A stretch of 64,000 nucleotides of DNA from Thermoplasmata archaeon (GCA_035532555.1 DATKQS010000020.1:62001-126000); one strand, 5' to 3'. Shown: positions 1 through 64,000, numbered from the stretch's first letter. The notes: generated by a model not told the origin, from the sequence alone. Numbers and translations: made by a program.

Positions 1-13
1 GGGATGGGCCGGA

Positions 14-871
14 ATGCCTGCGTTCTCGTTCGTTCAGCCCTCCACCACCGATGAGGCATTGGCGGCGCTGCGGCTCGGAGAGCCCGGTGAGACGATGATC
101 GTCGCGGGAGGCACCGACGTGCTCTTCGGCCTGGAGGGCCGGCGGATCCCTCTCAAGCGGGTCGTATCGCTCCGACATCTCCCGTGGAAGACGCTCTCCT
201 GGGCCGGCGAGTCGCTGCGGGTCGGAAGCACGCTCCCCCTTCGAACATTGGAGAGCGATCCCGACCTGCGTCGCCGCATCCCCGGCCTGTGGCAGGCGGT
301 GCGAGCGGTCGGCAGCGTCGCGCTGCGCCACCGGGCCACCCTCGGTGGGAATCTCGGGCGCAGCTCACCCGCGTCGGACCTCATTCCGATCCTCCTCGCG
401 CTCGATAGCGAGGTCGATATCGTCGGGATGGAGGGCGAGCGGTCCCTTCCGGTCGACCAGTTCGTACGGGCCTCTCGCACGACCGCCCTCGGACCCGGCG
501 AGCTGATCCGGTCGGTCGCGATCCCCGAGGCCCGCCCGTCGGCCTTCCTGTGGCAACGGGTCCGGCCCGCGAACGACATCTCGCAGGTAGGCGTGGCGGT
601 CGCGTATTCGCCGTCCCAGAAGGGGTGGAGGATCGCGGTCGGCGGTGTCGTCCCACGGCCCGTGCTCCTTCCCCAGGCCGAGCGCCTCCTCTCGGGGCCC
701 TTCCCGGGCGCCGCGGAGCTTCGGGCGGCCGCTCAGGAGGCGTCGATGCGGGCGCCGTTCGCTACCGATCGGCGTGCGACCGAAGAGTACCGCCGTCAGC
801 TCGTCGCGACCCTCCTCCAACGCGCCGTCCGCGCCGTGGGGGCTCACCCCTCCTCTCCGGGGGTTCCGTGA
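14..871 (+). CDS. FAD-binding medium subunit of a molybdenum hydroxylase (xanthine dehydrogenase / CO dehydrogenase CoxM family)
   Basis: 285 residues, the usual length for the flavin subunit of three-subunit molybdenum hydroxylases. It passes electrons from the FeS subunit to an external acceptor. The two FAD-binding signatures of the PCMH fold are visible: AGGTD at residues 31-35 and TLGGN at 109-113. It is first in an M-S-L cluster: its TGA overlaps the GTG start of the 2Fe-2S subunit. Only 13 bases lie upstream, so the promoter is not visible. The substrate of the complex cannot be read from this subunit. Confidence 0.93.
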   Translation: MPAFSFVQPSTTDEALAALRLGEPGETMIVAGGTDVLFGLEGRRIPLKRVVSLRHLPWKTLSWAGESLRVGSTLPLRTLESDPDLRRRIPGLWQAVRAVGSVALRHRATLGGNLGRSSPASDLIPILLALDSEVDIVGMEGERSLPVDQFVRASRTTALGPGELIRSVAIPEARPSAFLWQRVRPANDISQVGVAVAYSPSQKGWRIAVGGVVPRPVLLPQAERLLSGPFPGAAELRAAAQEASMRAPFATDRRATEEYRRQLVATLLQRAVRAVGAHPSSPGVP

Positions 872-1344
872 CCGCCTCCCCCGCCCGCCTCACGGTCAAC
901 GCCGTCCCGGTCGATCTGACCACGGTGCCGGTCGGCGAGCGCCTGCTCGACACCGTGCGCTGGCGCCTCGGACTCAAGGGAACGAAGGAGGGGTGCCGGA
1001 CGGGGGATTGCGGCGCCTGCACCGTTCTCATCGATGGCCGAAGCGTCCTCTCGTGCCTCACCCTCACGCACGAATTCACGGGGGCCGCGGTCACGACTGT
1101 GGAAGGGTTGGAGGGAGACCCCACGGGGGCCCGGGTGCGTGCGGCGTTCGAAAAGGAGGGTGCGTTGCAATGCGGGTACTGCACCCCGGGCTTCGTGGTC
1201 GCCCTCACCTCCCTGCTCAAGGAGCGCGGAGCGGAAGCATCCGCCGAGGAACTCGCCGAGGATCTGGGCGGGAATCTCTGTCGCTGTACCGGATACGCTG
1301 CGATCGTGCGGGCCGTGCGCAGGGTCCACGGAGAGATGCCGTGA
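868..1344 (+). CDS. 2Fe-2S small subunit of the molybdenum hydroxylase (CoxS/XdhC-type)
   Basis: 158 residues with GTG start at 868, overlapping the previous stop as GTGA. All eight cluster cysteines are present: Cys43, 48, 51 and 63 form the plant-ferredoxin-like cluster, and Cys102, 105, 138 and 140 (CGYC and CRC patterns) form the second cluster next to the molybdenum site. It relays electrons from the Mo subunit to the flavin subunit. The open frame extends further upstream, but that part lies inside the FAD-subunit gene in another frame; the GTG fits family length and the coupling pattern. Confidence 0.93.
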   Translation: MTASPARLTVNAVPVDLTTVPVGERLLDTVRWRLGLKGTKEGCRTGDCGACTVLIDGRSVLSCLTLTHEFTGAAVTTVEGLEGDPTGARVRAAFEKEGALQCGYCTPGFVVALTSLLKERGAEASAEELAEDLGGNLCRCTGYAAIVRAVRRVHGEMP

Positions 1345-3539
1345 CGTTCACGGTCCGACCTGACGCCGACGCGAAGCTGCGGGGACAGGTCGCATTCGCA
1401 ACGGACCTGAGCGTCCCCGGAATGCTCTGGGGTGCCCTCGTGCCCGCGCCGGTGGCCCGCGGCCGGATCCGCTCGATCGATCTCGGACCGGCCCGGGCGA
1501 TCGACGGAGTGGTCGCGATCGGCCCCACGGACCTTGCACGATTGCTCCCGAGCGCGACCGGAGATGCCGAGCGCCCGGTGTTTCCCACCGACCGGATCCA
1601 GTACCACAGCCAACCCCTCGCCGCCGTTGCCGCGCCGACCCGGGAACTCGCCCGGCGCGCGGCTCGGGCCGTTCGAGTGGACGTGGAGCCCCTTCCTCCC
1701 CTCGAGGAGATCGAGGGATTCGACCCCGCCCATCCGGGCCCGGACCGCCCGGAGGTCATCGCCCACGTGCTCGCGCGACACGGAGACCTGGACGCGGCGT
1801 TCGGTTCCGCGGACTTCGTTCTCTCGGAAACGTACCGCACCGCGGGCGTCTGTCAAGTGGCCCTGGAACCGCACGCGTGCATCGCGGAGATCCAGGGGGA
1901 TGTGTGGCATGTCACCACCTCCACCCAAACACCGTTCGGGGCCCGAGAGGACCTCGCATCGATGCTGGGGCTGCCCGAGGAGCGCATCGTGGTGGAAGGG
2001 ACCTGGGTCGGAGGGGCCTTCGGAGGCAAGGGAGCCCCGCTCGTCGAGCCGTACGCGCTCTTGCTCGCGCGGGCGAGCGGCCGACCCGTCCGCCTCGCGC
2101 TGAGCTACCGCGAGGAGTTCCAACTGGGTCGGACGTCCCTCCCTTCGGTCGTGCGGATCGAGAGCGCGGTGAAGGGAGGTCGGATCACCGGCCGACGGGT
2201 CCACTGGCGGCTCGACGCGGGCGCGTCCCTCCCGGGGAGGGACTTCACGACCGGGTACGCGATCGGGTTCATCCTGGGCCCGTACCGGATCCCGGCGATC
2301 GAGATGGAGGGGTACGCCTTCCGGACGAACAAACCCCCGCTCGGACCGCATCGGGCCCCCATGGCTCCCCAGTGCGTCTTTGCGGAGGAGTCGCACATGG
2401 ATCATCTCGCGGCTCGCTTGGGCGTGGATCCCGTAGCATTCCGACGGAGCCACGTTTGGAAGGAAGGCGACTTTACGCATCTCGGCCAGAAGGTGGGGCC
2501 GTTCGGCCTCGACCGATGCCTCGAACGAGCCGGGGCGCTCGCGACCACGTGGAGGAAGGACGCCGCTCCCAACACGGGAGTGGCCGTGGGCGTCGGTTTC
2601 TGGTCGACGGTGACGGGCGCTGGAGGCGAGGCCCGGCTCGTCCTATCGCCCACGGAACTGAAGATCATCGAAGGCGAGCGGGAGATCGGCAGCGGCAGCG
2701 TGATCCGGGGGATCGTGGCCGTAGCCGAAACGGTCCTGGGGATATCGCGCGACCGCGTGCGGGTCGACTACCACGACACGCGCTCCGCCCCGTTCGATTC
2801 GGGGGTCTTTGGGAGCCGGACGCTCGCCGCACTCGGCCAGGCCGTGCAGAAGGCGGCCCTCGTCCTTCGGGACGAGCTCGGGAAGCGACTCTCGGTCCCC
2901 GCCGACTCCGTGCAGCTCACCGAAGAGAACGGCGAGCTCGTGGCGGTGTCCGGTCGGCACCGAGAGAGCATCCGCTCGCTCCTGACCGAGACGGAACTCG
3001 CCGCCGGAGGACTCACCAGCGAGGGCCGGCATTACGGAACGTCGGGGGAGATCGATACCGCACGGGTCGTGGAAGGAACGTTCTACCCGTACACCGATTT
3101 CACGGGGGCGGCGCATGTGGCGATGGTCAAGGTCGATCCCGAGACCGGGGCGGTTCGGGTCACGCGTTACGCCGCGTTCCAGGACGCCGGCAAGGTCGTT
3201 GATCTCCCGACCGCACAGGGCTCGATCGAGGGCGGGGTCGCGATGGGCCTCGGCACAGCCCTGACGGAGGAGACGACGTGGGCCGCGGACGGGCACCTTT
3301 CGAACGCCGGGCTGCTCGACTACCGCATTCCGACCCTCGGCGAGATCCCACCGATCGAGGTCCATTTCGTGGAAGGGTTCTCCGGCGCGGGCCCGTACGG
3401 GGCGAAGGGGCTCGGAGAGCCTCCCATCATCCCGGTGCCCGCGACCGTGAGCAACGCGATCTTCGCCGCCTCGGGCGCGGCGATGACGGAGCTCCCCATG
3501 ACCCCGGAGCGCGTCGCGCGCGCCCTTAAGCTTCTGTAG
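1341..3539 (+). CDS. Molybdopterin-binding large subunit of an aldehyde oxidase/xanthine dehydrogenase-family hydroxylase
   Basis: 732 residues from a GTG at 1341 that overlaps the previous TGA (GTGA). It is the catalytic Mo-pterin subunit. Visible family motifs are GGAFGGKG near residue 222 (pterin contact), PHRAPMAPQ near 336 in the loop where xanthine dehydrogenases carry the substrate-positioning Arg, and GAKGLGEPP near 690 with the presumed catalytic Glu. The form I CO dehydrogenase AYRCSF loop is absent, so CO oxidation is unlikely. An aldehyde or N-heterocycle hydroxylase is more probable; purP follows 13 bases later, which fits but does not prove a purine link. No cofactor-maturation genes are in view. 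Confidence 0.9.
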   Translation: MTFTVRPDADAKLRGQVAFATDLSVPGMLWGALVPAPVARGRIRSIDLGPARAIDGVVAIGPTDLARLLPSATGDAERPVFPTDRIQYHSQPLAAVAAPTRELARRAARAVRVDVEPLPPLEEIEGFDPAHPGPDRPEVIAHVLARHGDLDAAFGSADFVLSETYRTAGVCQVALEPHACIAEIQGDVWHVTTSTQTPFGAREDLASMLGLPEERIVVEGTWVGGAFGGKGAPLVEPYALLLARASGRPVRLALSYREEFQLGRTSLPSVVRIESAVKGGRITGRRVHWRLDAGASLPGRDFTTGYAIGFILGPYRIPAIEMEGYAFRTNKPPLGPHRAPMAPQCVFAEESHMDHLAARLGVDPVAFRRSHVWKEGDFTHLGQKVGPFGLDRCLERAGALATTWRKDAAPNTGVAVGVGFWSTVTGAGGEARLVLSPTELKIIEGEREIGSGSVIRGIVAVAETVLGISRDRVRVDYHDTRSAPFDSGVFGSRTLAALGQAVQKAALVLRDELGKRLSVPADSVQLTEENGELVAVSGRHRESIRSLLTETELAAGGLTSEGRHYGTSGEIDTARVVEGTFYPYTDFTGAAHVAMVKVDPETGAVRVTRYAAFQDAGKVVDLPTAQGSIEGGVAMGLGTALTEETTWAADGHLSNAGLLDYRIPTLGEIPPIEVHFVEGFSGAGPYGAKGLGEPPIIPVPATVSNAIFAASGAAMTELPMTPERVARALKLL

Positions 3540-3552
3540 GAGTGCCGGAGCG

Positions 3553-4710
3553 ATGGTCCTCCCTCGCAGCGAGATCGCCGAGATCGCGAAGAAGTATCCC
3601 CCGCACCCCTGGATCGGCGCCGTCGGATCGCATTCCGCGATCGACATCGCGGACGGCGCCGTGACGGAAGGGTTCTCCTCCCTCTTGTTCTGCGAGCGCG
3701 GCCGCGACGCTACCTACGCCCGGTACTTCCGCACCCTGCGAGGTCCGGACGGCACCCCTCGCCGGGGGTGCGTCGACGAGGTCTGGACGTACGCCCACTT
3801 CCGGGATCTCGCGCATACGACCGAGCAGGCCAAGATGCGCGAACGCGGGGTCCTGTTCGTTCCGAACCGTGCCTTCTCCTCCTACGTCCCCATCGACACC
3901 ATCGAGGAGGAGTTCCGGGTCCCCATCGTCGGCTCGCGGGCGATGCTGCGCATCGAGGAGCGCACCGAGCGAGAGAATTATTACACGCTGCTCGAGGGAG
4001 CCGGAGTGCCGATCCCTCGAGCGATCCCCTCCCCCGACCGGATCGACCGGCTCTCGATCGTGAAGCTGCCGCACGCCACGCGCCGGCTCGAACGTGGGTT
4101 CTTCACCGCGGCGAGTGCCGAGGAATACCGGAGCAAATCCGCCGCACTGGTGGCACGGGGTACGATCATGCCGGCCGACCTCGCGACCGCGCGGATCGAG
4201 GAATACGTCCTCGGCCCTGTGTTCAACTTCAACTTCTTCTTCTCCCCCCTCGCCCCCCGCGAGGAGGCGCTCGAACTGCTCGGCGTCGACGAGCGGCGGG
4301 AGAGCACGCTCGACGGCCTCGTACGCCTGCCCGCCGCGCAGCAGCTCGAGCTGCACGAATCCGCACGGATACCGGACTTCACCGTGGTCGGTCACGGAAC
4401 CCTGACGGTGCGCGAGTCGATCCTCGAGGAGATCTTCCGGATGGGCGAGAAGTTCGTGGACGCGGCACGGACCCGCTACCCTCCCGGCATCATCGGACCG
4501 TTCTGCCTGCAGACGTGCATCGACCGCGAAGCGCACCCGATCGTGTTCGACGTCGCGGCCCGGATCGGCGGTGGGACGAACGTGCACCTCGCCCTCGGAC
4601 ACCCGTATGGCAACGCGTTGTACCGGGGTCCGATGAGTTCCGGTCGCCGGATCGCTCTCGAGATCCGCCGCGCCCTCGAGGCCGAGCGATTGACGGAGAT
4701 CGTAACATGA
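3553..4710 (+). CDS. purP: 5-formaminoimidazole-4-carboxamide ribotide synthetase (formate-dependent AICAR formyltransferase)
   Basis: 385 residues. PurP carries out the archaeal, folate-independent ninth step of purine synthesis: ATP and formate formylate AICAR to FAICAR. The protein starts with the family segment around HPWIGAVGSHSA and ends with the ATP-grasp metal/phosphate loop RIGGGTNVH near residue 336. The length is typical. Some archaea carry PurP paralogues of unproven activity, so the exact reaction is inferred from the family. Its stop overlaps the next start (ATGA at 4707), so gcvT is translationally coupled to it. Confidence 0.92.
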   Translation: MVLPRSEIAEIAKKYPPHPWIGAVGSHSAIDIADGAVTEGFSSLLFCERGRDATYARYFRTLRGPDGTPRRGCVDEVWTYAHFRDLAHTTEQAKMRERGVLFVPNRAFSSYVPIDTIEEEFRVPIVGSRAMLRIEERTERENYYTLLEGAGVPIPRAIPSPDRIDRLSIVKLPHATRRLERGFFTAASAEEYRSKSAALVARGTIMPADLATARIEEYVLGPVFNFNFFFSPLAPREEALELLGVDERRESTLDGLVRLPAAQQLELHESARIPDFTVVGHGTLTVRESILEEIFRMGEKFVDAARTRYPPGIIGPFCLQTCIDREAHPIVFDVAARIGGGTNVHLALGHPYGNALYRGPMSSGRRIALEIRRALEAERLTEIVT

Positions 4711-5897
4711 CGGAGATCGCCGGTCCCGCACCTGCGGTGAAGCTGTTGCAGACACCGCTGATCGAGTTCCACCGCGCGCACGGGGGTCATCTCGTCCCGT
4801 TCGCGGGCTGGGAGATGCCGTTGTACTACTCGGGCATCATCGCGGAGCACACGGCGGTGCGATCCGGAGCGGGCCTGTTCGACGTCGGTCACATGGGGAT
4901 CCTGACCGTCACCGGCGGAACCGCGGCTGCGTTGCTCTCCCGCCGAACGACCATCAACGTCGAGAAGATCGCCCCGGGACAGGTGAAGTACGGATTCTTC
5001 CTCCAGATGGGCGGCGGCATCGTCGACGATCTCCTGATCACGCGTCTGGACGCCGGTACCGGACCGACCTCATCGTACCTGGTGGTCCCCAACGCCGGCC
5101 GTGCGTTCGAGATCCAGCTCATCCTCCAACAGCACCGCCACCCCGACGCCACGATCGAGCGGTGGAACGGTCGCGTGACCATCCTCGCGGTCCAGGGTCC
5201 GAAGTCGCGGACGTTGCTCGAGAAGGAGTTCGGCTGGTCGCTCGCAGGTCTCGGCTTCTACCGAAGCCGGTTCTTCCCCGCGGAGCGGGGGGGTCCGGGA
5301 GCCAACGATGGAACGATCGGTGGGGCAATCCCGGGCGATCTCGAGCACCGGATCCTCGTCAGCCGTACCGGATACACGGGGGAACTGGGCTACGAGCTGT
5401 TCTTACGGGGAGATCGCGCGCGGGCGGTCGCCGATCGCCTCGTCCAGGGCGGGGCGCTTCCCTGCGGGCTCGGGGCGCGCGACACGCTGCGCCTGGAGAA
5501 GGGCTACCTGCTCTCGGGCCAGGAGTTCCTGCGGAATCGCTCGCCGATCCAGGCGGGCCAGGATCGGTTCGTGGAGTTCGATCATCCCTTCGTGGGCCGA
5601 GAGACCCTGGAGGCCGAGCAGAAGGAGGGGCCCGCCGAGCGCCTCGTGGGCCTGCGCGTCAACTCCGAGGGAGCCGTCCCCCGCCACGGGACCCCCGTCC
5701 ATCGAGCGGGGCAGCCGATCGGGACCGTGACGAGCGGCGGACTGTCTCCCAACCTGCACGTCGGCATCGCGCTCGCATACCTCCCGAAGGAGTATACGCA
5801 GCCGGGCACGCAGGTCGAACTGGAACTGCGTGGACGCGAGGTACCCGCCGAGGTCGTTCCCCTTCCGTTCCTCCCCGCGACGAAGGCACCAGCGTAA
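4707..5897 (+). CDS. gcvT: Aminomethyltransferase (glycine cleavage T protein)
   Basis: 396 residues with ATG at 4707 inside the purP stop. The tetrahydrofolate-binding GcvT fold is clear: an N-terminal segment around PFAGWEMPLYYSGI, the conserved Asp-Asp in GGIVDDLLI that lies at the folate/aminomethyl site, RTGYTGELGYEL in the middle, and a C-terminal barrel. It transfers the methylene group of aminomethyl-lipoyl-H protein to tetrahydrofolate. No gcvH or gcvP is in the window. A folate-dependent role next to purP is consistent with one-carbon metabolism, but the linkage is positional only. Confidence 0.92.
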   Translation: MTEIAGPAPAVKLLQTPLIEFHRAHGGHLVPFAGWEMPLYYSGIIAEHTAVRSGAGLFDVGHMGILTVTGGTAAALLSRRTTINVEKIAPGQVKYGFFLQMGGGIVDDLLITRLDAGTGPTSSYLVVPNAGRAFEIQLILQQHRHPDATIERWNGRVTILAVQGPKSRTLLEKEFGWSLAGLGFYRSRFFPAERGGPGANDGTIGGAIPGDLEHRILVSRTGYTGELGYELFLRGDRARAVADRLVQGGALPCGLGARDTLRLEKGYLLSGQEFLRNRSPIQAGQDRFVEFDHPFVGRETLEAEQKEGPAERLVGLRVNSEGAVPRHGTPVHRAGQPIGTVTSGGLSPNLHVGIALAYLPKEYTQPGTQVELELRGREVPAEVVPLPFLPATKAPA

Positions 5898-5922
5898 TTA
5901 TCGCGCATCCGCTCTCCGAACG

Positions 5923-6807
5923 ATGGCACCGCGGCACCGCCGGGTGGGGTCGAAGAGTTCGTCGGTCGCTCGAGCCGCACGGGCGGCGCTCGAGGAAGAC
6001 CGATTTCGCTCCGACCGGACGACCTCGTTCGTTCTGCACGGCCCCGCCCCCGCCGAGGCACGGGTGGTCGCCCAGGCCTCGGGCCGCCTCTCCGGGATGG
6101 CGCCCGCCCTCGCATGCGCTCGGATCGGGCGCCTGCGGGTCGTTCGGGCGCTTCGGGACGGGAGTCGGCTCCGCCGCGGGAGCGTGGTCCTCGTCCTACG
6201 GGGAGACGCCCGTCACATGCTGGGAGTGGAGCGGACTCTCCTGAACTATCTGATGCACCTGTCGGGGATCGCGACCGTGACGGCGAAGACGGTCGAGCGC
6301 GTACGTTCCGCGCCCCATCCCCCTCAGATCTGGGCGACGCGCAAGACCACGCCGGGGTTGCGGGATCTCGAGAAGGAGGCGGTCGTTCATGGTGGGGGTC
6401 ACCCCCACCGGCGGGACCTCTCCGACGCGGTGCTCGTGAAGAGCAACCACCTCGCGCTCGTCCCGCTTCGTCCGACCCTCGCCCGGGTCCGATCTCCCCG
6501 CGGCCGAACCCCGAGGATCGAGGTCGAAGTGCGAAACGTTCGAGAAGCGATCGCGGTCGCCCGGGCCGGCGTCTCCCGCATGCTGATCGACAACGCGACC
6601 CCCGCCCGCGCGCGAGCGATCGTGGGTGCCCTCCAACGGGTCGGTCTTCGTTCCGGCCGCTGGATCGAGCTTTCTGGCGGTCTCACGCCTCAGAACGTGA
6701 GAGCGTACGCCGGGGTGGGCGCCGATGCGCTGAGCCTCGGGGCCCTCACCCATTCGGCTCCCGCGCTACCGTTCCGCATGCAGGTTCGCCCGACGCACCG
6801 GGCTTAA
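5923..6807 (+). CDS. nadC: Quinolinate phosphoribosyltransferase (carboxylating)
   Basis: 294 residues from ATG 5923. The frame is open upstream to 5830, but that overlaps gcvT and does not look like protein. NadC converts quinolinate and PRPP to nicotinate mononucleotide. Signatures seen: RKTTPGLRDLEKEAV from about residue 139 with PRPP/quinolinate-binding Arg and Lys, HRRDLSDAVLVKSNHL, the EVEVRNVREA strand, MLIDNA and IELSGGL. nadA follows 32 bases later, giving a two-gene NAD unit. The first enzyme of the pathway (aspartate oxidase or dehydrogenase) is not here. Confidence 0.94.
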   Translation: MAPRHRRVGSKSSSVARAARAALEEDRFRSDRTTSFVLHGPAPAEARVVAQASGRLSGMAPALACARIGRLRVVRALRDGSRLRRGSVVLVLRGDARHMLGVERTLLNYLMHLSGIATVTAKTVERVRSAPHPPQIWATRKTTPGLRDLEKEAVVHGGGHPHRRDLSDAVLVKSNHLALVPLRPTLARVRSPRGRTPRIEVEVRNVREAIAVARAGVSRMLIDNATPARARAIVGALQRVGLRSGRWIELSGGLTPQNVRAYAGVGADALSLGALTHSAPALPFRMQVRPTHRA

Positions 6808-6839
6808 GACGCGACGCGAACTAGAACGTCGGGGAAGCC

Positions 6840-7745
6840 ATGTCGCTCGAGGCCGAGGTGCGCCGGCTCAAGGAGGAACGCAACGCCGTCCTCCTCGCGC
6901 ACAACTACCAGCGCCCCGAGGTGCAGGACATCGCCGATTACGTCGGGGACTCCTTGTACCTGTCGCGCACCGCGATGGAAGCGGACCGCCCCGTGATCCT
7001 CTTCGCGGGCGTCCGCTTCATGGCCGAGACGGCGAAGATCCTCAACCCCACCAAGACCGTCCTCCTGCCCGACCTCAAGGCGGGGTGCGCGCTTTCCGAC
7101 TCGATCACGGCCCCGCAGCTGCGGAGCTGGAAGTCCGAGCATCCCGGGGCGGCGGTCGTGGCGTATGTCAACACCTCGGCCGACGTCAAGGCCGAGTCCG
7201 ACTACTGCTGCACGAGCTCCAACGCGATCCGCATCGTGAACTCGATCCCGGCCGACCAGGAGATCCTCTTCCTCCCCGACATGTTCCTGGGGGACTACGT
7301 CCGTCGCCAGACCGGCCGCAAGATGCACCTGTGGGTCGGGGACTGCCCGGTCCACGCGAAGATGCGCCCGGAGGACCTCGCGCGGGCCCGTTCCGAGCAT
7401 CCCCGTGCGACCGTCCTCGCGCACCCGGAGTGCGGGTGCTCCACGCAGGCGCTCCCGCACGTCGACCGGGTGCTGTCGACGGACGGGATGGTCCAGTTCG
7501 CGAAGGAGACCCACGACCCGGTGGTCCTGGTGGCGACCGAGGTGGGGATCCTCCATCGGATGCGTCAAATCAACCCGACGACCCGGTTCTTGCCGATCGA
7601 TGCCGGGACGATCTGTCCGTACATGAAGGAGATCGATCTCGGCGACATCCGAGATTCTCTGCGCGACATGCGCCACGTCATCGACGTGCCGCCGGACGTG
7701 GCCGCACGCGCCCGCCGCGCGCTCGAGCGCATGGTCGCCTCCTAG
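6840..7745 (+). CDS. nadA: Quinolinate synthase, [4Fe-4S] enzyme
   Basis: 301 residues, the short archaeal form. NadA condenses iminoaspartate with dihydroxyacetone phosphate to quinolinate. The three expected cluster ligands sit at almost the same positions as in Pyrococcus NadA: Cys83 (KAGCALSD), Cys169 (GDCPVH) and Cys259 (GTICPYM). A further HPECGC motif at 195-200 is family-typical. The N-terminal HNYQRPEVQDIADYVGDS segment is diagnostic. It pairs with nadC upstream. The next gene is convergent and ends 9 bases away. Confidence 0.96.
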   Translation: MSLEAEVRRLKEERNAVLLAHNYQRPEVQDIADYVGDSLYLSRTAMEADRPVILFAGVRFMAETAKILNPTKTVLLPDLKAGCALSDSITAPQLRSWKSEHPGAAVVAYVNTSADVKAESDYCCTSSNAIRIVNSIPADQEILFLPDMFLGDYVRRQTGRKMHLWVGDCPVHAKMRPEDLARARSEHPRATVLAHPECGCSTQALPHVDRVLSTDGMVQFAKETHDPVVLVATEVGILHRMRQINPTTRFLPIDAGTICPYMKEIDLGDIRDSLRDMRHVIDVPPDVAARARRALERMVAS

Positions 7746-7754
7746 GCCCCGAGC

Positions 7755-9431
7755 TCACCCGCGTCTCTCCTGCGTCGCTCGCGGCGCGAGGAGCCGTTCG
7801 ATTTCCGCCCGACTCCGCGCATTGAGGATCTGGGCGGCGTTCGCCTGTGCACGCCGGGCCAATCCCAGGGCGACCGGGAACGTGGGATCGTCTGGCGAGT
7901 TCCCGAGCCCAGTGGGGATCGCGAGGGTCCCGTTGCGCGCGCGAACTTCGCCGCCCCCGATCGAGTCCAGGCGATTCGGACCGGGGCCCATCTCGAGCGC
8001 TGCGTCGTGGGCCGCCGCCCAGTCGATCCAGGCCCGCAGCTCTTTGCCGATGCCCGTGGACGGCGCGGTCGGATCGAGGTGGGCGATGAGGAGGGTAGGC
8101 AAGAACGCCTTGCGAGAAGCGCGCGCGGGGCCTTTCGTGGGTCGCCGAACGAGATAGTCGAGCTCCATCCCTTCGGGTCCGGCCCCCGTTCCGGCCACCT
8201 CCCCGACTAGCCAGACGATCGGCATCCCCGAGGGTCGTTTTCCGTGGAGTTCCCCGAGCCGCTTCAGGGCCCCCCGTTCGATCTTCACCGATCCCCCCTC
8301 GACCGAGGTGCCGGCGACGACTGCGCCCACGTACTCCATTCGTCGCCGTCGGGCCTCGGCGAGCGTCGCCTCGACGTCCTCTCTTGTAGCGTTCGGAGGA
8401 ACGTGCCAATGGAGTTCCCCACGCACATCCCGCTCGGTGACCAGCTCCGGAAGGGTCCCGGCCGCGGCGGCCTCGATCTCACCACGGTTCTCGCGCAACT
8501 CCGGCGGGATCCATGCGAGCTTCAAGGCCGCGTAGACCTCGTCCTCGGTCGCGCCCCCAACGCGCTCTTCTCCCCGAAAGATCCCGTACTCGTTGATCTT
8601 CAGTCCTCGATCGCGAGCGATCGTGCGCAGGTGCACGTTGTGGTCCTTGGATCCTGTGAAGTACACGAGCGCCGCGCCGAACTCGTTGGACGCGACCACG
8701 CGAACGTCGACCTGGAGTCCGCTATCCAGGCGAACGGTCTCCTTCGTTTCTCCCCGGAGCAGCACCTCATGGACCCCGGGAAGCCCCGACACGACGTCGA
8801 AGACCCCCTTCGCATCCGGGCTGGAGGCGAGCAGATCCAGGTCCCCGATGGTCTCGCGACGGCGACGCAAGCTTCCGGCGGCCTCGATCCGTTCGACCCG
8901 CCCTGTCGCGCGGATCGCGGCCAGGAGCCGTTGCGCCACGACATAGGCCTCGGTCAGAGGAATGCGCGTGCCCACGCTCGCGGCGGTCGGGCCCAGAGCG
9001 GACCGCAGGAGCTCGATCTTCCGTGGACCGATGCCCGAGACCCCTTCCAGACGGTGGGCGTCGATCGCCTCCCGCAGCTCCTTCGGGCTCGTGATGTGCA
9101 GCTCGACCCAGAACCGACGAGCGGTCTTCGGCCCCACCCCCGATAGTCGCATCAGTTCGAGAACTCCCGGCGGGACCTCGGATCGGATGCGATCATAGTA
9201 GGCGATCCGGCCCGTCTTCAGGTACTCCTGGATTTTCTCCGCGATCGCGTCCCCGATGCCGGGGATAGTATCGAGCTCCTTGCGCTCCGCGACCACCTTC
9301 AGGTCCTCCGTCAAGGTCTCGATCGAACGGGCGGCCCGACGGTAGGCTTCGGGTTTGAATCGCTCTCCCTCGAGATCGAGGAGGTCGGCGATGGCGCGAA
9401 GGATCTCCGCGGCCTCGGCGTTGGTCGGCAT
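7755..9431 (-). CDS. polX: Family X DNA polymerase (PolX) with degenerate PHP domain
   Basis: 558 residues from ATG 9431; an upstream TTG at 9461 would add ten residues. Order: lyase-like 8-kDa domain with helix-hairpin-helix motifs at 55-67, 96-107 and 131-142, the nucleotidyltransferase palm, then a PHP region after about 335. Polymerase metal ligands are intact: Asp197 and Asp199 in GSLRRRRETIGDLDLL and Asp242 in QVDVRVV. The PHP domain looks inactive: the first motif reads GELHWHV (His341, His343 kept, following residues lost) and the usual DHS motif is replaced by VAGTS near 373. Expected role is gap filling in base excision repair, probably without the PHP 3'-5' exonuclease. Confidence 0.93.
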   Translation of the reverse strand: MPTNAEAAEILRAIADLLDLEGERFKPEAYRRAARSIETLTEDLKVVAERKELDTIPGIGDAIAEKIQEYLKTGRIAYYDRIRSEVPPGVLELMRLSGVGPKTARRFWVELHITSPKELREAIDAHRLEGVSGIGPRKIELLRSALGPTAASVGTRIPLTEAYVVAQRLLAAIRATGRVERIEAAGSLRRRRETIGDLDLLASSPDAKGVFDVVSGLPGVHEVLLRGETKETVRLDSGLQVDVRVVASNEFGAALVYFTGSKDHNVHLRTIARDRGLKINEYGIFRGEERVGGATEDEVYAALKLAWIPPELRENRGEIEAAAAGTLPELVTERDVRGELHWHVPPNATREDVEATLAEARRRRMEYVGAVVAGTSVEGGSVKIERGALKRLGELHGKRPSGMPIVWLVGEVAGTGAGPEGMELDYLVRRPTKGPARASRKAFLPTLLIAHLDPTAPSTGIGKELRAWIDWAAAHDAALEMGPGPNRLDSIGGGEVRARNGTLAIPTGLGNSPDDPTFPVALGLARRAQANAAQILNARSRAEIERLLAPRATQERRG

Positions 9432-9491
9432 TCGGATCCCCTCGTCGGTACGCTCCCTCAAGGCATAGGCGTTGGGGAATCGCCGCGGACC

Positions 9492-10268
9492 CTACGGGGG
9501 GCGGTCGGCGCCGGCGTCGATCCATGCCAGCCGGTCGAGAGTTCGGAAACCGAGGCGCTCGTACATACGGCGGGCGGGGTCGTTGTCCTCGCGCACGTAG
9601 AGCGTAGGGCGGGCCCCGGCGGCACGAGCGGTGGCCATGGCGGCGGCCGTGAGGGCCGCGCCGTGCCCGCGACCGCGTGCCCCGGGTTCGACGTAGATGC
9701 CATTGAGGACCCAGATGTCGGGAAGCCGGACACCGGCGGAGGCCGCCCCTACGATGCGGTCGCCTTCGAACGCGCCCCACGCGACGTTCACGGCCGGATC
9801 GAACGTTCGATACCCGTTCACGAGCGGACTGTCGATCGTCCCGGCCCACGCGCGAAGTCGCTCGGCGTCGAGCGCGCCCATGGCACGGACCGAGGAGGGC
9901 GAGGCCGAGACCGAGGTCCGGGGAAGCTCCGCTACGAGTCGGAGCACGGAGTACGCCTCGACGGGAGCGAGGGCGCTTCGAACCCGGGCCCCCGCCTCCT
10001 CCGGTACGACCGCGACGACCGGCCGCGGAGGAAGTGCCGACGCCAGCGCCGCGGCCTCGTCTCCGGGTCCGACCCAGTGCACGATGGTCGCTTTCGGATC
10101 GCCCGACCACACTAGGAGGTAGGCCAAGGTCGTCTGGGCCGTTCGATAGGAGACGAACCGGGCCCGGATCGGTTCGTGATCAAGATCCCACAGGGCGTAG
10201 GCATGCCGGACGGGGTCCTTCCGGGACGCCTCGAGCAGCCACGCTCGATCGATGCCATCGATCACCAT
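9492..10268 (-). CDS. GNAT-family N-acetyltransferase (FR47-like)
   Basis: 258 residues from ATG 10268, preceded by a GGAGGTGA ribosome site about a dozen bases upstream; a GTG at 10283 inside that site is less likely. The C-terminal half carries the acetyl-CoA loop GARGRGHGAALT and a closing YVREDNDPARRMYERLGF segment, both typical of GNAT enzymes. The N-terminal half is a second, poorly conserved GNAT-like lobe. The substrate is unknown. It stands alone on the minus strand, divergent from the TIGR02757 gene. Confidence 0.85.
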   Translation of the reverse strand: MVIDGIDRAWLLEASRKDPVRHAYALWDLDHEPIRARFVSYRTAQTTLAYLLVWSGDPKATIVHWVGPGDEAAALASALPPRPVVAVVPEEAGARVRSALAPVEAYSVLRLVAELPRTSVSASPSSVRAMGALDAERLRAWAGTIDSPLVNGYRTFDPAVNVAWGAFEGDRIVGAASAGVRLPDIWVLNGIYVEPGARGRGHGAALTAAAMATARAAGARPTLYVREDNDPARRMYERLGFRTLDRLAWIDAGADRPP

Positions 10269-10348
10269 CCCGGGGCGGTTCACCTCCCGGCCATGCCATC
10301 GGCGTAGTTATGCGATGGGCCCGCGCCGATCGAGGGGCTCGGGGCAAG

Positions 10349-10357
10349 GGTAAATCT
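10349..10357 (+). promoter_or_regulatory. TATA box for the TIGR02757 gene
   Basis: A GTAAATCTC-like A/T patch in very G+C-rich sequence, centred about 26 nt before ATG 10378. The spacing predicts a leaderless or nearly leaderless transcript, as seen at other starts in this window. Confidence 0.45.
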
Positions 10358-10377
10358 CGATCCGCCGTCCATCCTCC

Positions 10378-11265
10378 ATGGTCCGCGTGCATCGGCCGAC
10401 CCCGGAGTTCGCGGATCACCTGCGCGTCCTGTACGACCGCTTCCCCTTCGATCGGTCGCTCGCCGATGACCCGATCTCGGTGGTACGTCCCCTCGCGTTG
10501 GACCCACGGCGCGGGGAGATCGCGGGGATCTTCGCCGCCACGCTCGCGATCGGGAACACGACCGCGATCCGCGGGGCGATCGGCCGGCTCGCGGATGCCG
10601 CGGATGGGGACCTCGGCTCGTTCATCGCAACGATCCCCTCCGTCGAACGGCGGCACCGGCTGCGCGAGTTCCGGCATCGATGGATCCGCGGCGATCAGCT
10701 CGCGTACCTCTCCGACCGTCTCGAAGTGATCTACGCGTCGGGTGAGACGCTCGAGTCGATATTCGCAAACGGGATGCGGGACGGGGGCTTTGCGGACGGA
10801 TTGGATGCGCTCGCACGACGATTGCGCTCGCCCACCCGTTCCCGGGGCCCGCGACCTCCCCGCGGCTACCGAGAGCTCTTTCCGAGCCCGCTCGATCCGA
10901 GCCACAGTCCGGCGAAGCGACTGACCCTCTTCGTGCGCTGGATGGTCCGCGCGCGCTACCCCGATCTCGGATACTGGCACACCGTCCCCACGGGAGAGCT
11001 GCGGGTCCCGCTCGACCAGCACGTCCACTGGATCGCCTACAATCTCGGGCTGACCCAGCGGCGGACCCGATCGTGGACCACGGTCGAGGAAGTGACCCAG
11101 GCCCTGCGCCAGATCGATCCCATCGACCCGATCAAGTTCGACTTCGTGCTCTGCCACACGGGGATCTCGGGAGACTGCCCGAAGGAGCGGGACATCCGTA
11201 TCTGCGGACCGTGCGCGGTCCGGCCGGACTGCCGCTTGTGGCACGGGCGACGGAGCGCGGCATGA
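10378..11265 (+). CDS. TIGR02757/DUF2400 family protein with C-terminal cysteine cluster
   Basis: 295 residues. The family core is recognisable: KRLTLFVRWMVRARYPDLGYW, PLDQHVHWIAYNLGL and QIDPIDPIKFDFVLC. Members have a helix-hairpin-helix, endonuclease III-like fold, and no activity is firmly established. This copy ends with Cys267-X8-Cys276-X2-Cys279-X5-Cys285, close to the C-X6-C-X2-C-X5-C [4Fe-4S] loop of endonuclease III and MutY, so an iron-sulfur cluster is plausible. A nucleic-acid repair or processing role is inferred. The stop overlaps the next ATG (ATGA). Confidence 0.85.
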   Translation: MVRVHRPTPEFADHLRVLYDRFPFDRSLADDPISVVRPLALDPRRGEIAGIFAATLAIGNTTAIRGAIGRLADAADGDLGSFIATIPSVERRHRLREFRHRWIRGDQLAYLSDRLEVIYASGETLESIFANGMRDGGFADGLDALARRLRSPTRSRGPRPPRGYRELFPSPLDPSHSPAKRLTLFVRWMVRARYPDLGYWHTVPTGELRVPLDQHVHWIAYNLGLTQRRTRSWTTVEEVTQALRQIDPIDPIKFDFVLCHTGISGDCPKERDIRICGPCAVRPDCRLWHGRRSAA

Positions 11266-11657
11266 GCTTCGGGTCCCCGCCGGTCATCGATCCGCGCATC
11301 ATCGACCGGTTCCGCAACGCAGGCCGGTCGATCCAGTGGCAGTCGGTGGTGCCGAATGAAGGGGGAAGTCCCCGGGCCCGCATCGCCACCCTGCACGAGC
11401 AGCCCGCGCGCGTCGAAGAACGAGAGACCGTGTCGGGCCGTGAGATGATCGTGGACTCGGGGCCGGTCGGAGCGCTCGTCTTGGTCCTCGAGGTCGATCG
11501 TCGCGGACTCCCGCACGCACTCGATCCGGTCGCCGCAGGCGAGATCGAGGGGTTCCCCGACGGGGCGTTGAGGGCGGTCTGGGAAATCGGGCCGGTGCCG
11601 GCCCCGGGTACGGTCTGGAAGGACGTCCTCGATCTTGCGCGCTATGCCTTGCGCTAG
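11262..11657 (+). CDS. Uncharacterised 131-residue protein coupled to the TIGR02757 gene
   Basis: ATG 11262 overlaps the TGA of the upstream gene, so the two are probably translated together. The protein is soluble, without cysteines, signal peptide or membrane segment, and looks like an alpha/beta fold: GALVLVLEVDRRG is a plausible central strand. I do not recognise a family. Its tight coupling suggests a partner or regulator of the upstream protein. Confidence 0.7.
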   Translation: MSFGSPPVIDPRIIDRFRNAGRSIQWQSVVPNEGGSPRARIATLHEQPARVEERETVSGREMIVDSGPVGALVLVLEVDRRGLPHALDPVAAGEIEGFPDGALRAVWEIGPVPAPGTVWKDVLDLARYALR

Positions 11658-11739
11658 CCGACGGCACGGATCGCCTTCTAGTGGGCCGGTCCGAGCACCC
11701 GAAGTGACCTCGTTACCTCGGGAAGTGTACGCCCAACAA

Positions 11740-11748
11740 CGATTATCT
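11740..11748 (+). promoter_or_regulatory. CGATTATCT promoter element ahead of the first MFS gene
   Basis: The 9-mer CGATTATCT ends 38 bases before ATG 11787 and recurs exactly about 50 bases before the start of the second, paralogous MFS gene (13509-13517). It is the only A/T-rich patch in the intergenic stretch and is probably the TATA region or a shared control site kept after gene duplication. Confidence 0.5.
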
Positions 11749-11786
11749 GCCTCCGCGGGAACCCGTTCCATCTCCCCGGTTGATCC

Positions 11787-13520
11787 ATGAGCCCCGAGGC
11801 AACCTCCAACGTCTCCGCGAGCGCGCCGGTGATGACCGCCGCCGGCGGTCGCGTCTACAATCCACGCACGGCGATGGTCGTCCTCGTGATCATCGCCGGC
11901 ATGGCACTGATGGTCACGTACGTCGAGACGATGGTCCTGCCGGCCTTCTCCACGTTCCAGACGTTCTTCGGACTCCCCGCTACCTCGCAGTCGACGGCGA
12001 CGATCACCTGGATCGTCTCGGCGTATCTCCTCGTCGGAACGATCGCCACCCCGATCTTCGGCCGTCTCGGGGACATCTACGGCAAGAAGCGCATGCTGCT
12101 GGTCGCCATGTCGATCTACGCGGCCGCGGTCACGGTGGCCGGATTCACTCCCAACATCGGTTCGGCGCTCGGGGTCTCCACCCCCAACCAGATCTACCTG
12201 TTGATCGGCGTTCGTGCGATCCAGGGGATCGGGATGGGGATGTTCCCCCTCGGGTTCGCGATGCTGCCCGAGGTCTTCCCCGCGGCCCGGGTCGGCGAGT
12301 CGCAGGGGATCGTTTCAGCGATGTTCGCGGCGGGCGCCGCGCTCGGATTGGTCGGCGGCGGCTGGATCTCCCAGAGCTACGGCTGGCAGGTGACGTACCA
12401 CACGGTGATCCCGGTCGCGATCATCCTGGTCGTGGCCGCCGCCCTCCTCTTGCGGGAGTCGCCGACTCTCGTGAAGGAGTCGGTCGATATTCCCGGGGTG
12501 TCGAGCCTAGGTTTCGGTCTCGCGATGCTCTTACTCGGGATCACGGAAGGAGCGGATTGGGGGTGGACGAACTTCAACGGGGCCTCGCTCGGGCCGCTCC
12601 CCTGGGGCGTTCCGGAGTTCTTCATCCTCGCCGCGGTCGGCTTCGCGTTCTTCATCTGGTGGGAGGATCGGACGAAGGAACCGGTCGTGCGTCTCGCCTC
12701 GCTCAAGATCCGGAACATCCTGGTCAGCAACGTCAACGGGCTCCTCGTAGGGATCGCCATGTTCCTGATGTTCGTGTCCGACACGATCCTGTTCGAGTAC
12801 ACGCTCAACACCGGGTCGAGCCCGCTCGGGCCGCTGAGTGGCTACACCGGATCCGGCTTCGGGTTCACTCCGCTGACCATGGGACTGCTCACGCTGCCCG
12901 CCGCACTCGGGATGCTCACCTTCGGCCCGATCCTCGGACGTAGGGTCGGACGTGTCGGCCCCAAGCCGATCATGATGCTCGGCTTCGCGCTCATCTCGAT
13001 CGGCGGCTTCGGCCTGATCTGGCTCAACCACATCCTGATCGCGGTCGTGATCCTGCCGATCCTCGTCCTGGTCGGGATCGTCGGCGTGCTGATCGCGATG
13101 TCCAATGTGATCGTCCTGTCGGTCTCACCGAAGGAGCTCGGGATCCAGACGGGGATGAACCAGACGTTCCGCAACCTCGGTTCCGCGATCGGCCCGGTGC
13201 TCGTCGCGAGCATCCTCGCGAGCTTCACCACGACCTACCTCTTGACCTACTCGGGGGGCACGATCCCGGTCAGCGGGTTCACCGACGCCGGCTTCCAGAC
13301 CTGCTTCGCGGCGGTCACGCTTCTCGGCGTCGTGGGCTTCGGGTTCAGCCTCGCACTGAGGAACTACCGCTTCGCGGCCGACGGAACGCGAGAGGATGCG
13401 GGGACGCCCAACGGAGCGCCGCCGAGCCCCCGGCCCGGCGAAGGGGCGTGGCCCGAGGTCGCTCATCCTGCCTCTCCCGGCTCCTCGGCCGCGCTCTCCT
13501 CGGGCAAGCGATTATCTTAG
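11787..13520 (+). CDS. MFS transporter, DHA2 (EmrB/QacA-like) family, copy 1
   Basis: 577 residues with about 14 predicted membrane helices. The first helix carries an acidic residue in MVTYVETMVLPAF, the position of the charged residue in QacA/EmrB proton antiporters. The loop 2-3 motif A reads GRLGDIYGKKR. A second conserved segment is QGIGMGMFPLGFAMLPE. The C-terminus is a Pro/Ser-rich cytosolic tail of about 45 residues. Expected role is proton-coupled export of drugs or hydrophobic compounds; the substrate cannot be told. The next gene is a close paralogue, so this is a tandem duplication. Confidence 0.92.
   Translation: MSPEATSNVSASAPVMTAAGGRVYNPRTAMVVLVIIAGMALMVTYVETMVLPAFSTFQTFFGLPATSQSTATITWIVSAYLLVGTIATPIFGRLGDIYGKKRMLLVAMSIYAAAVTVAGFTPNIGSALGVSTPNQIYLLIGVRAIQGIGMGMFPLGFAMLPEVFPAARVGESQGIVSAMFAAGAALGLVGGGWISQSYGWQVTYHTVIPVAIILVVAAALLLRESPTLVKESVDIPGVSSLGFGLAMLLLGITEGADWGWTNFNGASLGPLPWGVPEFFILAAVGFAFFIWWEDRTKEPVVRLASLKIRNILVSNVNGLLVGIAMFLMFVSDTILFEYTLNTGSSPLGPLSGYTGSGFGFTPLTMGLLTLPAALGMLTFGPILGRRVGRVGPKPIMMLGFALISIGGFGLIWLNHILIAVVILPILVLVGIVGVLIAMSNVIVLSVSPKELGIQTGMNQTFRNLGSAIGPVLVASILASFTTTYLLTYSGGTIPVSGFTDAGFQTCFAAVTLLGVVGFGFSLALRNYRFAADGTREDAGTPNGAPPSPRPGEGAWPEVAHPASPGSSAALSSGKRLS
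13509..13517 (+). promoter_or_regulatory. CGATTATCT element ahead of the second MFS gene
   Basis: Identical to the 9-mer before the first MFS gene. It overlaps the last codons of copy 1, indicating that copy 2 can be transcribed from its own promoter rather than only by read-through. Confidence 0.45.
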
Positions 13521-13567
13521 CGGATCCCTAAGGAGCCCCGGGCCGCGGCCGCAGCCCGGGGATCGAG

Positions 13568-15181
13568 TTGGGAGGGCTCCCCACCGCGACGAGCGCATCC
13601 GCGTCCGTCTTCGCCGCCGTGGGCGGGCGCCGCTTCGATCGCCACCAGGCATTGATCGCGCTCGTCATCATTGCCGGGATGACGTTCATGATCACCTACG
13701 TCGAAACGATGGTGATCCCAGCCTTCGAGACGTTCTACAACTTCTTCGATCACCCATCGGACACGACGATCGCCTGGATCCTCTCGGCGTACCTGCTCGT
13801 CGGGACGATCGCGACCCCGATCTTCGGCAAGCTCGGCGACATCTACGGCAAGAAGAAGATGATGCTGGTCGCAATGGCGATCTACGCTGGCGCCGTGCTC
13901 TGCGCGGGCTTCTCCCCGAACATCGGAGCGGCGTTCGGGGTCTCGCGCGCGGACCAGGTCTATCTCCTGATCGGCTTGCGGGCGGTCCAAGGGATCGGCA
14001 TGGGGATGCTGCCCCTCGGGTTCGCGATGCTGCCCGAACTGTTCCCGGCCGACCGGGTCGGCCAGGCCCAGGGCCTCATCAGCGCGATGTTCGCGGCGGG
14101 GGCGTGTCTCGGCCTGGTCGGGGGCGGCTACCTCGCTCAGACGTACGGCTGGACGTTCACCTATCACACGGTCGTCCCGGTGGCGATCCTCCTCCCGCTC
14201 CTCGCGGCGTGGAAGGTTCCGGAGTCGATGAGCCGAACGGCCTCGAGCATCGACATTCCCGGCATCACGGCCCTCGGGCTCGGGATCGCGGCCTTGATGC
14301 TCGGCATCAGCGACGGTTCGGTCCGAGGTTGGACGAACTTCTCGTCAATCTACTTCGGTCCGGTCCCCTGGGGCGCGCCGGAGTTCTTCCTCGCGAGCGT
14401 CCTCCTCCTGGGGTTCTTCGCGTACTGGGAAGGGCACACCCGAGAGCCGGTGATACGGCTCGCTTCGCTCCGCGCGCGCAACATCCTCGTCGCGAACGTC
14501 GATGGGTTCGTCGTGGGAGCGACGATGTTCCTATCGTTCACCACGAACACCTACCTCATCGAGCTGCCGTATCCGCCCGGCTTCGCGCAGCCGGAGTTCA
14601 TCATGGGGCTGATCGTGCTGCCCGGCGCCATCTCGATCCTGGTGTTGGGGCCGCTCTTCGGCCGATGGGTCTCGCGCTGGGGACCGAAACCGGTCCTGCT
14701 GATGGGTTTCGCCCTGATGGCCATCGGCGGGCTCCTGCTCACCCAGATCGCCGACCCGAGCCAGAGCACGTTCTCGACCGGGAGCGGATTTCCCGTCCCG
14801 CTGTTGATGCTGATCGCGCCGATGCTGCTCTTCGCCGGCAACACCGCCGCGCTGATCGCGGTCTCGAACGTGATCGTGCTCGGCGTGCGGTCGAGCGAGC
14901 TCGGAGTGCAGACCGCCATGAACCAGACGTTCCGCAACCTCGGCAGTGCGCTCGCGCCCGTCATCGTCACCTCGATCCTGGTCGCGCTCGCCTCGGGAAC
15001 CTTCGAGGGGAATCCGATGTACACGGTCGCTGGGTTCCAGGTCGCCTACGCTCTCCTCGCGGGGATATCGCTGTTCGCGTTGATCGTCGCACTCGCGCTC
15101 CGCAACTACACGCGGGGAGCGACGGCCCCCTCGGACACGAACGCCGAACCTCTAGCGTCCGGCGCCACGCCGACGATCTAG
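13568..15181 (+). CDS. MFS transporter, DHA2 family, copy 2
   Basis: 537 residues. There is no ATG before the first membrane helix; a TTG at 13568 gives an N-terminus of the same length as copy 1 and is the best start, with a GTG at codon 18 as alternative. It shares with copy 1 the acidic first helix (ITYVETMVIPAF), motif A GKLGDIYGKKKM and the QGIGMGMLPLGFAMLPE segment, but lacks most of the C-terminal tail. About 14 helices. Substrate unknown; divergence between the copies suggests different substrates or a paired exporter. Confidence 0.9.
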   Translation: MGGLPTATSASASVFAAVGGRRFDRHQALIALVIIAGMTFMITYVETMVIPAFETFYNFFDHPSDTTIAWILSAYLLVGTIATPIFGKLGDIYGKKKMMLVAMAIYAGAVLCAGFSPNIGAAFGVSRADQVYLLIGLRAVQGIGMGMLPLGFAMLPELFPADRVGQAQGLISAMFAAGACLGLVGGGYLAQTYGWTFTYHTVVPVAILLPLLAAWKVPESMSRTASSIDIPGITALGLGIAALMLGISDGSVRGWTNFSSIYFGPVPWGAPEFFLASVLLLGFFAYWEGHTREPVIRLASLRARNILVANVDGFVVGATMFLSFTTNTYLIELPYPPGFAQPEFIMGLIVLPGAISILVLGPLFGRWVSRWGPKPVLLMGFALMAIGGLLLTQIADPSQSTFSTGSGFPVPLLMLIAPMLLFAGNTAALIAVSNVIVLGVRSSELGVQTAMNQTFRNLGSALAPVIVTSILVALASGTFEGNPMYTVAGFQVAYALLAGISLFALIVALALRNYTRGATAPSDTNAEPLASGATPTI

Positions 15182-15188
15182 TGCGTGC

Positions 15189-17972
15189 CTAGGAGCAACC
15201 GCTGGTCGCCCCGCAGACCGTGCATGCGTAGCACGTCCCGCTGCGCACCATGATCCCGCCGCAGATGTGGCACGACGGAGCGTCCTCCGACATCCTTCCC
15301 GTAGAGGGAGGAGGCGGGACGAACGCATCGAGGGGCTTGACGTCGAGGCGCACGGTCGGGGCCACCGAGGCCGACGTCGGCATGCCCCCGTGACCGTTCC
15401 CGTTCAACTCCGAGGGGTTGTCGAGCCCGATGGAGTGCCGTTCCTCTTCGGTCAGGAACTCGATCGCCATCCAGCGGGCGACATAGTCCGGGATCGATTT
15501 GGCGAACCGGACCTTCGGGTTGTTGGTCGCGCCGGCGGGCTCGAAGCGCATGTGGGCGAGCTTGCGCACCAGATCCTTGAGCGGCACCCCATGCTGGAGC
15601 GCCATCGACATCGAGATCCCGAGGGAATCCATCAGGCCGTTGACCGTCGAGCCCTCCTTCGTGACCCGGAAGAACAGTTCGCCGGGACGCCCGTCGGGGT
15701 ACAGCCCGACCGTGACGTAGCCGTCGTGGCCGCCGACCTGGAAGTGGTGCGTGATCGCCTTGCGCTCGTCGGGGAGGCGCTCGCGCTGGGGCGCCCGCGG
15801 ACCGCCCGCGACCTTCGCGGTGCCCTTGCTGGTCTCGAACGGCTGGGAGGCCTTGCAGCCGTCCCGGTAGAGCGCGACCGACTTGATCCCCAGCTGCCAG
15901 GCCTCGAGGTAGATCTTCTCGATGTCCTCCACCGTCGCGTCGTTCGGGAGGTTGATCGTCTTGGAGGCCCCTCCCGATAGGAACGGCTGGACGGCGCCGA
16001 GCATGTGCAGGTGGCCGAGCGGGCCGATCGTTCGGTGGCCGCCCATCGGTGCGAGCGCACAGTCGAACACGCTGAGGTGTTCCGGCTTCAGGTCCGGCGC
16101 CCCCTCGATCGTTCCGTTCTTCTCGATGTGTGCGACGATCCGCTGGACCTCCGCCGGAGAGTAGCCGAGCGCGACGAGCCCGTCGGGGACCGTGCGGTTG
16201 ACCATCTTGATCGCGCCGCCTCCGACAAGGTTTTTGGTCTTGACCAGCGCGAGCTCGGGCTCGAGCCCGAGAGTATCGCAGCCCATCAATAGGCCGATCG
16301 TGCCGGTCGGGGCGATGACGGAGATCTGAGCGTTGCGGTAGCCCCAGAGCTCGCCGGCCTTGACCGTGTCGTGCCAGCGGTCCGCGGCGACCCGGGCGAA
16401 CGAGGTGAGGCGCGGATCGTTCGCCGGGATCTTGCCCGCGGCCGCGGAGTGCTTGCTCATGACGCGCAGCATCGGGGCGCGGTTCTTGTCGAACCCCGCG
16501 AACGGGCCGACGCGCTTGGCGATCTCGGCGCTCATGTGGTAGCCCTCCCCGGAGAGGACCGCGGAGATCGAGGTCGCGAGCGAGCGGCCCGCGTCGGAGT
16601 CGTAGGCGAGTCCGTAGTGCATCAGGAGCGCACCGAGGTTCGCATACCCGAGACCGAGAGGCCGGAAGTCGTGAGAATTCTGAGCGATCGCGGCCGTGGG
16701 ATAGCTCGACGAGTCGACGAGGATCTCCATCGCGAAGATCATCGTGCGAGTGGCCTGACGGAATAGCTCGATGTCGAAGTTTCCTCGAGCATCGAGGAAT
16801 TTCATCAGGTTGATCGACGCGAGGTTGCACGCCGTGTCGTCGAGGAACAAGTACTCGCTGCACGGGTTGGAGGCGTTAATGCGCCCGGAGTTGGCGCAGG
16901 TGTGCCAATCGTTCGTGACGTCGTCAAACTGCACGCCGGGATCGCCGCAGCGCCAGGCGGCGACGGCGAGCTTGCGCCAGAGATCGCGGGCCTGGTAGGC
17001 CCTCGCGATGGCGTGGTCGGTGCGATTGTACGTCTTCCACTCGCCGTCCCGCTTCACCGCCTCCATGAAGGCGTCCGGGATGCGGACGGAGTGGTTCGCG
17101 TTTTGGTAGGCGATGGAGGCGTACGCGGAATCGGGATCGGTGCCATCGAAGTTCGCGCTGTATCCTTCGCGGATGAGCGCGGCGGCCTTGTCCTCCTCCT
17201 TGACCTTGCAGTCGATGAACTCGGCGATGTCGGGGTGATCCATGTTGAGGATCACCATCTTCGCCGCGCGGCGCGTCGTCCCGCCGGACTTGATCACGCC
17301 GGCGAGGGCGTCGAACGCACGCATGAACGATACCGGGCCCGAGGCGATCCCACCTCCGCTCAGGTGCTCGTGGCTGCCGCGCAACTGCGAGAGGTTCGAT
17401 CCCGTGCCGCTGCCGCCCTTGAACAGGCGTCCTTCGCTCGTCGCGAGGGCGAGGATCGAATCCATGTCGTCGGTGACCGACTGGATGAAACAGGCCGAGC
17501 ACTGGGGCGGCTCGCGGACCCCGACATTGAACCAGACGGGGCTGTTGAACGCCGCCATCTGCTGGACCATGAGGTAGGAGAGGCTCTCCTCGAGCTGCGT
17601 CGACTCCTCGGGGAGATCGAGGTAGCCGAGTTCGAGGCCCTTGCGAGCGATCCAGTGGCATACGCGCCGGATCATGCCGTCGACCGAGTCTTCGCGGCGG
17701 CCCTGAATGATGCGGAAGTACTTCGACGCGGCGATGTTGATCGAGGTGTCCGACCACGACGTCGGAGCGTGGATTCCCTTCAGCTCGAAGATCGTCTTGC
17801 CCTCGGCGTTCTTGATGACCGCGTCGTAATTCCTCCACTCGACGGTGTCGAACGCGGCCTTCCCCCTCGGGGTGAGGCGGGGGACCGGGATCGGTTCGTC
17901 GCCGTAGGCGGTCGTCGGTCGGCTGTGGGCCTCCTCGTTCGAGGGGGCGGCTCGCTTCTTTGCTAGTGCCAT
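15189..17972 (-). CDS. nrdJ: Adenosylcobalamin-dependent (class II) ribonucleotide reductase
   Basis: 927 residues from ATG 17972; the frame stays open 42 codons further but that part has no family resemblance. It reduces ribonucleotides to deoxyribonucleotides using a B12-derived radical. Visible: SDTSINIAASKYFR near the start, QCSACF with the first redox Cys, the radical-site loop NPCSEY, SVIAPTGTIGLLMG, and a C-terminal zinc-ribbon-like tail CHICGG...CYACTVCG with the Cys pair that re-reduces the active site. It is the only ribonucleotide reductase in view. The 5' leader appears long, about 190 bases, with an inverted repeat. Confidence 0.96.
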   Translation of the reverse strand: MALAKKRAAPSNEEAHSRPTTAYGDEPIPVPRLTPRGKAAFDTVEWRNYDAVIKNAEGKTIFELKGIHAPTSWSDTSINIAASKYFRIIQGRREDSVDGMIRRVCHWIARKGLELGYLDLPEESTQLEESLSYLMVQQMAAFNSPVWFNVGVREPPQCSACFIQSVTDDMDSILALATSEGRLFKGGSGTGSNLSQLRGSHEHLSGGGIASGPVSFMRAFDALAGVIKSGGTTRRAAKMVILNMDHPDIAEFIDCKVKEEDKAAALIREGYSANFDGTDPDSAYASIAYQNANHSVRIPDAFMEAVKRDGEWKTYNRTDHAIARAYQARDLWRKLAVAAWRCGDPGVQFDDVTNDWHTCANSGRINASNPCSEYLFLDDTACNLASINLMKFLDARGNFDIELFRQATRTMIFAMEILVDSSSYPTAAIAQNSHDFRPLGLGYANLGALLMHYGLAYDSDAGRSLATSISAVLSGEGYHMSAEIAKRVGPFAGFDKNRAPMLRVMSKHSAAAGKIPANDPRLTSFARVAADRWHDTVKAGELWGYRNAQISVIAPTGTIGLLMGCDTLGLEPELALVKTKNLVGGGAIKMVNRTVPDGLVALGYSPAEVQRIVAHIEKNGTIEGAPDLKPEHLSVFDCALAPMGGHRTIGPLGHLHMLGAVQPFLSGGASKTINLPNDATVEDIEKIYLEAWQLGIKSVALYRDGCKASQPFETSKGTAKVAGGPRAPQRERLPDERKAITHHFQVGGHDGYVTVGLYPDGRPGELFFRVTKEGSTVNGLMDSLGISMSMALQHGVPLKDLVRKLAHMRFEPAGATNNPKVRFAKSIPDYVARWMAIEFLTEEERHSIGLDNPSELNGNGHGGMPTSASVAPTVRLDVKPLDAFVPPPPSTGRMSEDAPSCHICGGIMVRSGTCYACTVCGATSGCS

Positions 17973-18069
17973 GTACAGGCCTCTTCCCGGAGGATCAACG
18001 CGGATGTCGGACCGCAAGCGGTCACCGGCGCTACGACTCCGCGCGCTATCTCGACCTCGGTGAGGCCGC

Positions 18070-18096
18070 GAAACGCCCTCGAGAAACGGGCGTTTC
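18070..18096 (-). other. Inverted repeat in the nrdJ leader
   Basis: GAAACGCCC and GGGCGTTTC form a perfect 9-bp inverted repeat with a 9-base loop, about 100 bases upstream of the nrdJ ATG and downstream of the likely TATA box, so it should be in the mRNA. It may be an RNA hairpin or a protein-binding site controlling the reductase. No cobalamin riboswitch consensus could be fitted around it. Confidence 0.5.
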
Positions 18097-18183
18097 ACGC
18101 CGTGAGGCAGTGAGATGGAACGCGGGCGCCGATGCGCGGGACACCCGACGTGAACCCTCCAACACTGAGCAGAAGCGACGCGG

Positions 18184-18192
18184 TATATCTTA
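18184..18192 (-). promoter_or_regulatory. TATA box for nrdJ
   Basis: On the minus strand the sequence reads TAAGATATA, the only strong A/T box between nrdJ and the zinc-ribbon gene. It predicts a start near 18162 and a leader of about 190 bases, unusually long for this genome. Confidence 0.5.
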
Positions 18193-18249
18193 GCTCTGCC
18201 TCGTCGTCTCGATTTTGGCGTGTGGAGTCACGTTCGTCGCGTTCCGTCG

Positions 18250-18420
18250 TCATCGCGACGGCGTACGTGGGGCCGACGTGGCCGGAGGCGGGAGGACCCG
18301 CATGGTGCACGGCATGAGGACGCCGCAGTCCCCACAGAACATCCCCTCCTCGGCGACCCAGAGGTAGGCGCCGCAACGATCGCACTTCCGGGGATCGCCG
18401 GAATCGTTGCGGCAGACCAT
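18250..18420 (-). CDS. 56-residue zinc-ribbon protein
   Basis: Short gene read from ATG 18420 to TGA 18250. The core is a double CxxC ribbon: CDRCGAYLWV at 13-22 and CGDCGVLMPC at 29-38, with additional cysteines at 3 and 38. The tail after residue 40 is Pro/Arg-rich and probably disordered. It matches no gene I can name; such mini-ribbons in archaea often bind RNA polymerase, ribosomes or tRNA enzymes. A TATA box (minus GGTTTAAGC) lies about 33 bases upstream of the start, which supports expression. Confidence 0.75.
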   Translation of the reverse strand: MVCRNDSGDPRKCDRCGAYLWVAEEGMFCGDCGVLMPCTMRVLPPPATSAPRTPSR

Positions 18421-18448
18421 GGCTTCACCCGGAGCGAAGGGCTCGGGG

Positions 18449-18457
18449 GCTTAAACC
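18449..18457 (-). promoter_or_regulatory. TATA box for the 56-residue zinc-ribbon gene
   Basis: Minus-strand GGTTTAAGC in otherwise G+C-rich sequence, centred 33 bases before ATG 18420. Confidence 0.5.
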
Positions 18458-18503
18458 GTCGCTCGGAGAAGCATGGAGTGGAGTCGGTGGTTTACCGCTC
18501 GGG

Positions 18504-18544
18504 AGAAAAATAGGGGGAGGGACCTTTCCCGGAGGAAGGGTCCC
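18504..18544 (-). terminator. Hairpin plus U-tract after the 71-residue gene
   Basis: AAGGGTCCC (18536-18544) pairs with GGGACCTTT (18519-18527) with one wobble, and on the minus strand this hairpin is followed by TATTTTTCTCCC. It lies about 22 bases past the stop of the 71-residue protein, as expected for a terminator. Confidence 0.6.
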
Positions 18545-18565
18545 TTCGAAAGTAAGGGGTTCCGT

Positions 18566-18781
18566 TCAGGCGTTCTTCATCTTGGCGCGCGCGATGTAGC
18601 CCTTCTTGTCCAAGAAGTACATGTAGCCGGCCTGACGAACGATCTTCTCCGTTCCGACCTTCGCCTTGCGGCCGCTCTTGTTGAGCTTCGTGGGGGTCTT
18701 CCACAGGTACCCGTCCTTCCCGAGGTAGTACAGGTATCCGTTCTCTCGCTTGATCTGCTCCTTGCCGATTTTCTCCGCCAT
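18566..18781 (-). CDS. 71-residue basic protein of two tandem aromatic/Gly repeats
   Basis: Lys-rich small protein made of two copies of a roughly 30-residue unit. Copy 1 has GYLYYLGKDGYLWKTP (about 15-30) and copy 2 has GYMYFLDKKGYIARAKM (about 52-68), joined by KSGRKAKVGTEKI. Similar two-repeat proteins occur in archaea and bacteria as uncharacterised conserved proteins, as I recall; no function is established. The high Lys content suggests nucleic-acid binding. Own promoter (TATA about 39 bases upstream) and own terminator, so it is monocistronic and probably well expressed. The ten bases GAGGCCTGTA just before its ATG are also found just before the nrdJ ATG. Confidence 0.85.
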   Translation of the reverse strand: MAEKIGKEQIKRENGYLYYLGKDGYLWKTPTKLNKSGRKAKVGTEKIVRQAGYMYFLDKKGYIARAKMKNA

Positions 18782-18815
18782 GCTACAGGCCTCACCGGCG
18801 AGAAGATTGGCCCCC

Positions 18816-18824
18816 CTATTTAGA
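18816..18824 (-). promoter_or_regulatory. TATA box for the 71-residue protein
   Basis: Minus-strand TCTAAATAG, centred 39 bases before ATG 18781, predicting a leader of about a dozen bases that contains GGTGAGGCCTGTAGC before the start codon. Confidence 0.6.
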
Positions 18825-18837
18825 GCTGTCTTCCCAT

Positions 18838-20094
18838 TTACGGCGGTGGAGTACGAATTCCCTGACGATAAACTAGGGCCGGAAGCGACCCGATCCGGTA
18901 CGGGATGCGATCCGCGGAATCGAGCGCGAAGAGCGCGAAGTCCGCGCTCCGTCCGACCGCGATCGAACCGGCCCGGTCGGCGAGGCCCGAGGCGTGCGCG
19001 GCGTTGACGGTCGCGGCGGTGATCGCCTCCCTCGGCGAGAGCCGGGCGCTGTACACGGCGTGGGCCAGCACGAGCGGCATCGCCTCGATCCAGGAGTTCG
19101 GAGAGCAGTCCGAGCCGAGCGCTACCGCGACGCCGGCGTCGACGAGCGCCCGACCGGGGCTCGCCCGACCGGCGAGGGAAGCGAATGGGGTCACGGGCAG
19201 GATCACCGCCGTCACGCCGGCCCGCGCGAGGAGCTCAAACTCTGGGCGACCGTCCTCCAATAGATGCTCCGCCGAATGGGCCTCGAGGCGGCTCGCGAGT
19301 CGCGCGCCGCCCGATAGGGCGAACTCGTCGGCGTGGATCTTGATCCCCAAGCCGAGAGCGAGGGCCGTCCGAAGGATGCGCTCGGACTGGCGAACACTGA
19401 AGAACCCCGGTTCGCAGAAGACGTCGCAGAACCGCGCGAGTCGCTCCGCGGCTACGATCGGCAGCGTCCGGCGCGTGATCTGATCCACGTAGGCATCGGC
19501 CCGCCCACGGAACTCCGGAGGGATGGCGTGCGCGCCGAGGTAGGTCGGCACCACCTCGAACCCCGTCCGCGACGCGAGGTGACGGATCAGGCGCAGCAGG
19601 CGAAGCTCGCCCGCGTGCGAGAGGGCGTAGCCACTCTTGATTTCGAACGCGGTCGTGCCGAAGAGCGCCATCCGGCGCATCCGATCCTCGGCCGAGGCGA
19701 GCAGGATCGCGGACGAGGCCCGGCGCGTAGCGCGCACGGTCGAGTAGATCCCCCCGCCTCGGCGAGCGATCTCGGCGTACGGAACACCCCGGATCTTGAG
19801 AGCCAGCTCGGGGGCCCGATCCCCGGCGTAGAGGAGGTGGGTGTGCGCGTCCACGAACCCCGGGACGACCGTGCCGTCTCGGGCGTCCAGGTGCGCCCCC
19901 CCTCGGCGGAGGCGGATCTCTCGGCGGACCGCTCGATTGCGGCCGATCCAGGCGAAGCGGCCGTCTCGGACCGCGAATGCCGCATCGTGGCGGAGTCCGA
20001 GATCCTCCATCCTCTCCCCAATGCGTGGGACCGGACCCGCGGATAGGGTCGCGAGCTCCCCGATCCCAGTGACGAGGAGATCGGCGCGGATCAT
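18838..20094 (-). CDS. hutI: Imidazolonepropionase
   Basis: 418 residues from ATG 20094, which overlaps the rnz stop (ATGA). HutI opens the imidazolone ring to N-formimino-glutamate in histidine breakdown. Amidohydrolase features: the HTH metal motif in VDAHTHLLYAGDRAPEL, GGGIYSTVRATR, TYLGAHAIPPE, the metal/catalytic KIHADEF, and ALGSDCSPNSW with the catalytic Asp. No hutU, hutH or hutG is near. Orphan hutI copies are known, but a related amidohydrolase substrate cannot be excluded. Confidence 0.88.
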   Translation of the reverse strand: MIRADLLVTGIGELATLSAGPVPRIGERMEDLGLRHDAAFAVRDGRFAWIGRNRAVRREIRLRRGGAHLDARDGTVVPGFVDAHTHLLYAGDRAPELALKIRGVPYAEIARRGGGIYSTVRATRRASSAILLASAEDRMRRMALFGTTAFEIKSGYALSHAGELRLLRLIRHLASRTGFEVVPTYLGAHAIPPEFRGRADAYVDQITRRTLPIVAAERLARFCDVFCEPGFFSVRQSERILRTALALGLGIKIHADEFALSGGARLASRLEAHSAEHLLEDGRPEFELLARAGVTAVILPVTPFASLAGRASPGRALVDAGVAVALGSDCSPNSWIEAMPLVLAHAVYSARLSPREAITAATVNAAHASGLADRAGSIAVGRSADFALFALDSADRIPYRIGSLPALVYRQGIRTPPP

Positions 20095-20993
20095 GGCTGC
20101 CGGATCAAGTGATCGAGGAGATCGCGCGCCGCTTGGGACGAGGGGAAGATGACCCGGGCCTCGGTCTCGAGAGGTCCGACCTCCTTGTATCGGGAGGAGA
20201 AGTGGGTGAGGAACAGGGTCTCGACCTGTGCGTCGCTGGCGAGTTGGGCGGCTTGGCGGGCAGAGGAGTGTCCCCACTTGTTCGCCTCGGCCTCGATGTC
20301 CGAGGAGGTCGTGGCCTCGTGGATCAGAAGGGTCGCGCGGTGGGCGAGGCGTCGGATGTCCTCGCAGGGACTCGTGTCCCCCGAGTAAACGATCGAGCGG
20401 CCCGGCCGTGGCGGTCCCTGGAGGTCGGCCGCGTGGACGATTCGGTCTCCTACGTGGACCGGTTCGCCCGCTTCCAACCGAGCGAAGTCCTTTCCCTTGA
20501 TCCCCATCGCCCGGGCCCGTTCTGCGTCGAACCGTCCGCGTTTGGGGCCTTCCTCGAGCCGATAGGCGATGGTCGGCACCGGGTGCTCGGCGTGCGCGGT
20601 TCGGATGCGGTATCCGTCCAGCTCCACCGTCTGGTCGGGGGCGAGAGGGTGGATCTGGATCGGGAATCGCTGGGTGTAGTAGCCGAGGTGCAGCGCCCGC
20701 TCGACCATCTCCTTCGCGTCCGGAGGGCCATAGATGTCGAGGGGCTCCGTCCGGTTGTTCAGATTCATGCTTTGAACGAGGCCGGGGAGGCCGAGGAAGT
20801 GGTCCCCATGGAAGTGGGTGATGAAGATGCGGCGCACCCGCATGAACGATGCTGTGGACTGGAAGAACTGACGCTGCGTTCCTTCCCCGCAGTCGAACAG
20901 GACGAGCTCGCGCTCCGTGTCGAGCGCGATCGCGCTCGCGGAGCGCTCTTTGGTGGGCCAAGAGCCTGCGGTGCCGAGGAAGGTCAGGCGCAT
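20091..20993 (-). CDS. rnz: Ribonuclease Z (tRNA 3'-processing endonuclease)
   Basis: 300 residues from ATG 20993; a TTG 27 bases upstream is less likely because the protein fold begins at MRLTFLGTAG. The metallo-beta-lactamase zinc motif is intact (THFHGDHFLGLPG), with further ligands in YSGDTSPCEDI, HEATTS and FLTHFSSRY. The PxKxRN-like substrate loop region reads FRVRR...NLNNRTEPLDIYGPP-like, as in the short archaeal/bacterial form. It removes 3' trailers from pre-tRNA. Translationally coupled to hutI downstream; the functional link is not obvious. Confidence 0.93.
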   Translation of the reverse strand: MRLTFLGTAGSWPTKERSASAIALDTERELVLFDCGEGTQRQFFQSTASFMRVRRIFITHFHGDHFLGLPGLVQSMNLNNRTEPLDIYGPPDAKEMVERALHLGYYTQRFPIQIHPLAPDQTVELDGYRIRTAHAEHPVPTIAYRLEEGPKRGRFDAERARAMGIKGKDFARLEAGEPVHVGDRIVHAADLQGPPRPGRSIVYSGDTSPCEDIRRLAHRATLLIHEATTSSDIEAEANKWGHSSARQAAQLASDAQVETLFLTHFSSRYKEVGPLETEARVIFPSSQAARDLLDHLIRQP

Positions 20994-21066
20994 CGGGAGA
21001 CCTACCCACAAAGGAGTCAAAGGGCCATCGGACGGCGAGAGAGGGCAGGCGCCGGCCGACGTAAAG

Positions 21067-22287
21067 GTGGAAATACACTACCCGTCTCCCGCAGGCGTGG
21101 TCGACTGGGACCGGGTCGAGGAACTCAAGCAGAAAGGGTGGGACTGGAATCGGATCGCCGCCGATCCCAAGGTCTCCTTCCACCCCGATAGCTCGGTCCA
21201 ACAGGCAGGACCCGCGCTCCGTCGACTGTACTACCGGCGCCAGTCCCGAGCGGGGCGAGAGGCCCCCGCGGCTCCTACGAAGAGGGCCGACCCCGGCGTG
21301 GAGCGCAAATGGTCCATCGCCCGAGCCGGGTACCTGCTGACCCCGATCTTCGGAATCTGGTTCCTCATCGCCTACGTGGCCCCCTCTCCAGTAGGACTCC
21401 TGGTATCGGCGATCCCCTGGCTCGCCCTCGCCCTCGCCATCGCGGTGATCCTGCTCGCCGTCGGGCTTCTACGCTCCAACAAGCGCTGGACGAAGGTCTT
21501 CCGCGGAACCCTCATCTGGGGGGTGGTCGGAGGGATCGCGATCGCCGGGGTGATCGGCCTCGCGGGCTCGCTGATCTACGGGTGCCCGTACCTGCCACCC
21601 TCCTCCTCCCTGACAACCCAATCCGCGAGCGGACAGCCCTCCCAGGGCGTCCCTGCCTGGCAATCCGGAGGCATGGCGCCGTGGCAGGACGGCGGCAAAC
21701 CGATCGTGTACTTCTACGCCGCGACCTGGTGTCCGTACTGTTCGGCGGCGAGTTGGTCGATATGGAAGGCGCTCACGTCGTACTCCACGTCCGTGACGAA
21801 CGTTCAGACGGGGTTCTCGAGCCTCACGGATACCGCCCCGGGCACGCCGGAGATCATCCTCGCGAACGCGGCCGTCGCTTCCTCTTCGATCAGCTGGAAG
21901 GTCTCAGAGGATACCTCGGGCGTGCAAGGCAACTTCCCCGGGACGGCCAACTGCTACCAGCAGGCGTACGTGAGCGCGTATTCCGGCGGCGGAATCCCGT
22001 TCATGGTGATCAACGGTCAGATCGTCCACGCCGGTCAGATCAACCCACCCGGGAACCTCGCCGCTTACAATTACGCGAGCACGAGCGGGAGCGGCGCGAA
22101 CCAGGTGAAGCAGCAGGTCGCGAACGAGAGCGGTCCGGCTTGGAACCAGGTGAGCTTCCAGGCGTACTGGATCATAGCGTTCATCGCGCACGTGCTCGGG
22201 ACTCCCGTCTCACAGTTATCGACCCAATACGGATGGTCCGCCGCGACGACCTCCGCCGTCCAAGCGGACGTGAACCAGATTACGTAA
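21067..22287 (+). CDS. Membrane-anchored thioredoxin-fold protein (DUF929-like) with external CPYC motif
   Basis: About 406 residues if GTG 21067 is the start; the frame is open upstream but there overlaps rnz. An N-terminal cytosolic segment of about 75 residues (DWDRVEELKQKGWDWNRIA, a small helical domain) is followed by three membrane helices between about residues 83 and 175, then an extracytoplasmic domain with WCPYC at about 221-225, a Ser/Thr-rich linker and the cis-Pro-like GGIPFMVI. This resembles the archaeal DUF929 family. Expected role is disulfide formation or isomerisation outside the membrane, recharged by the VKOR encoded 7 bases downstream. Confidence 0.8.
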   Translation: MEIHYPSPAGVVDWDRVEELKQKGWDWNRIAADPKVSFHPDSSVQQAGPALRRLYYRRQSRAGREAPAAPTKRADPGVERKWSIARAGYLLTPIFGIWFLIAYVAPSPVGLLVSAIPWLALALAIAVILLAVGLLRSNKRWTKVFRGTLIWGVVGGIAIAGVIGLAGSLIYGCPYLPPSSSLTTQSASGQPSQGVPAWQSGGMAPWQDGGKPIVYFYAATWCPYCSAASWSIWKALTSYSTSVTNVQTGFSSLTDTAPGTPEIILANAAVASSSISWKVSEDTSGVQGNFPGTANCYQQAYVSAYSGGGIPFMVINGQIVHAGQINPPGNLAAYNYASTSGSGANQVKQQVANESGPAWNQVSFQAYWIIAFIAHVLGTPVSQLSTQYGWSAATTSAVQADVNQIT

Positions 22288-22294
22288 GGCAAGG

Positions 22295-22744
22295 ATGCAG
22301 ACCCGTACCGTCCGCACGGTCGTCTACCTCGCCGCCGGCATCGGGATGGTCATTTCGATCTTCGCGGCGGCGGAACTCCTCGACACCGCGCTCCGGTCGG
22401 TCTGCTCGTACAGCGCCTTCTTCTCCTGCTCGGCCGTCGATGCGAGCGGGAAGACGACCTTCCTCTGGATCCCGGACTACGCTTGGGGGATCGGAGGATT
22501 CATCGGCATCATGGTCGTGAACGCCCTGGCCGAGAGCCGACCGGATGACAACCTCGGGGCCTACGGGCTTCTCGCCCTCACCACCGCCGGGATCGGGCTC
22601 GCGCTCTACTTCCTCTACGTCGAACTCGCCCTGATCAATGCGTTCTGCGTGGTCTGCTTCGCGGCCTACCTCGCGGGGTTCGCCGCGTGGGCCGGAGCGA
22701 TCGAACTCACTCGCCGGACACGGATCGCGAACGCTCTGGCATAG
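22295..22744 (+). CDS. VKOR-family disulfide-forming membrane protein
   Basis: 149 residues with four membrane helices. Both redox pairs are present: loop cysteines Cys37 and Cys45 (CSYSAFFSC, then SAVDASG) and the quinone-proximal Cys118-Val-Val-Cys121. VKOR oxidises a thioredoxin-like partner and passes electrons to quinone. The DUF929-like CPYC protein immediately upstream is the obvious partner, so 21067-22744 is an oxidative protein-folding operon. Confidence 0.92.
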   Translation: MQTRTVRTVVYLAAGIGMVISIFAAAELLDTALRSVCSYSAFFSCSAVDASGKTTFLWIPDYAWGIGGFIGIMVVNALAESRPDDNLGAYGLLALTTAGIGLALYFLYVELALINAFCVVCFAAYLAGFAAWAGAIELTRRTRIANALA

Positions 22745-22819
22745 GGGTCCCCGGATCCCCGTTCCGGCCCCCGGATTTCGCTCTACCACCGGCGGGGAAT
22801 CGATCCGGCGGCGGCTCGC

Positions 22820-22828
22820 CTTATATAT
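22820..22828 (+). promoter_or_regulatory. TATA box for the atpK-E-C operon
   Basis: CTTATATAT, one of the clearest TATA boxes in the window, centred about 37 bases before ATG 22861, predicting a short leader of about a dozen bases. Confidence 0.7.
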
Positions 22829-22860
22829 CCGGCCCGGAGTGGTGCGCGGGGTCGAGTCGA

Positions 22861-23082
22861 ATGGCGGTGGATGCGTATGCCACACTGGCGGCGGGGATCG
22901 CGATCGCAGGTGGATTGATCGGAACGGGCATGGCCCAATCCGGGATCGGCGCGGCCGGTATGGGCATCATCGCCGAAAAGCCGGAGAAGTTCGGGCAGGT
23001 CCTGTTCTTCTTCGTGATTCCCGAAACGCTGTGGATCATCGGATTCGTGCTGGGGATCATCCTGCTGCTCGGGATCCTCTAA
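22861..23082 (+). CDS. atpK: A-type ATP synthase subunit K (membrane rotor ring, c subunit)
   Basis: 73 residues, one two-helix hairpin. Helix 1 has the Gly-rich packing pattern AGGLIGTGMAQSGIGAAGMG; helix 2 carries the ion-binding Glu55 in FVIPETLWIIGF. Many copies form the rotor ring. Proton versus sodium specificity cannot be settled from these residues alone. First gene of K-E-C, behind its own TATA box. Confidence 0.95.
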   Translation: MAVDAYATLAAGIAIAGGLIGTGMAQSGIGAAGMGIIAEKPEKFGQVLFFFVIPETLWIIGFVLGIILLLGIL

Positions 23083-23095
23083 GGGCGCCGCGGCC

Positions 23096-23647
23096 ATGAG
23101 CCTCGAACGCCTCGTGGGAGAGATCCGCGCTCGCGCGGAACTCGAGATCACGACGGCCGATGCGCAGGCGAAGACCGAGTCCGCGCGCATCGCGAACGAG
23201 CGAGACCAACGTCTGGAAGCGATCCGCTCCGAAGCGGCGCGAGCGACCCAGATCGAGACGAGCCGGGAGCGTGCCCAGCGCCTCGCGGCCGCGAAACTGA
23301 AGGCCCGCCAGGGCCTCTACGAGGCTCGCGAGACCCGCCTCACGGACGCAATCGGAGAGACGCGGGACCTCCTGCGCGAGTACACGAAGTCCCCCGAGTA
23401 CCCGAAGGTCCTCGAGCGAATGGTCGCCGCCGCACGCCAGGAGCTCGGCGCCTCCGTGCGCATCTCCGGTCGCTCGGAGGACGCGGAACGCATCCGCTCG
23501 ATCGCCGGCGGATCGTTCGATCCGACTCCCCGTACGATGCTCGGAGGGCTGATCGCGGAGACCCCCGACGGGAGCCGTCGCCTCAACTTCTCCTTCGACG
23601 AGCTGCTGCGGCTGCGCGAGGACCGGGTTCGGGAACTCCTGGCGTAG
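23096..23647 (+). CDS. atpE: A-type ATP synthase subunit E (peripheral stalk)
   Basis: 183 residues. The first two thirds are a long charged helix (ARAELEITTADAQAKTESAR and onward) and the last third is a small globular domain ending in FSFDELLRLREDRVRELLA, the standard E architecture. It pairs with subunit H to form the stalk holding the A3B3 head. It follows atpK by 13 bases. Confidence 0.93.
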   Translation: MSLERLVGEIRARAELEITTADAQAKTESARIANERDQRLEAIRSEAARATQIETSRERAQRLAAAKLKARQGLYEARETRLTDAIGETRDLLREYTKSPEYPKVLERMVAAARQELGASVRISGRSEDAERIRSIAGGSFDPTPRTMLGGLIAETPDGSRRLNFSFDELLRLREDRVRELLA

Positions 23648-23655
23648 GACGGACG

Positions 23656-24732
23656 ATGGGCGCCAACCCCTACGCGAGCTCCCACGGCCGCCTGCGGGCG
23701 GACTTCACGGCCTTCCTGCCGAAGGACCTCTTCGCCCGCATGCTCGCCGCGAAGGACGTCGGCGAGATCGTCAAGATGCTCGACGGCACGGCGTACTCCT
23801 TCGATCTCAATCAGGTCCGGGCGACCCACCAGGGCATCGCGCTGATGGAGATCGCGGTGAACCGTACGTTCGTCCGACGCAACCGGCACGCCTTCGAGGC
23901 GACGCCGTTCTCCGGCCGGCCCGTCGTCGGAGCGTACCTTCGGCGGTGGGACATCGAGAACATCAGCCTCATCCTCGCCTCCAAGGCGAAGGGCCGATCC
24001 GTCGGCGACACCGAGCAGGAGCTCGTCTCGAGCCGGGACACGCCCGCGGGCCTCATCGCGGGGAAGCTCACGCTGGACGACTTCCGCAACCTGCTCGCCC
24101 AACCGAGCGTGGAGGCGATCGCGAACCAGCTCGTGAAGTTCGGCTACGGGGCCGCGCTGCTCCCGCTCGTGGAGGAGTACTCGCGCAGCCACGACATCTT
24201 CCCGCTCCTGCATGCGCTCACGGTCCAGTACTACCACGACGTCCTCGAGGCGGCCAAGTTCTTCCAGGGCGACGAGTGGGTCGTGCGCCAGTTCCTCCAG
24301 AGCGAGATCGACGTGCGCAACGCGCTCCTCCTCCTGAAGGGCAAGGACGTCGGACTCCCGCTCGACCAGGTCATGACCCGGTTCATCGACGGGGGCACGA
24401 TGGCCTCCTCCGCGACCGCCGACCCGTACGGGGCCCGCAACGTCCCCGAGCTCGTCGAGCGGCTCACCGTCCGCTTCCCCACCCTCGCCGAGGGGCTACC
24501 CGAATACGCCGATCACGCGAGCCTGACGGGCTTCGAGGCGGTGCTCCAGCGAGAACGCGCGGTCGCGGAGGCGAAGAGGATGCGGACGTACCCCCTGTCG
24601 CTCGCGGGCATCTTCACCTACCTGCTGCTCTCCGAGCTCGAACGTTCGGACCTGCGCCGGATCTCCTTCGGGAAGATCTACGGAGTGGCGGTGGAACGGA
24701 TCCAACCGCTGCTCGTCTCCCCGCGCCTCTAA
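23656..24732 (+). CDS. atpC: A-type ATP synthase subunit C (socket between rotor ring and central stalk)
   Basis: 358 residues, all helical, with the family N-terminus NPYASSHGRLRADF and the characteristic WDIENI and EIDVRNALLLLKGK segments of the V-type C/AC39 fold. It links the K ring to subunits D and F. Last gene of K-E-C; subunit I on the opposite strand ends 19 bases away, so the two operons converge here. Confidence 0.93.
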   Translation: MGANPYASSHGRLRADFTAFLPKDLFARMLAAKDVGEIVKMLDGTAYSFDLNQVRATHQGIALMEIAVNRTFVRRNRHAFEATPFSGRPVVGAYLRRWDIENISLILASKAKGRSVGDTEQELVSSRDTPAGLIAGKLTLDDFRNLLAQPSVEAIANQLVKFGYGAALLPLVEEYSRSHDIFPLLHALTVQYYHDVLEAAKFFQGDEWVVRQFLQSEIDVRNALLLLKGKDVGLPLDQVMTRFIDGGTMASSATADPYGARNVPELVERLTVRFPTLAEGLPEYADHASLTGFEAVLQRERAVAEAKRMRTYPLSLAGIFTYLLLSELERSDLRRISFGKIYGVAVERIQPLLVSPRL

Positions 24733-24751
24733 GGCAAAGGGGCTCCCCGCT

Positions 24752-26785
24752 CTACGCGGGGACGGGGGGCGCGTCGGAGGATGGGATGAACGGCCCCGCG
24801 ATCGGCGAGGTCCCGACCGCGCTCGCGGCTGTGGCTTCCAGGAGCGCCGCCGTGGTGTGCGTCCGCTTCCCGCCGAACGGGCGGAACGGTCGGCCGTTGC
24901 CCGTGTAGAACTTGGAGAAGTACTCCACGAAGATCAGACGCGCGCCTTGGATCCCGGGCTCGAAGACCCCGAGGATCACGTTGAACGACTGGCCGATGAT
25001 GAGGACGAGCAGCCCGACCACGATGAGGAAGCTGCCGTGGTGGATGAGGTGGAAACTGATGAAATTGATGACGCTCGCGAGGATGACGCTCGCGAGCAGG
25101 ATGCCCACGAGACGAGTGTAGGAGAGGATGTGGCTCACCACCTCGATGAGCCCCATGATACCCGTCTGGATCCCCTCGCCCGCCACCATCAGGACGAGGC
25201 CGCCGATGACGGCGGCGAGGTAGAGGATGAAGAGCGGGTGGGAGAACGTGTCGGTCTTGTAGATCACCGAGAGCCCGAGGAAGGCGATCCCCCAGGCGAA
25301 CACGATTCCGCCGACCTTCGCGATGGTCCCGCGGATGTGGCGGTGGAAGTACTCCTTCAGGGCGCCGAAGAGGAAGCCGAGCGTCACCATCCCGAGCCCG
25401 ATGAACCCCGCGACGAGGAGCAAGAGGCCCACGTTCACACCGGGCTGGATCGGTGCGACGTAGCCGAAGTACGTGTGCAGCGGCGTGAACCCGAAGAACT
25501 CGTCGAGCACGAGGCCGAGCGCGATCGCGATGGCGCACCCCGGGAGGAGCGCGTAGCCGAGCTGTTGCATCCCTTTCGGGCCCATGATCATCTTGACGAA
25601 GTTGCGGCCCTTCTTCGGCAGGTGCTGGGCGCCGGGGAACCCCCAGATCATCCAGATCGAGACCCCGAGGATGACGAGCCCGTACCCAAAGTCACCGAGC
25701 ATGAAGCCGAAGAAGATCGGGAAGACGATCGCGAAGACGAACGTCGGGTCCCACTCGTCGGCCTGCGGGAGCGAGTAGAACCGGATGAAGAACTCGTAGC
25801 GCCGGATCCCCGGTGGGTTGTCCAAGAGGGTCGGCGCCTCCTCCGTAGTAGGAACTAGGTAGAAATGCGCGCGCTGATGGCTCGCGAGGTCCACGGCCGC
25901 CTCGAGGCGCCGCAGGTCACGCTGGGGGGTCCAGCCCTCGATGGCGAAGGTGACGCGGCCGGCGCCGAGCTTGGTGTAGACCTCGAAGAGCCGGTTCTGG
26001 ATGGAGAGCGCTTCCTCGAGACCGGCGACCGTCGGGTACCACTTCGCCGAGATGACGGTCAGCCGCGCGTGGATATCCGCCCGGCGTTCGGCGATCGCCG
26101 CCCGGCGCGCTTCGAGGCGGGCGCGCTCTTCGACGACCGTGCCCTGGAGGTGGGGGATCGGGGAGAGCTTGACCGCGCTCGTCGTGGCGACGCGCGAGAC
26201 GATCTCGGCCTGATCGCGTGGAGCGAGCAGGAGGAACCGGCCCGGGATGTCCCCGGCGAAGAACATCGCCTCGGCCTCGGGCGGGACCGCCGCCCGCAGC
26301 GCGTCGTACGTCTCGGGGTCGGTCTCCCCCAGGAAGATGAGGTAGCTCTTCGGGTCGAGGTAGGAGAGCGGAGCGTGGTAGAAGGAGAGCTTTCCGAGGA
26401 GATCGAGGGTTTCCCCGATCGAGCGGGTCTCGCTCTGGAGCTGGTCGTCCTCACGCTGGAGTGCGCCGACGGTGTCATCGACCTCGGCCGTGGGCACGTT
26501 CTTCGCGGCGGCGAGCGTGGCGTCGAGGTCCTGGAAGGTCTGGACCGCCCCGACGGGGACGGGAGGAAGCGCGCTCTTGAGTCCCCGGAAGCGAAGCGCC
26601 TCGTCCCCCACGACCCGTTGGAGCTCATTGCCACGTTCCGGGTCGAGGTACCGTAGGGTATCGGCGCTGACGGTCTCGACTTGGGTGACCCCGAGGTCGT
26701 GGAGCGTAGTGAGGACGGCCTCGCGGTCCTCCTTCAGACCGACAATGCCGATCTTCTGCATCTTGACCGGCCGAAGAATCCCCAT
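24752..26785 (-). CDS. atpI: A-type ATP synthase subunit I (membrane stator, a subunit)
   Basis: 677 residues. The N-terminal half is cytoplasmic, with alpha/beta lobes and coiled coil (starting MGILRPVKMQKIGIVGLK); the C-terminal half has about eight membrane helices. The essential stator Arg is visible as Arg558 in ILSYTRLVGILLAS. Subunit I forms the ion half-channels against the K ring and anchors the EH stalks. Last gene of the F-A-B-D-x-H-I operon. Confidence 0.94.
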   Translation of the reverse strand: MGILRPVKMQKIGIVGLKEDREAVLTTLHDLGVTQVETVSADTLRYLDPERGNELQRVVGDEALRFRGLKSALPPVPVGAVQTFQDLDATLAAAKNVPTAEVDDTVGALQREDDQLQSETRSIGETLDLLGKLSFYHAPLSYLDPKSYLIFLGETDPETYDALRAAVPPEAEAMFFAGDIPGRFLLLAPRDQAEIVSRVATTSAVKLSPIPHLQGTVVEERARLEARRAAIAERRADIHARLTVISAKWYPTVAGLEEALSIQNRLFEVYTKLGAGRVTFAIEGWTPQRDLRRLEAAVDLASHQRAHFYLVPTTEEAPTLLDNPPGIRRYEFFIRFYSLPQADEWDPTFVFAIVFPIFFGFMLGDFGYGLVILGVSIWMIWGFPGAQHLPKKGRNFVKMIMGPKGMQQLGYALLPGCAIAIALGLVLDEFFGFTPLHTYFGYVAPIQPGVNVGLLLLVAGFIGLGMVTLGFLFGALKEYFHRHIRGTIAKVGGIVFAWGIAFLGLSVIYKTDTFSHPLFILYLAAVIGGLVLMVAGEGIQTGIMGLIEVVSHILSYTRLVGILLASVILASVINFISFHLIHHGSFLIVVGLLVLIIGQSFNVILGVFEPGIQGARLIFVEYFSKFYTGNGRPFRPFGGKRTHTTAALLEATAASAVGTSPIAGPFIPSSDAPPVPA

Positions 26786-26815
26786 CGAACCTCCCGCTCC
26801 GAATGCGAACCGATG

Positions 26816-27169
26816 CTACTTTCCGCGGAACGAGCCGAGGACCGCGTTCAGGATCTCCTCGGAGCGCTGGGCCGGACCCTTGCCCGTACCAACGCGGGCG
26901 GCCGCGGCAGCCCTCTCCCCGTCCGCCACGATCTGCGCCGCCTCGCGGTCGGCGACTTCGCGGGCGTGCTTCAGGGCGAACTCGCGGCTCTCCCCGGCGG
27001 AGGCGCGCTCGGCCTTCACGATCGCATCGGTCTCGGCGTTCAACCGGTCGAGAACGGCCTTGCGGGCGGTGGCGGCCGCGCGGACCTTGGCTTCCCACTC
27101 GAGCTCGGCCTCCTTGACCTGCTTCAAGTCGTCGAGAGAGCCCATCGTTCCATCGGGGTTCGCGTGCAT
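26816..27169 (-). CDS. atpH: A-type ATP synthase subunit H (peripheral stalk)
   Basis: 117 residues from ATG 27169, with an internal ATG nine codons later as alternative. Nearly the whole protein is a heptad-like charged helix (LKQVKEAELEWEAKVRAAAT and onward), as in archaeal H/AhaH, which winds around subunit E. It starts 5 bases after the small membrane-protein gene, whose GGAGGAAGC end serves as its ribosome site. Confidence 0.88.
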   Translation of the reverse strand: MHANPDGTMGSLDDLKQVKEAELEWEAKVRAAATARKAVLDRLNAETDAIVKAERASAGESREFALKHAREVADREAAQIVADGERAAAAARVGTGKGPAQRSEEILNAVLGSFRGK

Positions 27170-27174
27170 GAGTT

Positions 27175-27315
27175 CTAGCTTCCTCCAGTGATCTTCACGA
27201 GCAGGTAGAGAAAGAGCGCGAGCGCGCCGATCTTGATCGCGGCGGAGACGAGCCACCAGCCACGGAAGCGCCACAGCGCGACCGTCGTGGCATCAGGCGC
27301 TGGCGACGACGGCAC
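27175..27315 (-). CDS. 46-residue single-span membrane protein inside the ATP synthase operon
   Basis: GTG 27315 to TAG 27175, too short for routine gene calling. It overlaps the last 23 bases of atpD and is preceded by GGGAGGAAGCGA, a strong ribosome site. The product has a short polar start (PSSPAPDATT), then WRFRGWWLVSAAIKIGA and LALFLYLLVKITGGS, that is, one transmembrane helix flanked by Arg and Lys. It sits directly after subunit D, where Methanosarcina has the small ahaG gene of unknown role. It could be an assembly factor or an extra membrane-sector subunit. Confidence 0.7.
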   Translation of the reverse strand: MPSSPAPDATTVALWRFRGWWLVSAAIKIGALALFLYLLVKITGGS

Positions 27316-27943
27316 TCGCTTCCTCCCGTTCCATCTTGCGCTTGACGGCCTTGAGCATGCTGAACGAGTCGCGTTCGAGCTCGTCGAAACGGAACTTGAT
27401 GTAGCGCACGGTCGCTTCGAGCCGCGGGATCAGCACGTTCTCGATCGCGCTCGCCCGGCGCTTGGTCTTCTCGATCTCGAGCAGGAGGCGCCGGAGCGCG
27501 TTCTCCTTCTCGGCGATGTCGAGCACGACCTGGTAGATCCCCTGGAAGTGGCGGATCGATTCGTGCACGGAGGTCGGGAGATCGAGGATCGTCGCCGCGG
27601 TGACGGGGACGTACTTGCCGCGATCAACCTTCGGCGTGCGCACGCCCATGACGTTGCGCGTCGAGACCTCGACCGGGGTGAGATCCGGAAGGAGCATGGA
27701 GATGTTCTCGAGGCGCGTCGGTCCCTCGCTCATCTCCGCCATGCGGATCGATTCGTAGCCGCGGGCGATCCGCTGCTGCAGATCGCCGCGGAGCTTCATC
27801 GCCTCGCGGGAGAGGCTGAAGAACTCCGCGATCAGGGCCGAGCGCTTCAGCTTGAGCAGGTTGAGACCCTTCTTCGCGAGGAGGATCCGGCGGCGCGTCT
27901 GCAATAGGACGAGCCGCGTCGGTCGGACGTTCTCGAGCACCAT
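27293..27943 (-). CDS. atpD: A-type ATP synthase subunit D (central stalk)
   Basis: 216 residues, a long two-helix coiled coil starting MVLENVRPTRLVLLQTRRR and closing with IKFRFDELERDSFSMLKAVK, diagnostic of the D/gamma-like shaft that rotates inside the A3B3 head. It follows atpB by 19 bases, and its end overlaps the start of the 46-residue membrane protein. Confidence 0.95.
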   Translation of the reverse strand: MVLENVRPTRLVLLQTRRRILLAKKGLNLLKLKRSALIAEFFSLSREAMKLRGDLQQRIARGYESIRMAEMSEGPTRLENISMLLPDLTPVEVSTRNVMGVRTPKVDRGKYVPVTAATILDLPTSVHESIRHFQGIYQVVLDIAEKENALRRLLLEIEKTKRRASAIENVLIPRLEATVRYIKFRFDELERDSFSMLKAVKRKMEREEASAVVASA

Positions 27944-27962
27944 CTTCCCACCTCGAGCGATC

Positions 27963-29375
27963 CTACGCCGCCTTCTTCGGGCGGTATTTCTGGATGAACT
28001 CGGGCTTGATCCGCTTCAGTTCCGAATCGGGGAGATCTCCGAGGATCTTCCAGCCGAGATCGAGGCTCTGGTCGATCGTCCGGTCCTCGTCGGGGCGTTG
28101 GTTGACGAACTCCGACTCGAACTGGTCGGCGATCTTGAGGTAGATCCGGTCCACGGCACTGAGCGCTTCCTCTCCAACGATCGCCGAGAGTGCGCGTTGG
28201 TCCTTCCCCGTCGCGTAGGCCGCGAACAGTTGGTCGGCGACCCCACGGTGGTCCTCACGGGTGCGCTCCTTCCCGATCCCTTGGTTCATGAGACGGGAGA
28301 GCGACGGCAGCACATCGATCGGGGGGTAGACGCCGCGGCGTTGGAGTTCCCGACTGACGTAGATCTGACCTTCCGTGATGTAGCCCGTGAGGTCGGGGAT
28401 CGGATGCGTCACATCGTCCGCGGGCATCGTCAGGATCGGGAGCTGCGTGATCGAACCCTTGCGGCCCTTGATCTTGCCGGCCCGCTCGTAGATCGTCGCG
28501 AGATCGGTGTACATGTACCCCGGGTATCCCCGGCGGCCCGGCACCTCTTCTCGCGCGCTCGCGATCTCACGGAGCGCTTCGCAGTAGTTCGTCATGTCGG
28601 TGAGCACGACCAGGATGTGCATGTCGCGCTCGTAGGCGAGGAACTCGGCGGTGGTGAGCGCCATGCGCGGAGTGACGACGCGCTCCATGGACGGATCGCT
28701 CGACAGGTTCAGGAACACGACGGCCCGCTCGAGCGCGCCGGTCGATTCGAACTCGCGCAGGAAGTAGTTCGCTTCCTCGCTCGTGATCCCCATCGCGGCG
28801 AAGACGATGGCGAAGCTCTCGTCGGAGCTCCGCAGTTTCGCCTGGCGCACGATCTGGGCCGCGATCTGGTTGTGCGGGAGACCGGCTCCGGAGAAGATCG
28901 GGAGCTTCTGCCCGCGCACGAGGGTGTTGTTGACGTCGATGCTCGAGATCCCCGTCTGGATGAACTCGCTCGGCTCCTCCCGCGAGTACGGGTTCATCGC
29001 ATTCCCGACGATCTCGAGCCGGGTCTCGCTGACGATCTTCGGGCCGCCGTCGCGCGGCTCTCCGAGACCGTTGAAGACCCGGCCGAGCATCTCGTCCGAG
29101 ACGGCGAGTCGGGCGACCTCGCCCGTGAACTTGACGCTCGTCGCTTCGATGTTCATGCCCATCGTAGGCCCGAACACCTGGACGATGGCGAGCCCCTTGC
29201 GCGAGTCGAGCACCTGGCCCTGACGGCGTTCGCCGTCGGGGAGCTGGATCTCGACGATCTCTCCGTAGGCGGCGTTGGCGACATCGCGCAGGAAGAGCAA
29301 GGGCCCCGCGACCCGTTCGACCGTGCGGTACTCGATCGGGACCCCGCTCCCCGGTGCGGCCTTTCCTTGCGCCAT
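27963..29375 (-). CDS. atpB: A-type ATP synthase subunit B (non-catalytic)
   Basis: 470 residues, full length. It begins with the beta-barrel segment [19 protein letters not shown] and has the degenerate P-loop region [16 protein letters not shown] typical of the regulatory B subunit, which binds nucleotide weakly. Further conserved parts: [20 protein letters not shown] and [18 protein letters not shown]. The ATG directly follows the atpA stop codon. Confidence 0.96.
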
Positions 29376-31139
29376 CTAGGCCCCTCCCGCACTCGCGACG
29401 AGGCCCTGGACCGTCTCGGTCATCTCCGTGTCGAGCGCCTCGAACTGGGTTGCGGCCTCCGCCTCGGGGATCCACTTCATCCGGGAGAGCTTGGTCCTCA
29501 GCGGCAGACCCTGGAGCTGGGCGACCGTGACCCCGCGGGTGATCGCGTCCTGCTCGCGGTCCGCGAAACCGAGGATCGCGCGGAGCATGCGATACTGCTT
29601 GTTGATGGAGGTGTACGTGTCGACGTCGTCGAAGGCGCTCTGCTGCAGGTAATCCTCGCGTAGCATCCGCGCGATATCGAGGATGCCCTTCTCCCGCTCG
29701 GGCAGCGCGTCGACTCCGACCAGCTGCACGATTTCCTGGAGTTCGGACTCCTTCTGGAGCAGGGCGAGGGCGCGCTGACGCAGTCCGGCGAATTCCGGGG
29801 AGAGGTTGGCCTGGTACCACGGTTCTAGGTCGCCGACGTAGAGCGAGTAGCTCTGCAGCCAGTTGATCGACGGGAAGTGCCGGCGCGACGCTAGAGAGGC
29901 GTCGAGCGCCCAGAACACCCGCGTGACGCGCAACGTGTTCTGACTGACGGGTTCGGAGAAGTCCCCTCCGGGAGGCGACACCGCTCCGACGACGGTGACC
30001 GAGCCGGTTCGGCTCTCCGGAGAGAGCGTGACGACGCGGCCCGCGCGCTCGTAGAACTCAGCGATCCGTCGACCGAGGTACGCCGGATAACCCTCCTCAC
30101 CGGGCATCTCTTCGAGACGGCCGGAGATCTCACGCATGGCCTCCGCCCACCGGCTCGTCGAGTCGGCCATGAGCGCGACATCGTAGCCCATGTCCCGGTA
30201 GTACTCGGCGATCGTGATCCCCGTGTACACGCTCGCTTCACGAGCGGCGACGGGCATGTTGGAGGTGTTGGCGATGAGGATCGTCCGCTCCATGAGCGGG
30301 CGCTTCGACTTCGGGTCGATGAGGTTCGGGAAGGTGGCGAGCACCTCCGTCATCTCGTTGCCGCGCTCCCCGCATCCGACGTAGACGACGATGTCCGAGT
30401 CCGCCCATCGGGCGAGCTGCTGCTGGATGACCGTCTTGCCCGAACCGAACGGGCCGGGAACGCAGGCGCTACCTCCCTTCGCCACAGGGAAGAACGTATC
30501 GACGACCCGCTGGCCCGTCACGAGCGGGATCGAGGGTGGGAGCTTGCGCGCGACGGGCCGCGGGATCCGCACGACCCAGCGCTGGGTGAGGCCGAGAGGC
30601 TGGCGGCCGCTCGCGGTCTCCAGCTCCCCGATCTTCTCCCGGATCGTGTAGCTCCCGCTCGCGAGCGAGACGATCTTGCCCTTCCAACCGGGAGGGACCA
30701 TGATCTTGTGTAGGATGAGCGGGGTCTCCTGGACGGTGCCCAGCACCTCGCCCGGTCCGACCTCAGCCCCGACCTTCGCGATCGCCGTGAAGGCCCACTT
30801 CTTGGTCTCGTCGAGCGGAGGCGCGACGAACCCTCGCGTGATGAAATCTCCGAGGTTCTTCTGGAGGACCTCGAGCGGGCGCTGAACGCCATCGTAGATG
30901 GACTGCAAGAGCCCGGGGCCGAGCTCGACCGAGAGCGCTTGGCCCGTGTTCTCGACGGGATCGCCCGGCCGCACGCCGGTCGTATCCTCGTACACCTGGA
31001 CCGTGGCGGTCCCGCCGACGAGACGGATGATCTCCCCCACCAGACCGAGCGTTCCGACGCGGACGACATCGAACATCTTCGCGCCCGCGAGCTCTTCGGC
31101 GATGACGACCGGCCCGGATACACGTGCTACGACTCCCAT
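29376..31139 (-). CDS. atpA: A-type ATP synthase subunit A (catalytic)
   Basis: 587 residues. Walker A GPFGSGKT is at residues 229-236, in the unusual proline-containing form specific to A-type ATPases. The bulge domain unique to A/V types lies between about 110 and 190, and the catalytic GERGNEMTEVL and MADSTSRWAEA segments follow. No intein is present in the P-loop region, a common insertion site in Thermoplasma-group homologues. It catalyses ATP synthesis or hydrolysis with subunit B. Confidence 0.97.
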   Translation of the reverse strand: MGVVARVSGPVVIAEELAGAKMFDVVRVGTLGLVGEIIRLVGGTATVQVYEDTTGVRPGDPVENTGQALSVELGPGLLQSIYDGVQRPLEVLQKNLGDFITRGFVAPPLDETKKWAFTAIAKVGAEVGPGEVLGTVQETPLILHKIMVPPGWKGKIVSLASGSYTIREKIGELETASGRQPLGLTQRWVVRIPRPVARKLPPSIPLVTGQRVVDTFFPVAKGGSACVPGPFGSGKTVIQQQLARWADSDIVVYVGCGERGNEMTEVLATFPNLIDPKSKRPLMERTILIANTSNMPVAAREASVYTGITIAEYYRDMGYDVALMADSTSRWAEAMREISGRLEEMPGEEGYPAYLGRRIAEFYERAGRVVTLSPESRTGSVTVVGAVSPPGGDFSEPVSQNTLRVTRVFWALDASLASRRHFPSINWLQSYSLYVGDLEPWYQANLSPEFAGLRQRALALLQKESELQEIVQLVGVDALPEREKGILDIARMLREDYLQQSAFDDVDTYTSINKQYRMLRAILGFADREQDAITRGVTVAQLQGLPLRTKLSRMKWIPEAEAATQFEALDTEMTETVQGLVASAGGA

Positions 31140-31158
31140 CGATGCCTCCCAACCTTCG

Positions 31159-31497
31159 TTACGTTGGAACGGAAAGTGAAACGCCCAGGACGCGCTTCGC
31201 GAGCGCGTCGATCCCCTCGACGTCGTACGCTCCGCTGGGCGTTGGCACGAAGACGACGAGCGGACGGAGCGAGGCGTCGGCGTGGGCGCGCTGGGCTTCC
31301 GTGAGCTGGAGGCGGATCGACTGGCTCGCGATGACGAGCCCGAACTCTCCGCTCCCCATCACGTGCTGGAACTCCTTTGCGGCGGTCGCTTCGGTGACCT
31401 CGATCACGTCTTTGAGACCGACCAGGCGGAATCCGATAGCGAGCTCACGCTCGCCCAAGACGACGGTGCGCGCGCTTTCCTTCGTCGTTTCGGGCAC
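31159..31497 (-). CDS. atpF: A-type ATP synthase subunit F (central stalk)
   Basis: 112 residues from GTG 31497. The Rossmann-like F fold is seen as ELAIGFRLVGLKDVIEV, with GEFGLVIASQSIRLQL and LVVFVPTPSG as inner strands. F binds subunit D and couples the shaft to subunit C. It is the first gene of the minus-strand operon. The TATA box lies about 27 bases before the GTG, so translation probably begins at the first mRNA base. Confidence 0.9.
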   Translation of the reverse strand: MPETTKESARTVVLGERELAIGFRLVGLKDVIEVTEATAAKEFQHVMGSGEFGLVIASQSIRLQLTEAQRAHADASLRPLVVFVPTPSGAYDVEGIDALAKRVLGVSLSVPT

Positions 31498-31519
31498 AGC
31501 GCCTCGTTCTGGGAAGAGC

Positions 31520-31528
31520 CTATTTAAC
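31520..31528 (-). promoter_or_regulatory. TATA box of the atpF-A-B-D-x-H-I operon
   Basis: Minus-strand GTTAAATAG centred about 27 bases before the atpF GTG, which predicts a leaderless transcript for the main ATP synthase operon. Confidence 0.65.
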
Positions 31529-31602
31529 GCCTGCTCCGGCCGGTGAGCCGAAGGGTCCGGAAGGAGGGCTCGAACGCCGATGCGAACACGAGCCGGGGCG
31601 GC

Positions 31603-31881
31603 TCACTTGTAGATCGAGTTGTGTACGTGGCCCTCGTCGTCGGTGATGATGATGCACTCGCCCTCGCACTCGAACAGGCACGCTTCGCAGACGATGCACT
31701 CCGGACCGTTCACGGCGACCGATTTTTCGCCCCGGTACTGGAACTTGGCCCCGATCGCGGCGTCATCGACCACGTCGGGGAACTGGTCCCGCGGTTTGAG
31801 CTCGAAGACGTTGACCGGGCAGACATCCCGGCAGTGCGCGCACCCCGTACACTTCTCGAGCTGGATCTCGACCTGAACCAT
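31603..31881 (-). CDS. Two-cluster ferredoxin-type 4Fe-4S protein
   Basis: 92 residues. Cluster 1 is bound by CTGCAHCRDVCP at about 11-22, and cluster 2 by CIVCEACLFECEGEC at about 62-76, separated by a 40-residue spacer. Soluble, acidic electron carrier, resembling the ferredoxins beside geranylgeranyl reductases or oxidoreductases in Thermoplasmata. It stands alone on the minus strand and is divergent from the ABC transporter; the 142-bp intergenic region holds its TATA box and a palindrome. Confidence 0.92.
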   Translation of the reverse strand: MVQVEIQLEKCTGCAHCRDVCPVNVFELKPRDQFPDVVDDAAIGAKFQYRGEKSVAVNGPECIVCEACLFECEGECIIITDDEGHVHNSIYK

Positions 31882-31915
31882 TCCGGCGGCCTCGAGTCGA
31901 AACCACTAGGAGTGC

Positions 31916-31923
31916 GTATTTAC
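31916..31923 (-). promoter_or_regulatory. TATA box for the ferredoxin gene
   Basis: Minus-strand GTAAATAC centred about 38 bases before ATG 31881, giving a leader of about a dozen bases. Confidence 0.55.
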
Positions 31924-31990
31924 GGTTTGGCCTGCTTTGCAGGTACCGGTCGAGGTTCCGATGCCCGGGATGGCCCTCGAGCCGGGCTGA

Positions 31991-32006
31991 ACGGACTTAA
32001 GTCCGT
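31991..32006. promoter_or_regulatory. Perfect 16-bp palindrome, likely operator
   Basis: ACGGACTTAAGTCCGT reads identically on both strands. It lies 17 bases before the ABC permease ATG and 109 bases from the ferredoxin start. The centre CTTAAG is the only A/T patch at this place, so it may overlap the core promoter of the transporter. A dimeric helix-turn-helix regulator site is the simplest reading. Confidence 0.6.
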
Positions 32007-32023
32007 ACGACCTCCAGCCGTGA

Positions 32024-32749
32024 ATGATGTCGGAGGGATCCGCTGCTCGCGTGGATTCGGGCATCCCCTCCCTCACCTGGACCACGATCCACCGAACGCT
32101 CGTCATTGGGCGACTGTACCTCGCTATCGGAACCGGGGTCTCTCTCCTGCTCACCTTGATCCTCGTGTTCGGGGCGCACTCCTCGACCGCGTTCGTACAG
32201 ACCTTCCCCTTGGAGGTCCCGCTCTTCGCCGTCCTCGGCTCGATTGGGGGGCTGATGACGTTCACCAGCGATCGAACGAAGGGGGTATTCGAGTATCTCA
32301 TCGCCTACGGCATCCGTCCTCGGACGCTCTTCATCAATGGCTTGCTCTCCGCCGCCGCTCTCACGGGCCTCATCCTCGGGTTCGCACTCATGGTCGGGTT
32401 GGGGCTTGCGGCGGCAGAGGGTGTACTCCTAACTCCGGATCTGTGGAAGTCCATCGTCCTCTACACAATCCCAATGAGCTTCGCGGGGGCGCTCTTCACG
32501 GCGACCGTGGGCATGATCTGGTCGTCCCTCTCGTCTCCCCGGACGGGAATCAACAGCCCCGTCGGTATCGCGCCGATGGTCGGGATCGCTCCCACGCTCC
32601 TAGTCCTGATCGTCGCCGAGACGGGTCCTTCCTCCCAGTTCTACTATGTCACGGTGGGCGCCGCCGCCGTGATCATCGTGGGGGTCGTGATCCTTCTGGG
32701 GCTCTCCGGTCGGCTCATGGGCCGGGAGCGGTTCGTCTCCCCGCTCTGA
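32024..32749 (+). CDS. ABC transporter permease (ABC-2 type, small)
   Basis: 241 residues with about six membrane helices (for example GTGVSLLLTLILVFGA, LILGFALMVGLGLAAAEG and AAAVIIVGVVILLGLSG). Between helices 2 and 3 is SDRTKGVFEYLIAYGIRPRTLF, the cytoplasmic coupling segment typical of ABC-2 permeases. Two adjacent ATGs at 32024 and 32027 could start it. With the ATPase 13 bases downstream it makes a two-gene exporter. Substrate unknown. Confidence 0.85.
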   Translation: MMSEGSAARVDSGIPSLTWTTIHRTLVIGRLYLAIGTGVSLLLTLILVFGAHSSTAFVQTFPLEVPLFAVLGSIGGLMTFTSDRTKGVFEYLIAYGIRPRTLFINGLLSAAALTGLILGFALMVGLGLAAAEGVLLTPDLWKSIVLYTIPMSFAGALFTATVGMIWSSLSSPRTGINSPVGIAPMVGIAPTLLVLIVAETGPSSQFYYVTVGAAAVIIVGVVILLGLSGRLMGRERFVSPL

Positions 32750-32762
32750 GCAGAGGATTCTG

Positions 32763-33656
32763 ATGTCGAGCACTCCTCTCCCGGCCCTCGCACGGAACGC
32801 CCCGAACGGCGGACATCGAATCGAGTTGCGAGGGGTCAGCTCCGGCTACCATGGCAAACGGATCCTCGAGGAGATCTCCTTCACCATCGAGGAACCCGCC
32901 GTCTACGTGGTGCTCGGACCGAACGGGGCCGGCAAGACCACCTTGTTCCGGACCATCGCCGGGATCCTCAACCCGTACTCTGGTTCCGTGGAGATCGATG
33001 GGGTAGACATCAATCGGCACGAAGCGCGGACCCGGCTCCAGTACCTTTCCCACATCGACGGCATACCGGACGCCCTTCGGGTGGAGGACGCGCTGAGGTT
33101 CTATGCGACGGTCGAAGGGGCGACGGCGGAGGACATCGAGGCGGTGATCGGCAAGCTCGGGATCCAGGAGCTGCGGAAGCGCTTCTTCTCGGAGCTGAGC
33201 CAAGGGCAGAAGAAACGGGTCTCTATCGCCCGCGTCTTCCTCCAGGAACGGAACATCTACCTGCTCGACGAGCCAACGGCCAACCTCGATCCGAAGCTCG
33301 CCCGCGAGGTCCGGGACCTCGTGCTCGGACTGAGCAAGGACGACCTCGTGCTCTACTCCTCCCACAATCTGTTCGAAGCGAAGGAGATCGGGAAGTACGT
33401 CCTCGCCCTTCGAGCCGGAAGGATCGGCTACTTCGGCCCACTGAGCGAGCTTCGACCGGCGAAGTACATCATTGGGGTCCGCGCGGAAGGGACCGAGGGC
33501 GTCCTCGCGTCCTCCTCGAAGAAGGGCGATTACTACCTCCAGGAGCTCGCCGGTCCGGAGGAGGTGCCGAAGCTCATCGCGGAGCTCATGGCGAAGGGCG
33601 TCCAGATCCGCGAGGTCAAGGAGATGGAGAATCCTCTCGAAGACCTGTTCACCTAG
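32763..33656 (+). CDS. ABC transporter ATP-binding protein
   Basis: 297 residues. Walker A GPNGAGKTT at 52-60, the signature LSQGQKKR, Walker B IYLLDEP and the switch His in YSSHNLFEAKE are all intact. A C-terminal domain of about 80 residues after GPLSEL follows the ATPase core, as in ABC-2 exporters of the CcmA/DrrA type. It drives the permease encoded just upstream. Confidence 0.93.
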   Translation: MSSTPLPALARNAPNGGHRIELRGVSSGYHGKRILEEISFTIEEPAVYVVLGPNGAGKTTLFRTIAGILNPYSGSVEIDGVDINRHEARTRLQYLSHIDGIPDALRVEDALRFYATVEGATAEDIEAVIGKLGIQELRKRFFSELSQGQKKRVSIARVFLQERNIYLLDEPTANLDPKLAREVRDLVLGLSKDDLVLYSSHNLFEAKEIGKYVLALRAGRIGYFGPLSELRPAKYIIGVRAEGTEGVLASSSKKGDYYLQELAGPEEVPKLIAELMAKGVQIREVKEMENPLEDLFT

Positions 33657-33749
33657 CTCCGGGAGGGCGATACCCACCGGTGCGCGCGATTCGGCGAAGG
33701 GAGCGCGGCCTTAACGGGCCGCGTCGCCTCTACGGGGCACGGAGGCGCG

Positions 33750-34517
33750 ATGGGAGCAATCGTCCTCGGCACCAGCGGCTGGGACTACCCGGAGTGGGTC
33801 GGCCGGGTCTACCCCAAGCACCGCATTCCGGACCGGCTCGCCTACTACGCTCGCCTCTTCCCCGTTGTCGAAGTGAACTCGACGTTCTACCGCCTCCCTC
33901 CACCCGGGGTGGCCGCGTCCTGGGTACGACGTACGCCGTCAAAGTTCCGCTTCGCGGCGAAGTTTCCGCAGACGATCACCCACGAGCAGCGTCTCGTGGG
34001 CACCGAAGAAGAGATGCATCGGTTCCTGGCGGTGCTCAAGCCGATCCGCGACGCAGGGAAGTTCGCAGCGGCGCTCCTGCAACTTCCGCCCTCGCTCGCC
34101 TTCGATCCCGGGATCGTCCGCACGTTCTACGAGAGCCTGCCGCGCGATCTGCCCGTGGCCGTGGAGTTCCGCGAGCCGTCCTGGCTCGCTCCGGAATCGT
34201 TCGAGCTGCTGCGGGAGTTCGGGTTCGCCTACGTGGTCGTCGACGAACCCCACCTACCGGTTCGGCTCGAGGTGACCGCCCCGTTCTCCTACGTCCGATG
34301 GCACGGACGCGGCGCGAAGCTCTGGTACGACTACACGTACTCCGCGGAGGAGATCGATGCCTGGGTGCCCCGGGTGCGCGCGCTCGCCGAGAAGACCGAC
34401 ACGATCTACGGGTTCTTCAACAACCACTTCCGCGGCGACGCCGCCGCGAACTGCCAGACGCTCGCCGAGCACCTCGGGCTACCACCGCCCCCCGGGGCCT
34501 CCCGGCTCGACGTCTGA
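33750..34517 (+). CDS. DUF72 family TIM-barrel protein
   Basis: 255 residues. The N-terminus GTSGWDYPEWVGRVYP, the NSTFYRLP segment, KFPQTITHEQRL, AVEFREPSW, YVRWHGR and the near-terminal FFNNHFRGDAAANC are the standard DUF72 signatures. The fold is a TIM barrel; the biochemical role of the family is not established. Monocistronic between the ABC operon and the polymerase operon. A weak TATA-like CTTAAC lies about 40 bases upstream. Confidence 0.92.
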   Translation: MGAIVLGTSGWDYPEWVGRVYPKHRIPDRLAYYARLFPVVEVNSTFYRLPPPGVAASWVRRTPSKFRFAAKFPQTITHEQRLVGTEEEMHRFLAVLKPIRDAGKFAAALLQLPPSLAFDPGIVRTFYESLPRDLPVAVEFREPSWLAPESFELLREFGFAYVVVDEPHLPVRLEVTAPFSYVRWHGRGAKLWYDYTYSAEEIDAWVPRVRALAEKTDTIYGFFNNHFRGDAAANCQTLAEHLGLPPPPGASRLDV

Positions 34518-34587
34518 GCTCGTCCGGGAAGAAATCGGCGTGCGAAACGCTCCCCAGCCGGACCGTTTCAACCGCTCCCCTCCGGCC

Positions 34588-34596
34588 GCTTTAGAC
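34588..34596 (+). promoter_or_regulatory. TATA-like box of the RecA-like/PolB operon
   Basis: GCTTTAGAC, centred about 31 bases before ATG 34623. The same GCTTTA core precedes the cyclase gene at 61109. It is the only promoter candidate found ahead of the six-gene operon 34623-41758. Confidence 0.5.
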
Positions 34597-34622
34597 CCGC
34601 TCCGCCCGTCGAACCGTTTGCC

Positions 34623-35501
34623 ATGACGACCGTGTCCCTCGGGACTGCTCCCGAGATGGTGTTCCCGGAACCGATCGATCCCGGTCCCTTCTCCCCACCG
34701 AGCCCACCACAGCCGTTCCCCCACGCCGAACGGATCCAACGTCACCTCTCGCGGCCGACCCGACGCCTGCATCGCCGCGCGATGACGCTCCCTCCCACTC
34801 CGAACCTCTTCCCCTGGCTCGCCCAGCGATTCTCCCCGGGGGAAGCGACCGTGTGGGTCGGTCCGCCCTCGGCGATCGAGCCGATGCTCGAACTCCTGTA
34901 CGCCGGCAGCGCTGTCGTGCGCGGTCGGATCTCGCTGATCGAAGGATCGAACCGGTTCCATCCGTTCCGGATAGGAGAGTTGGGCCGCAGCCTCGGGGTG
35001 GACGCCACCTCCACGCTCGAGCGGATTCGCATCGCGCGCTCGTTCACGGCCCACCAAACGGTCGCGCTCGTGGACGGGTGGTCGGCGGAAGCGCGCCACC
35101 GTCTCCCGACCCTGTTGGTCGGGCACGGCCTCGCCTCGGGCCCGCTCGATGACCCCGAGGTCCCTGCCGACGAACGCACGGCGCTCGTCTCCCACATGGC
35201 CCGCAGTCTCTCGACGCTGCTTCGCAAGGTGCCGATCCCGCTCCTCTTGACGATGGAAGGCGGTCTCGATCGGTTCCCGGGCCTCGTCGAGGAAGGTCCC
35301 CGGCTCTACGACTACCTCTCGATCCAGCACCGGCCGAACGGACTCACGTTGCGCGCGCTGCGGGACGACGCTCGGTTCGAGCTCGTGCAACGTCCCTCGG
35401 GCCAGCGCGGGCTCGACGAGTTCTCCGAGACGAACGAACGGGAGGTGATGCGATGGGACGCACCGCGCCGACGTACCGCCAGGCGCTCGAAGAGCGGATG
35501 A
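34623..35501 (+). CDS. RecA/RadA-fold protein without Walker A or Walker B
   Basis: 292 residues: a Pro-rich leader of about 50, a RecA-like core, and a basic tail ending RRRTARRSKSG. The core follows RadA closely in layout: GEATVWVGPPSAIEPML stands where the RadA P-loop would be, then ISLIEGSNRFHPFRIGELG (RadA: strand, Asp, then FRPERI), then IRIARSFTAHQTVALVD (RadA: VARAFN...). The P-loop Gly-Lys-Thr is absent and the Walker B strand reads TLLVGHGLA without Asp, so it should not hydrolyse ATP. Likely a structural or polymerase-targeting paralogue, comparable in logic to bacterial ImuA. First gene of the PolB operon. Confidence 0.75.
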   Translation: MTTVSLGTAPEMVFPEPIDPGPFSPPSPPQPFPHAERIQRHLSRPTRRLHRRAMTLPPTPNLFPWLAQRFSPGEATVWVGPPSAIEPMLELLYAGSAVVRGRISLIEGSNRFHPFRIGELGRSLGVDATSTLERIRIARSFTAHQTVALVDGWSAEARHRLPTLLVGHGLASGPLDDPEVPADERTALVSHMARSLSTLLRKVPIPLLLTMEGGLDRFPGLVEEGPRLYDYLSIQHRPNGLTLRALRDDARFELVQRPSGQRGLDEFSETNEREVMRWDAPRRRTARRSKSG

Positions 35502-35713
35502 AACGCTGGGAGGCGTTCGGCCGTCTGCTCACGACCCCGGAGGAGCGGGCCGCATTCGAAACGCTCCGCACCGGCGCCCGTCGCTACGTCGCTCAGGCGA
35601 CGAACGTCGGGAGTCCCGACCTCCTCGAATCGATCCTGCTCTCTGTCCTCCTCGACATGGCACGACGGATGCCGCCGATCGCTCCTCCCGCGGCCGATCC
35701 CGACGGATCGTGA
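35453..35713 (+). CDS. Small helical protein between the RecA-like and PolB genes
   Basis: 86 residues, mostly helical (ALEERMKRWEAFGRLLTTPE, LESILLSVLLDMARRM), with a Pro-rich end. ATG 35453 lies inside the previous gene (49-base overlap) and is preceded by a near-perfect GGAGGTGA ribosome site at 35441-35448, which makes the overlap credible. It ends in a GTGA overlap with the polymerase. No family recognised; the position suggests an adaptor between the RecA-like protein and the polymerase. Confidence 0.8.
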   Translation: MGRTAPTYRQALEERMKRWEAFGRLLTTPEERAAFETLRTGARRYVAQATNVGSPDLLESILLSVLLDMARRMPPIAPPAADPDGS

Positions 35714-38037
35714 GCGTCGAGGCCGACGCCTGGCTGCTCGACATCACCGAGCACCCGGACGGGCGCTCGGTCGACCTTTGGACGAAGGATCGGCACACGG
35801 CCCGGGTCTCCCGGCGCTCGGAACCGTTCCGCCCGCCGTTCTACGTTCTCGGATCCCGGAGCGACCTCGTGGATCTGGAGCGCCAGCTATCGTCCCACCC
35901 GGAGGTCGACTCCGTCGCCTCCAGCCATCAGCGCCCGTCCCTCTTCGAGGAGCGACGACGACGCATGCTCTCGGTGGTTCCGGCCCGGAACCCGCTCCGA
36001 AGACGGCTCGCCCGCACGATCGATGCGATCGGGGAGTTCCACCGCTTCACGCTGTACGACGTCGACCTGACCCCGCCGCAGCTCTACCACCTCGCGCACG
36101 ATCTCTATCCGTTCGCGCCCGTGCGCGCGGGATCCGGTCCGCTCGTCGCGATCGAACCGCCCGAGGTGCTCGAGTACGACGCACCACCGATGCGAATCGT
36201 CCCGCTCGAGATCCGCTTCGACGGAACGCCTCGACGGCAGCGGATCCCATCGACCGAGGCTCGCATCCGCTCGGTCCGGATCGGGGAGACGATCCTCGAA
36301 GGACCCGAGCCGGACCTGTTGCGTGCGCTCGCCGCCGAGGTCGCCCGGGTCGATCCGGACGTGATCCGGACGGACGGCGGGGACTCGCTCGACCTGCCGT
36401 GGATCTACCGTCGAGCGGAAGCGGCGGGGCTCTCGGCGTCCGAGATCGCTCTCGGCCGGATCCCGGTCCCGTTCCGCCCGGAGCGCGGAGGCCGATCGTA
36501 CATGACCTACGGCCGAGTCGTTCACCAGGCCGCGTCGTTCAACCTGCCCGGGCGCTTTCACATCGACCGGGAGAACTCCTTCCTGTTCGGGGACACCGAT
36601 CTCGACGGGCTCATCGACGCGGCCCGGCTCTCCCGCCTCTCCCTGCAGACGATCATCCGCCAATCCCCGGGCACCTGCTTCACCGCGATGGAGATCGCGC
36701 AGGCGCTCCAGCTCGGGGTGCGCGTGCCGTGGAAGAAGAACCGCCCCGAGCGGTTCCGCTCCGGCGCCCACCTCGTCCTCGCCGACCGCGGGGGCGCGAT
36801 CCTGCAACCTCCCGTCGGAGTGCACGATCGCGTGGAGGAGTTCGATTTCGTGAGTTTGTTCCCGCAGATCATGATCACGAAGAACCTCTCGGCCGAGACG
36901 CTCGATTGCCGGTGCTGTCCCGAGAGCCCACGGATCGCTCCGGGGCTCGGGTACCGATCGTGCACCCGTCGAGTGGGGTTGATCCCGCGCACGCTCCACC
37001 CGCTCGTCCGTCGTCGGCTCGCGTACAAGGCGGCGATGCGCCGCCCCGGGATCCCGGCGAGCGAACGCGTCCGGCTCGCGCGGCGCGTGAAGATGCTGAA
37101 GTGGATCCTCGTAACGGCGTTCGGCTACCAAGGGTACCGCAACGCGCGGTTCGGTCGGATCGAATGCCACGAAGCGATCAACGCCTATGCGCGCGAGGTG
37201 ATGGCCGATCTCTCCCGCGCTGGGGAGGAGATCGGGTACCGAACGCTCCACGGGATCGTCGATTCGCTCTGGGTCCAACCCCGGAGGGGAGAGACGGAGC
37301 CCGATCCCGAGGCGTTCGCCGAGCGGATGAGCGAGCGCCTCGAGCTTCCGCTCGGCTACGAGGGAAGGTACCGATGGATCGTCTTCCTTCCCGCCACGAC
37401 CCACGGCTTCGGCGTTCCGAACCGGTACTACGGCCGGTACGTCTCGGGCGAGTTCAAGCTGCGCGGAATCGGCGGGCGACGTCACGACACGACCATGCTC
37501 GTGCGCCGGTTCGAGACCGAGGCGCTCCAGATGCTGGGGGAAGCCTCGGATGCGCCGGGGGTCCGCGCGCGGGTGCCGCGGGCGCTCGCCCGCGCCGACC
37601 GATTCGCGACCCGGCTCCGGGAGGGCGCCTGGCCGCTCGAAGAATTGCTCATCACGCACCACATCGGGACCGCGCTCGAGGCTCACCGTTCGTTCCGGGA
37701 CGAAACGAGCGCGCTTCGCCAGCTCGCCGCGCTCGGGCTCGCGCGGGTTCCGGGGGAATCGGTCCGCTACGTCATCCTCGACCGGAGCTCGCGCTCCTGG
37801 CGCAATCGCGCCCGCGTCGCCGAGACGATGACGGGGGAGGAGCGGTACGACGTCGGCGCCTACCTCGAGATCCTCGCCCGCGGGGTGGAGACGCTGCTGG
37901 CTCCGTTTGGGATCGACCGGGCCGCGCTCCGCGTCCGCTGGGGGATCCCCACGGAACGCGAACGCTCCCCGTACGCCTCCGGATCGGACCCCGACCAGCA
38001 GCTCCTCGCCTCGGAGGGGGGCTCGCCGACCTTTTAG
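35710..38037 (+). CDS. Divergent family B DNA polymerase (archaeal PolB2-like)
   Basis: 775 residues from GTG 35710. Palm motifs are present but altered: motif A EEFDFVSLFPQIM with Asp379; motif B KMLKWILVTAFGYQGY (461-476), where the usual Asn-Ser is Val-Thr but the Lys residues remain; motif C LHGIVDSLWV, where the first Asp of DTDS is Ile but the catalytic second Asp (518) remains. The exonuclease is decayed: Exo I reads PLEIRF near 165 instead of DIE, Exo II keeps Asp in DSLDLPWI near 228, and Exo III is not found. A CRCC...CTRR cysteine group near 398-420 is an extra. The picture is a proofreading-deficient, possibly slow polymerase of the PolB2/Dpo2 kind. Confidence 0.85.
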   Translation: MSVEADAWLLDITEHPDGRSVDLWTKDRHTARVSRRSEPFRPPFYVLGSRSDLVDLERQLSSHPEVDSVASSHQRPSLFEERRRRMLSVVPARNPLRRRLARTIDAIGEFHRFTLYDVDLTPPQLYHLAHDLYPFAPVRAGSGPLVAIEPPEVLEYDAPPMRIVPLEIRFDGTPRRQRIPSTEARIRSVRIGETILEGPEPDLLRALAAEVARVDPDVIRTDGGDSLDLPWIYRRAEAAGLSASEIALGRIPVPFRPERGGRSYMTYGRVVHQAASFNLPGRFHIDRENSFLFGDTDLDGLIDAARLSRLSLQTIIRQSPGTCFTAMEIAQALQLGVRVPWKKNRPERFRSGAHLVLADRGGAILQPPVGVHDRVEEFDFVSLFPQIMITKNLSAETLDCRCCPESPRIAPGLGYRSCTRRVGLIPRTLHPLVRRRLAYKAAMRRPGIPASERVRLARRVKMLKWILVTAFGYQGYRNARFGRIECHEAINAYAREVMADLSRAGEEIGYRTLHGIVDSLWVQPRRGETEPDPEAFAERMSERLELPLGYEGRYRWIVFLPATTHGFGVPNRYYGRYVSGEFKLRGIGGRRHDTTMLVRRFETEALQMLGEASDAPGVRARVPRALARADRFATRLREGAWPLEELLITHHIGTALEAHRSFRDETSALRQLAALGLARVPGESVRYVILDRSSRSWRNRARVAETMTGEERYDVGAYLEILARGVETLLAPFGIDRAALRVRWGIPTERERSPYASGSDPDQQLLASEGGSPTF

Positions 38038-38043
38038 GGCGGC

Positions 38044-39495
38044 GTGACGCTGTTTCCCTTCGTGGCACCGGCACTGCGTCGGGTCCGCTCCGAAGCCCGG
38101 GCCCCCCGAGGCACCGAGGTGCGGGAACCCGAAGACGATCTGACCCCGATGGTCGCGGGACTGAGCGACCCGGATCCCACCGTGCGCCGAGCGATGGCCA
38201 AGGCGCTGGGAGAAGGGCGCGACCCGCGTGCCGTGAGCGCGCTCGAGGCCTCGCTCGGAGACCCATCCCCCGCCGTGCGGGCGAGTGCGGCCGAGTCCCT
38301 CGGAGCGATCGGCCGGAGCGAGAGCTACGCGCCGCTCGATCGGACCTTGGAGGACCCCGATCCCCGAGTCCGCGAGCAGGCGGCGCGCGCCCTGCGATTG
38401 ATCGCCGACCCGCGTTCGACCCCCGCGCTCGCGGGGCACATGAAGGATCCGGCCCCGGAGGTGCGCTGGGCGGTCGCCATCGCGCTCGGACGGATGCGCA
38501 CTCCTCTCGCCCGCGATACCCTCCTCGGCGCGATCGACGACGCGAGCGACCGGGTCCGCCGCGAGGTGGTGCTGGCCCTCGCGCTCACCGAAGACCCGAG
38601 GGTGGTCGAGAAGGTCCGGCCGTTGCTGCGCGATCCCGCCCGGCGCGTACGGACCGCGGCCGCCGTGGTGGTGGGTCGCTACCGCGACCTCGAGAGCGTC
38701 CCGCTCCTCCTCGAGCGCATGCGCGGGCCCGATCCGTGGGAACGCCCCGCGGTCCTGGTCGCGCTCGGCAAGATCGGGGACCCGCGCGGCGTGCCCGCGA
38801 TGGTCGAGGCCGCCCGCGACCCGGCCCATTACGTGCGCGTCTGCGCGATCCACGCGCTCGGCGAGATGCGTAGCGAGCGGGCCCGGGAGGTCGCTCTCGC
38901 GCACGTCACCGACCCCTCCTGGGCCGTGCGGGGAGCCGCGGCCGTGTGTCTCGGCTCGGTCGGCACGCCCGCCGATCTGCCGATCCTCCTCGGCATGCTC
39001 GAGGACGCCAACCCCTGGCCCCGGAGCGGGACGATCTACGCGATCGGCCGGCTCGAACTGGTCGAGGCGGTCCCGCGCGTGCGCGAAGAACTGCATCACC
39101 CCAACGCCGATGTGCGCCTCGCGGCGGTCTGGACCCTCGGACGTCTGCGCGATGACGGCGCCCGTGCGGAGCTCGTCCGCATGCTCCACGCCGAGCCCGC
39201 GGCACCGGAGCCACCCGCGGTCTTCGCCGCCGGCGAGACGATCCGCATCTCCTCCGATGCCGAGACCCGCATCTTCGACACGGTGGTCGAGGCGCTCGGC
39301 CGACTGCGGCGCGCCGACGACGACCCGTTCGTGGAGCAGGCGCTCAGCGACGCTCGCTCGCAGCTCTCTGAGGAGGAGCTCGATCGGATGGCGCGACTGC
39401 CGCTGCTCGGGGGCGACGCCACCAGCACGACCCTGACGCTCCGGATCCTGTTCGAGACCGCGCTCCCGATGGACGGTACGGACGACGAGGCCTGA
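38044..39495 (+). CDS. HEAT-repeat (PBS lyase-type) protein
   Basis: 483 residues from GTG 38044, 6 bases after the polymerase stop. Residues about 30-390 are a run of roughly a dozen 31-residue HEAT units of the form DPDPTVRRAMAKALGEGRDP, with the usual Asp-Pro and Val-Arg positions; the C-terminal 80 residues are a separate helical region. No phycobilisome context exists, so this is a generic protein-protein scaffold. Its coupling to the polymerase suggests a scaffold for the same process, though read-through from an unrelated neighbour is possible. Confidence 0.9.
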   Translation: MTLFPFVAPALRRVRSEARAPRGTEVREPEDDLTPMVAGLSDPDPTVRRAMAKALGEGRDPRAVSALEASLGDPSPAVRASAAESLGAIGRSESYAPLDRTLEDPDPRVREQAARALRLIADPRSTPALAGHMKDPAPEVRWAVAIALGRMRTPLARDTLLGAIDDASDRVRREVVLALALTEDPRVVEKVRPLLRDPARRVRTAAAVVVGRYRDLESVPLLLERMRGPDPWERPAVLVALGKIGDPRGVPAMVEAARDPAHYVRVCAIHALGEMRSERAREVALAHVTDPSWAVRGAAAVCLGSVGTPADLPILLGMLEDANPWPRSGTIYAIGRLELVEAVPRVREELHHPNADVRLAAVWTLGRLRDDGARAELVRMLHAEPAAPEPPAVFAAGETIRISSDAETRIFDTVVEALGRLRRADDDPFVEQALSDARSQLSEEELDRMARLPLLGGDATSTTLTLRILFETALPMDGTDDEA

Positions 39496-40448
39496 TGCTC
39501 TCGGAGTTCCGGCCGGCCGACGCACCTCGGCTCTTCGAGCTCCTGCAGGAGAACTTCCCCGAAGAGGAAGCCCTGTACGGCATGCGCCCCGCGGCGTTCG
39601 CGAAGGTCGTCCGGCGCATCTATCGCTGGGACGTGCGGCTCGTCCTGGGCTTCCTCCGCCGGATTGGCCGGCCCACGTTCCGCTTCTTCACGATCGAGGT
39701 GGGTTCCACGATCGTGGCTTCGACGATCCTGTCCTTCGGTCGCAACACCGGGTACATCAGCATGGTGATGGTCGATCCCGCGTACCGTCGCCGCGGGTAC
39801 GCGCGCCAGCTCCTGCACGCCTCCGCCGACGCCGCTCGGCGCGCAGGCCGACCCTACGTCGCGCTCGACGTCCTGGAGAAGAACGCTACCGCGCGCGAGC
39901 TGTACGATAGCGAGGGGTACCTCCCGCTGCGTCCCGCGGCGGTCCTCGTGTGGACTCCCGAGACGGATCGTCGGGACCGGCCCACGCGCGCCGACCCCGG
40001 CATCCGCTCGTTCCAAAAGTCCGATGCGGCGGCGCTCGTCGCGATCATGGAGCAAGCGACGCCGCCCGAGGTCGCCGAAGTGCTGCCCGTGAGCCCGCGG
40101 GCCCTGAACCCTTCCGGTCAGCTCGACGCCATCCTGGCGTCGAAGACGATGGTCTGGGTGCTCGACGAGGGCTCGGGACCCGTCGCGCATGTCTTTGCCA
40201 CGGTGTCGGACGTGATGGACTCCAGTCACCTGTCCGGGCCGGTCGTGTCCGAAGGAGCGGACATGAACCGGGTGTCCAACCTGATCTCGACCGCGCTCGA
40301 TTGGCTGACGGCCGAAGGAGCGACGCGGGTCGTCTCGCAGCTCCCTCTCGCCAATCGGGCCGGCCTCGCCGCGCTGGAAGGAGGCGGATTCCGAGTTGCG
40401 CACGAACTCCGCACGCTCTACCGGCCGTCTACGATAGGCGCGCCGTGA
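39495..40448 (+). CDS. Tandem GNAT acetyltransferase
   Basis: 317 residues; ATG 39495 overlaps the HEAT gene stop (TGATG). The first GNAT domain (about 1-155) is complete, with the acetyl-CoA loop VDPAYRRRGYARQLL and ENATARELYDSEGY-type closing segment. The second (about 170-317) is degenerate at the acetyl-CoA loop but keeps the ANRAGLAALEGGGFRVAHEL ending. Substrate unknown. Such double GNATs often acetylate protein N-termini or small metabolites. Confidence 0.85.
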   Translation: MLSEFRPADAPRLFELLQENFPEEEALYGMRPAAFAKVVRRIYRWDVRLVLGFLRRIGRPTFRFFTIEVGSTIVASTILSFGRNTGYISMVMVDPAYRRRGYARQLLHASADAARRAGRPYVALDVLEKNATARELYDSEGYLPLRPAAVLVWTPETDRRDRPTRADPGIRSFQKSDAAALVAIMEQATPPEVAEVLPVSPRALNPSGQLDAILASKTMVWVLDEGSGPVAHVFATVSDVMDSSHLSGPVVSEGADMNRVSNLISTALDWLTAEGATRVVSQLPLANRAGLAALEGGGFRVAHELRTLYRPSTIGAP

Positions 40449-41758
40449 CCCTGGTCGACGTCTACCTCTTCCCCGCCGTGGTCGGTGGTGGCCTCGGCGA
40501 TATCGAGGAAGTCCTCGCTTGCGGACGGCACCTCGCAGCGGCGGGATTCCCCCTCACGCTCTATCGACGGCGCGGCCGTCCTTTGCCCCGGTCTGTGGAG
40601 GGCCCGTTCGACTGGCCCACCCACGCGCGCCGATCGAAGATCCTCGAACGGGGACGGGCGCCGACCGCGGTGACGGTGAGCCCGTGCTGGGGCGTCAGCG
40701 CGGCTCCTTCGCGCCCCGAACCGTTCGGACGCGGGGGGACCTGGGAGGAAGAGTGCTCGGACATCGAGCGGGCGTACGGGCCGGAGCAGACCCTCCACAT
40801 CAGCTTCGAAGAGTTCGCACGCACGCTGACGAGCCGGGAGGAGACCATCGAGCGGTACCGGGAAGGAGGCGTCCCGTCCCGGAAGATCCGCCTGCGGAGC
40901 CGAACGGCGGAGTTCGCCCGAGAGGTCGAGCAGTTCCACGACGCGCTCGTGCGCTTTCGCGCCTTCGATCGACCGAACATCCTCCACCTGTACTCCACCT
41001 TCCGCCCGCGGCGAGGCTTCGTCCGCGAGTTTCCCGAGGCCGTGCAGTGCGGGCCGCTCCGCTCGGGTCGACGACGACCCCGGCATCGCGCGTCCGGAGG
41101 CTCACGTCGCGGGGCCTGGGTCTGGTACGCGAGCCCCGCGAGCTCCCACCGACTGATCGAACCGATCCTCTCGGGCCTCGCGGCCCGCACGCCGGCGAGC
41201 GCGATTTCCATCCACACGCCGCGGCCGATGCCCGGGACGGTCGATCGTTCGGCTCGAGGCGTCGTTCGCACCGTTCTCGGGCTGGAGCCTCGCGGGAACT
41301 GGCAGGACGAGTTCGATCGAGCTCGAGTGCGCATCGTGACGGGGAGCCGGACGTTGCTCGAAGCGCTCGAGCTCGGAGGTCCCTTCCTGTACTTCAACGG
41401 CCTCATCGGAGATCGGAGACCGCACCGACACCGACCCGAGAAGATTCTCGCACTGCTCGATCTCGGTCGGCGAGCAAGGCTCGACCCGGGCCTCCTCCGG
41501 GACCTCGATGATTTCTCCCGGGGGCGCCGCGTTCGCGAGATCGTGATGCACGCCGATCAGCGCCTAGGCGGGTGGAGGCACTTTCCCGTATTTCGCCCGG
41601 GGATCTCCGGGTTCCCGCCGGGATACGAAAACGCCGGCACGCTCGTGACCTCCGTGGTCCGGTCTCTCGCCGGGCGTCCCGGAGGGGTCGTCGACCTCGT
41701 CCGCGAGGTCCGGTCCGGCAAGTTCCGGTGGTCGAGGGTACGAACCTCGGCGGGATGA
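40445..41758 (+). CDS. Glycosyltransferase-like (GT-B fold?) protein of unknown function
   Basis: 437 residues from GTG 40445 in a GTGA overlap. The start VDVYLFPAVVGGGLGDIEEVL looks like the Gly-rich first loop of GT-B enzymes, and a later ARVRIVTGSRTLLEALELGG resembles their donor-binding motif before FLYFNGLIGDR. A central IHTPRPMPGTVDR segment is not assigned. Similarity is suggestive only; no named family recognised. Arg-rich, no membrane segment. Last gene of the six-gene operon. Confidence 0.65.
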   Translation: MTLVDVYLFPAVVGGGLGDIEEVLACGRHLAAAGFPLTLYRRRGRPLPRSVEGPFDWPTHARRSKILERGRAPTAVTVSPCWGVSAAPSRPEPFGRGGTWEEECSDIERAYGPEQTLHISFEEFARTLTSREETIERYREGGVPSRKIRLRSRTAEFAREVEQFHDALVRFRAFDRPNILHLYSTFRPRRGFVREFPEAVQCGPLRSGRRRPRHRASGGSRRGAWVWYASPASSHRLIEPILSGLAARTPASAISIHTPRPMPGTVDRSARGVVRTVLGLEPRGNWQDEFDRARVRIVTGSRTLLEALELGGPFLYFNGLIGDRRPHRHRPEKILALLDLGRRARLDPGLLRDLDDFSRGRRVREIVMHADQRLGGWRHFPVFRPGISGFPPGYENAGTLVTSVVRSLAGRPGGVVDLVREVRSGKFRWSRVRTSAG

Positions 41759-41773
41759 ACGCCGGATCCGCTG

Positions 41774-41797
41774 ACTCGTTGCCGCTCGGCAACGGGT
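41774..41797 (+). other. Hairpin just before the oxidase gene
   Basis: ACTCGTTGCC and GGCAACGGGT form a 10-bp stem (one G-U pair) with a GCTC loop, ending 6 bases before the GTG at 41804. No U-tract follows, so it is not a classic terminator. It would cover the ribosome-binding region and could modulate oxidase translation, or act as a boundary between the upstream operon and the oxidase. No TATA box was seen in the 45-base gap. Confidence 0.5.
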
Positions 41798-41803
41798 CGC
41801 CGC

Positions 41804-44506
41804 GTGACCGATTCCACCATCCCTCCTCCATCCCCCGAGGTCGGGTATGTCCCGGAGCCGATTTTCGAGAAGCCGCCGATTCTGACGCGGGTGCTCGAAA
41901 CCGCGGAGGACAAGATCCGCGAGCCCCTCGCGCGTCGGAAGTTCTTCCAGCGGCTCTTCCTGCTCGATCGCGACTGGATGACCCGCATCACGATGTTGAT
42001 GCTGATCGGCGCGATGGTCTGGGGGGTCATCGGCGGCCTCGACGCCTACGGCTTCCAGAGCCAAGCGTACGACTACGCGACCTCGGGCACGATCACCCTG
42101 ACGAACCAGGAGATCTACTCCTCGATCACGCTCCACGGTCTCCGGATGCTCTTCGGTTTCGCCCAGCAGCTGGAGATGGCGCTCTTCGGCCTCCTCGCGA
42201 TCAACGCGATGGGCGTCAAGCCCCGCCACAAGTGGGCGCTGTACACCTCGGTAGGGCTGATCAACGCCTCGATCATGCTGCTCGAGGGTCCGTTCTACAT
42301 CTGGCCCGCGTTCAACGACAACTACTTCCCGTCGCTCGGCTGGACGTTCTCCTCCCCCCTCGGCATCCAGGGCCAGAGCGCCTACGCCATCGGCCCTCTG
42401 TGGTTCCTGGGCTGGTACGCGCTCACGGCCGCGGTCCTGATCTGGGCCGGGTGGATGCTCGTCCACTTCCGCGACTGGCTCCGTTCGCGGCCGGCGGGCG
42501 CGGCCGGGCGCCTACCGGTCTCGCTCCTGTTCGTGTTCGCGACCGTGATCCTGATCCCGATCACCTACGGCCCGCTCCTCGTCTCGACCACGTGGGACAT
42601 CGGGACGTACTACCTCGGCTGGGGGCTCAACCCGCTCGTCAACCAGGTCATCTTCTGGATGTTCGGCCACGGGATCGTCTACGTCCTCTTCCTGATCCCG
42701 GTCGCCGCGCTCTACCTGCTCATCCCCATCCTGTCGAAACGACCGATCTACAGCTACCGGTTCGCGATCCTCGCGGCGGTCCTGTTCATCATCCTGACGC
42801 CGCTCCTGGGCATCCATCACCTGTTCCTGACGGCGCTCCCGACCTGGGCGACGTACACGACCATGGTGATCTCCTTCTTGATCATCATTCCGAGCGCGGT
42901 CACGTTCTTCTCGCTGTGGATGACCATGAAAGGCGTCCGACGCTCGCAGTGGGAATGGAACATCGTCGCGCTGTTCGCGCTCCTTGCGTTCGCCGGCTCG
43001 ATCGCGGGCGGACTCTCCGGACCCGATGTCGCAACCATCGGAGCGAACGTCGATCTACACAACAGTCTCTTCGTGCTCAGCCACTTCCACACGATCACGA
43101 TCTTGGCGATCCTGACCGGCGCCTACGCGGTCCTCTATGCGGTGTTTCCGCTCCTGTGCGGACGGCTCTGGTTCTCTACGTGGCTCGCCCGGATCCACTT
43201 CCTCACCACCGCGATCGGCGGGATTATCATCGTCGTCTGCTTCGAGGGTCTCGGCACGCTCGGCATCCTGCGCCGGCAGATCCTGTTCCCGAACGTTCCG
43301 GCGGTCGACCTGTACAACGTCATTCTCTTCGCCGGGATCATCGTCATCCTCGTCGGCCAGTTGTTCTTCGTCCTCAACGGCTTCCTGACCGCGTATCGCG
43401 GTCGACCGATCGTGACCTCGGGTCTCTCCTTCGATGAGGCGATCCGGACGGCGGCCCGCTCGACCTACGTCGGATCGACGGTACCGGTCCAGGACGTCCC
43501 CGTCCAGCGGAAAGCGACGCGCGCGCGCCGCGAGCACGTCGAGAAGCTCTGGGTGGGCAGCGTGATCGTGCTCATCGTCGTGGTGCTCGCCGCGGCGACG
43601 CCGCAGGCACTCTCCGTCACCAACGGCATCACCTCGGCGACGAATGCGCCGGCAGGATCGGAGTACGTCACGCTCTCCGGACAGCAGTACTACTGGACCG
43701 TCAACGAGACCGGCCCCATCCGGGGAACGTTCGACAACGCGATCGTGGCCTACGCCGGCCAATGGATCAGTGTCAATGCGACCGCGACCGGCGCGACCCA
43801 ATCGCTGTACATTCCCTTCCGTTCGCTACCGATGGTCAACGTCCAAGTGGTACCGGGATCGGATTCCTACGCGCTCTTCCAGGCACCCTCGACCCCGGGA
43901 GTCTACGGCGCGCCCGATGGGGAGTTCGACGGACCATGGTTCGGCCAGGACGCGGCCGCGCTGATCGTACTGCCGACCGCGGGCGCTTCCGATCTCTCCG
44001 CCTTCCAGTCCGGCGGAGGCGCGGGGGACATCTACAACCCCCCGGTCCTCACGGCGGCGAGCGCGAACCTGGTCGGGGACTCCGAAGGGCTGTTCAACCA
44101 CTCGATTCCCGGACCGACCCTCTACGCGGGCGCCGGCGTCGTCTCGTTCCGCTGGGAGGTTCCGCTCTCGAGCATCGGGACGAACAACTACCTCGTGAAC
44201 GTGACCTCCAACGACAAGAACGCCCAGCAGCAGTACGTCATCGATCACAACTACACCCTGCCGTATCCGGTCGGGATCTACGAGATCACGGCGACCCACG
44301 GTCTCCGGCTCGTGACCGCTCCGCAATCGCTGCGGATCAACCGGGTCATCACCGAGAGCGTGCCGCTCGCGAGCGGGGTCTACCTCTACGGTCTCGTCTC
44401 GCCCGTCTCGTACTCCTACAATCCGGACGGGCAATCGAACGGCTCGACTGGGTCCCAGCTCGGAGAGGTGATGGGTCTGTGGGGGGTCCTGTGGGTGGGT
44501 CCATGA
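41804..44506 (+). CDS. Heme-copper oxidase, fused subunits I and II, no CuA site
   Basis: 900 residues from GTG 41804. Residues about 55-540 are the 12-14 helix subunit I; a further helix near 585-605 leads to an external cupredoxin-like subunit II domain. All metal ligands are seen: low-spin heme His110 and His429, CuB His289, His338, His339, high-spin heme His427. The cross-linked Tyr293 is kept in GHGIVY, but the Pro and Glu of GHPEVY are replaced; loss of the Glu is a B-type oxidase trait. The subunit II part has no Cys, so CuA is missing and quinol or a blue-copper protein is the likely donor. It reduces oxygen and pumps protons. Confidence 0.9.
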   Translation: MTDSTIPPPSPEVGYVPEPIFEKPPILTRVLETAEDKIREPLARRKFFQRLFLLDRDWMTRITMLMLIGAMVWGVIGGLDAYGFQSQAYDYATSGTITLTNQEIYSSITLHGLRMLFGFAQQLEMALFGLLAINAMGVKPRHKWALYTSVGLINASIMLLEGPFYIWPAFNDNYFPSLGWTFSSPLGIQGQSAYAIGPLWFLGWYALTAAVLIWAGWMLVHFRDWLRSRPAGAAGRLPVSLLFVFATVILIPITYGPLLVSTTWDIGTYYLGWGLNPLVNQVIFWMFGHGIVYVLFLIPVAALYLLIPILSKRPIYSYRFAILAAVLFIILTPLLGIHHLFLTALPTWATYTTMVISFLIIIPSAVTFFSLWMTMKGVRRSQWEWNIVALFALLAFAGSIAGGLSGPDVATIGANVDLHNSLFVLSHFHTITILAILTGAYAVLYAVFPLLCGRLWFSTWLARIHFLTTAIGGIIIVVCFEGLGTLGILRRQILFPNVPAVDLYNVILFAGIIVILVGQLFFVLNGFLTAYRGRPIVTSGLSFDEAIRTAARSTYVGSTVPVQDVPVQRKATRARREHVEKLWVGSVIVLIVVVLAAATPQALSVTNGITSATNAPAGSEYVTLSGQQYYWTVNETGPIRGTFDNAIVAYAGQWISVNATATGATQSLYIPFRSLPMVNVQVVPGSDSYALFQAPSTPGVYGAPDGEFDGPWFGQDAAALIVLPTAGASDLSAFQSGGGAGDIYNPPVLTAASANLVGDSEGLFNHSIPGPTLYAGAGVVSFRWEVPLSSIGTNNYLVNVTSNDKNAQQQYVIDHNYTLPYPVGIYEITATHGLRLVTAPQSLRINRVITESVPLASGVYLYGLVSPVSYSYNPDGQSNGSTGSQLGEVMGLWGVLWVGP

Positions 44507-44742
44507 GCGAGCCCGTGCCACAGCCGAGCGAACCGGACGAGGAGCCGGCGGACTCCTGGCTCGGGCCGTTCGCGATCTTCGGCTACGCCGTGGCGATCGC
44601 CGGAGGGTGGGCGGTCTACGAGATGCTCGCGTACGCCGATCTTCCCACGTTCACCGTGGCGATGCTGCCGACGGTGACGGGAATCGCGATCGCGCTCGCC
44701 GTGTTCTTCTGGATCGGGTCCCGAGCGCCGTCGAACGAGTGA
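44503..44742 (+). CDS. Small two-helix membrane subunit of the oxidase
   Basis: 79 residues, ATG 44503 overlapping the oxidase stop (ATGA). An acidic Pro-rich start is followed by two helices, FAIFGYAVAIAGGWAVYEML and VAMLPTVTGIAIALAVFFWI. The size, topology and coupling match the small accessory subunits of archaeal and B-type oxidases. No sequence family is recognised. Confidence 0.8.
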   Translation: MSEPVPQPSEPDEEPADSWLGPFAIFGYAVAIAGGWAVYEMLAYADLPTFTVAMLPTVTGIAIALAVFFWIGSRAPSNE

Positions 44743-44756
44743 GAGCGGAGTCGCGC

Positions 44757-45323
44757 ATGGGCCGGAGCGCGGTCACCGCACGCATCGGACGCGCGTTCTT
44801 CGATCGACCTACGCGGCGGGTCGCCCGCGAACTGCTCGGGACCACGTGCTGGGTCCGCGGAGGAGCCGGAGTGCGTTCCGTGCGCATCGTGGAGACCGAA
44901 GCCTATGTGCAAGACGATCCGGCCAACCACGCCTACCGCGGTCCGACCCGACGCAACCGGTCGATGTTCGAGCGTCCGGGAACCCTGTACGTCTACCGCA
45001 TCCACCAGGTCGTCTGCGCGAACGTCGTGACCCGCCCCGGGGAGGCCGTGCTCCTCCGGGGTGGCGCACCGCTCGGCGGACTGGAAGGGTCGGGCTCCGG
45101 TCCCGGGCGGTTGTGCCGCCTGCTCGGCGTGAACATCCACGATGATGGCACCGATACCGTCCGAGGCTCTCGGATCGGGTTCGCGTCTCGCCCGGACCGG
45201 GTGGGCCGGATTCGAATCGGCCCGCGCGTGGGCGTGAGTCGCGCGACCGAGCGACGGCTGCGCTACTTCGTGGACGGCGATCGGGCGGTCTCCCGTCCGA
45301 GGCGGCCGAGAGCCCTTACTTGA
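44757..45323 (+). CDS. 3-methyladenine DNA glycosylase (AAG/MPG family)
   Basis: 188 residues from ATG 44757; a GTG at 44739 overlapping the previous stop is an in-frame alternative. Signatures: FFDRPTRRVARELLGT, the catalytic Glu in RIVETEAYVQDDPANHAY, RGPTRRNRSMFERPGTLYVY and IGPRVGVSRAT. It removes alkylated and deaminated purines. The 3' end overlaps the rpl37e gene on the other strand by 8 bases. Confidence 0.94.
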   Translation: MGRSAVTARIGRAFFDRPTRRVARELLGTTCWVRGGAGVRSVRIVETEAYVQDDPANHAYRGPTRRNRSMFERPGTLYVYRIHQVVCANVVTRPGEAVLLRGGAPLGGLEGSGSGPGRLCRLLGVNIHDDGTDTVRGSRIGFASRPDRVGRIRIGPRVGVSRATERRLRYFVDGDRAVSRPRRPRALT

Positions 45324-45477
45324 GCTTGGCCCAGTCGTAGTGACGGCGTCGGGCGGTCGCGCCGAACCCGCACGAGGAGCAGACGGCCTTCTGACGGTGG
45401 TAGGAGTGGCGGCCACAGCGGCGGCAGATGACGTGGACGATCTTTCCTCCGCGGCGCGCCGGTGTTCCTTTTCCCAT
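45316..45477 (-). CDS. rpl37e: Ribosomal protein L37e
   Basis: 53 residues, ATG 45477 to TAA 45316, missed by length cut-offs. MGKGTPARRGGKIVHVICRR opens the protein, followed by the zinc finger CRRCGRHSYH...CSSCGFG and YDWAKLK at the end, all diagnostic of archaeal/eukaryotic L37e in the large subunit. It directly follows the LSm gene, an arrangement conserved in many archaea. Confidence 0.96.
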   Translation of the reverse strand: MGKGTPARRGGKIVHVICRRCGRHSYHRQKAVCSSCGFGATARRRHYDWAKLK

Positions 45478-45493
45478 GGTCCTCTCCGATCCG

Positions 45494-45706
45494 TTACGGC
45501 GAGATGTACACGATCGAGTCGCCTCGCAGGAGGGTCAGGCCGCTGTGCGGGGTGACCTCCTCCGCCACGACCTCCTCCGCCGAACTGAGCACGAGGTTCA
45601 GATGCTGGTCGTAGGCGTCCAGGACGCCCCGGAAGGAGCGGCCTCCCTTCATCTCGACCAGGACCCGCTTGTGCAGGCTTTCGTGGAGCGCTTCGAGCGG
45701 CTTCAT
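45494..45706 (-). CDS. LSm/Sm-like archaeal protein (SmAP)
   Basis: 70 residues from ATG 45706. The Sm1 motif is FRGVLDAYDQHLNLVLSSAEE and the Sm2 motif ends LLRGDSIVYIS, both with the conserved Asp, Asn and Gly-Asp residues. It forms a ring that binds U-rich RNA. Operon with rpl37e, 16 bases downstream. A minus-strand GTTATGTG about 30 bases upstream may be the TATA box. Confidence 0.95.
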   Translation of the reverse strand: MKPLEALHESLHKRVLVEMKGGRSFRGVLDAYDQHLNLVLSSAEEVVAEEVTPHSGLTLLRGDSIVYISP

Positions 45707-45777
45707 CTCAGAGCGGCGCCGAGGTCGGAGACCCCACATAACAGTTGCCCCGACGCGGCGCCGCCGTCGTGGCCGCG

Positions 45778-46473
45778 TCAGCGGGGGAGGCTCCGGAGGA
45801 GGGCGAGGAGCAGATGCCGATCCGCACGGCCGCTCGCGCGAGCGGCTCCCGTCCTCGGGAGGGATCCGATGCGGACGAGCCGGCGTGCGATCCGGGCTAC
45901 CGATTCCCTTCCATCGATGCGCACCAGGCGGTTTCCGAGCAGGGGTCCCCATCGGTCCGACCACAGGGCTCGTTCCAGCGTCCCCACTCGCGCGTGGAGC
46001 TCGTCCAGTCGCGCCGGGTGCCCTTCGGGAGATTGCCGCGCCCGCCGACGCCGTACGGACGGCGGGGTGTCGATGAACGCGATCCGATCGGGGAGCCCCA
46101 GACGGCCCGATCGCACCGCCCGATCGACCGATTCCCAGAGCGCGTTCATGGCGGCCGGCTCGGCCCGCCCGATCTCTACCAGCCCCCAGGTGTACGTGAG
46201 AGTGCCGAGAACGCCGGTGTCCAGGTAGACGGTGCGGCCCTGCCGGGCGAGGACGCGCGCCTGTCGCCATCGACGGACGTCCTCACGCAGGAGCCGCCGC
46301 TCGACTCGAACGAGCTCGGGGGAGGAACGGAACTCGAGAGGTACGCGTCGGCCGAGCCGAACGTAGGCCTCGGGTACGGTCGCCCCGCCGCTGAGCGCGC
46401 CCGCCGCGAGGGCGACCGCGCTCTTTCCGGCGGCCGATGGCCCTTCGACCGCGACGATCGCACCGGCGCTCAT
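45778..46473 (-). CDS. P-loop kinase-like protein (nucleotide/AAA_33-type)
   Basis: 231 residues from ATG 46473. Walker A VEGPSAAGKSAVAL is at about 9-22, followed by a long helical region with several Arg and a lid-like RRRRARQSPEGHPARLDEL. The core YLDTGVLGTLTY resembles the substrate-side segment of thymidylate-kinase-like enzymes. Family is P-loop small-molecule kinase; the substrate cannot be named. Divergent from folP. Confidence 0.8.
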   Translation of the reverse strand: MSAGAIVAVEGPSAAGKSAVALAAGALSGGATVPEAYVRLGRRVPLEFRSSPELVRVERRLLREDVRRWRQARVLARQGRTVYLDTGVLGTLTYTWGLVEIGRAEPAAMNALWESVDRAVRSGRLGLPDRIAFIDTPPSVRRRRARQSPEGHPARLDELHARVGTLERALWSDRWGPLLGNRLVRIDGRESVARIARRLVRIGSLPRTGAARASGRADRHLLLALLRSLPR

Positions 46474-46522
46474 CGGCGCGGGACGACGGGCGGAACCATG
46501 AGGTCGGCGACCGCCTCCGGGG

Positions 46523-46530
46523 GCTTTAAT
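46523..46530 (+). promoter_or_regulatory. TATA box for folP
   Basis: GCTTTAAT, centred 27 bases before GTG 46553. It overlaps the earlier in-frame ATG at 46529, which argues that this ATG is not in the mRNA and that translation starts, leaderless, at 46553. Confidence 0.5.
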
Positions 46531-46552
46531 GGATGTCACCGCTCGCCGGGCC

Positions 46553-47845
46553 GTGAGCGGCGAGACCCCGCGCGCCGAGCATCGCCATGCTCACACCGCC
46601 CGCGTGCTGGATACGAGCTCCCTGGCGGAGCTCGCCGAGGAGCTGAGACGGACCCAAAGCGACCCGGAGGGAGTCGGCATCATGACGCGCAAGGGGCGCA
46701 TCTATCCCGTCCGGCTCGACGAGGTCTCGTTGAGGGCCGCGGTGCTCCTGAAGCAGGAGATGCTCGCGGTGGGCGGCGATGCCTCCCACGCTCGGGGCGT
46801 CGCGGACCTCTCCGTCGAGCACAGTGCGGTGGTCCTGTTGGCGACCTGGGGCCAGTATCAGCGACTGATCCCGAAACTGCGGCGCCAACCGTTCCGTCTC
46901 CGCGAGGTCGCGGAGGAGGTGGACGAAGCCCTCCGGAATTACACGCACCGGGGCCCGCGCACGATCCGAGGGGCGCACCGCTCGCTCGTGGTCGGAGACC
47001 GGCCCCGAGTGATGGGGGTCGTCAACGTGACCCCGGACTCGTTCAGCGATGGGGGGCAGTACCTCGATCCTGAACGCGCGATCGCGCAGGTGCTGCGGCT
47101 CGCGCAGGAAGGCGCGGACGCGATCGACATCGGGGGAGAGTCCACCCGGCCGGGCGCAACCCCCATCGCTCCGGAGGAGGAGTGGCGGAGGATCGGTCCG
47201 GTCCTCGCCGGCCTCGAGGAGCACATCGACCGCCTCCGGATCCCGATCAGCGTGGACACGCGTCACGCCGAGGTCGCCCGCCGGGCGATCGAGGCGGGCG
47301 CCGACATCATCAACGACGTGACGGGGCTCGACGCGCCCGAAATGCGTCGCGTGATCCACGAGCATCGCGCGGCGGCGATCCTCATGCACATGCGGGGAAC
47401 GCCCGCGACGATGCAGCTCGATACGAGCTACTCCGACCTACGGGCGGAGGTCTTCCGATCGCTCGCCCACGCCACCGACCGGGCGATCGCCGAAGGGATC
47501 CCCGCGGAACGGCTGATCGTCGACCCGGGCCTCGGGTTCGGCAAATCCGCGGAGCAGAGCCTCGAGCTCCTCACCCACGTCGGCGAGCTGCGGAGCCTCG
47601 GGTACCCGGTCGTCCTCGGGGCATCGCGCAAATCGATGCTCGGACCGGGCTCCTCCGAGAACCGCACGGAAGCGGGCCTCGCAGCCGCCGTGCTCGCCGC
47701 GTGGAACGGGGCGGACCTCCTCCGGGTGCACGACGTCGCCGCGACCGTCCGGGCACTATCGATCGTGACGCGCTCGCGCGCGCGGACGCACCCGGAGGGC
47801 GAGGAGACCGAGGCGCTCGCTCGGCCGGAAGAGATCGAGCGCTAG
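46553..47845 (+). CDS. folP: Dihydropteroate synthase with N-terminal extension
   Basis: 430 residues if GTG 46553 is used (438 from ATG 46529). The C-terminal 280 residues are a complete pterin-binding TIM barrel: VMGVVNVTPDSFSDGGQ, GGESTRPGA, ISVDTRHAEVA, DIINDVTG, LIVDPGLGFGKS, LGASRKSM. It joins 4-aminobenzoate-type substrates to dihydropterin, giving folate-type cofactor, consistent with gcvT upstream. The first 140 residues are an extra domain (SLAELAEELRRTQSDPEGVG, HSAVVLLATWGQYQRLI) I do not recognise. Confidence 0.9.
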   Translation: MSGETPRAEHRHAHTARVLDTSSLAELAEELRRTQSDPEGVGIMTRKGRIYPVRLDEVSLRAAVLLKQEMLAVGGDASHARGVADLSVEHSAVVLLATWGQYQRLIPKLRRQPFRLREVAEEVDEALRNYTHRGPRTIRGAHRSLVVGDRPRVMGVVNVTPDSFSDGGQYLDPERAIAQVLRLAQEGADAIDIGGESTRPGATPIAPEEEWRRIGPVLAGLEEHIDRLRIPISVDTRHAEVARRAIEAGADIINDVTGLDAPEMRRVIHEHRAAAILMHMRGTPATMQLDTSYSDLRAEVFRSLAHATDRAIAEGIPAERLIVDPGLGFGKSAEQSLELLTHVGELRSLGYPVVLGASRKSMLGPGSSENRTEAGLAAAVLAAWNGADLLRVHDVAATVRALSIVTRSRARTHPEGEETEALARPEEIER

Positions 47846-48027
47846 CCCGACTTCGTCGTCGCATCGGGAGGCGCATCGACCTCGAGGACGAGCGAGCCCT
47901 GGTAGCCGCAGTTCTTGCAGAGATAGACCTGCCCCGTGATCATCCCGGCGACCAGGTAGATCTCCGGGGAGCGGCACTGCGGGCAGAGGAGGAAGGACTC
48001 ACGCTTCTTGTGTCTCAGGCGCGTCAT
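47842..48027 (-). CDS. 61-residue zinc-ribbon protein coupled to gyrA
   Basis: ATG 48027 lies inside the end of gyrA (29-base overlap), last gene of the rps15-recJ-gyrA unit. A basic start ([11 protein letters not shown]) is followed by one ribbon, [14 protein letters not shown]...[13 protein letters not shown], of the TFIIS/RPB9-like shape. Probably a nucleic-acid or RNA polymerase-binding protein; no named family. Confidence 0.85.
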
Positions 48028-50545
48028 CGGCCCCTCCGTCGGCGGGAGGCGGGGAGCTGCCCGCCGGCGCTTCCTCGGTGACCGTCGTCAGTGCGACCGC
48101 GTCGCGGACGGTATCCCCTTCGTCGAGCCGAATCACCCGGACGCCCATCGTATTGCGGTCCTGCGAGCGGATCCCCTTGACCGCGGCGCGGATCGTGATA
48201 CCGTTCTGGGTCGTGACCAGGATCTCGGAGTCGTCGGTGGTGGGAAGGACGGCGACCACCGAGCCGTTGCGGCCTCCCGTGCGGATCGTGCGTACGCCCT
48301 TCGCACCGCGGCTCGTGCGGCGGTAGTCCTTCGTCTCGCTGCGCTTGCCGTACCCTTCGCTCGTGAGGGAAAGCAGGTAGGGATACTCGGCGCTCACGGG
48401 CGACATGGCGACGACGTGGTCTCCCTTCCCACCGGAGAGGCGGACCCCGATCACGCCGTAGGTGGCCCGTCCCATCGGCCGCACGTCCGAGAGCGGGAAG
48501 CGAACGAGCTGGCCGGCGTACGTGGCGAGGATGATCTCGACCTCGGGCTCGGGGATGTGGGCGACGTCGACGAGCTCGTCGCCCTCCTCGAGCAAGATCG
48601 CCTGGATCCCGTTCGTGCGGATGTTCTGGAACTCGTCGAGCTTGGTTCGCTTGACGATACCGCGACGCGTGGCGAAGAAGAGATCGCCCTCGCTTTCGAT
48701 GTCCCGGACGGGCAGGAGCGTCTGCACCCGCTCGCCATCCTTCAGCCGCTCGAGCAGGTTGATCAGCGCCTTGCCCTTGGAATGCCGGCTTCCCTCCGGG
48801 AGCTCGTAGGCCTTGAGGCGGTAGACCCGCCCGAGGTTCGTGAAGAACAGCACGTGGTCGTGGGTCCGGGTGACGAACGTCCGGATCACGATGTCCTCCT
48901 CCTTCGTCTCCATTTGGACGAGGCCGCGCCCGCCGCGCCGCTGGCGACGGTACTGATCGAGCGGCAGACGCTTGATGTAGCCGTCCCGGGTGACGAGGAC
49001 GACGACGTCCGTGTCGGGGATGAGGTCCTCGAGCGTGCGCTCGGTGAACTCCGGAACGATCTCGGTACGTCGCTTGTCGCCGAACCGGTGCTTGAGGTCG
49101 GCGAGCTCCGCCGCGATGAGCGCGTCTCGCTCGGCGGGCGAGGCGAGGATCGCTCTCAGACGCTTGATCAGCGCCTCCCTCTCCTCCTTCTCCTTCTGGA
49201 CGGCCTCGCGTTCCAGGCCCGTGAGGCGGACCAGTCGCATGTCGAGGATCGCCTTCGCCTGCTCGCTCGAGAGCAGGAACTTGCCCATGAGGCTCGTCTC
49301 CGCGGCGGCCGCGTCCTTCGACCGCCGGATGATCTTGATCACTTCCTCGATGTGATCGATCGCGATCAGGAACCCTTCGAGGAGGTGCAGCCGTTCCTCG
49401 GCCTTGCGCAGTTCGAACTGGGTCCGGCGGGTGATGACCGTGCGGCGGTGGCCGAGATGGAGCTCGAGCAGCTGCTTGAGCGACAGCACCTCCGGGCGCC
49501 CGCCGACGATGCACAGGTTGATCACGCCGAAGCTCGTCTCGAGCGGAGTGTGCTCGAAGATCCGGTTGAGCACGATCTCGGCTTGCGCATCCCGCCGTAG
49601 CTCGAGCACCACGCTCGTTCCGTTCCGATCGGATTCGTCCCGCAGATCGGTGACCCCGTCGATCCGCTTGCTCTTGACGAGATCGGCGATGAGCTCGAGC
49701 AGGTTGGTCTTGTTGACCTCGTACGGGATCTCCGTCACGACGATCTCGTTGCGTCCGTCCCGCTCGCGGGGCAGCGCCGTCCCGCGAAGGTGCAGGGTGC
49801 CCCGGCCGGTTTCGTACGCCTCTCGGATCCCCTCGGTCGACAGGGCGCCGCCGGTCGGGAAGTCCGGCCCCGGGAGGACCTTCATGAGATCGTCGAGCGA
49901 CGCCTCGGGGCGCTTCAGGAGCAGATGCAGCGCGTCGACGACCTCGCCCAGGTTGTGCGGCGGCATGTTCGTCGCCATGCCGACCGCGATCCCCGCCGAT
50001 CCGTTGACGAGCAGGTTCGGGAGCTTGGAGGGCACGACGCGAGGCTCGCGCAGCGTCCCGTCGAAATTGTCCGACCAATCGACCGTCTCGCTCTCGATGT
50101 CCTGGAGCATCTCCTCCGCGAGGGGGCTCAAGCGGGCCTCGGTGTACCGCATCGCGGCGGGGGAATCGCCATCGATCGAGCCGAAGTTCCCCTGACCGTC
50201 GATGAGCGGGTAGCGCAGGCTGAACGTCTGGGCCATGCGCACGAGCGCGTCGTACACGGCCAGATCCCCGTGGGGGTGGTACTTTCCGAGGACGTCTCCG
50301 ACCGTGCGCGCGGACTTGCGGTAGGGCCGGTCGTGGGTGGCACCGGACTCCCACATCGACCAGAGGATCCGCCGGTGCACTGGCTTGAGCCCATCTCGAC
50401 CTTCGGGCAGCGCGCGCCCGACGATCACGCTCATGGCATAATCGATGTACGAGCGGTGCATCTCCCGCTCGAGCGGCTGAAGGTGGATCCGGTCTCCGTC
50501 GGAGTCGGGCGGAGCCACCGGTTCGAGCGGGGCGGGATCGGTCAT
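47999..50545 (-). CDS. gyrA: DNA gyrase subunit A
   Basis: 848 residues from ATG 50545, overlapping the upstream stop (ATGA). The catalytic Tyr134 is in [10 protein letters not shown]. The GyrA box QRRGGRGL is present, so this is a true supercoiling gyrase rather than Topo IV, followed by a six-bladed C-terminal wheel. The helix-4 segment [13 protein letters not shown] has Leu95 where the quinolone-contact Ser83 of Escherichia coli would be. Gyrase in archaea is of bacterial origin, typical of euryarchaea including Thermoplasmata. gyrB is not adjacent. Confidence 0.97.
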
Positions 50546-51939
50546 GCGCGGGCTCCTCCCGCGTGCGCGTGGAACTGACCGGCAATCTCGCGGTCGGCGA
50601 CGCCGAGGAACTGGTCGCGCGTGCCGGGAGGAATCGTGGCTCCGCTCGCGACCTTGTGCCCTCCGCCTTCGCCCCCGACCGTCTGGGCCGCGATGCGGCA
50701 GACCGCCGAAAGATCGAGGCCGCGAGCGACCAAGCGAAGGGTTCCGCGGGCCGAAACCTTGACCGGGCCGGCGCCCTCCGAGAAGACGACCACCGGTCGA
50801 TCCGGATCGAGCAAGTAGTTCATGGCCAATCCCGCCTGAGTTCCTGCGAGGGTCGTGTCCGGGCTCGCGAACCACTGCAAGGCACTCATCGAATTAAGGC
50901 CCCCCTCCTCGAGCCGCCGCAAGCCGGCGAGGATACCATCCCGCCAGGTCCCTTCCGCCTCCCGCGCCCGTTGAAGCGCCCCCGCGTCCCCGAGGGCCAG
51001 GGCAACCCCGACCCCGGGGGTTCCGACGCGTCCCGTGGCGTTCTGCAGGTTCGCGAGCTCCTCCGCGTCCATGCCGAGTGCCGGGACGAACCAGCGCGGT
51101 TGGTCGAGGATCGCCACGAACTCCGGGAGCACCCGGTGGGCGACGAGCCATGCGCGCAGGTCCTCTGTCAGTCGGGCGAGCTCGGCCGGTCCGAGCGAGG
51201 AAAGGGGGCGATCGGGTTCGATCCCGAGTCCGCGCACGTGTCGTGCGACGGCCTCCGGCTGGCCCGAGAGCCCCGCGAAGTACGGATCGATGCTCCGTGC
51301 GAGCGCCTCCCCGATCGTGCGGCCGAACAGGGCGAGACCCGGGCGCTGGACGATCAGCGAGCGCTTGGAGGCCTCTTCGGTCAGACGAGCGTTCAGCCCG
51401 CGGAACCCTCCCACGTGCTGCCGATCGGCGATCGCTCCCGAGAGACCCCAGGGTGCGTTGTCCCAGTTCACGGGGTCGAGGAACACGGTGAACAGCCACG
51501 TCAGAGTGCTCGCGCACATCTCCTCCATTCCGTCGACGCCCCAGTCGAGAGGATCGACGAAGGCGACGTGCTCGGGCAGCGCGGGGGGGTGGGGCAGCCC
51601 GGGATAGCGGTGGTGGTCCAGCACGACCACGGGGTGCGGGTTCCGGGCGAAGAGGTCGAGCCAACTCGCCCCCGTATCGACGACGAGGACCGGCCCCGCG
51701 GTCGCTCGGAGGAGCTCGGCCATGCGCTCTCGCTCCACTCCGAGGAGAGGGGTCGCCTGAGCGGGGCAGCCGAGTCGGGCGAGCGCCCGCAGCGCGCTCG
51801 ACGCGCTGGCGATCCCGTCGCCGTCGTAATGGTAGATGACCCGCCAGCGGCCCGGGTGCGCGAGGAAGAGCTCCCGCGCGCGAGTGAACTCGGCTTCGTA
51901 GCGAGGATCGGAAACGAAGCCGTCGGGCCCGGAGGCCAT
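50542..51939 (-). CDS. DHH/DHHA1 phosphoesterase, archaeal RecJ/GAN-like
   Basis: 465 residues from ATG 51939. DHH motifs: [14 protein letters not shown] (motif I), VLVVDTGAS (II), VVLDHHRYP (III), FVDPLDWG (IV); the DHHA1 end has [13 protein letters not shown]. All metal ligands look intact, so nuclease activity is likely. It lies between rps15 and gyrA with 1- to 4-base overlaps. Archaeal RecJ homologues (GAN) near rps15 bind the GINS/CMG replisome, so a replication or ssDNA-processing role is expected. Confidence 0.9.
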
Positions 51940-52394
51940 CACTCCACCTGGAGCGCAGCCCCTGCGGCCGAGTACCGCCAGGAGTCGGGGAGCACCTTGT
52001 GCTGCCGATAGTACCGAGCGAGGCGTCGGATCCGCGACTCGACCAGCGACAGGCCCCGCTTGTTCGAGTTGTCTTTGGGATGAGTGAGAAGGTGACGCTG
52101 GAGGTGGACGACCCGCTTCAGGAGCGCCTGGAGATCCTCGGGAAGTTCCTGGGTGATCCCGTTCGCCTTGAGCACGCGGCCGAGGCGTTCGTTGGTCAGC
52201 AGGCGGACGGAGGGAATCCCGTAGCTGTCCCGGAGCGTCTGCCCGACCTGGGCACCCGACATCCCGCCCTTGGCGAGCTTGACGGCGGCCTCGACCACCT
52301 CCTCTTTGGAGGAGGTCACCCACTCCGGCTTGGTCGCCGGGAACGGCCGGTGGGATCCGGCGCGACCCTTTCGGCCGGAGTGGATTCGGGACAT
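51939..52394 (-). CDS. rps15: Ribosomal protein S15 (archaeal S15P/S13e)
   Basis: 151 residues, the long archaeal/eukaryotic form with an N-terminal extension SRIHSGRKGRAGSHRPF and the core HLLTHPKDNSNKRGLSLVESRIRRLARYY. It binds 16S rRNA in the 30S platform. First gene of the minus unit rps15-recJ-gyrA-zinc ribbon, behind a TATA box about 28 bases upstream. Confidence 0.97.
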   Translation of the reverse strand: MSRIHSGRKGRAGSHRPFPATKPEWVTSSKEEVVEAAVKLAKGGMSGAQVGQTLRDSYGIPSVRLLTNERLGRVLKANGITQELPEDLQALLKRVVHLQRHLLTHPKDNSNKRGLSLVESRIRRLARYYRQHKVLPDSWRYSAAGAALQVE

Positions 52395-52417
52395 GGCCGG
52401 GCGCCGAGATACGTACC

Positions 52418-52427
52418 CTACTTAACC
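52418..52427 (-). promoter_or_regulatory. TATA box for the rps15 operon
   Basis: Minus-strand GGTTAAGTAG centred about 28 bases before ATG 52394, predicting a leaderless or nearly leaderless transcript for the four-gene unit. Confidence 0.6.
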
Positions 52428-52531
52428 ATGCTCCGCCCGAGGGGGGCCCCGTCTCCCGCCCCCCTCGTGGGTCGCCCCAACCCGGGAGGGAGGAGGGCCC
52501 GCTCGGGCGGTTCCTTTACAATCTGTGGAGC

Positions 52532-53698
52532 GTGGCGGGAGCGAGGACGTTGACCGACAAGGAGGAGTTCGTCGTCACCCCGTACGAGGTGAAGGGGCGG
52601 ATCGATTACGCGAAGCTCCGCGAACAGTTCGGCACCCAGGACCTGAGCGCGTCCATTCTCGATCGGCTCCAGAAGCTGGCCGGCGGGGAGCTCCCTCCGT
52701 TGCTGACACGCGGGGTCTACTACTCCCATCGCGACCTCAATCTCGTCCTCGACCAGTACGCCCGTGGCCACCCCTTCTTCCTGTACTCGGGCCGGGGCCC
52801 ATCGGGGCCGCTCCACATCTCCCACCTGGTCCCGTTCGAGCTGTGCCGGTGGCTCCAAGAGAAGCTTGGGGTGGAGATGTACATCCAGATCACCGACGAC
52901 GAGAAGTTCTGGGCGAGGGCCCAGCTCACGCGCGAGGACTCCGTCCGTTGGGGCTACGAGAACCTGCTCGATATCCTCGCGGTCGGCTTCGATCCGAAGC
53001 GAACCCACGTCTTCTTTGATTCCCGGTCGATCGCGGCGCTCTACCCGCTCGCGATCCGCGTCGCGCGCAAGATCCCCTACTCTACCGTCAAGGCCGTCTT
53101 CGGGTTCCCCCCGAGCACGAACATCGGTCTCGTGTTCTACACCGCGCTCCAAACCGTGCCGTGCTTCTACCCCTCGTGGGAGAGCGGCAAAGCCATCCCT
53201 TGCCTGATCCCATGCGGGATCGACCAAGACCCGCACTTCCGCGTCACGCGCGATATCGCGGAGGGACTCGGCTACCCCAAGCCCGCGCTCATCCACAGCC
53301 AGATGATCCCGGGCCTGCTGGGCGAGGGCGTGATGTCCACCACGGGCAACGAGAAGGACAACGCGCTCTTCCTCAACGATCCTCCGAAGGTCGTCGAGCG
53401 CAAGGTCCGTCGGGCGTTCACGGGGGGCCGGGCGAGCGTCGAGGAGCAGCGTCGCCTCGGGGCGAACCCAGAGATCTGCTCGGTCTGGGCGCTGTGGAAG
53501 ACCCGCTTCGCCCCGAATCCGAAGGAGTTCGAACAGATCACGGCCGACTGCCGGTCCGGCGCGTTGCTCTGCGGGGATTGCAAGTCGAACCTCCTCGAGA
53601 AGGTCCACGCGTTCTATCGCGCGCACGCCGAGGCCCGGGAGAAGGTCCGGGACTGGGCCGAATCGACGATCATCACCCGAGCTCCGAAGCCGGATTGA
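52532..53698 (+). CDS. trpS: Tryptophanyl-tRNA synthetase, archaeal type
   Basis: 388 residues from GTG 52532 (TTG 52550 possible). The class I HIGH-like motif is GPSGPLHISHL near 89-99; the Trp-binding region includes FWARAQLTRED and IPCGIDQDPHFRVTRD. The second ATP motif, usually KMSAS in this family, reads VMSTTGNEKDN near 266, so the first Lys is missing. A CGDCKSN near the C-terminus is a family feature. It charges tRNA-Trp; activity with the changed motif is assumed because this is the only trpS in view. Confidence 0.94.
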   Translation: MAGARTLTDKEEFVVTPYEVKGRIDYAKLREQFGTQDLSASILDRLQKLAGGELPPLLTRGVYYSHRDLNLVLDQYARGHPFFLYSGRGPSGPLHISHLVPFELCRWLQEKLGVEMYIQITDDEKFWARAQLTREDSVRWGYENLLDILAVGFDPKRTHVFFDSRSIAALYPLAIRVARKIPYSTVKAVFGFPPSTNIGLVFYTALQTVPCFYPSWESGKAIPCLIPCGIDQDPHFRVTRDIAEGLGYPKPALIHSQMIPGLLGEGVMSTTGNEKDNALFLNDPPKVVERKVRRAFTGGRASVEEQRRLGANPEICSVWALWKTRFAPNPKEFEQITADCRSGALLCGDCKSNLLEKVHAFYRAHAEAREKVRDWAESTIITRAPKPD

Positions 53699-53701
53699 CC
53701 G

Positions 53702-53719
53702 TCCCGCGCCACCGCGGGA
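53702..53719 (+). other. G+C-rich hairpin after trpS
   Basis: TCCCGCG and CGCGGGA flank a CCAC loop, starting four bases after the trpS stop. There is no U-tract, so a termination role is uncertain; it may protect the mRNA end. Confidence 0.4.
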
Positions 53720-53769
53720 GCGGGCCCAGAGTCGGTGGTGCGTGCGAATGCCTGGCTCGGCTTCGAGAG

Positions 53770-53778
53770 CTTTAAATA
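53770..53778 (+). promoter_or_regulatory. Strong TATA box upstream of the SSB gene
   Basis: CTTTAAATA, a consensus archaeal TATA box, but 160 bases before the SSB start, far more than any other box in the window. A start near 53800 is predicted. Confidence 0.65.
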
Positions 53779-53935
53779 CTACACCCGGAGTAGCTACGTT
53801 CGAAGGAATCGAAGAGCCGCGCCCGGAGCGAGCGTCTAGCCCGTCCTATTTTTTGGAACGAGTTGTTCGCGCGAGCCGAGAGTGGTTTGAAAATTCCGAG
53901 AGAAACCAACCCAAAGGAAAGAGGCGACAAGAGAG
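53779..53935 (+). other. Long SSB leader, or small RNA gene
   Basis: 157 bases with no open frame between the TATA box and the SSB ATG, while most transcripts here have leaders under 40 bases. It contains CCTATTTTTTGG near 53846-53857, a T6 tract that could end a transcript of about 55 nt starting near 53800, and an A-rich, purine-rich stretch (CCCAAAGGAAAGAGGCGACAAG) before the ATG that resembles a ribosome-loading region. Either a regulatory 5' UTR of an abundant protein or a separate small RNA plus a second promoter. Confidence 0.45.
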
Positions 53936-54457
53936 ATGACAGACAAACCCCTGACGAAAGTGCGTGACCTGACGCCGAGCTCGAAGCAAGTGAACGTCCT
54001 CGCGAAAGTCCTCAACGTAGGCGAAGCGAAGGAAGTCATGGGCAAGTACGGCGACCCCCGCAAGGTAGCGGAAGCGGTCGTCGGTGACGAAACCGCAACG
54101 ATCATTCTGTCGTTGTGGAACGAGCAGATCGGAGCGATTGCCAAGGACGAGGTCGTCCTGATCGACAACGGATACGTGTCCCTCGTGCGCGGCCACATGC
54201 GCCTGAACGTGGGCCGGTACGGGAACCTGAACAAGTCCACCGAGTCGATCGCGGAGATCAACAACAGCCTCGACATGAGCCAGCAAGAGTTCGAGAGCGA
54301 GCGCCGCTCCTACGGAGGGGGCGGTGGCGGCGGCTACCGGGACCGCGGCGGAGGCGGCGGTGGCGGCTCGTCGCGCTACGGTGGCGGCAGTGGTGGTGGC
54401 GGCGGAGGCGGTGGCGGCGGTGGCCGCGAGCGCTCCGACAGCTACAAGCGCTACTAG
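53936..54457 (+). CDS. ssb: Single-stranded DNA-binding protein, single OB fold with glycine-rich tail
   Basis: 173 residues. Residues 1-115 are an RPA/Sulfolobus SSB-like OB fold (VRDLTPSSKQVNVLAKVLNV, ATIILSLWNEQI, KDEVVLIDNGYVSLVRG). Residues about 125-163 are almost only Gly with Arg, Tyr and Ser, and the end is RERSDSYKRY, in place of the acidic tip of bacterial SSB. It protects ssDNA in replication and repair and may also bind RNA. A GNRA-loop terminator follows 36 bases later. Confidence 0.92.
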   Translation: MTDKPLTKVRDLTPSSKQVNVLAKVLNVGEAKEVMGKYGDPRKVAEAVVGDETATIILSLWNEQIGAIAKDEVVLIDNGYVSLVRGHMRLNVGRYGNLNKSTESIAEINNSLDMSQQEFESERRSYGGGGGGGYRDRGGGGGGGSSRYGGGSGGGGGGGGGGGRERSDSYKRY

Positions 54458-54493
54458 GCCCACTTCGGGCGCTGGATCCGAACCCTTTCATCT

Positions 54494-54527
54494 CCCCGCC
54501 CGCGAGGGCGGGGATTTCCCTGTTTTT
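54494..54527 (+). terminator. Terminator after the SSB gene
   Basis: CCCCGCCC (54494-54501), loop GCGA, and GGGCGGGG (54506-54513) form a perfect 8-bp stem with a GNRA tetraloop, followed by ATTTCCCTGTTTTT. The clearest terminator in the window. Confidence 0.75.
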
Positions 54528-54539
54528 CTACCGGTCGAG

Positions 54540-54548
54540 CATTAAATA
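54540..54548 (+). promoter_or_regulatory. TATA box for the thioredoxin-fold/RAM protein
   Basis: CATTAAATA centred about 31 bases before ATG 54575. An out-of-frame ATG at 54561 lies between, which is tolerated only if transcription starts after it. Confidence 0.6.
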
Positions 54549-54574
54549 CGGGCCTCGGTCATGGCGGATGGCCC

Positions 54575-55273
54575 ATGGCAGACCCGAAGAGCCGCGAAGT
54601 CGTTCTCTACGTCCAATCCCGCCGAGCCATCACGTCGTTCTACCGTCCCCCCATCTCCACCGCGGAGGGCGCCCCCGGTGTCAGCGTCAACGTCGGTGCC
54701 GCGAGCGTAACGGGAGGGGAGACCCGGGGCGCGACGCTCGAGGGAGGGATCGCAGACCAGCCCATCTACTTCCTGTCGGATGACCAGGCGCGGTGCGTCG
54801 CCTTGACCGAGGACCTCGCCGCTCGTCGCGGCTACCAGGTCACCGTCACGGACATCGGGAAGGCCGGCCGCATCGAGCGGCTCGTCGCCGAACATCTGCG
54901 CGGCGTGCAGACCTTCCCGGTGCTCATCGCACCGAGCGGCCGACGCCTCGAAGGGGTCGACGCGTTCACGGAGGAGCGCCTGTGCGAGATTATGCCGACC
55001 GACATGAAGAGCATCCGCGCGTTCACCTACCTCAAGGTCAAGGGCGGCGACTTCGACCGGATCCGCGACCAGCTCGTCTCCTTCCCCGAGATCAAGGAGC
55101 TCCACTTCCTGACGGGTGATTGGGACATCTTCGTCGTGCTCGAGTTCGCTGCGTCCGACGCGCGCAAGCGCCACGTGCTCGATTTCGTCACGGCGAAGAT
55201 CCGGGGCTTGCCCGAGATCATCGACACCTCGACGATCGTGCCGGAGTATTCGCTTACGAAGTTCCCGCAGTAG
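54575..55273 (+). CDS. Fusion of a thioredoxin-like fold and an Lrp/AsnC (RAM) ligand-binding domain
   Basis: 232 residues. Residues about 62-140 follow a glutaredoxin/thioredoxin order: strand PIYFLSDD, helix ARCVALTEDLAARRG, strand YQVTVTDI, helix, the cis-Pro strand TFPVLI (113-118) and GRRLEGVDAFTEERL. There is no CxxC; a single Cys74 is near the helix start. Residues 146-228 are a RAM domain (AFTYLKVKGGDFDRI, HFLTGDWDIFVVLEF, TSTIVPEYSL). There is no DNA-binding helix-turn-helix. Probably a metabolite or redox sensor working through RAM dimers; no known architecture matches. Confidence 0.75.
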   Translation: MADPKSREVVLYVQSRRAITSFYRPPISTAEGAPGVSVNVGAASVTGGETRGATLEGGIADQPIYFLSDDQARCVALTEDLAARRGYQVTVTDIGKAGRIERLVAEHLRGVQTFPVLIAPSGRRLEGVDAFTEERLCEIMPTDMKSIRAFTYLKVKGGDFDRIRDQLVSFPEIKELHFLTGDWDIFVVLEFAASDARKRHVLDFVTAKIRGLPEIIDTSTIVPEYSLTKFPQ

Positions 55274-55360
55274 CGCGCGCCCGGCCCGCCGAACGAGCCA
55301 CGGGTGCCCACCGAGTCGCCTCCGCTGGGCCGAACCCGGCCCGCTCGAAGATCGAGTTTC

Positions 55361-58300
55361 TCAGCGGCGACGGGTCCTGCGACGCCGTCGCCGGCGCGGG
55401 TTGATCCCCACCTCTCGACGAGGGGGGACATGGCCGTCGGGAGTCCCCGGCTCCGGGGTGCCGTACTGGGCCTCGATCGTGATGGGGTGCTCACGCAGCC
55501 AGGCGATTCCCTCCACGTAGGCGGTGAATGCCTCGAGGCTCGTGAACAGCGGAACTCCCATTTCGACCGCGCGCCGGCGCAGGACGTAGTCGTCCTCGAT
55601 CATCCGTTCGAGCTTTTCCTGGGTGAGGGAGCTCGGAACGTTGAGCAGGAGATCGATCTGCCCGTTCCCCAGCGCTTCGAGCACGTTCGGACGGCGGTCC
55701 GGTTCGCTGACCTTGTGGAGGACCTTGACTCCGCGCACTCCGTGCCCGGACAGGAACGCGGCGGTGTCCTCGGTGGCGGCGACGTATAGATCGAGTTCCG
55801 CCAGGCGCAGCGCGATCGGTAGGAGCGCCTCCTTCAGCTGGGTCCCACCCACGCTGACGAACGCCGTACCTTTCCGCGGCGCGAGACGGACTCCGGTGGC
55901 GACGAGCGCCTTGACGAGCGCGTCGCTGAAGGTCGGACCGAAGCACGCGACCTCTCCCGTCGACTGCATCTCCACCCCGAGCACGGGATCCGAGCCCGTG
56001 AGCTGGAGGAAGGAGAACTGAGGGACCTTGACGCCCCAGCGGCCGGGGGGCAGCGGCGCGAGCCCTTCCCGGGTGATCGGGCGTCCGAGCATCGCCCGGG
56101 CCGCCTCCCGCAGGAGCGGAATGCCCGTCGCCTTCGTCAGGAACGGGAGCGAGCGGCTTGCGCGCAGGTTCAGTTCGATGATCTGGTAGGCCCCATCTTT
56201 GACGAGGAACTGGACGTTGAACGGTCCTTGGATCTTCAGGTGGCGTGCGAGCCGCTCGGCCGCATCGATCAGTTCGCCCTGCACCCGCTCGGAGGTGTGG
56301 CGCGGAGGCAGGCAGAAGATCGCATCCCCGGAGTGGACGCCGGCGCGCTCGACATGCTCCAGGATCCCGCCCACCAACACCCGGGTCCCGTCGGAGATGG
56401 CGTCCAGCTCGACCTCGTCGGCTCCCTCGACAAACTTCGTGATGACGACCGGGTGCTCCGGTGAGATCCGCGCGGCCTCCGTCAGGAACCGGGCGAGGTC
56501 GTGACGCCCCGTGATCACGCGCATCGCCTGGCCGCTCAGGACGTAGGAGGGTCGCACCAGTACCGGGTATCCGACATCCTCCGCGAAGGAAGCGGCCTGA
56601 TCGATCGTCGTGAACGCACGCCATGCCGGCTGGGGGATCTTCAGGCGCTCGAGGAGCTGGGCGAACCGGGCCCGATCCTCCGCGGTATCGATCGACTCCG
56701 GGCTCGTGCCGAGGATGGGGACGCCCGCCGCCTGGAGCAGCGGGGTCAGGTTCTGCGCGAGCTGGCTCCCGACGCACGTGACAACCCCCGCGAACCCTTC
56801 GAAATCGACGAGATCTCGGACGCGTTCGAACGTGATCTCCTCGAAGTAGAGTCGGTCGGAGCGATCGTAGTCGGTGGAGACCGTCTCCGGATTGGAGTTC
56901 AGCACCGCGACGCCCGGGACTCCCTCCGCCTTCAACCCCTCCACCAAATTCATGGTCGACCAGTCGAACTCAACGCTCGACCCGATCCGGTACGGGCCGG
57001 CGCCGAGAACGAGGATCGAGCCTCGGGGCATCGGGGTGACGTCGTCCGCGTCGGCCCGGTACGTGAGGTAGAGATAGTTCGTACGGCTCGGCCATTCGCC
57101 GGCGAGGGTGTCGATCATGCGGATCCGCGGGCGGATCCCGAGTTCGATCCGGCGGCGGCGCACTTCCTCTTCGTCCATCCGCACCGCGCGGGCGATCGCG
57201 CGATCGGACATCCCCATCTCCTTGGCCCGGCGCAGGAGCTCCGGGCGCAGGCCCGGTGCCGAGGATCCCCTCAGGGAGCGGTGGGTGCGCTCGATCTCCC
57301 CGAGTTGGTCGACGAACCACCGATCGATGAACGAGACCTCGGAGAGCTTGTCCGGTGGGATCCCGCCTTGGAGGCCCTCGAGGATCCACGTGAGCACCTC
57401 GGGCGTCGGCGCTGCGAGGTCCTGGAGGATCGCCGAGGGATCGCGCGACTCCGCCGGGGGAAGGAGTTCGGCGCGCGGGTCGCACATCCGTACGGCCTTG
57501 GACAGGGCCTCGGGGAACGAGGCGCCGACGCCCATCACCTCCCCGACGGACTTCATCGCGGGCCCGAGGCGCCGATCGGCGCGCTCGAACTTGTCGAGAT
57601 CCCAGCGCGGCAGTTTCACGACGACGTAGTCGAGCGCGGGCTCGAAGCATGCGGTCGTGACGCCCGTCACCCGGTTCTTGAGCTCGGGGAGCGTGTAGCC
57701 GAGCGCGAGCTTCGCGGCGACGAAGGCGAGCGGGTAGCCGGTGGCCTTGGAGGCGAGCGCGCTCGAGCGGGACAGCCGGGCGTTGATCTCGATCGCGTAG
57801 TACTCCCGACTCGCAGGATCGAGGCAGAACTGGATGTTGCACTCCCCGACGATCCCGCAGACCTCGACCGCCCGCAGTGCGGCTTGGCGCAGCATCTGGT
57901 ACTCTGCATCCGAGAGCGTCTGGCTGGGAGCCACGACCACGTTGTCCCCGGTGTGGACGCGCATCGAGAGCATGTTCTCCATGTTGCAGACGGTGAGCGC
58001 GTTGCCCTTGCGGTCCCGCACGACCTCGTACTCGAGCTGCTTGAACGCGCCGACCCAGCGCTCGAGGAGCGCCTGGCCGACGGGGCTCGCCCGGAGCCCT
58101 TTGCCCACGACCTCCCGCAGCTCCTCTCGGTTCCGCGCGATCCCGCCGCCCTTTCCGCCCAGCGTGAACGCGACCCGGACCATGATCGGGTAGCCGATCT
58201 GATCGGCCGCGTCCACTGCCTCCTCCACCGCGTACACCGCACGGCTCGGAAGCGTGGGAACACGCGCCTTCGTCATGGCGCGCACGAACTTGGCCCGGTC

Positions 58301-58678
58301 CTCGGTCGCGCGGATACCGGCGAGTGGAGTTCCGAGCACGCGCGTGTGGGTACGGTGCAGCGCGCCCCGGTCGGACAGGCCGATCCCGCAGTTGAGCGCG
58401 GTCTGACCGCCGAAGGATAGCAGGATCCCCTCGGGGCGTTCGGCGTCGAGGATCGGCTCGACGAACTCCGGGACGAGCGGCTGGAAGTACACTCGGCCGA
58501 GCTTCGGAGAATCCGTCTGCAGGGTCGCGATGTTCGGGTTGATGACGATGGTGTAGATCCCCTCCTCCTCGAGGGCTTTGAGGCACTGGCTGCCGGAGTA
58601 GTCGAACTCTCCGGCCTCGCCGATCTTCAACGCTCCCGAGCCGAGGAGCACCACCTTGGAGGGCAACGATCGGGTCAC
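55361..58678 (-). CDS. carB: Carbamoyl-phosphate synthase large subunit
   Basis: 1105 residues from GTG 58678 in a GTGA overlap with carA. Both ATP-grasp halves are present: the first begins LLGSGALKIGEAGEFDYSG, the second LVLGAGPYRIGSSVEFDWS; the AFTLGGKGGGIA and PSYVLSGQAM loops and EINARLSRSSALASKATGYP are typical. The C-terminal allosteric MGS domain follows after about 925. It ends in a low-complexity Arg tail (NPRRRRRRRTRRR) not usual in the family. It makes carbamoyl phosphate from ammonia, bicarbonate and two ATP. Confidence 0.96.
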   Translation of the reverse strand: MTRSLPSKVVLLGSGALKIGEAGEFDYSGSQCLKALEEEGIYTIVINPNIATLQTDSPKLGRVYFQPLVPEFVEPILDAERPEGILLSFGGQTALNCGIGLSDRGALHRTHTRVLGTPLAGIRATEDRAKFVRAMTKARVPTLPSRAVYAVEEAVDAADQIGYPIMVRVAFTLGGKGGGIARNREELREVVGKGLRASPVGQALLERWVGAFKQLEYEVVRDRKGNALTVCNMENMLSMRVHTGDNVVVAPSQTLSDAEYQMLRQAALRAVEVCGIVGECNIQFCLDPASREYYAIEINARLSRSSALASKATGYPLAFVAAKLALGYTLPELKNRVTGVTTACFEPALDYVVVKLPRWDLDKFERADRRLGPAMKSVGEVMGVGASFPEALSKAVRMCDPRAELLPPAESRDPSAILQDLAAPTPEVLTWILEGLQGGIPPDKLSEVSFIDRWFVDQLGEIERTHRSLRGSSAPGLRPELLRRAKEMGMSDRAIARAVRMDEEEVRRRRIELGIRPRIRMIDTLAGEWPSRTNYLYLTYRADADDVTPMPRGSILVLGAGPYRIGSSVEFDWSTMNLVEGLKAEGVPGVAVLNSNPETVSTDYDRSDRLYFEEITFERVRDLVDFEGFAGVVTCVGSQLAQNLTPLLQAAGVPILGTSPESIDTAEDRARFAQLLERLKIPQPAWRAFTTIDQAASFAEDVGYPVLVRPSYVLSGQAMRVITGRHDLARFLTEAARISPEHPVVITKFVEGADEVELDAISDGTRVLVGGILEHVERAGVHSGDAIFCLPPRHTSERVQGELIDAAERLARHLKIQGPFNVQFLVKDGAYQIIELNLRASRSLPFLTKATGIPLLREAARAMLGRPITREGLAPLPPGRWGVKVPQFSFLQLTGSDPVLGVEMQSTGEVACFGPTFSDALVKALVATGVRLAPRKGTAFVSVGGTQLKEALLPIALRLAELDLYVAATEDTAAFLSGHGVRGVKVLHKVSEPDRRPNVLEALGNGQIDLLLNVPSSLTQEKLERMIEDDYVLRRRAVEMGVPLFTSLEAFTAYVEGIAWLREHPITIEAQYGTPEPGTPDGHVPPRREVGINPRRRRRRRTRRR

Positions 58679-59823
58679 GCGCGTCGCTTCACCTTTCCTA
58701 CGAACTGGTCGAAGACGAACCCGGCCTCTTGGGGCCCGGGGTGGCCCTCGGGGTGGCCCTGGAGCGCGAAGGTATTTCCGCGGGGATCCCGCAGCCCTTC
58801 GAGGGTCCCATCGTCCGGGTTCATCCCCCACGCCCGCAGTCCGCTCGGTTTGAACGACTTCGGATCGACGGCGTAGCCGTGATTCTCGCTGACGATGAGC
58901 GCGCGTCCATCGGGGAAGACGATCGTCTTGTTCTGGCCCCGATGGCCGAACTTCATCTTGTAGGTGCTCGCGCCCCGGGCGAGCGCGATCAGCTGTAGGC
59001 CGAGGCAGATGCCCAGCGTCGGCAGCGCACGCGTGGACGGCCGACGCAGCTCCTCCACCGTTCGGGCGAGCTGTTCCGGGTCCCCCGGACCGTTCCCGAC
59101 GAGCAGCCCGGAGACGCGACGACCTTCGAAGCGCGCCGGCACTTCGTGATCGTACGGCAGCCTCAGCACCGAGGTCCCACGCTCGATGAGGGCGCGAAGG
59201 ATGCTGGTCTTGATGCCGCAATCGAGCACGGCGACGAGCGGACCGCGCCCCCCTCCGAGGATCTCCGGGGCTCGCGGGCTCACGGCGCCCATGTACTTCT
59301 CATCGGCATAGGAAGGAGCCTGCGCGATCTCACGGAGGAGCTCCTCCGAGCTCGGACGGTCCTCCGGCGGGCCGACGTCGATGATCCCGCGCACGACGCC
59401 CTCCGTGCGTAGGTGCTCGGTGAGGCGGCGTGTATCGATGCCGCAGACCCCGGGCACTCCTTCCTCTTCGAGCCACGATGGTAGCGTCCCGACACTCTCC
59501 CAGTGGTGCGGGGCCGTGAGGCCCCGCGCGATCATCCCGCGCACCTGGATCGAGGAGGACTCGAAACCGACCGGGAGGCCGTTCGAATCCACCACCCCTC
59601 GTCGCGGGACGCCGTAGTTCCCGAGGAGCGGATAGGTGAAGGTGAGGATCTGTCCGCGGAAGGACGGATCCGTGAGCGTCTCGGGATATCCGACCATGCC
59701 GGTCGTGAATACCACCTCACCGACGTGGCGCGCTCGCGCACCGAAGCCGACGCCGTCGAAACGGCTTCCGTCCTCGAGAAATAGAGTCCCCCCCAGAGCG
59801 CTCTCCGGCTCCGCCGGCGGCAC
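58675..59823 (-). CDS. carA: Carbamoyl-phosphate synthase small subunit (glutaminase)
   Basis: 382 residues from GTG 59823. The class I glutamine amidotransferase nucleophile is Cys273 in LGICLGLQLIALARG, and the His-Glu pair is in LQGHPEGHPGP near 354. ENHGYAVD and the N-terminal GVGFGARA...GEVVFTTGMVGYPE are family-typical. It supplies ammonia to CarB. A minus-strand TAAATCTTAAG about 45 bases upstream is the likely promoter, shared as a divergent region with the aminotransferase. Confidence 0.96.
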   Translation of the reverse strand: MPPAEPESALGGTLFLEDGSRFDGVGFGARARHVGEVVFTTGMVGYPETLTDPSFRGQILTFTYPLLGNYGVPRRGVVDSNGLPVGFESSSIQVRGMIARGLTAPHHWESVGTLPSWLEEEGVPGVCGIDTRRLTEHLRTEGVVRGIIDVGPPEDRPSSEELLREIAQAPSYADEKYMGAVSPRAPEILGGGRGPLVAVLDCGIKTSILRALIERGTSVLRLPYDHEVPARFEGRRVSGLLVGNGPGDPEQLARTVEELRRPSTRALPTLGICLGLQLIALARGASTYKMKFGHRGQNKTIVFPDGRALIVSENHGYAVDPKSFKPSGLRAWGMNPDDGTLEGLRDPRGNTFALQGHPEGHPGPQEAGFVFDQFVGKVKRRA

Positions 59824-59943
59824 GGACGTGTGGAACCCGAGCCCGACCAGGTGGTCGTCTGGGCTTAAGATTTACGCGGACCGGAGCGGCCCGAGCCGGC
59901 TCTCCCGCGACGGGCTAATGACCCCGGGTTCGTAGGGCCGACG

Positions 59944-61086
59944 ATGTTCGTTGACACCATCCCGGACTCCCCCATCCTCACATTGATGGAGCGCATCTTC
60001 CGGATGCGGGCCGCGGGGGAGACCGTAATCGGCTTGCACATCGGCGAGCCGGACTTCGATACCCCACCGGGGATCCGCGCCGCGGCGACTCGCGCGCTCG
60101 AAGAGGGGCAGACCCATTACGGATCCTCGCAGGGGACTCCCGAGCTCCGCAGCGCGATTGCCGAGCGACTCGCGCGCCGACACCACATCCCCGCTCGCGC
60201 GGAGGACGTGGTGATCATGCCGTCGAAGTTCGCGATCTACGCGACGATCCTCGCGACCACCTCTCCCGGGGACGAGGTCCTCATCCCGAACCCGACCTAC
60301 CTGTTCGAGCAGGCCGTGCGCCTCGCCGGCGCCACGCCGGTGTTCGTTCCCCTGCGAGAGAACTACGGGCTCGATCCCGCGATCCTCGAGGCGGCGGTGA
60401 CCCCTCGGACCCGGCTCATCATCTACGCCACCCCGGGGAATCCCACGGGGCATCTCATGGACCGGCACGATCTCCAGGCGACGATCGAGATCGCGCGAAA
60501 GCACCAGCTCATCCTCGCGAGCGACGAGACGTACGAGTCGCTGGTCTACGACGGAACGCACATCGCGAGCGCCGCGCTCGCCTACGGGGCCGAGCGGGTC
60601 GTCACGCTGGGAAGCTTCTCCAAGACGTTCGCCATGACCGGCTGGCGCGCCGGGTACGCGGTCGCACCGCCCCCGGTCCGCGCGAGGCTGGTGAAGGTAA
60701 TGGAACACACCCTGACCTGCATCCCCCCGTTCGTCCAGGAGGGGTGCCGATGGGCGCTGGAGCACACCGAGCCGGAGGCCGAGCGCTTCCGCGAGGAGTT
60801 CCGGGCCCGACGCGATGCCCTCGTCCCGGCGCTCGCATCGATCCCCGGGTTCCATCTCGCTCGTCCCGACGGTGCCTTCTACGCATTCCCTTCCTACGAC
60901 CTTCCGCTCTCCTCCACCCAGTTCGCCGAACGCCTGCTCATCGAGGAGCATGTCGCCGTCGTCCCGGGGATCTCCTTCGGGCCGGCGGGTGAACGGCACA
61001 TCCGCATCTCCTACGCCCGGCCCCGGGCCGAGCTCGCCGAAGGCGTGGAGCGGATCCGTCGCTTCGTCGAGCGGCACCGCGCGTGA
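59944..61086 (+). CDS. Class I/II PLP-dependent aminotransferase (aspartate aminotransferase-like)
   Basis: 380 residues. The Schiff-base Lys227 is in SFSKTFAMTGWRAGY. Other fold I features: IGLHIGEPDFDTP, THYGSSQGTPELR, YATPGNPTGHLM and ISYARPRAEL (the carboxylate-binding Arg). It belongs to the AspC/AlaT-like group; the amino donor, aspartate, alanine or aromatic, cannot be fixed. Divergent from carA. Confidence 0.92.
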   Translation: MFVDTIPDSPILTLMERIFRMRAAGETVIGLHIGEPDFDTPPGIRAAATRALEEGQTHYGSSQGTPELRSAIAERLARRHHIPARAEDVVIMPSKFAIYATILATTSPGDEVLIPNPTYLFEQAVRLAGATPVFVPLRENYGLDPAILEAAVTPRTRLIIYATPGNPTGHLMDRHDLQATIEIARKHQLILASDETYESLVYDGTHIASAALAYGAERVVTLGSFSKTFAMTGWRAGYAVAPPPVRARLVKVMEHTLTCIPPFVQEGCRWALEHTEPEAERFREEFRARRDALVPALASIPGFHLARPDGAFYAFPSYDLPLSSTQFAERLLIEEHVAVVPGISFGPAGERHIRISYARPRAELAEGVERIRRFVERHRA

Positions 61087-61108
61087 GCGCTCGGCCCTCG
61101 CCGGACCG

Positions 61109-61117
61109 CTTTAGTAG
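61109..61117 (+). promoter_or_regulatory. TATA box for the cyclase/SDR pair
   Basis: GCTTTAGTA centred 26 bases before ATG 61139, so the transcript should be leaderless. Confidence 0.6.
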
Positions 61118-61138
61118 CCGAGACCGATCGACCGCCCG

Positions 61139-61798
61139 ATGACCTTCCCCTCCCGCGTGCACGATCTTACGGCGACCCTCCAGACCCACATGGCCACCTG
61201 GCCGACGTCGCCGCTCCCGGTGTTCGAGCCGACCGCCTTCAACGCTCGGGACGGCGTCGCGGGGGAGCGGATCGTCTGTTCGTCCCACACGGGGACCCAC
61301 GTCGATGCGCCGTACCATTTCGTCGAGGACGGCCGGACCATCGACGCCATCCCGCCGGAGGATCTCGTGGGCCCGGCCGTCGTCTTCGATCTGCGATCGG
61401 AGATCGATGGCACCCTCCTCCGAAGGGCCAGCCTCGAACGGCATTGGCCGAAGGGCCCGGCTCCGGCCTTCGTCCTGCTGCGCACCGACTGGAGCCAGCA
61501 GCGCGCCCCGACCCAGCGCTACCTGTACGACTTCCCGGGCCTCGAGGTATCCGCCGCGAAGTTCCTGGTCGAGCGGGGGATCCGGGCGGTGGGCACCGAC
61601 ACTCTGTCCATCGACCCGTACGCGAACTCGGAGTTCGAGGCCCACAAGACCCTGCTCTCGCGCGGGATCTGGATCATCGAAGCGTTGGACCACTTGGACC
61701 GATTGCGCGAAGGGGTGGTGTACACGCTCGTCGTCGGACCCCTGAAGATCGGTGGAGGGAGCGGCGCCATGAGCCGGGTCCTCGCGCTCGAGTCGTAG
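61139..61798 (+). CDS. Cyclase-family metal hydrolase (kynurenine formamidase-like)
   Basis: 219 residues. The metal-binding HTGTHVDAPYHF (about 55-66) is the hallmark of the cyclase/KynB family, with a following Asp and Glu/His set in DTLSIDPYANSEFEAHKTLL. Family members hydrolyse N-formylkynurenine, isatin or similar amides and lactones. No tryptophan-degradation genes are near, so the substrate is open. The SDR gene follows 10 bases later. Confidence 0.92.
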   Translation: MTFPSRVHDLTATLQTHMATWPTSPLPVFEPTAFNARDGVAGERIVCSSHTGTHVDAPYHFVEDGRTIDAIPPEDLVGPAVVFDLRSEIDGTLLRRASLERHWPKGPAPAFVLLRTDWSQQRAPTQRYLYDFPGLEVSAAKFLVERGIRAVGTDTLSIDPYANSEFEAHKTLLSRGIWIIEALDHLDRLREGVVYTLVVGPLKIGGGSGAMSRVLALES

Positions 61799-61808
61799 GA
61801 GGCCGGCG

Positions 61809-62603
61809 ATGGGCATCGATCTGGGACTCGCGGGGCAACGGGTCCTCGTTACGGGAGCGAGCCAGGGGATCGGATATGCGGCCGCTCGCGCACTGCTCGA
61901 GGAGGGAGCCCGCGTCGTGATCAACTCCTCCCAGCCGGAGCGCCTCGCGCGGGCGGTCCAGGCACTCTCCGCGTTTGGCCCCGTCCACGGGATCGTCGCC
62001 GACCTGCGCCATCCCTCGGATCTGGAGCGACTGATCGGTGAGTCCACGGAGAACCTCGGCGGGCTGGACGTGCTCGTCTACGTGACGGGCGGACCTGCGC
62101 CCGGACGCGCCATGGAACTCGATTACGCGGCCTGGCAGCGGGCCGCAGAACTGCTCGCGGTGAGCCCGGCCTACTTGAGCCGCCTCGCCGCCGAACGGAT
62201 GATCTCCAACCCACGCGGGGGCCGCATCGTGCTCCTGGGATCGCTCACGATGCGCGAACCGATCCCGACCCTCGCGCTATCGAACGTGATGCGGATCTCC
62301 TTGCTGGGCCTCGTCCGCACCCTCGCGCGCGAGCTCGGACCCAAGCGGGTTCGCGTGAACGGGATCCTCCCGGGGTACATCGCCACGGAGCGGGTCCGGG
62401 AGATCTTCGAGGACACCGCTCGTCGCGAAGCGATCTCACCCGCGGAGGCCCGGGCGCGCCTGGAGAGGGAGATCCCGCTCGGTCGGCTCGGCGACCCCGC
62501 CGAGCTCGCTCGCGTGATCGCGTTCCTGGCGAGCGACGCATCGTCGTACGTCACGGGAGCCGTTCTCCCCGTGGACGGTGGGATCCTTCGATCCGTCGGT
62601 TAG
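61809..62603 (+). CDS. Short-chain dehydrogenase/reductase-like protein lacking the catalytic Tyr-Lys
   Basis: 264 residues. The NAD(P) loop is intact (VTGASQGIGYAAA near 15-27) and the C-terminus has YVTGAVLPVDGGI. The active-site Ser is present in VLLGSLTMRE, but where YxxxK is expected the sequence reads TLALSNVMR, so both Tyr and Lys are lost. It may use another mechanism or be non-catalytic. It is coupled to the cyclase-family gene. Its last 4 bases overlap the cupin gene. Confidence 0.88.
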   Translation: MGIDLGLAGQRVLVTGASQGIGYAAARALLEEGARVVINSSQPERLARAVQALSAFGPVHGIVADLRHPSDLERLIGESTENLGGLDVLVYVTGGPAPGRAMELDYAAWQRAAELLAVSPAYLSRLAAERMISNPRGGRIVLLGSLTMREPIPTLALSNVMRISLLGLVRTLARELGPKRVRVNGILPGYIATERVREIFEDTARREAISPAEARARLEREIPLGRLGDPAELARVIAFLASDASSYVTGAVLPVDGGILRSVG

Positions 62604-62953
62604 GCGTCGGGAGGGAGCGCCTCACTCCGGAACTCCTCTCGTTCCGGTGCGAAGACATCGAAGACGACGGTCGCATGGTCGGGGTCCGCGTGCAACTCGT
62701 GGGGCACGTCGGGGGGAACGTAGTACGCGTCGCCGCGGACCATCTTCCAGGACGCGTCGCCGACCGTGAAGAGCCCTCCGCCCTCGAGCACGGTGCCGTA
62801 CTGCGCGTGCGGGTGGGTATGCTTTGGGAACACGCTCCCGGGAGCAATGCGGTAGAGGACGAGCATCGCACTCGGTCCGTGCGCCAGGATGCGGCGCTGA
62901 ACGCCGGGAAGTATCTCGTGCCAGGCCCCGGCCTTCTCGTGCCACAGCGGCAT
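62600..62953 (-). CDS. Single-domain cupin protein
   Basis: 117 residues. Cupin motif 1 is PKHTHPHAQYGTVLEG with two metal His and Gln, and motif 2 is VPPDVPHELHADPD with the third His. Small metal-binding beta barrel of unknown substrate, in the auxin-binding/quercetinase-like group. Convergent with the SDR gene, overlapping by 4 bases. Confidence 0.9.
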   Translation of the reverse strand: MPLWHEKAGAWHEILPGVQRRILAHGPSAMLVLYRIAPGSVFPKHTHPHAQYGTVLEGGGLFTVGDASWKMVRGDAYYVPPDVPHELHADPDHATVVFDVFAPEREEFRSEALPPDA

Positions 62954-63060
62954 CCCCCGAGCGAGGCGCCCCCGCTATTTGGAGGGTGAGGAGGCGCATC
63001 TCCCGGGGGATTTCGGCTCGGCGAGGCATCAAATCCACGACGGGGTTCGTCCGATACGAT

Positions 63061-64000
63061 ATGCCCGGGTTCCCGCGACTCCAAGAGTCCTACGACATGG
63101 TCATCGTGGGCGGGGGCCACGCGGGGCTCCAGGCGGGATTGAAAGCGGCGCTCTTGGGTCACTCCGCCGCTCTGCTCGATCGGGGACCAAAGTACAGCCG
63201 GTCGTACTACGCGCCGACCATGGACAACATTCCCGGGTTTCCCGATGGGATCTCCGGCCACAAGCTCCTCGATGCCCAGATCGCGGCGGTGCGCAAGGTC
63301 GACCGTGAGGTCGGCTACTTCACCCCGGCCGAGGTGATGAGCGTCGAGCGCGCCGAGGACGGTCAGTACGCGGTGGCGTTCGACTGGCTCAAGCAGCGCC
63401 GGGTCACACGGGGCCGGGCCGTCATCCTCGCGATGGGGGTCGTCGACCGGATGCCGGTGATCGGAGGCAAGATCGATCCGATCTTCCCCTGGGCCAATCA
63501 GGCGATCGTCGAATTCTGCGTCCTGTGCGACGGGCACACGCTCCCGAACCGGTCGGTCGCGGTGCTGGGTCACGATGCGTTCGCCGTGCGATCCGCGATC
63601 GATCTCTTCCACTTCCAGCCGGCTTCGGTGGAGCTCCTCACGAACGGCCACCCCCTCCTCGAAGGAAGCGACGAGGCCGAGCGCGCCGATCTTGAGCGAC
63701 GGATGGCCGAGCGCCACATCTCTCTCCACGACTCGGAGATCGTGGGGTTTGACGGGATCCGGGAGCAGCGCTTCCACGTCCGGTTCACCGACGGCTCCGT
63801 CCGACAGTACGACAAGGGGTTCAGCGCCCTCGGCTGGTACAACATGAACTCCCAGATCCCGCACTCCCTCGGGGCCCGGTTCGACGACGATGGGTTTGTC
63901 GTGACCGACGAGGATTGCCGGGTGCTATCCGATGCATCGGGCGAGGTCATCCCGGGGCTGTACTGCGTGGGGGACCTGCGGAACGGATGGAATCAGATCC
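63061..64000 (+). CDS. Thioredoxin reductase-like flavoprotein, C-terminally cut by the window end
   Basis: 313 residues visible from ATG 63061. The FAD motif is VIVGGGHAGLQAG at 14-26; the redox-active pair is FCVLCDGH near 154-161, the place of CATC in thioredoxin reductase; the second FAD motif is LYCVGDLRNGWNQI at the edge. The NADPH loop, usually GGGDSA, reads VLGHDAFAV, so NADPH binding is doubtful, as in the Thermoplasma acidophilum enzyme. Likely a low-molecular-weight thioredoxin reductase or a relative using another reductant. Almost the whole protein is present. Confidence 0.88.
   Translation, partial: MPGFPRLQESYDMVIVGGGHAGLQAGLKAALLGHSAALLDRGPKYSRSYYAPTMDNIPGFPDGISGHKLLDAQIAAVRKVDREVGYFTPAEVMSVERAEDGQYAVAFDWLKQRRVTRGRAVILAMGVVDRMPVIGGKIDPIFPWANQAIVEFCVLCDGHTLPNRSVAVLGHDAFAVRSAIDLFHFQPASVELLTNGHPLLEGSDEAERADLERRMAERHISLHDSEIVGFDGIREQRFHVRFTDGSVRQYDKGFSALGWYNMNSQIPHSLGARFDDDGFVVTDEDCRVLSDASGEVIPGLYCVGDLRNGWNQI

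Follow-up and report, generated by a model that had tools for sequence, protein, structure and literature searches.

What do three overlapping genes in the genome of a Thermoplasmata archaeon encode, and do they form a new module for tolerating DNA damage or belong to one that is already known? An earlier note on this locus had described a mutasome-like operon made up of a RecA-fold protein with neither Walker A nor Walker B, a small adaptor, and a divergent family B polymerase, coupled by overlaps of 49 and 4 bases. We analyzed the locus within the whole 64-kb stretch of DNA in which it lies (the window). The host assembly, which is assigned to the Thermoplasmata, is 1.6 Mb in size and 96% complete, and it probably belongs to a member of the Lutacidiplasmatales. 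All three open reading frames and both overlaps were recovered as described, on a single strand (Table 1). There were no matches to Rfam families and no tRNAs within the window, and no bacterial-type promoter or terminator patterns were found upstream, a pattern set that is uninformative for archaea. Elsewhere in the window, a 900-aa protein carries a COX1 (heme-copper oxidase subunit I) domain in its first ~510 residues, followed by a long C-terminal region that no Pfam family matched.

Table 1. Features of the operon and its surroundings, with positions counted from the first nucleotide of the window.
Feature	Position	Strand	Description
DUF72-family gene	33750..34517	+	PF01904, E 6e-67; 105 nt upstream of iRadA
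iRadA gene	34623..35501	+	292 aa; RadA/Rad51-family core, without Walker A/B, without N-terminal RadA domain
iRadA N-terminal tail	34623-34780		~50 residues, Pro/Arg-rich, disordered, low model confidence
Candidate clamp-binding (PIP)-like motif QRGLDEF	35403..35423	+	iRadA residues 261-267; from motif survey; low-pLDDT tail
iRadA/PPB2 overlap	35453-35501		exactly 49 nt
PPB2 / arCOG07300-type small-protein gene	35453..35713	+	86 aa; starts 49 nt inside iRadA
PPB2/PolB2 overlap	35710-35713		exactly 4 nt
PolB2-type family B DNA polymerase gene	35710..38037	+	775 aa; GTG start
PolB2 element FRSG...LADRGG	36754..36795	+	residues 349-362; FxxG/A RadA-oligomerization-like element, then D(R/K) motif
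Polymerase motif C LHGIVDSLWV	37246..37275	+	residues 513-522; Ile for first Asp of DxD
HEAT-repeat protein gene	38044..39495	+	begins 6 nt past PolB2 stop
COX1-domain protein	41804-44506		900 aa

Genes of these kinds have been reported together before. Predicted operons that combine PolB2 with arCOG07300 and an inactivated RadA gene, including some in euryarchaea, were described by Makarova 2014 (PMC4104785), where the arCOG07300 gene is ~90 aa long and helical and the RadA-type genes belong to arCOG07763, arCOG04294, and arCOG08101. More recently, Timinskas 2025 (PMC11791011) named the two partners iRadA and PPB2, proposed a heteropentamer based on AlphaFold prediction, and introduced the term "PolB2 mutasome" along with a comparison to Pol V. 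According to these two studies, PolB2 is regularly accompanied by an inactive RadA and the small protein, in Sulfolobales as well as in euryarchaea and bacteria. In addition, Dpo2 of S. islandicus is damage inducible, is required for damage-induced mutagenesis, and behaves as an extender polymerase (PMC7390963, PMC8764526). The earlier note had mentioned a link between PolB2 (Dpo2) and damage tolerance in Sulfolobales. Experiments on error-prone translesion function come from Sulfolobales only, and our search of the literature found no experimental work on any Thermoplasmata PolB2.

The first gene encodes a member of the RadA/Rad51 family. Taken as a single sequence, the protein had only a subthreshold match to Pfam Rad51 (E 0.0024), and 31 of 33 members of its family matched that model. 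Furthermore, when a profile built from the 33 members was compared by hhalign with the host's own RadA, the probability was 97.4% (E 1.2e-11), compared with 0.1% for an unrelated HEAT protein that served as a negative control, and matches of the family profile to solved RadA chains reached E values as low as 8.6e-17. Structure prediction gave a mean pLDDT of 84, with most of the core above 95, and RadA, DMC1, and RAD51 were the top structural matches in Foldseek. We therefore rejected the possibility, raised in the earlier note as a way in which its reading could fail, that this protein is unrelated to RecA or RadA. Alignment with the host's RadA and RadB-like proteins revealed how far it has departed from its relatives. 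Specifically, both Walker motifs are gone, since VGPPSAIE stands in place of the Walker A sequence GEFGTGKT and LLVGHG in place of the Walker B sequence LLVVDS, and the N-terminal helical domain of RadA is absent. Both RadA and the RadB-like protein of the same genome are intact, so iRadA is a third, specialized paralogue. Its N-terminal tail is of similar length across the genus, where usable start codons lie ~40 to 48 residues before the domain.

The second gene had no Pfam or NCBIfam match, and its product had no significant sequence relationship to solved structures. What identifies it is its beginning, MGRTAPTYRQ, which contains the conserved MGRT arm described for PPB2 (PMC11791011). Nearly all of ~90 PPB2 relatives start with [M/V/L]GRT or with GKS, some of them from GTG or TTG start codons. 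By analogy with the published family, the protein would have a helical fold. The manner in which this gene overlaps iRadA is also conserved: among ~90 loci the overlap was 49 nt in 60 and 37 nt in nine, and it was variable or absent in the rest. Such a fixed overlap suggests that translational coupling between iRadA and PPB2 has been conserved within the genus.

The third gene encodes a polymerase of the PolB2 type, as indicated by a full-length match to the NCBIfam subfamily PRK05761 (E 3.5e-122) and by a predicted structure (pLDDT 88) whose entire length aligns with archaeal family B polymerases (E 6e-42). The altered motifs and decayed exonuclease that had been claimed for it are evident. 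Motif C is of the HG[IL][VI]DSLW type throughout, and the first Asp was kept in none of 102 readable PolB2 sequences; the PolB2 of S. islandicus has Ile at the same position (PMC11791011). The host's PolB3, examined as a control, retains SDTDS, and the change in motif C is thus not an organism-wide trait. The acidic pattern required for catalysis is missing from exo I-III, and the Pfam exonuclease domain was matched below threshold only. Other residues have been retained. Across 104 aligned PolB2 proteins, the second Asp of motif C is invariant, and the Asp of motif A (DFxSLYP) and the Lys of motif B (KWxLVTxFGY) are invariant or nearly so. At the level of sequence, the polymerase also carries the published D(K/R) motif after a RadA-like oligomerization element: D[RK]GG was present in 101 of 102 readable sequences, and the preceding F and A/G were present in 82 and 94 of 104, respectively. 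In the model of PMC11791011, the equivalent part of PolB2 mimics the oligomerization motif of RadA and binds iRadA, and the role of the FxxG/A element here would follow by analogy.

An argument can be made that such a polymerase is catalytically dead in this lineage, and that the three proteins form a structural or regulatory complex whose site of action might be stalled forks or origins. Inactivity was the original proposal for this "inactivated" PolB2 group (PMC4104785); the operons described there resemble ours in combining an inactivated RadA-family gene, a ~90-aa helical gene, and PolB2, but those authors thought the polymerase inactive. It is consistent with the replacement of the first DxD Asp in every sequence and with the loss of the exonuclease site. 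Yet the conserved residues of motifs A, B, and C argue otherwise, and S. islandicus Dpo2 is active (PMC8764526) despite its Ile (PMC11791011). In one family (f5; L045, L046, and L048), moreover, motif B of PolB2 is interrupted by a probable mini-intein, inserted in frame between KWxLVT and CFGY and ending in ...HGFAL(S/A)NG(V/I)LTHN|CFGY, as is characteristic of the C-terminus of an intein. Given that inteins tend toward functional active sites, this insertion suggests, without proving, that the PolB2 active site is in use. Overall, we consider a dead polymerase unlikely.

If the three proteins work together, their genes should be found together. Our survey covered 104 distinct PolB2 loci from Thermoplasmata and relatives, of which the 95 with at least 1.2 kb of upstream sequence were testable. 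The order iRadA-PPB2-PolB2, with adjacent genes on the same strand as in the published operons, was found at 86 of these 95 loci, which come from the window's genus and from no fewer than seven further families in the class. This arrangement is far beyond chance. Some of the nine exceptions have divergent or distant partners that emerged in a sensitive profile search, including a divergent iRadA (L049), a PPB2 together with a distant weak iRadA match (L140), and a weak PPB2 (L050). In another genome (G027; L057), iRadA and PPB2 lie on a different contig, while for three loci (L121, 1733-3931; L130, 5001-7202; L139, 5010-7169) sensitive profiles detected neither partner beside PolB2. In the reverse direction, 17 related genomes without PolB2, eleven of them reaching or nearly reaching 90% completeness and five being less complete members of the genus, contained no PPB2; the iRadA profile found ordinary RadA only, or nothing, and no full iRadA match. 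Because the co-occurrence is conserved and the homology to RadA was found, neither of the two outcomes that the earlier note had set against its own reading is what these genomes hold. As a separate observation, one contig (G036, C153; L018) has two side-by-side copies of PolB2 in opposite orientation, possibly as an assembly palindrome.

The survey also bears on whether the operon is decaying on its way to loss, as might be supposed from its missing catalytic and ATPase residues and from its patchy presence across the class. We consider this very improbable, given open frames in dozens of species, a fixed overlap length, and motifs that remain fixed at low overall identity (Q261, HG[IL]VDS, D[RK]GG, and GRT).

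Comparison with characterized systems indicates where the operon belongs. Homology to the bacterial ImuA-ImuB-DnaE2 mutasome, suggested by a matching layout of a Walker-less RecA-superfamily protein, a non-catalytic protein, and a divergent polymerase, is refuted, since the operon has neither a family C DnaE2 (its polymerase is family B) nor an ImuB with a Y-family fold (its 86-aa middle protein has no Y-family polymerase match), and its helper matches RadA/Rad51 rather than being RecA-like. What survives of the comparison made in the earlier note is a functional analogy, in which an inactive RecA-type helper and a non-catalytic second protein serve an error-prone polymerase. There are likewise parallels with E. 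coli Pol V (UmuD'2C-RecA), as pointed out in PMC11791011, namely a RecA/Rad51-family partner held through an oligomerization-type motif and a small subunit whose N-terminal arm lies close to the active site. However, Pol V has a Y-family catalytic subunit, an active RecA, and a UmuD' that is unrelated to PPB2, and searches of the operon against Pfam and NCBIfam identified no Y-family UmuC with UmuD.

By comparison, the agreement with the PolB2 mutasome (PMC11791011; the S. islandicus Dpo2 operon) extends to all three gene families. The gene order is among those known from archaea and is the sole one in bacteria. Common to both are the GRT arm, Ile for the first Asp of DxD, the D(R/K) motif, a dead exonuclease, a RadA stripped of its ATPase residues and N-terminal domain, and a DUF72 neighbor. 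A DUF72 gene was frequently found next to PolB2 among our loci, an enrichment that was noted in PMC11791011. The operon differs from this published system in the HEAT-repeat gene that follows it, in the disordered N-terminal tail of iRadA, and in a clamp-like motif that is near-universal in iRadA and near-absent in PolB2. Within the genus, the HEAT-repeat gene often follows PolB2 in the same orientation, and it was absent downstream of PolB2 in the other families examined. Taken together, these results make the locus a further instance of a system that has already been described, not a new one. The suggestion that an inactive RadA-like helper would set this operon apart as a distinct module is not supported, because the same inactive helper is already present in the version from Sulfolobales.

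The clamp-like motif deserves closer attention. Altogether, 82 of 90 iRadA proteins carried Qxx[LIMV]xx[FWY] in the C-terminal tail, compared with a shuffled expectation of 1.5 of 90 and a maximum of 7 in 200 shuffles. Moreover, Q261 is invariant in 33 diverse iRadAs, down to 17% identity with the window's protein. A comparable motif occurred in the last 50 residues of only 5 of 104 PolB2 proteins. Judged by sequence, this is in line with the published report that clamp motifs are found in iRadA or PolB2 but rarely in both, although there they were seen in only a fraction of complexes (PMC11791011). The motif starts ~31 to 34 residues from the C-terminus in the window's genus, and so may have been missed by the published limit of 30 residues. 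In this lineage, PCNA tethering is probably achieved through the C-terminal QxxLxxF motif of iRadA rather than through PolB2. Most of these motifs lack the second aromatic residue that a canonical PIP box would have, for which reason PCNA binding stays a prediction. A broader proposal, that in Thermoplasmata the dead recombinase subunit provides nearly all of the tethering to the clamp and that in the Lutacidiplasmatales genus the mutasome works together with the conserved neighboring DUF72 and HEAT-repeat proteins in an extended damage-tolerance cassette, is one that we put forward tentatively and judge to be somewhat more likely wrong than right.

How might such an operon work? From gene content, gene order, motifs, predicted folds of iRadA and PolB2, and co-occurrence, all of which we observed, together with an architecture, damage induction, and translesion extension carried over from work on published homologues, the following picture can be proposed. 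Upon DNA damage, as in those homologues, the three proteins would be made in a coupled fashion and would form a complex in which a PPB2 trimer joins a single PolB2 and a single iRadA. PolB2 would grip iRadA through its FxxG/A-type element, imitating the contacts between RadA subunits, and one MGRT arm of PPB2 would enter the cleft between PolB2 and iRadA near the active site. By way of its C-terminal QxxLxxF motif, iRadA, rather than PolB2, would tether the complex to PCNA. The exonuclease-dead polymerase could then extend primer ends that are mispaired or contain lesions. The host genome also encodes PolB3 and a Y-family polymerase, which means that the role in lesion bypass could be shared.

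We are confident that the locus is an iRadA-PPB2-PolB2 operon, a PolB2 mutasome of the Lutacidiplasmatales-type Thermoplasmata that would operate by a mechanism of this kind. Three or four PolB2 loci without adjacent partners (L057, L121, L130, and L139) and the usually missing PIP aromatic count against the mutasome reading. Nevertheless, that reading, in which a dead RecA-type helper and a small adaptor accompany a PolB2-type polymerase, is supported by the diagnostic motifs, the co-occurrence, and the RadA homology, and it is probably right.

As a claim of discovery, our analysis adds little, because the module, its parts, and its interpretation as a mutasome are already in print. What is newly added is the near-invariant QxxLxxF/Y motif of iRadA, the fixed 49-nt overlap, the HEAT-repeat neighbor, and the mini-intein in the PolB2 of one family. 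More generally, the published design of the PolB2 mutasome is uniform across many families of Thermoplasmata and, within the genus, even in the overlap of its genes. Our findings supply many orthologues for the biochemistry of the complex, along with a sharp and testable prediction, that is, the tethering of the polymerase to the sliding clamp by way of a dead RadA.
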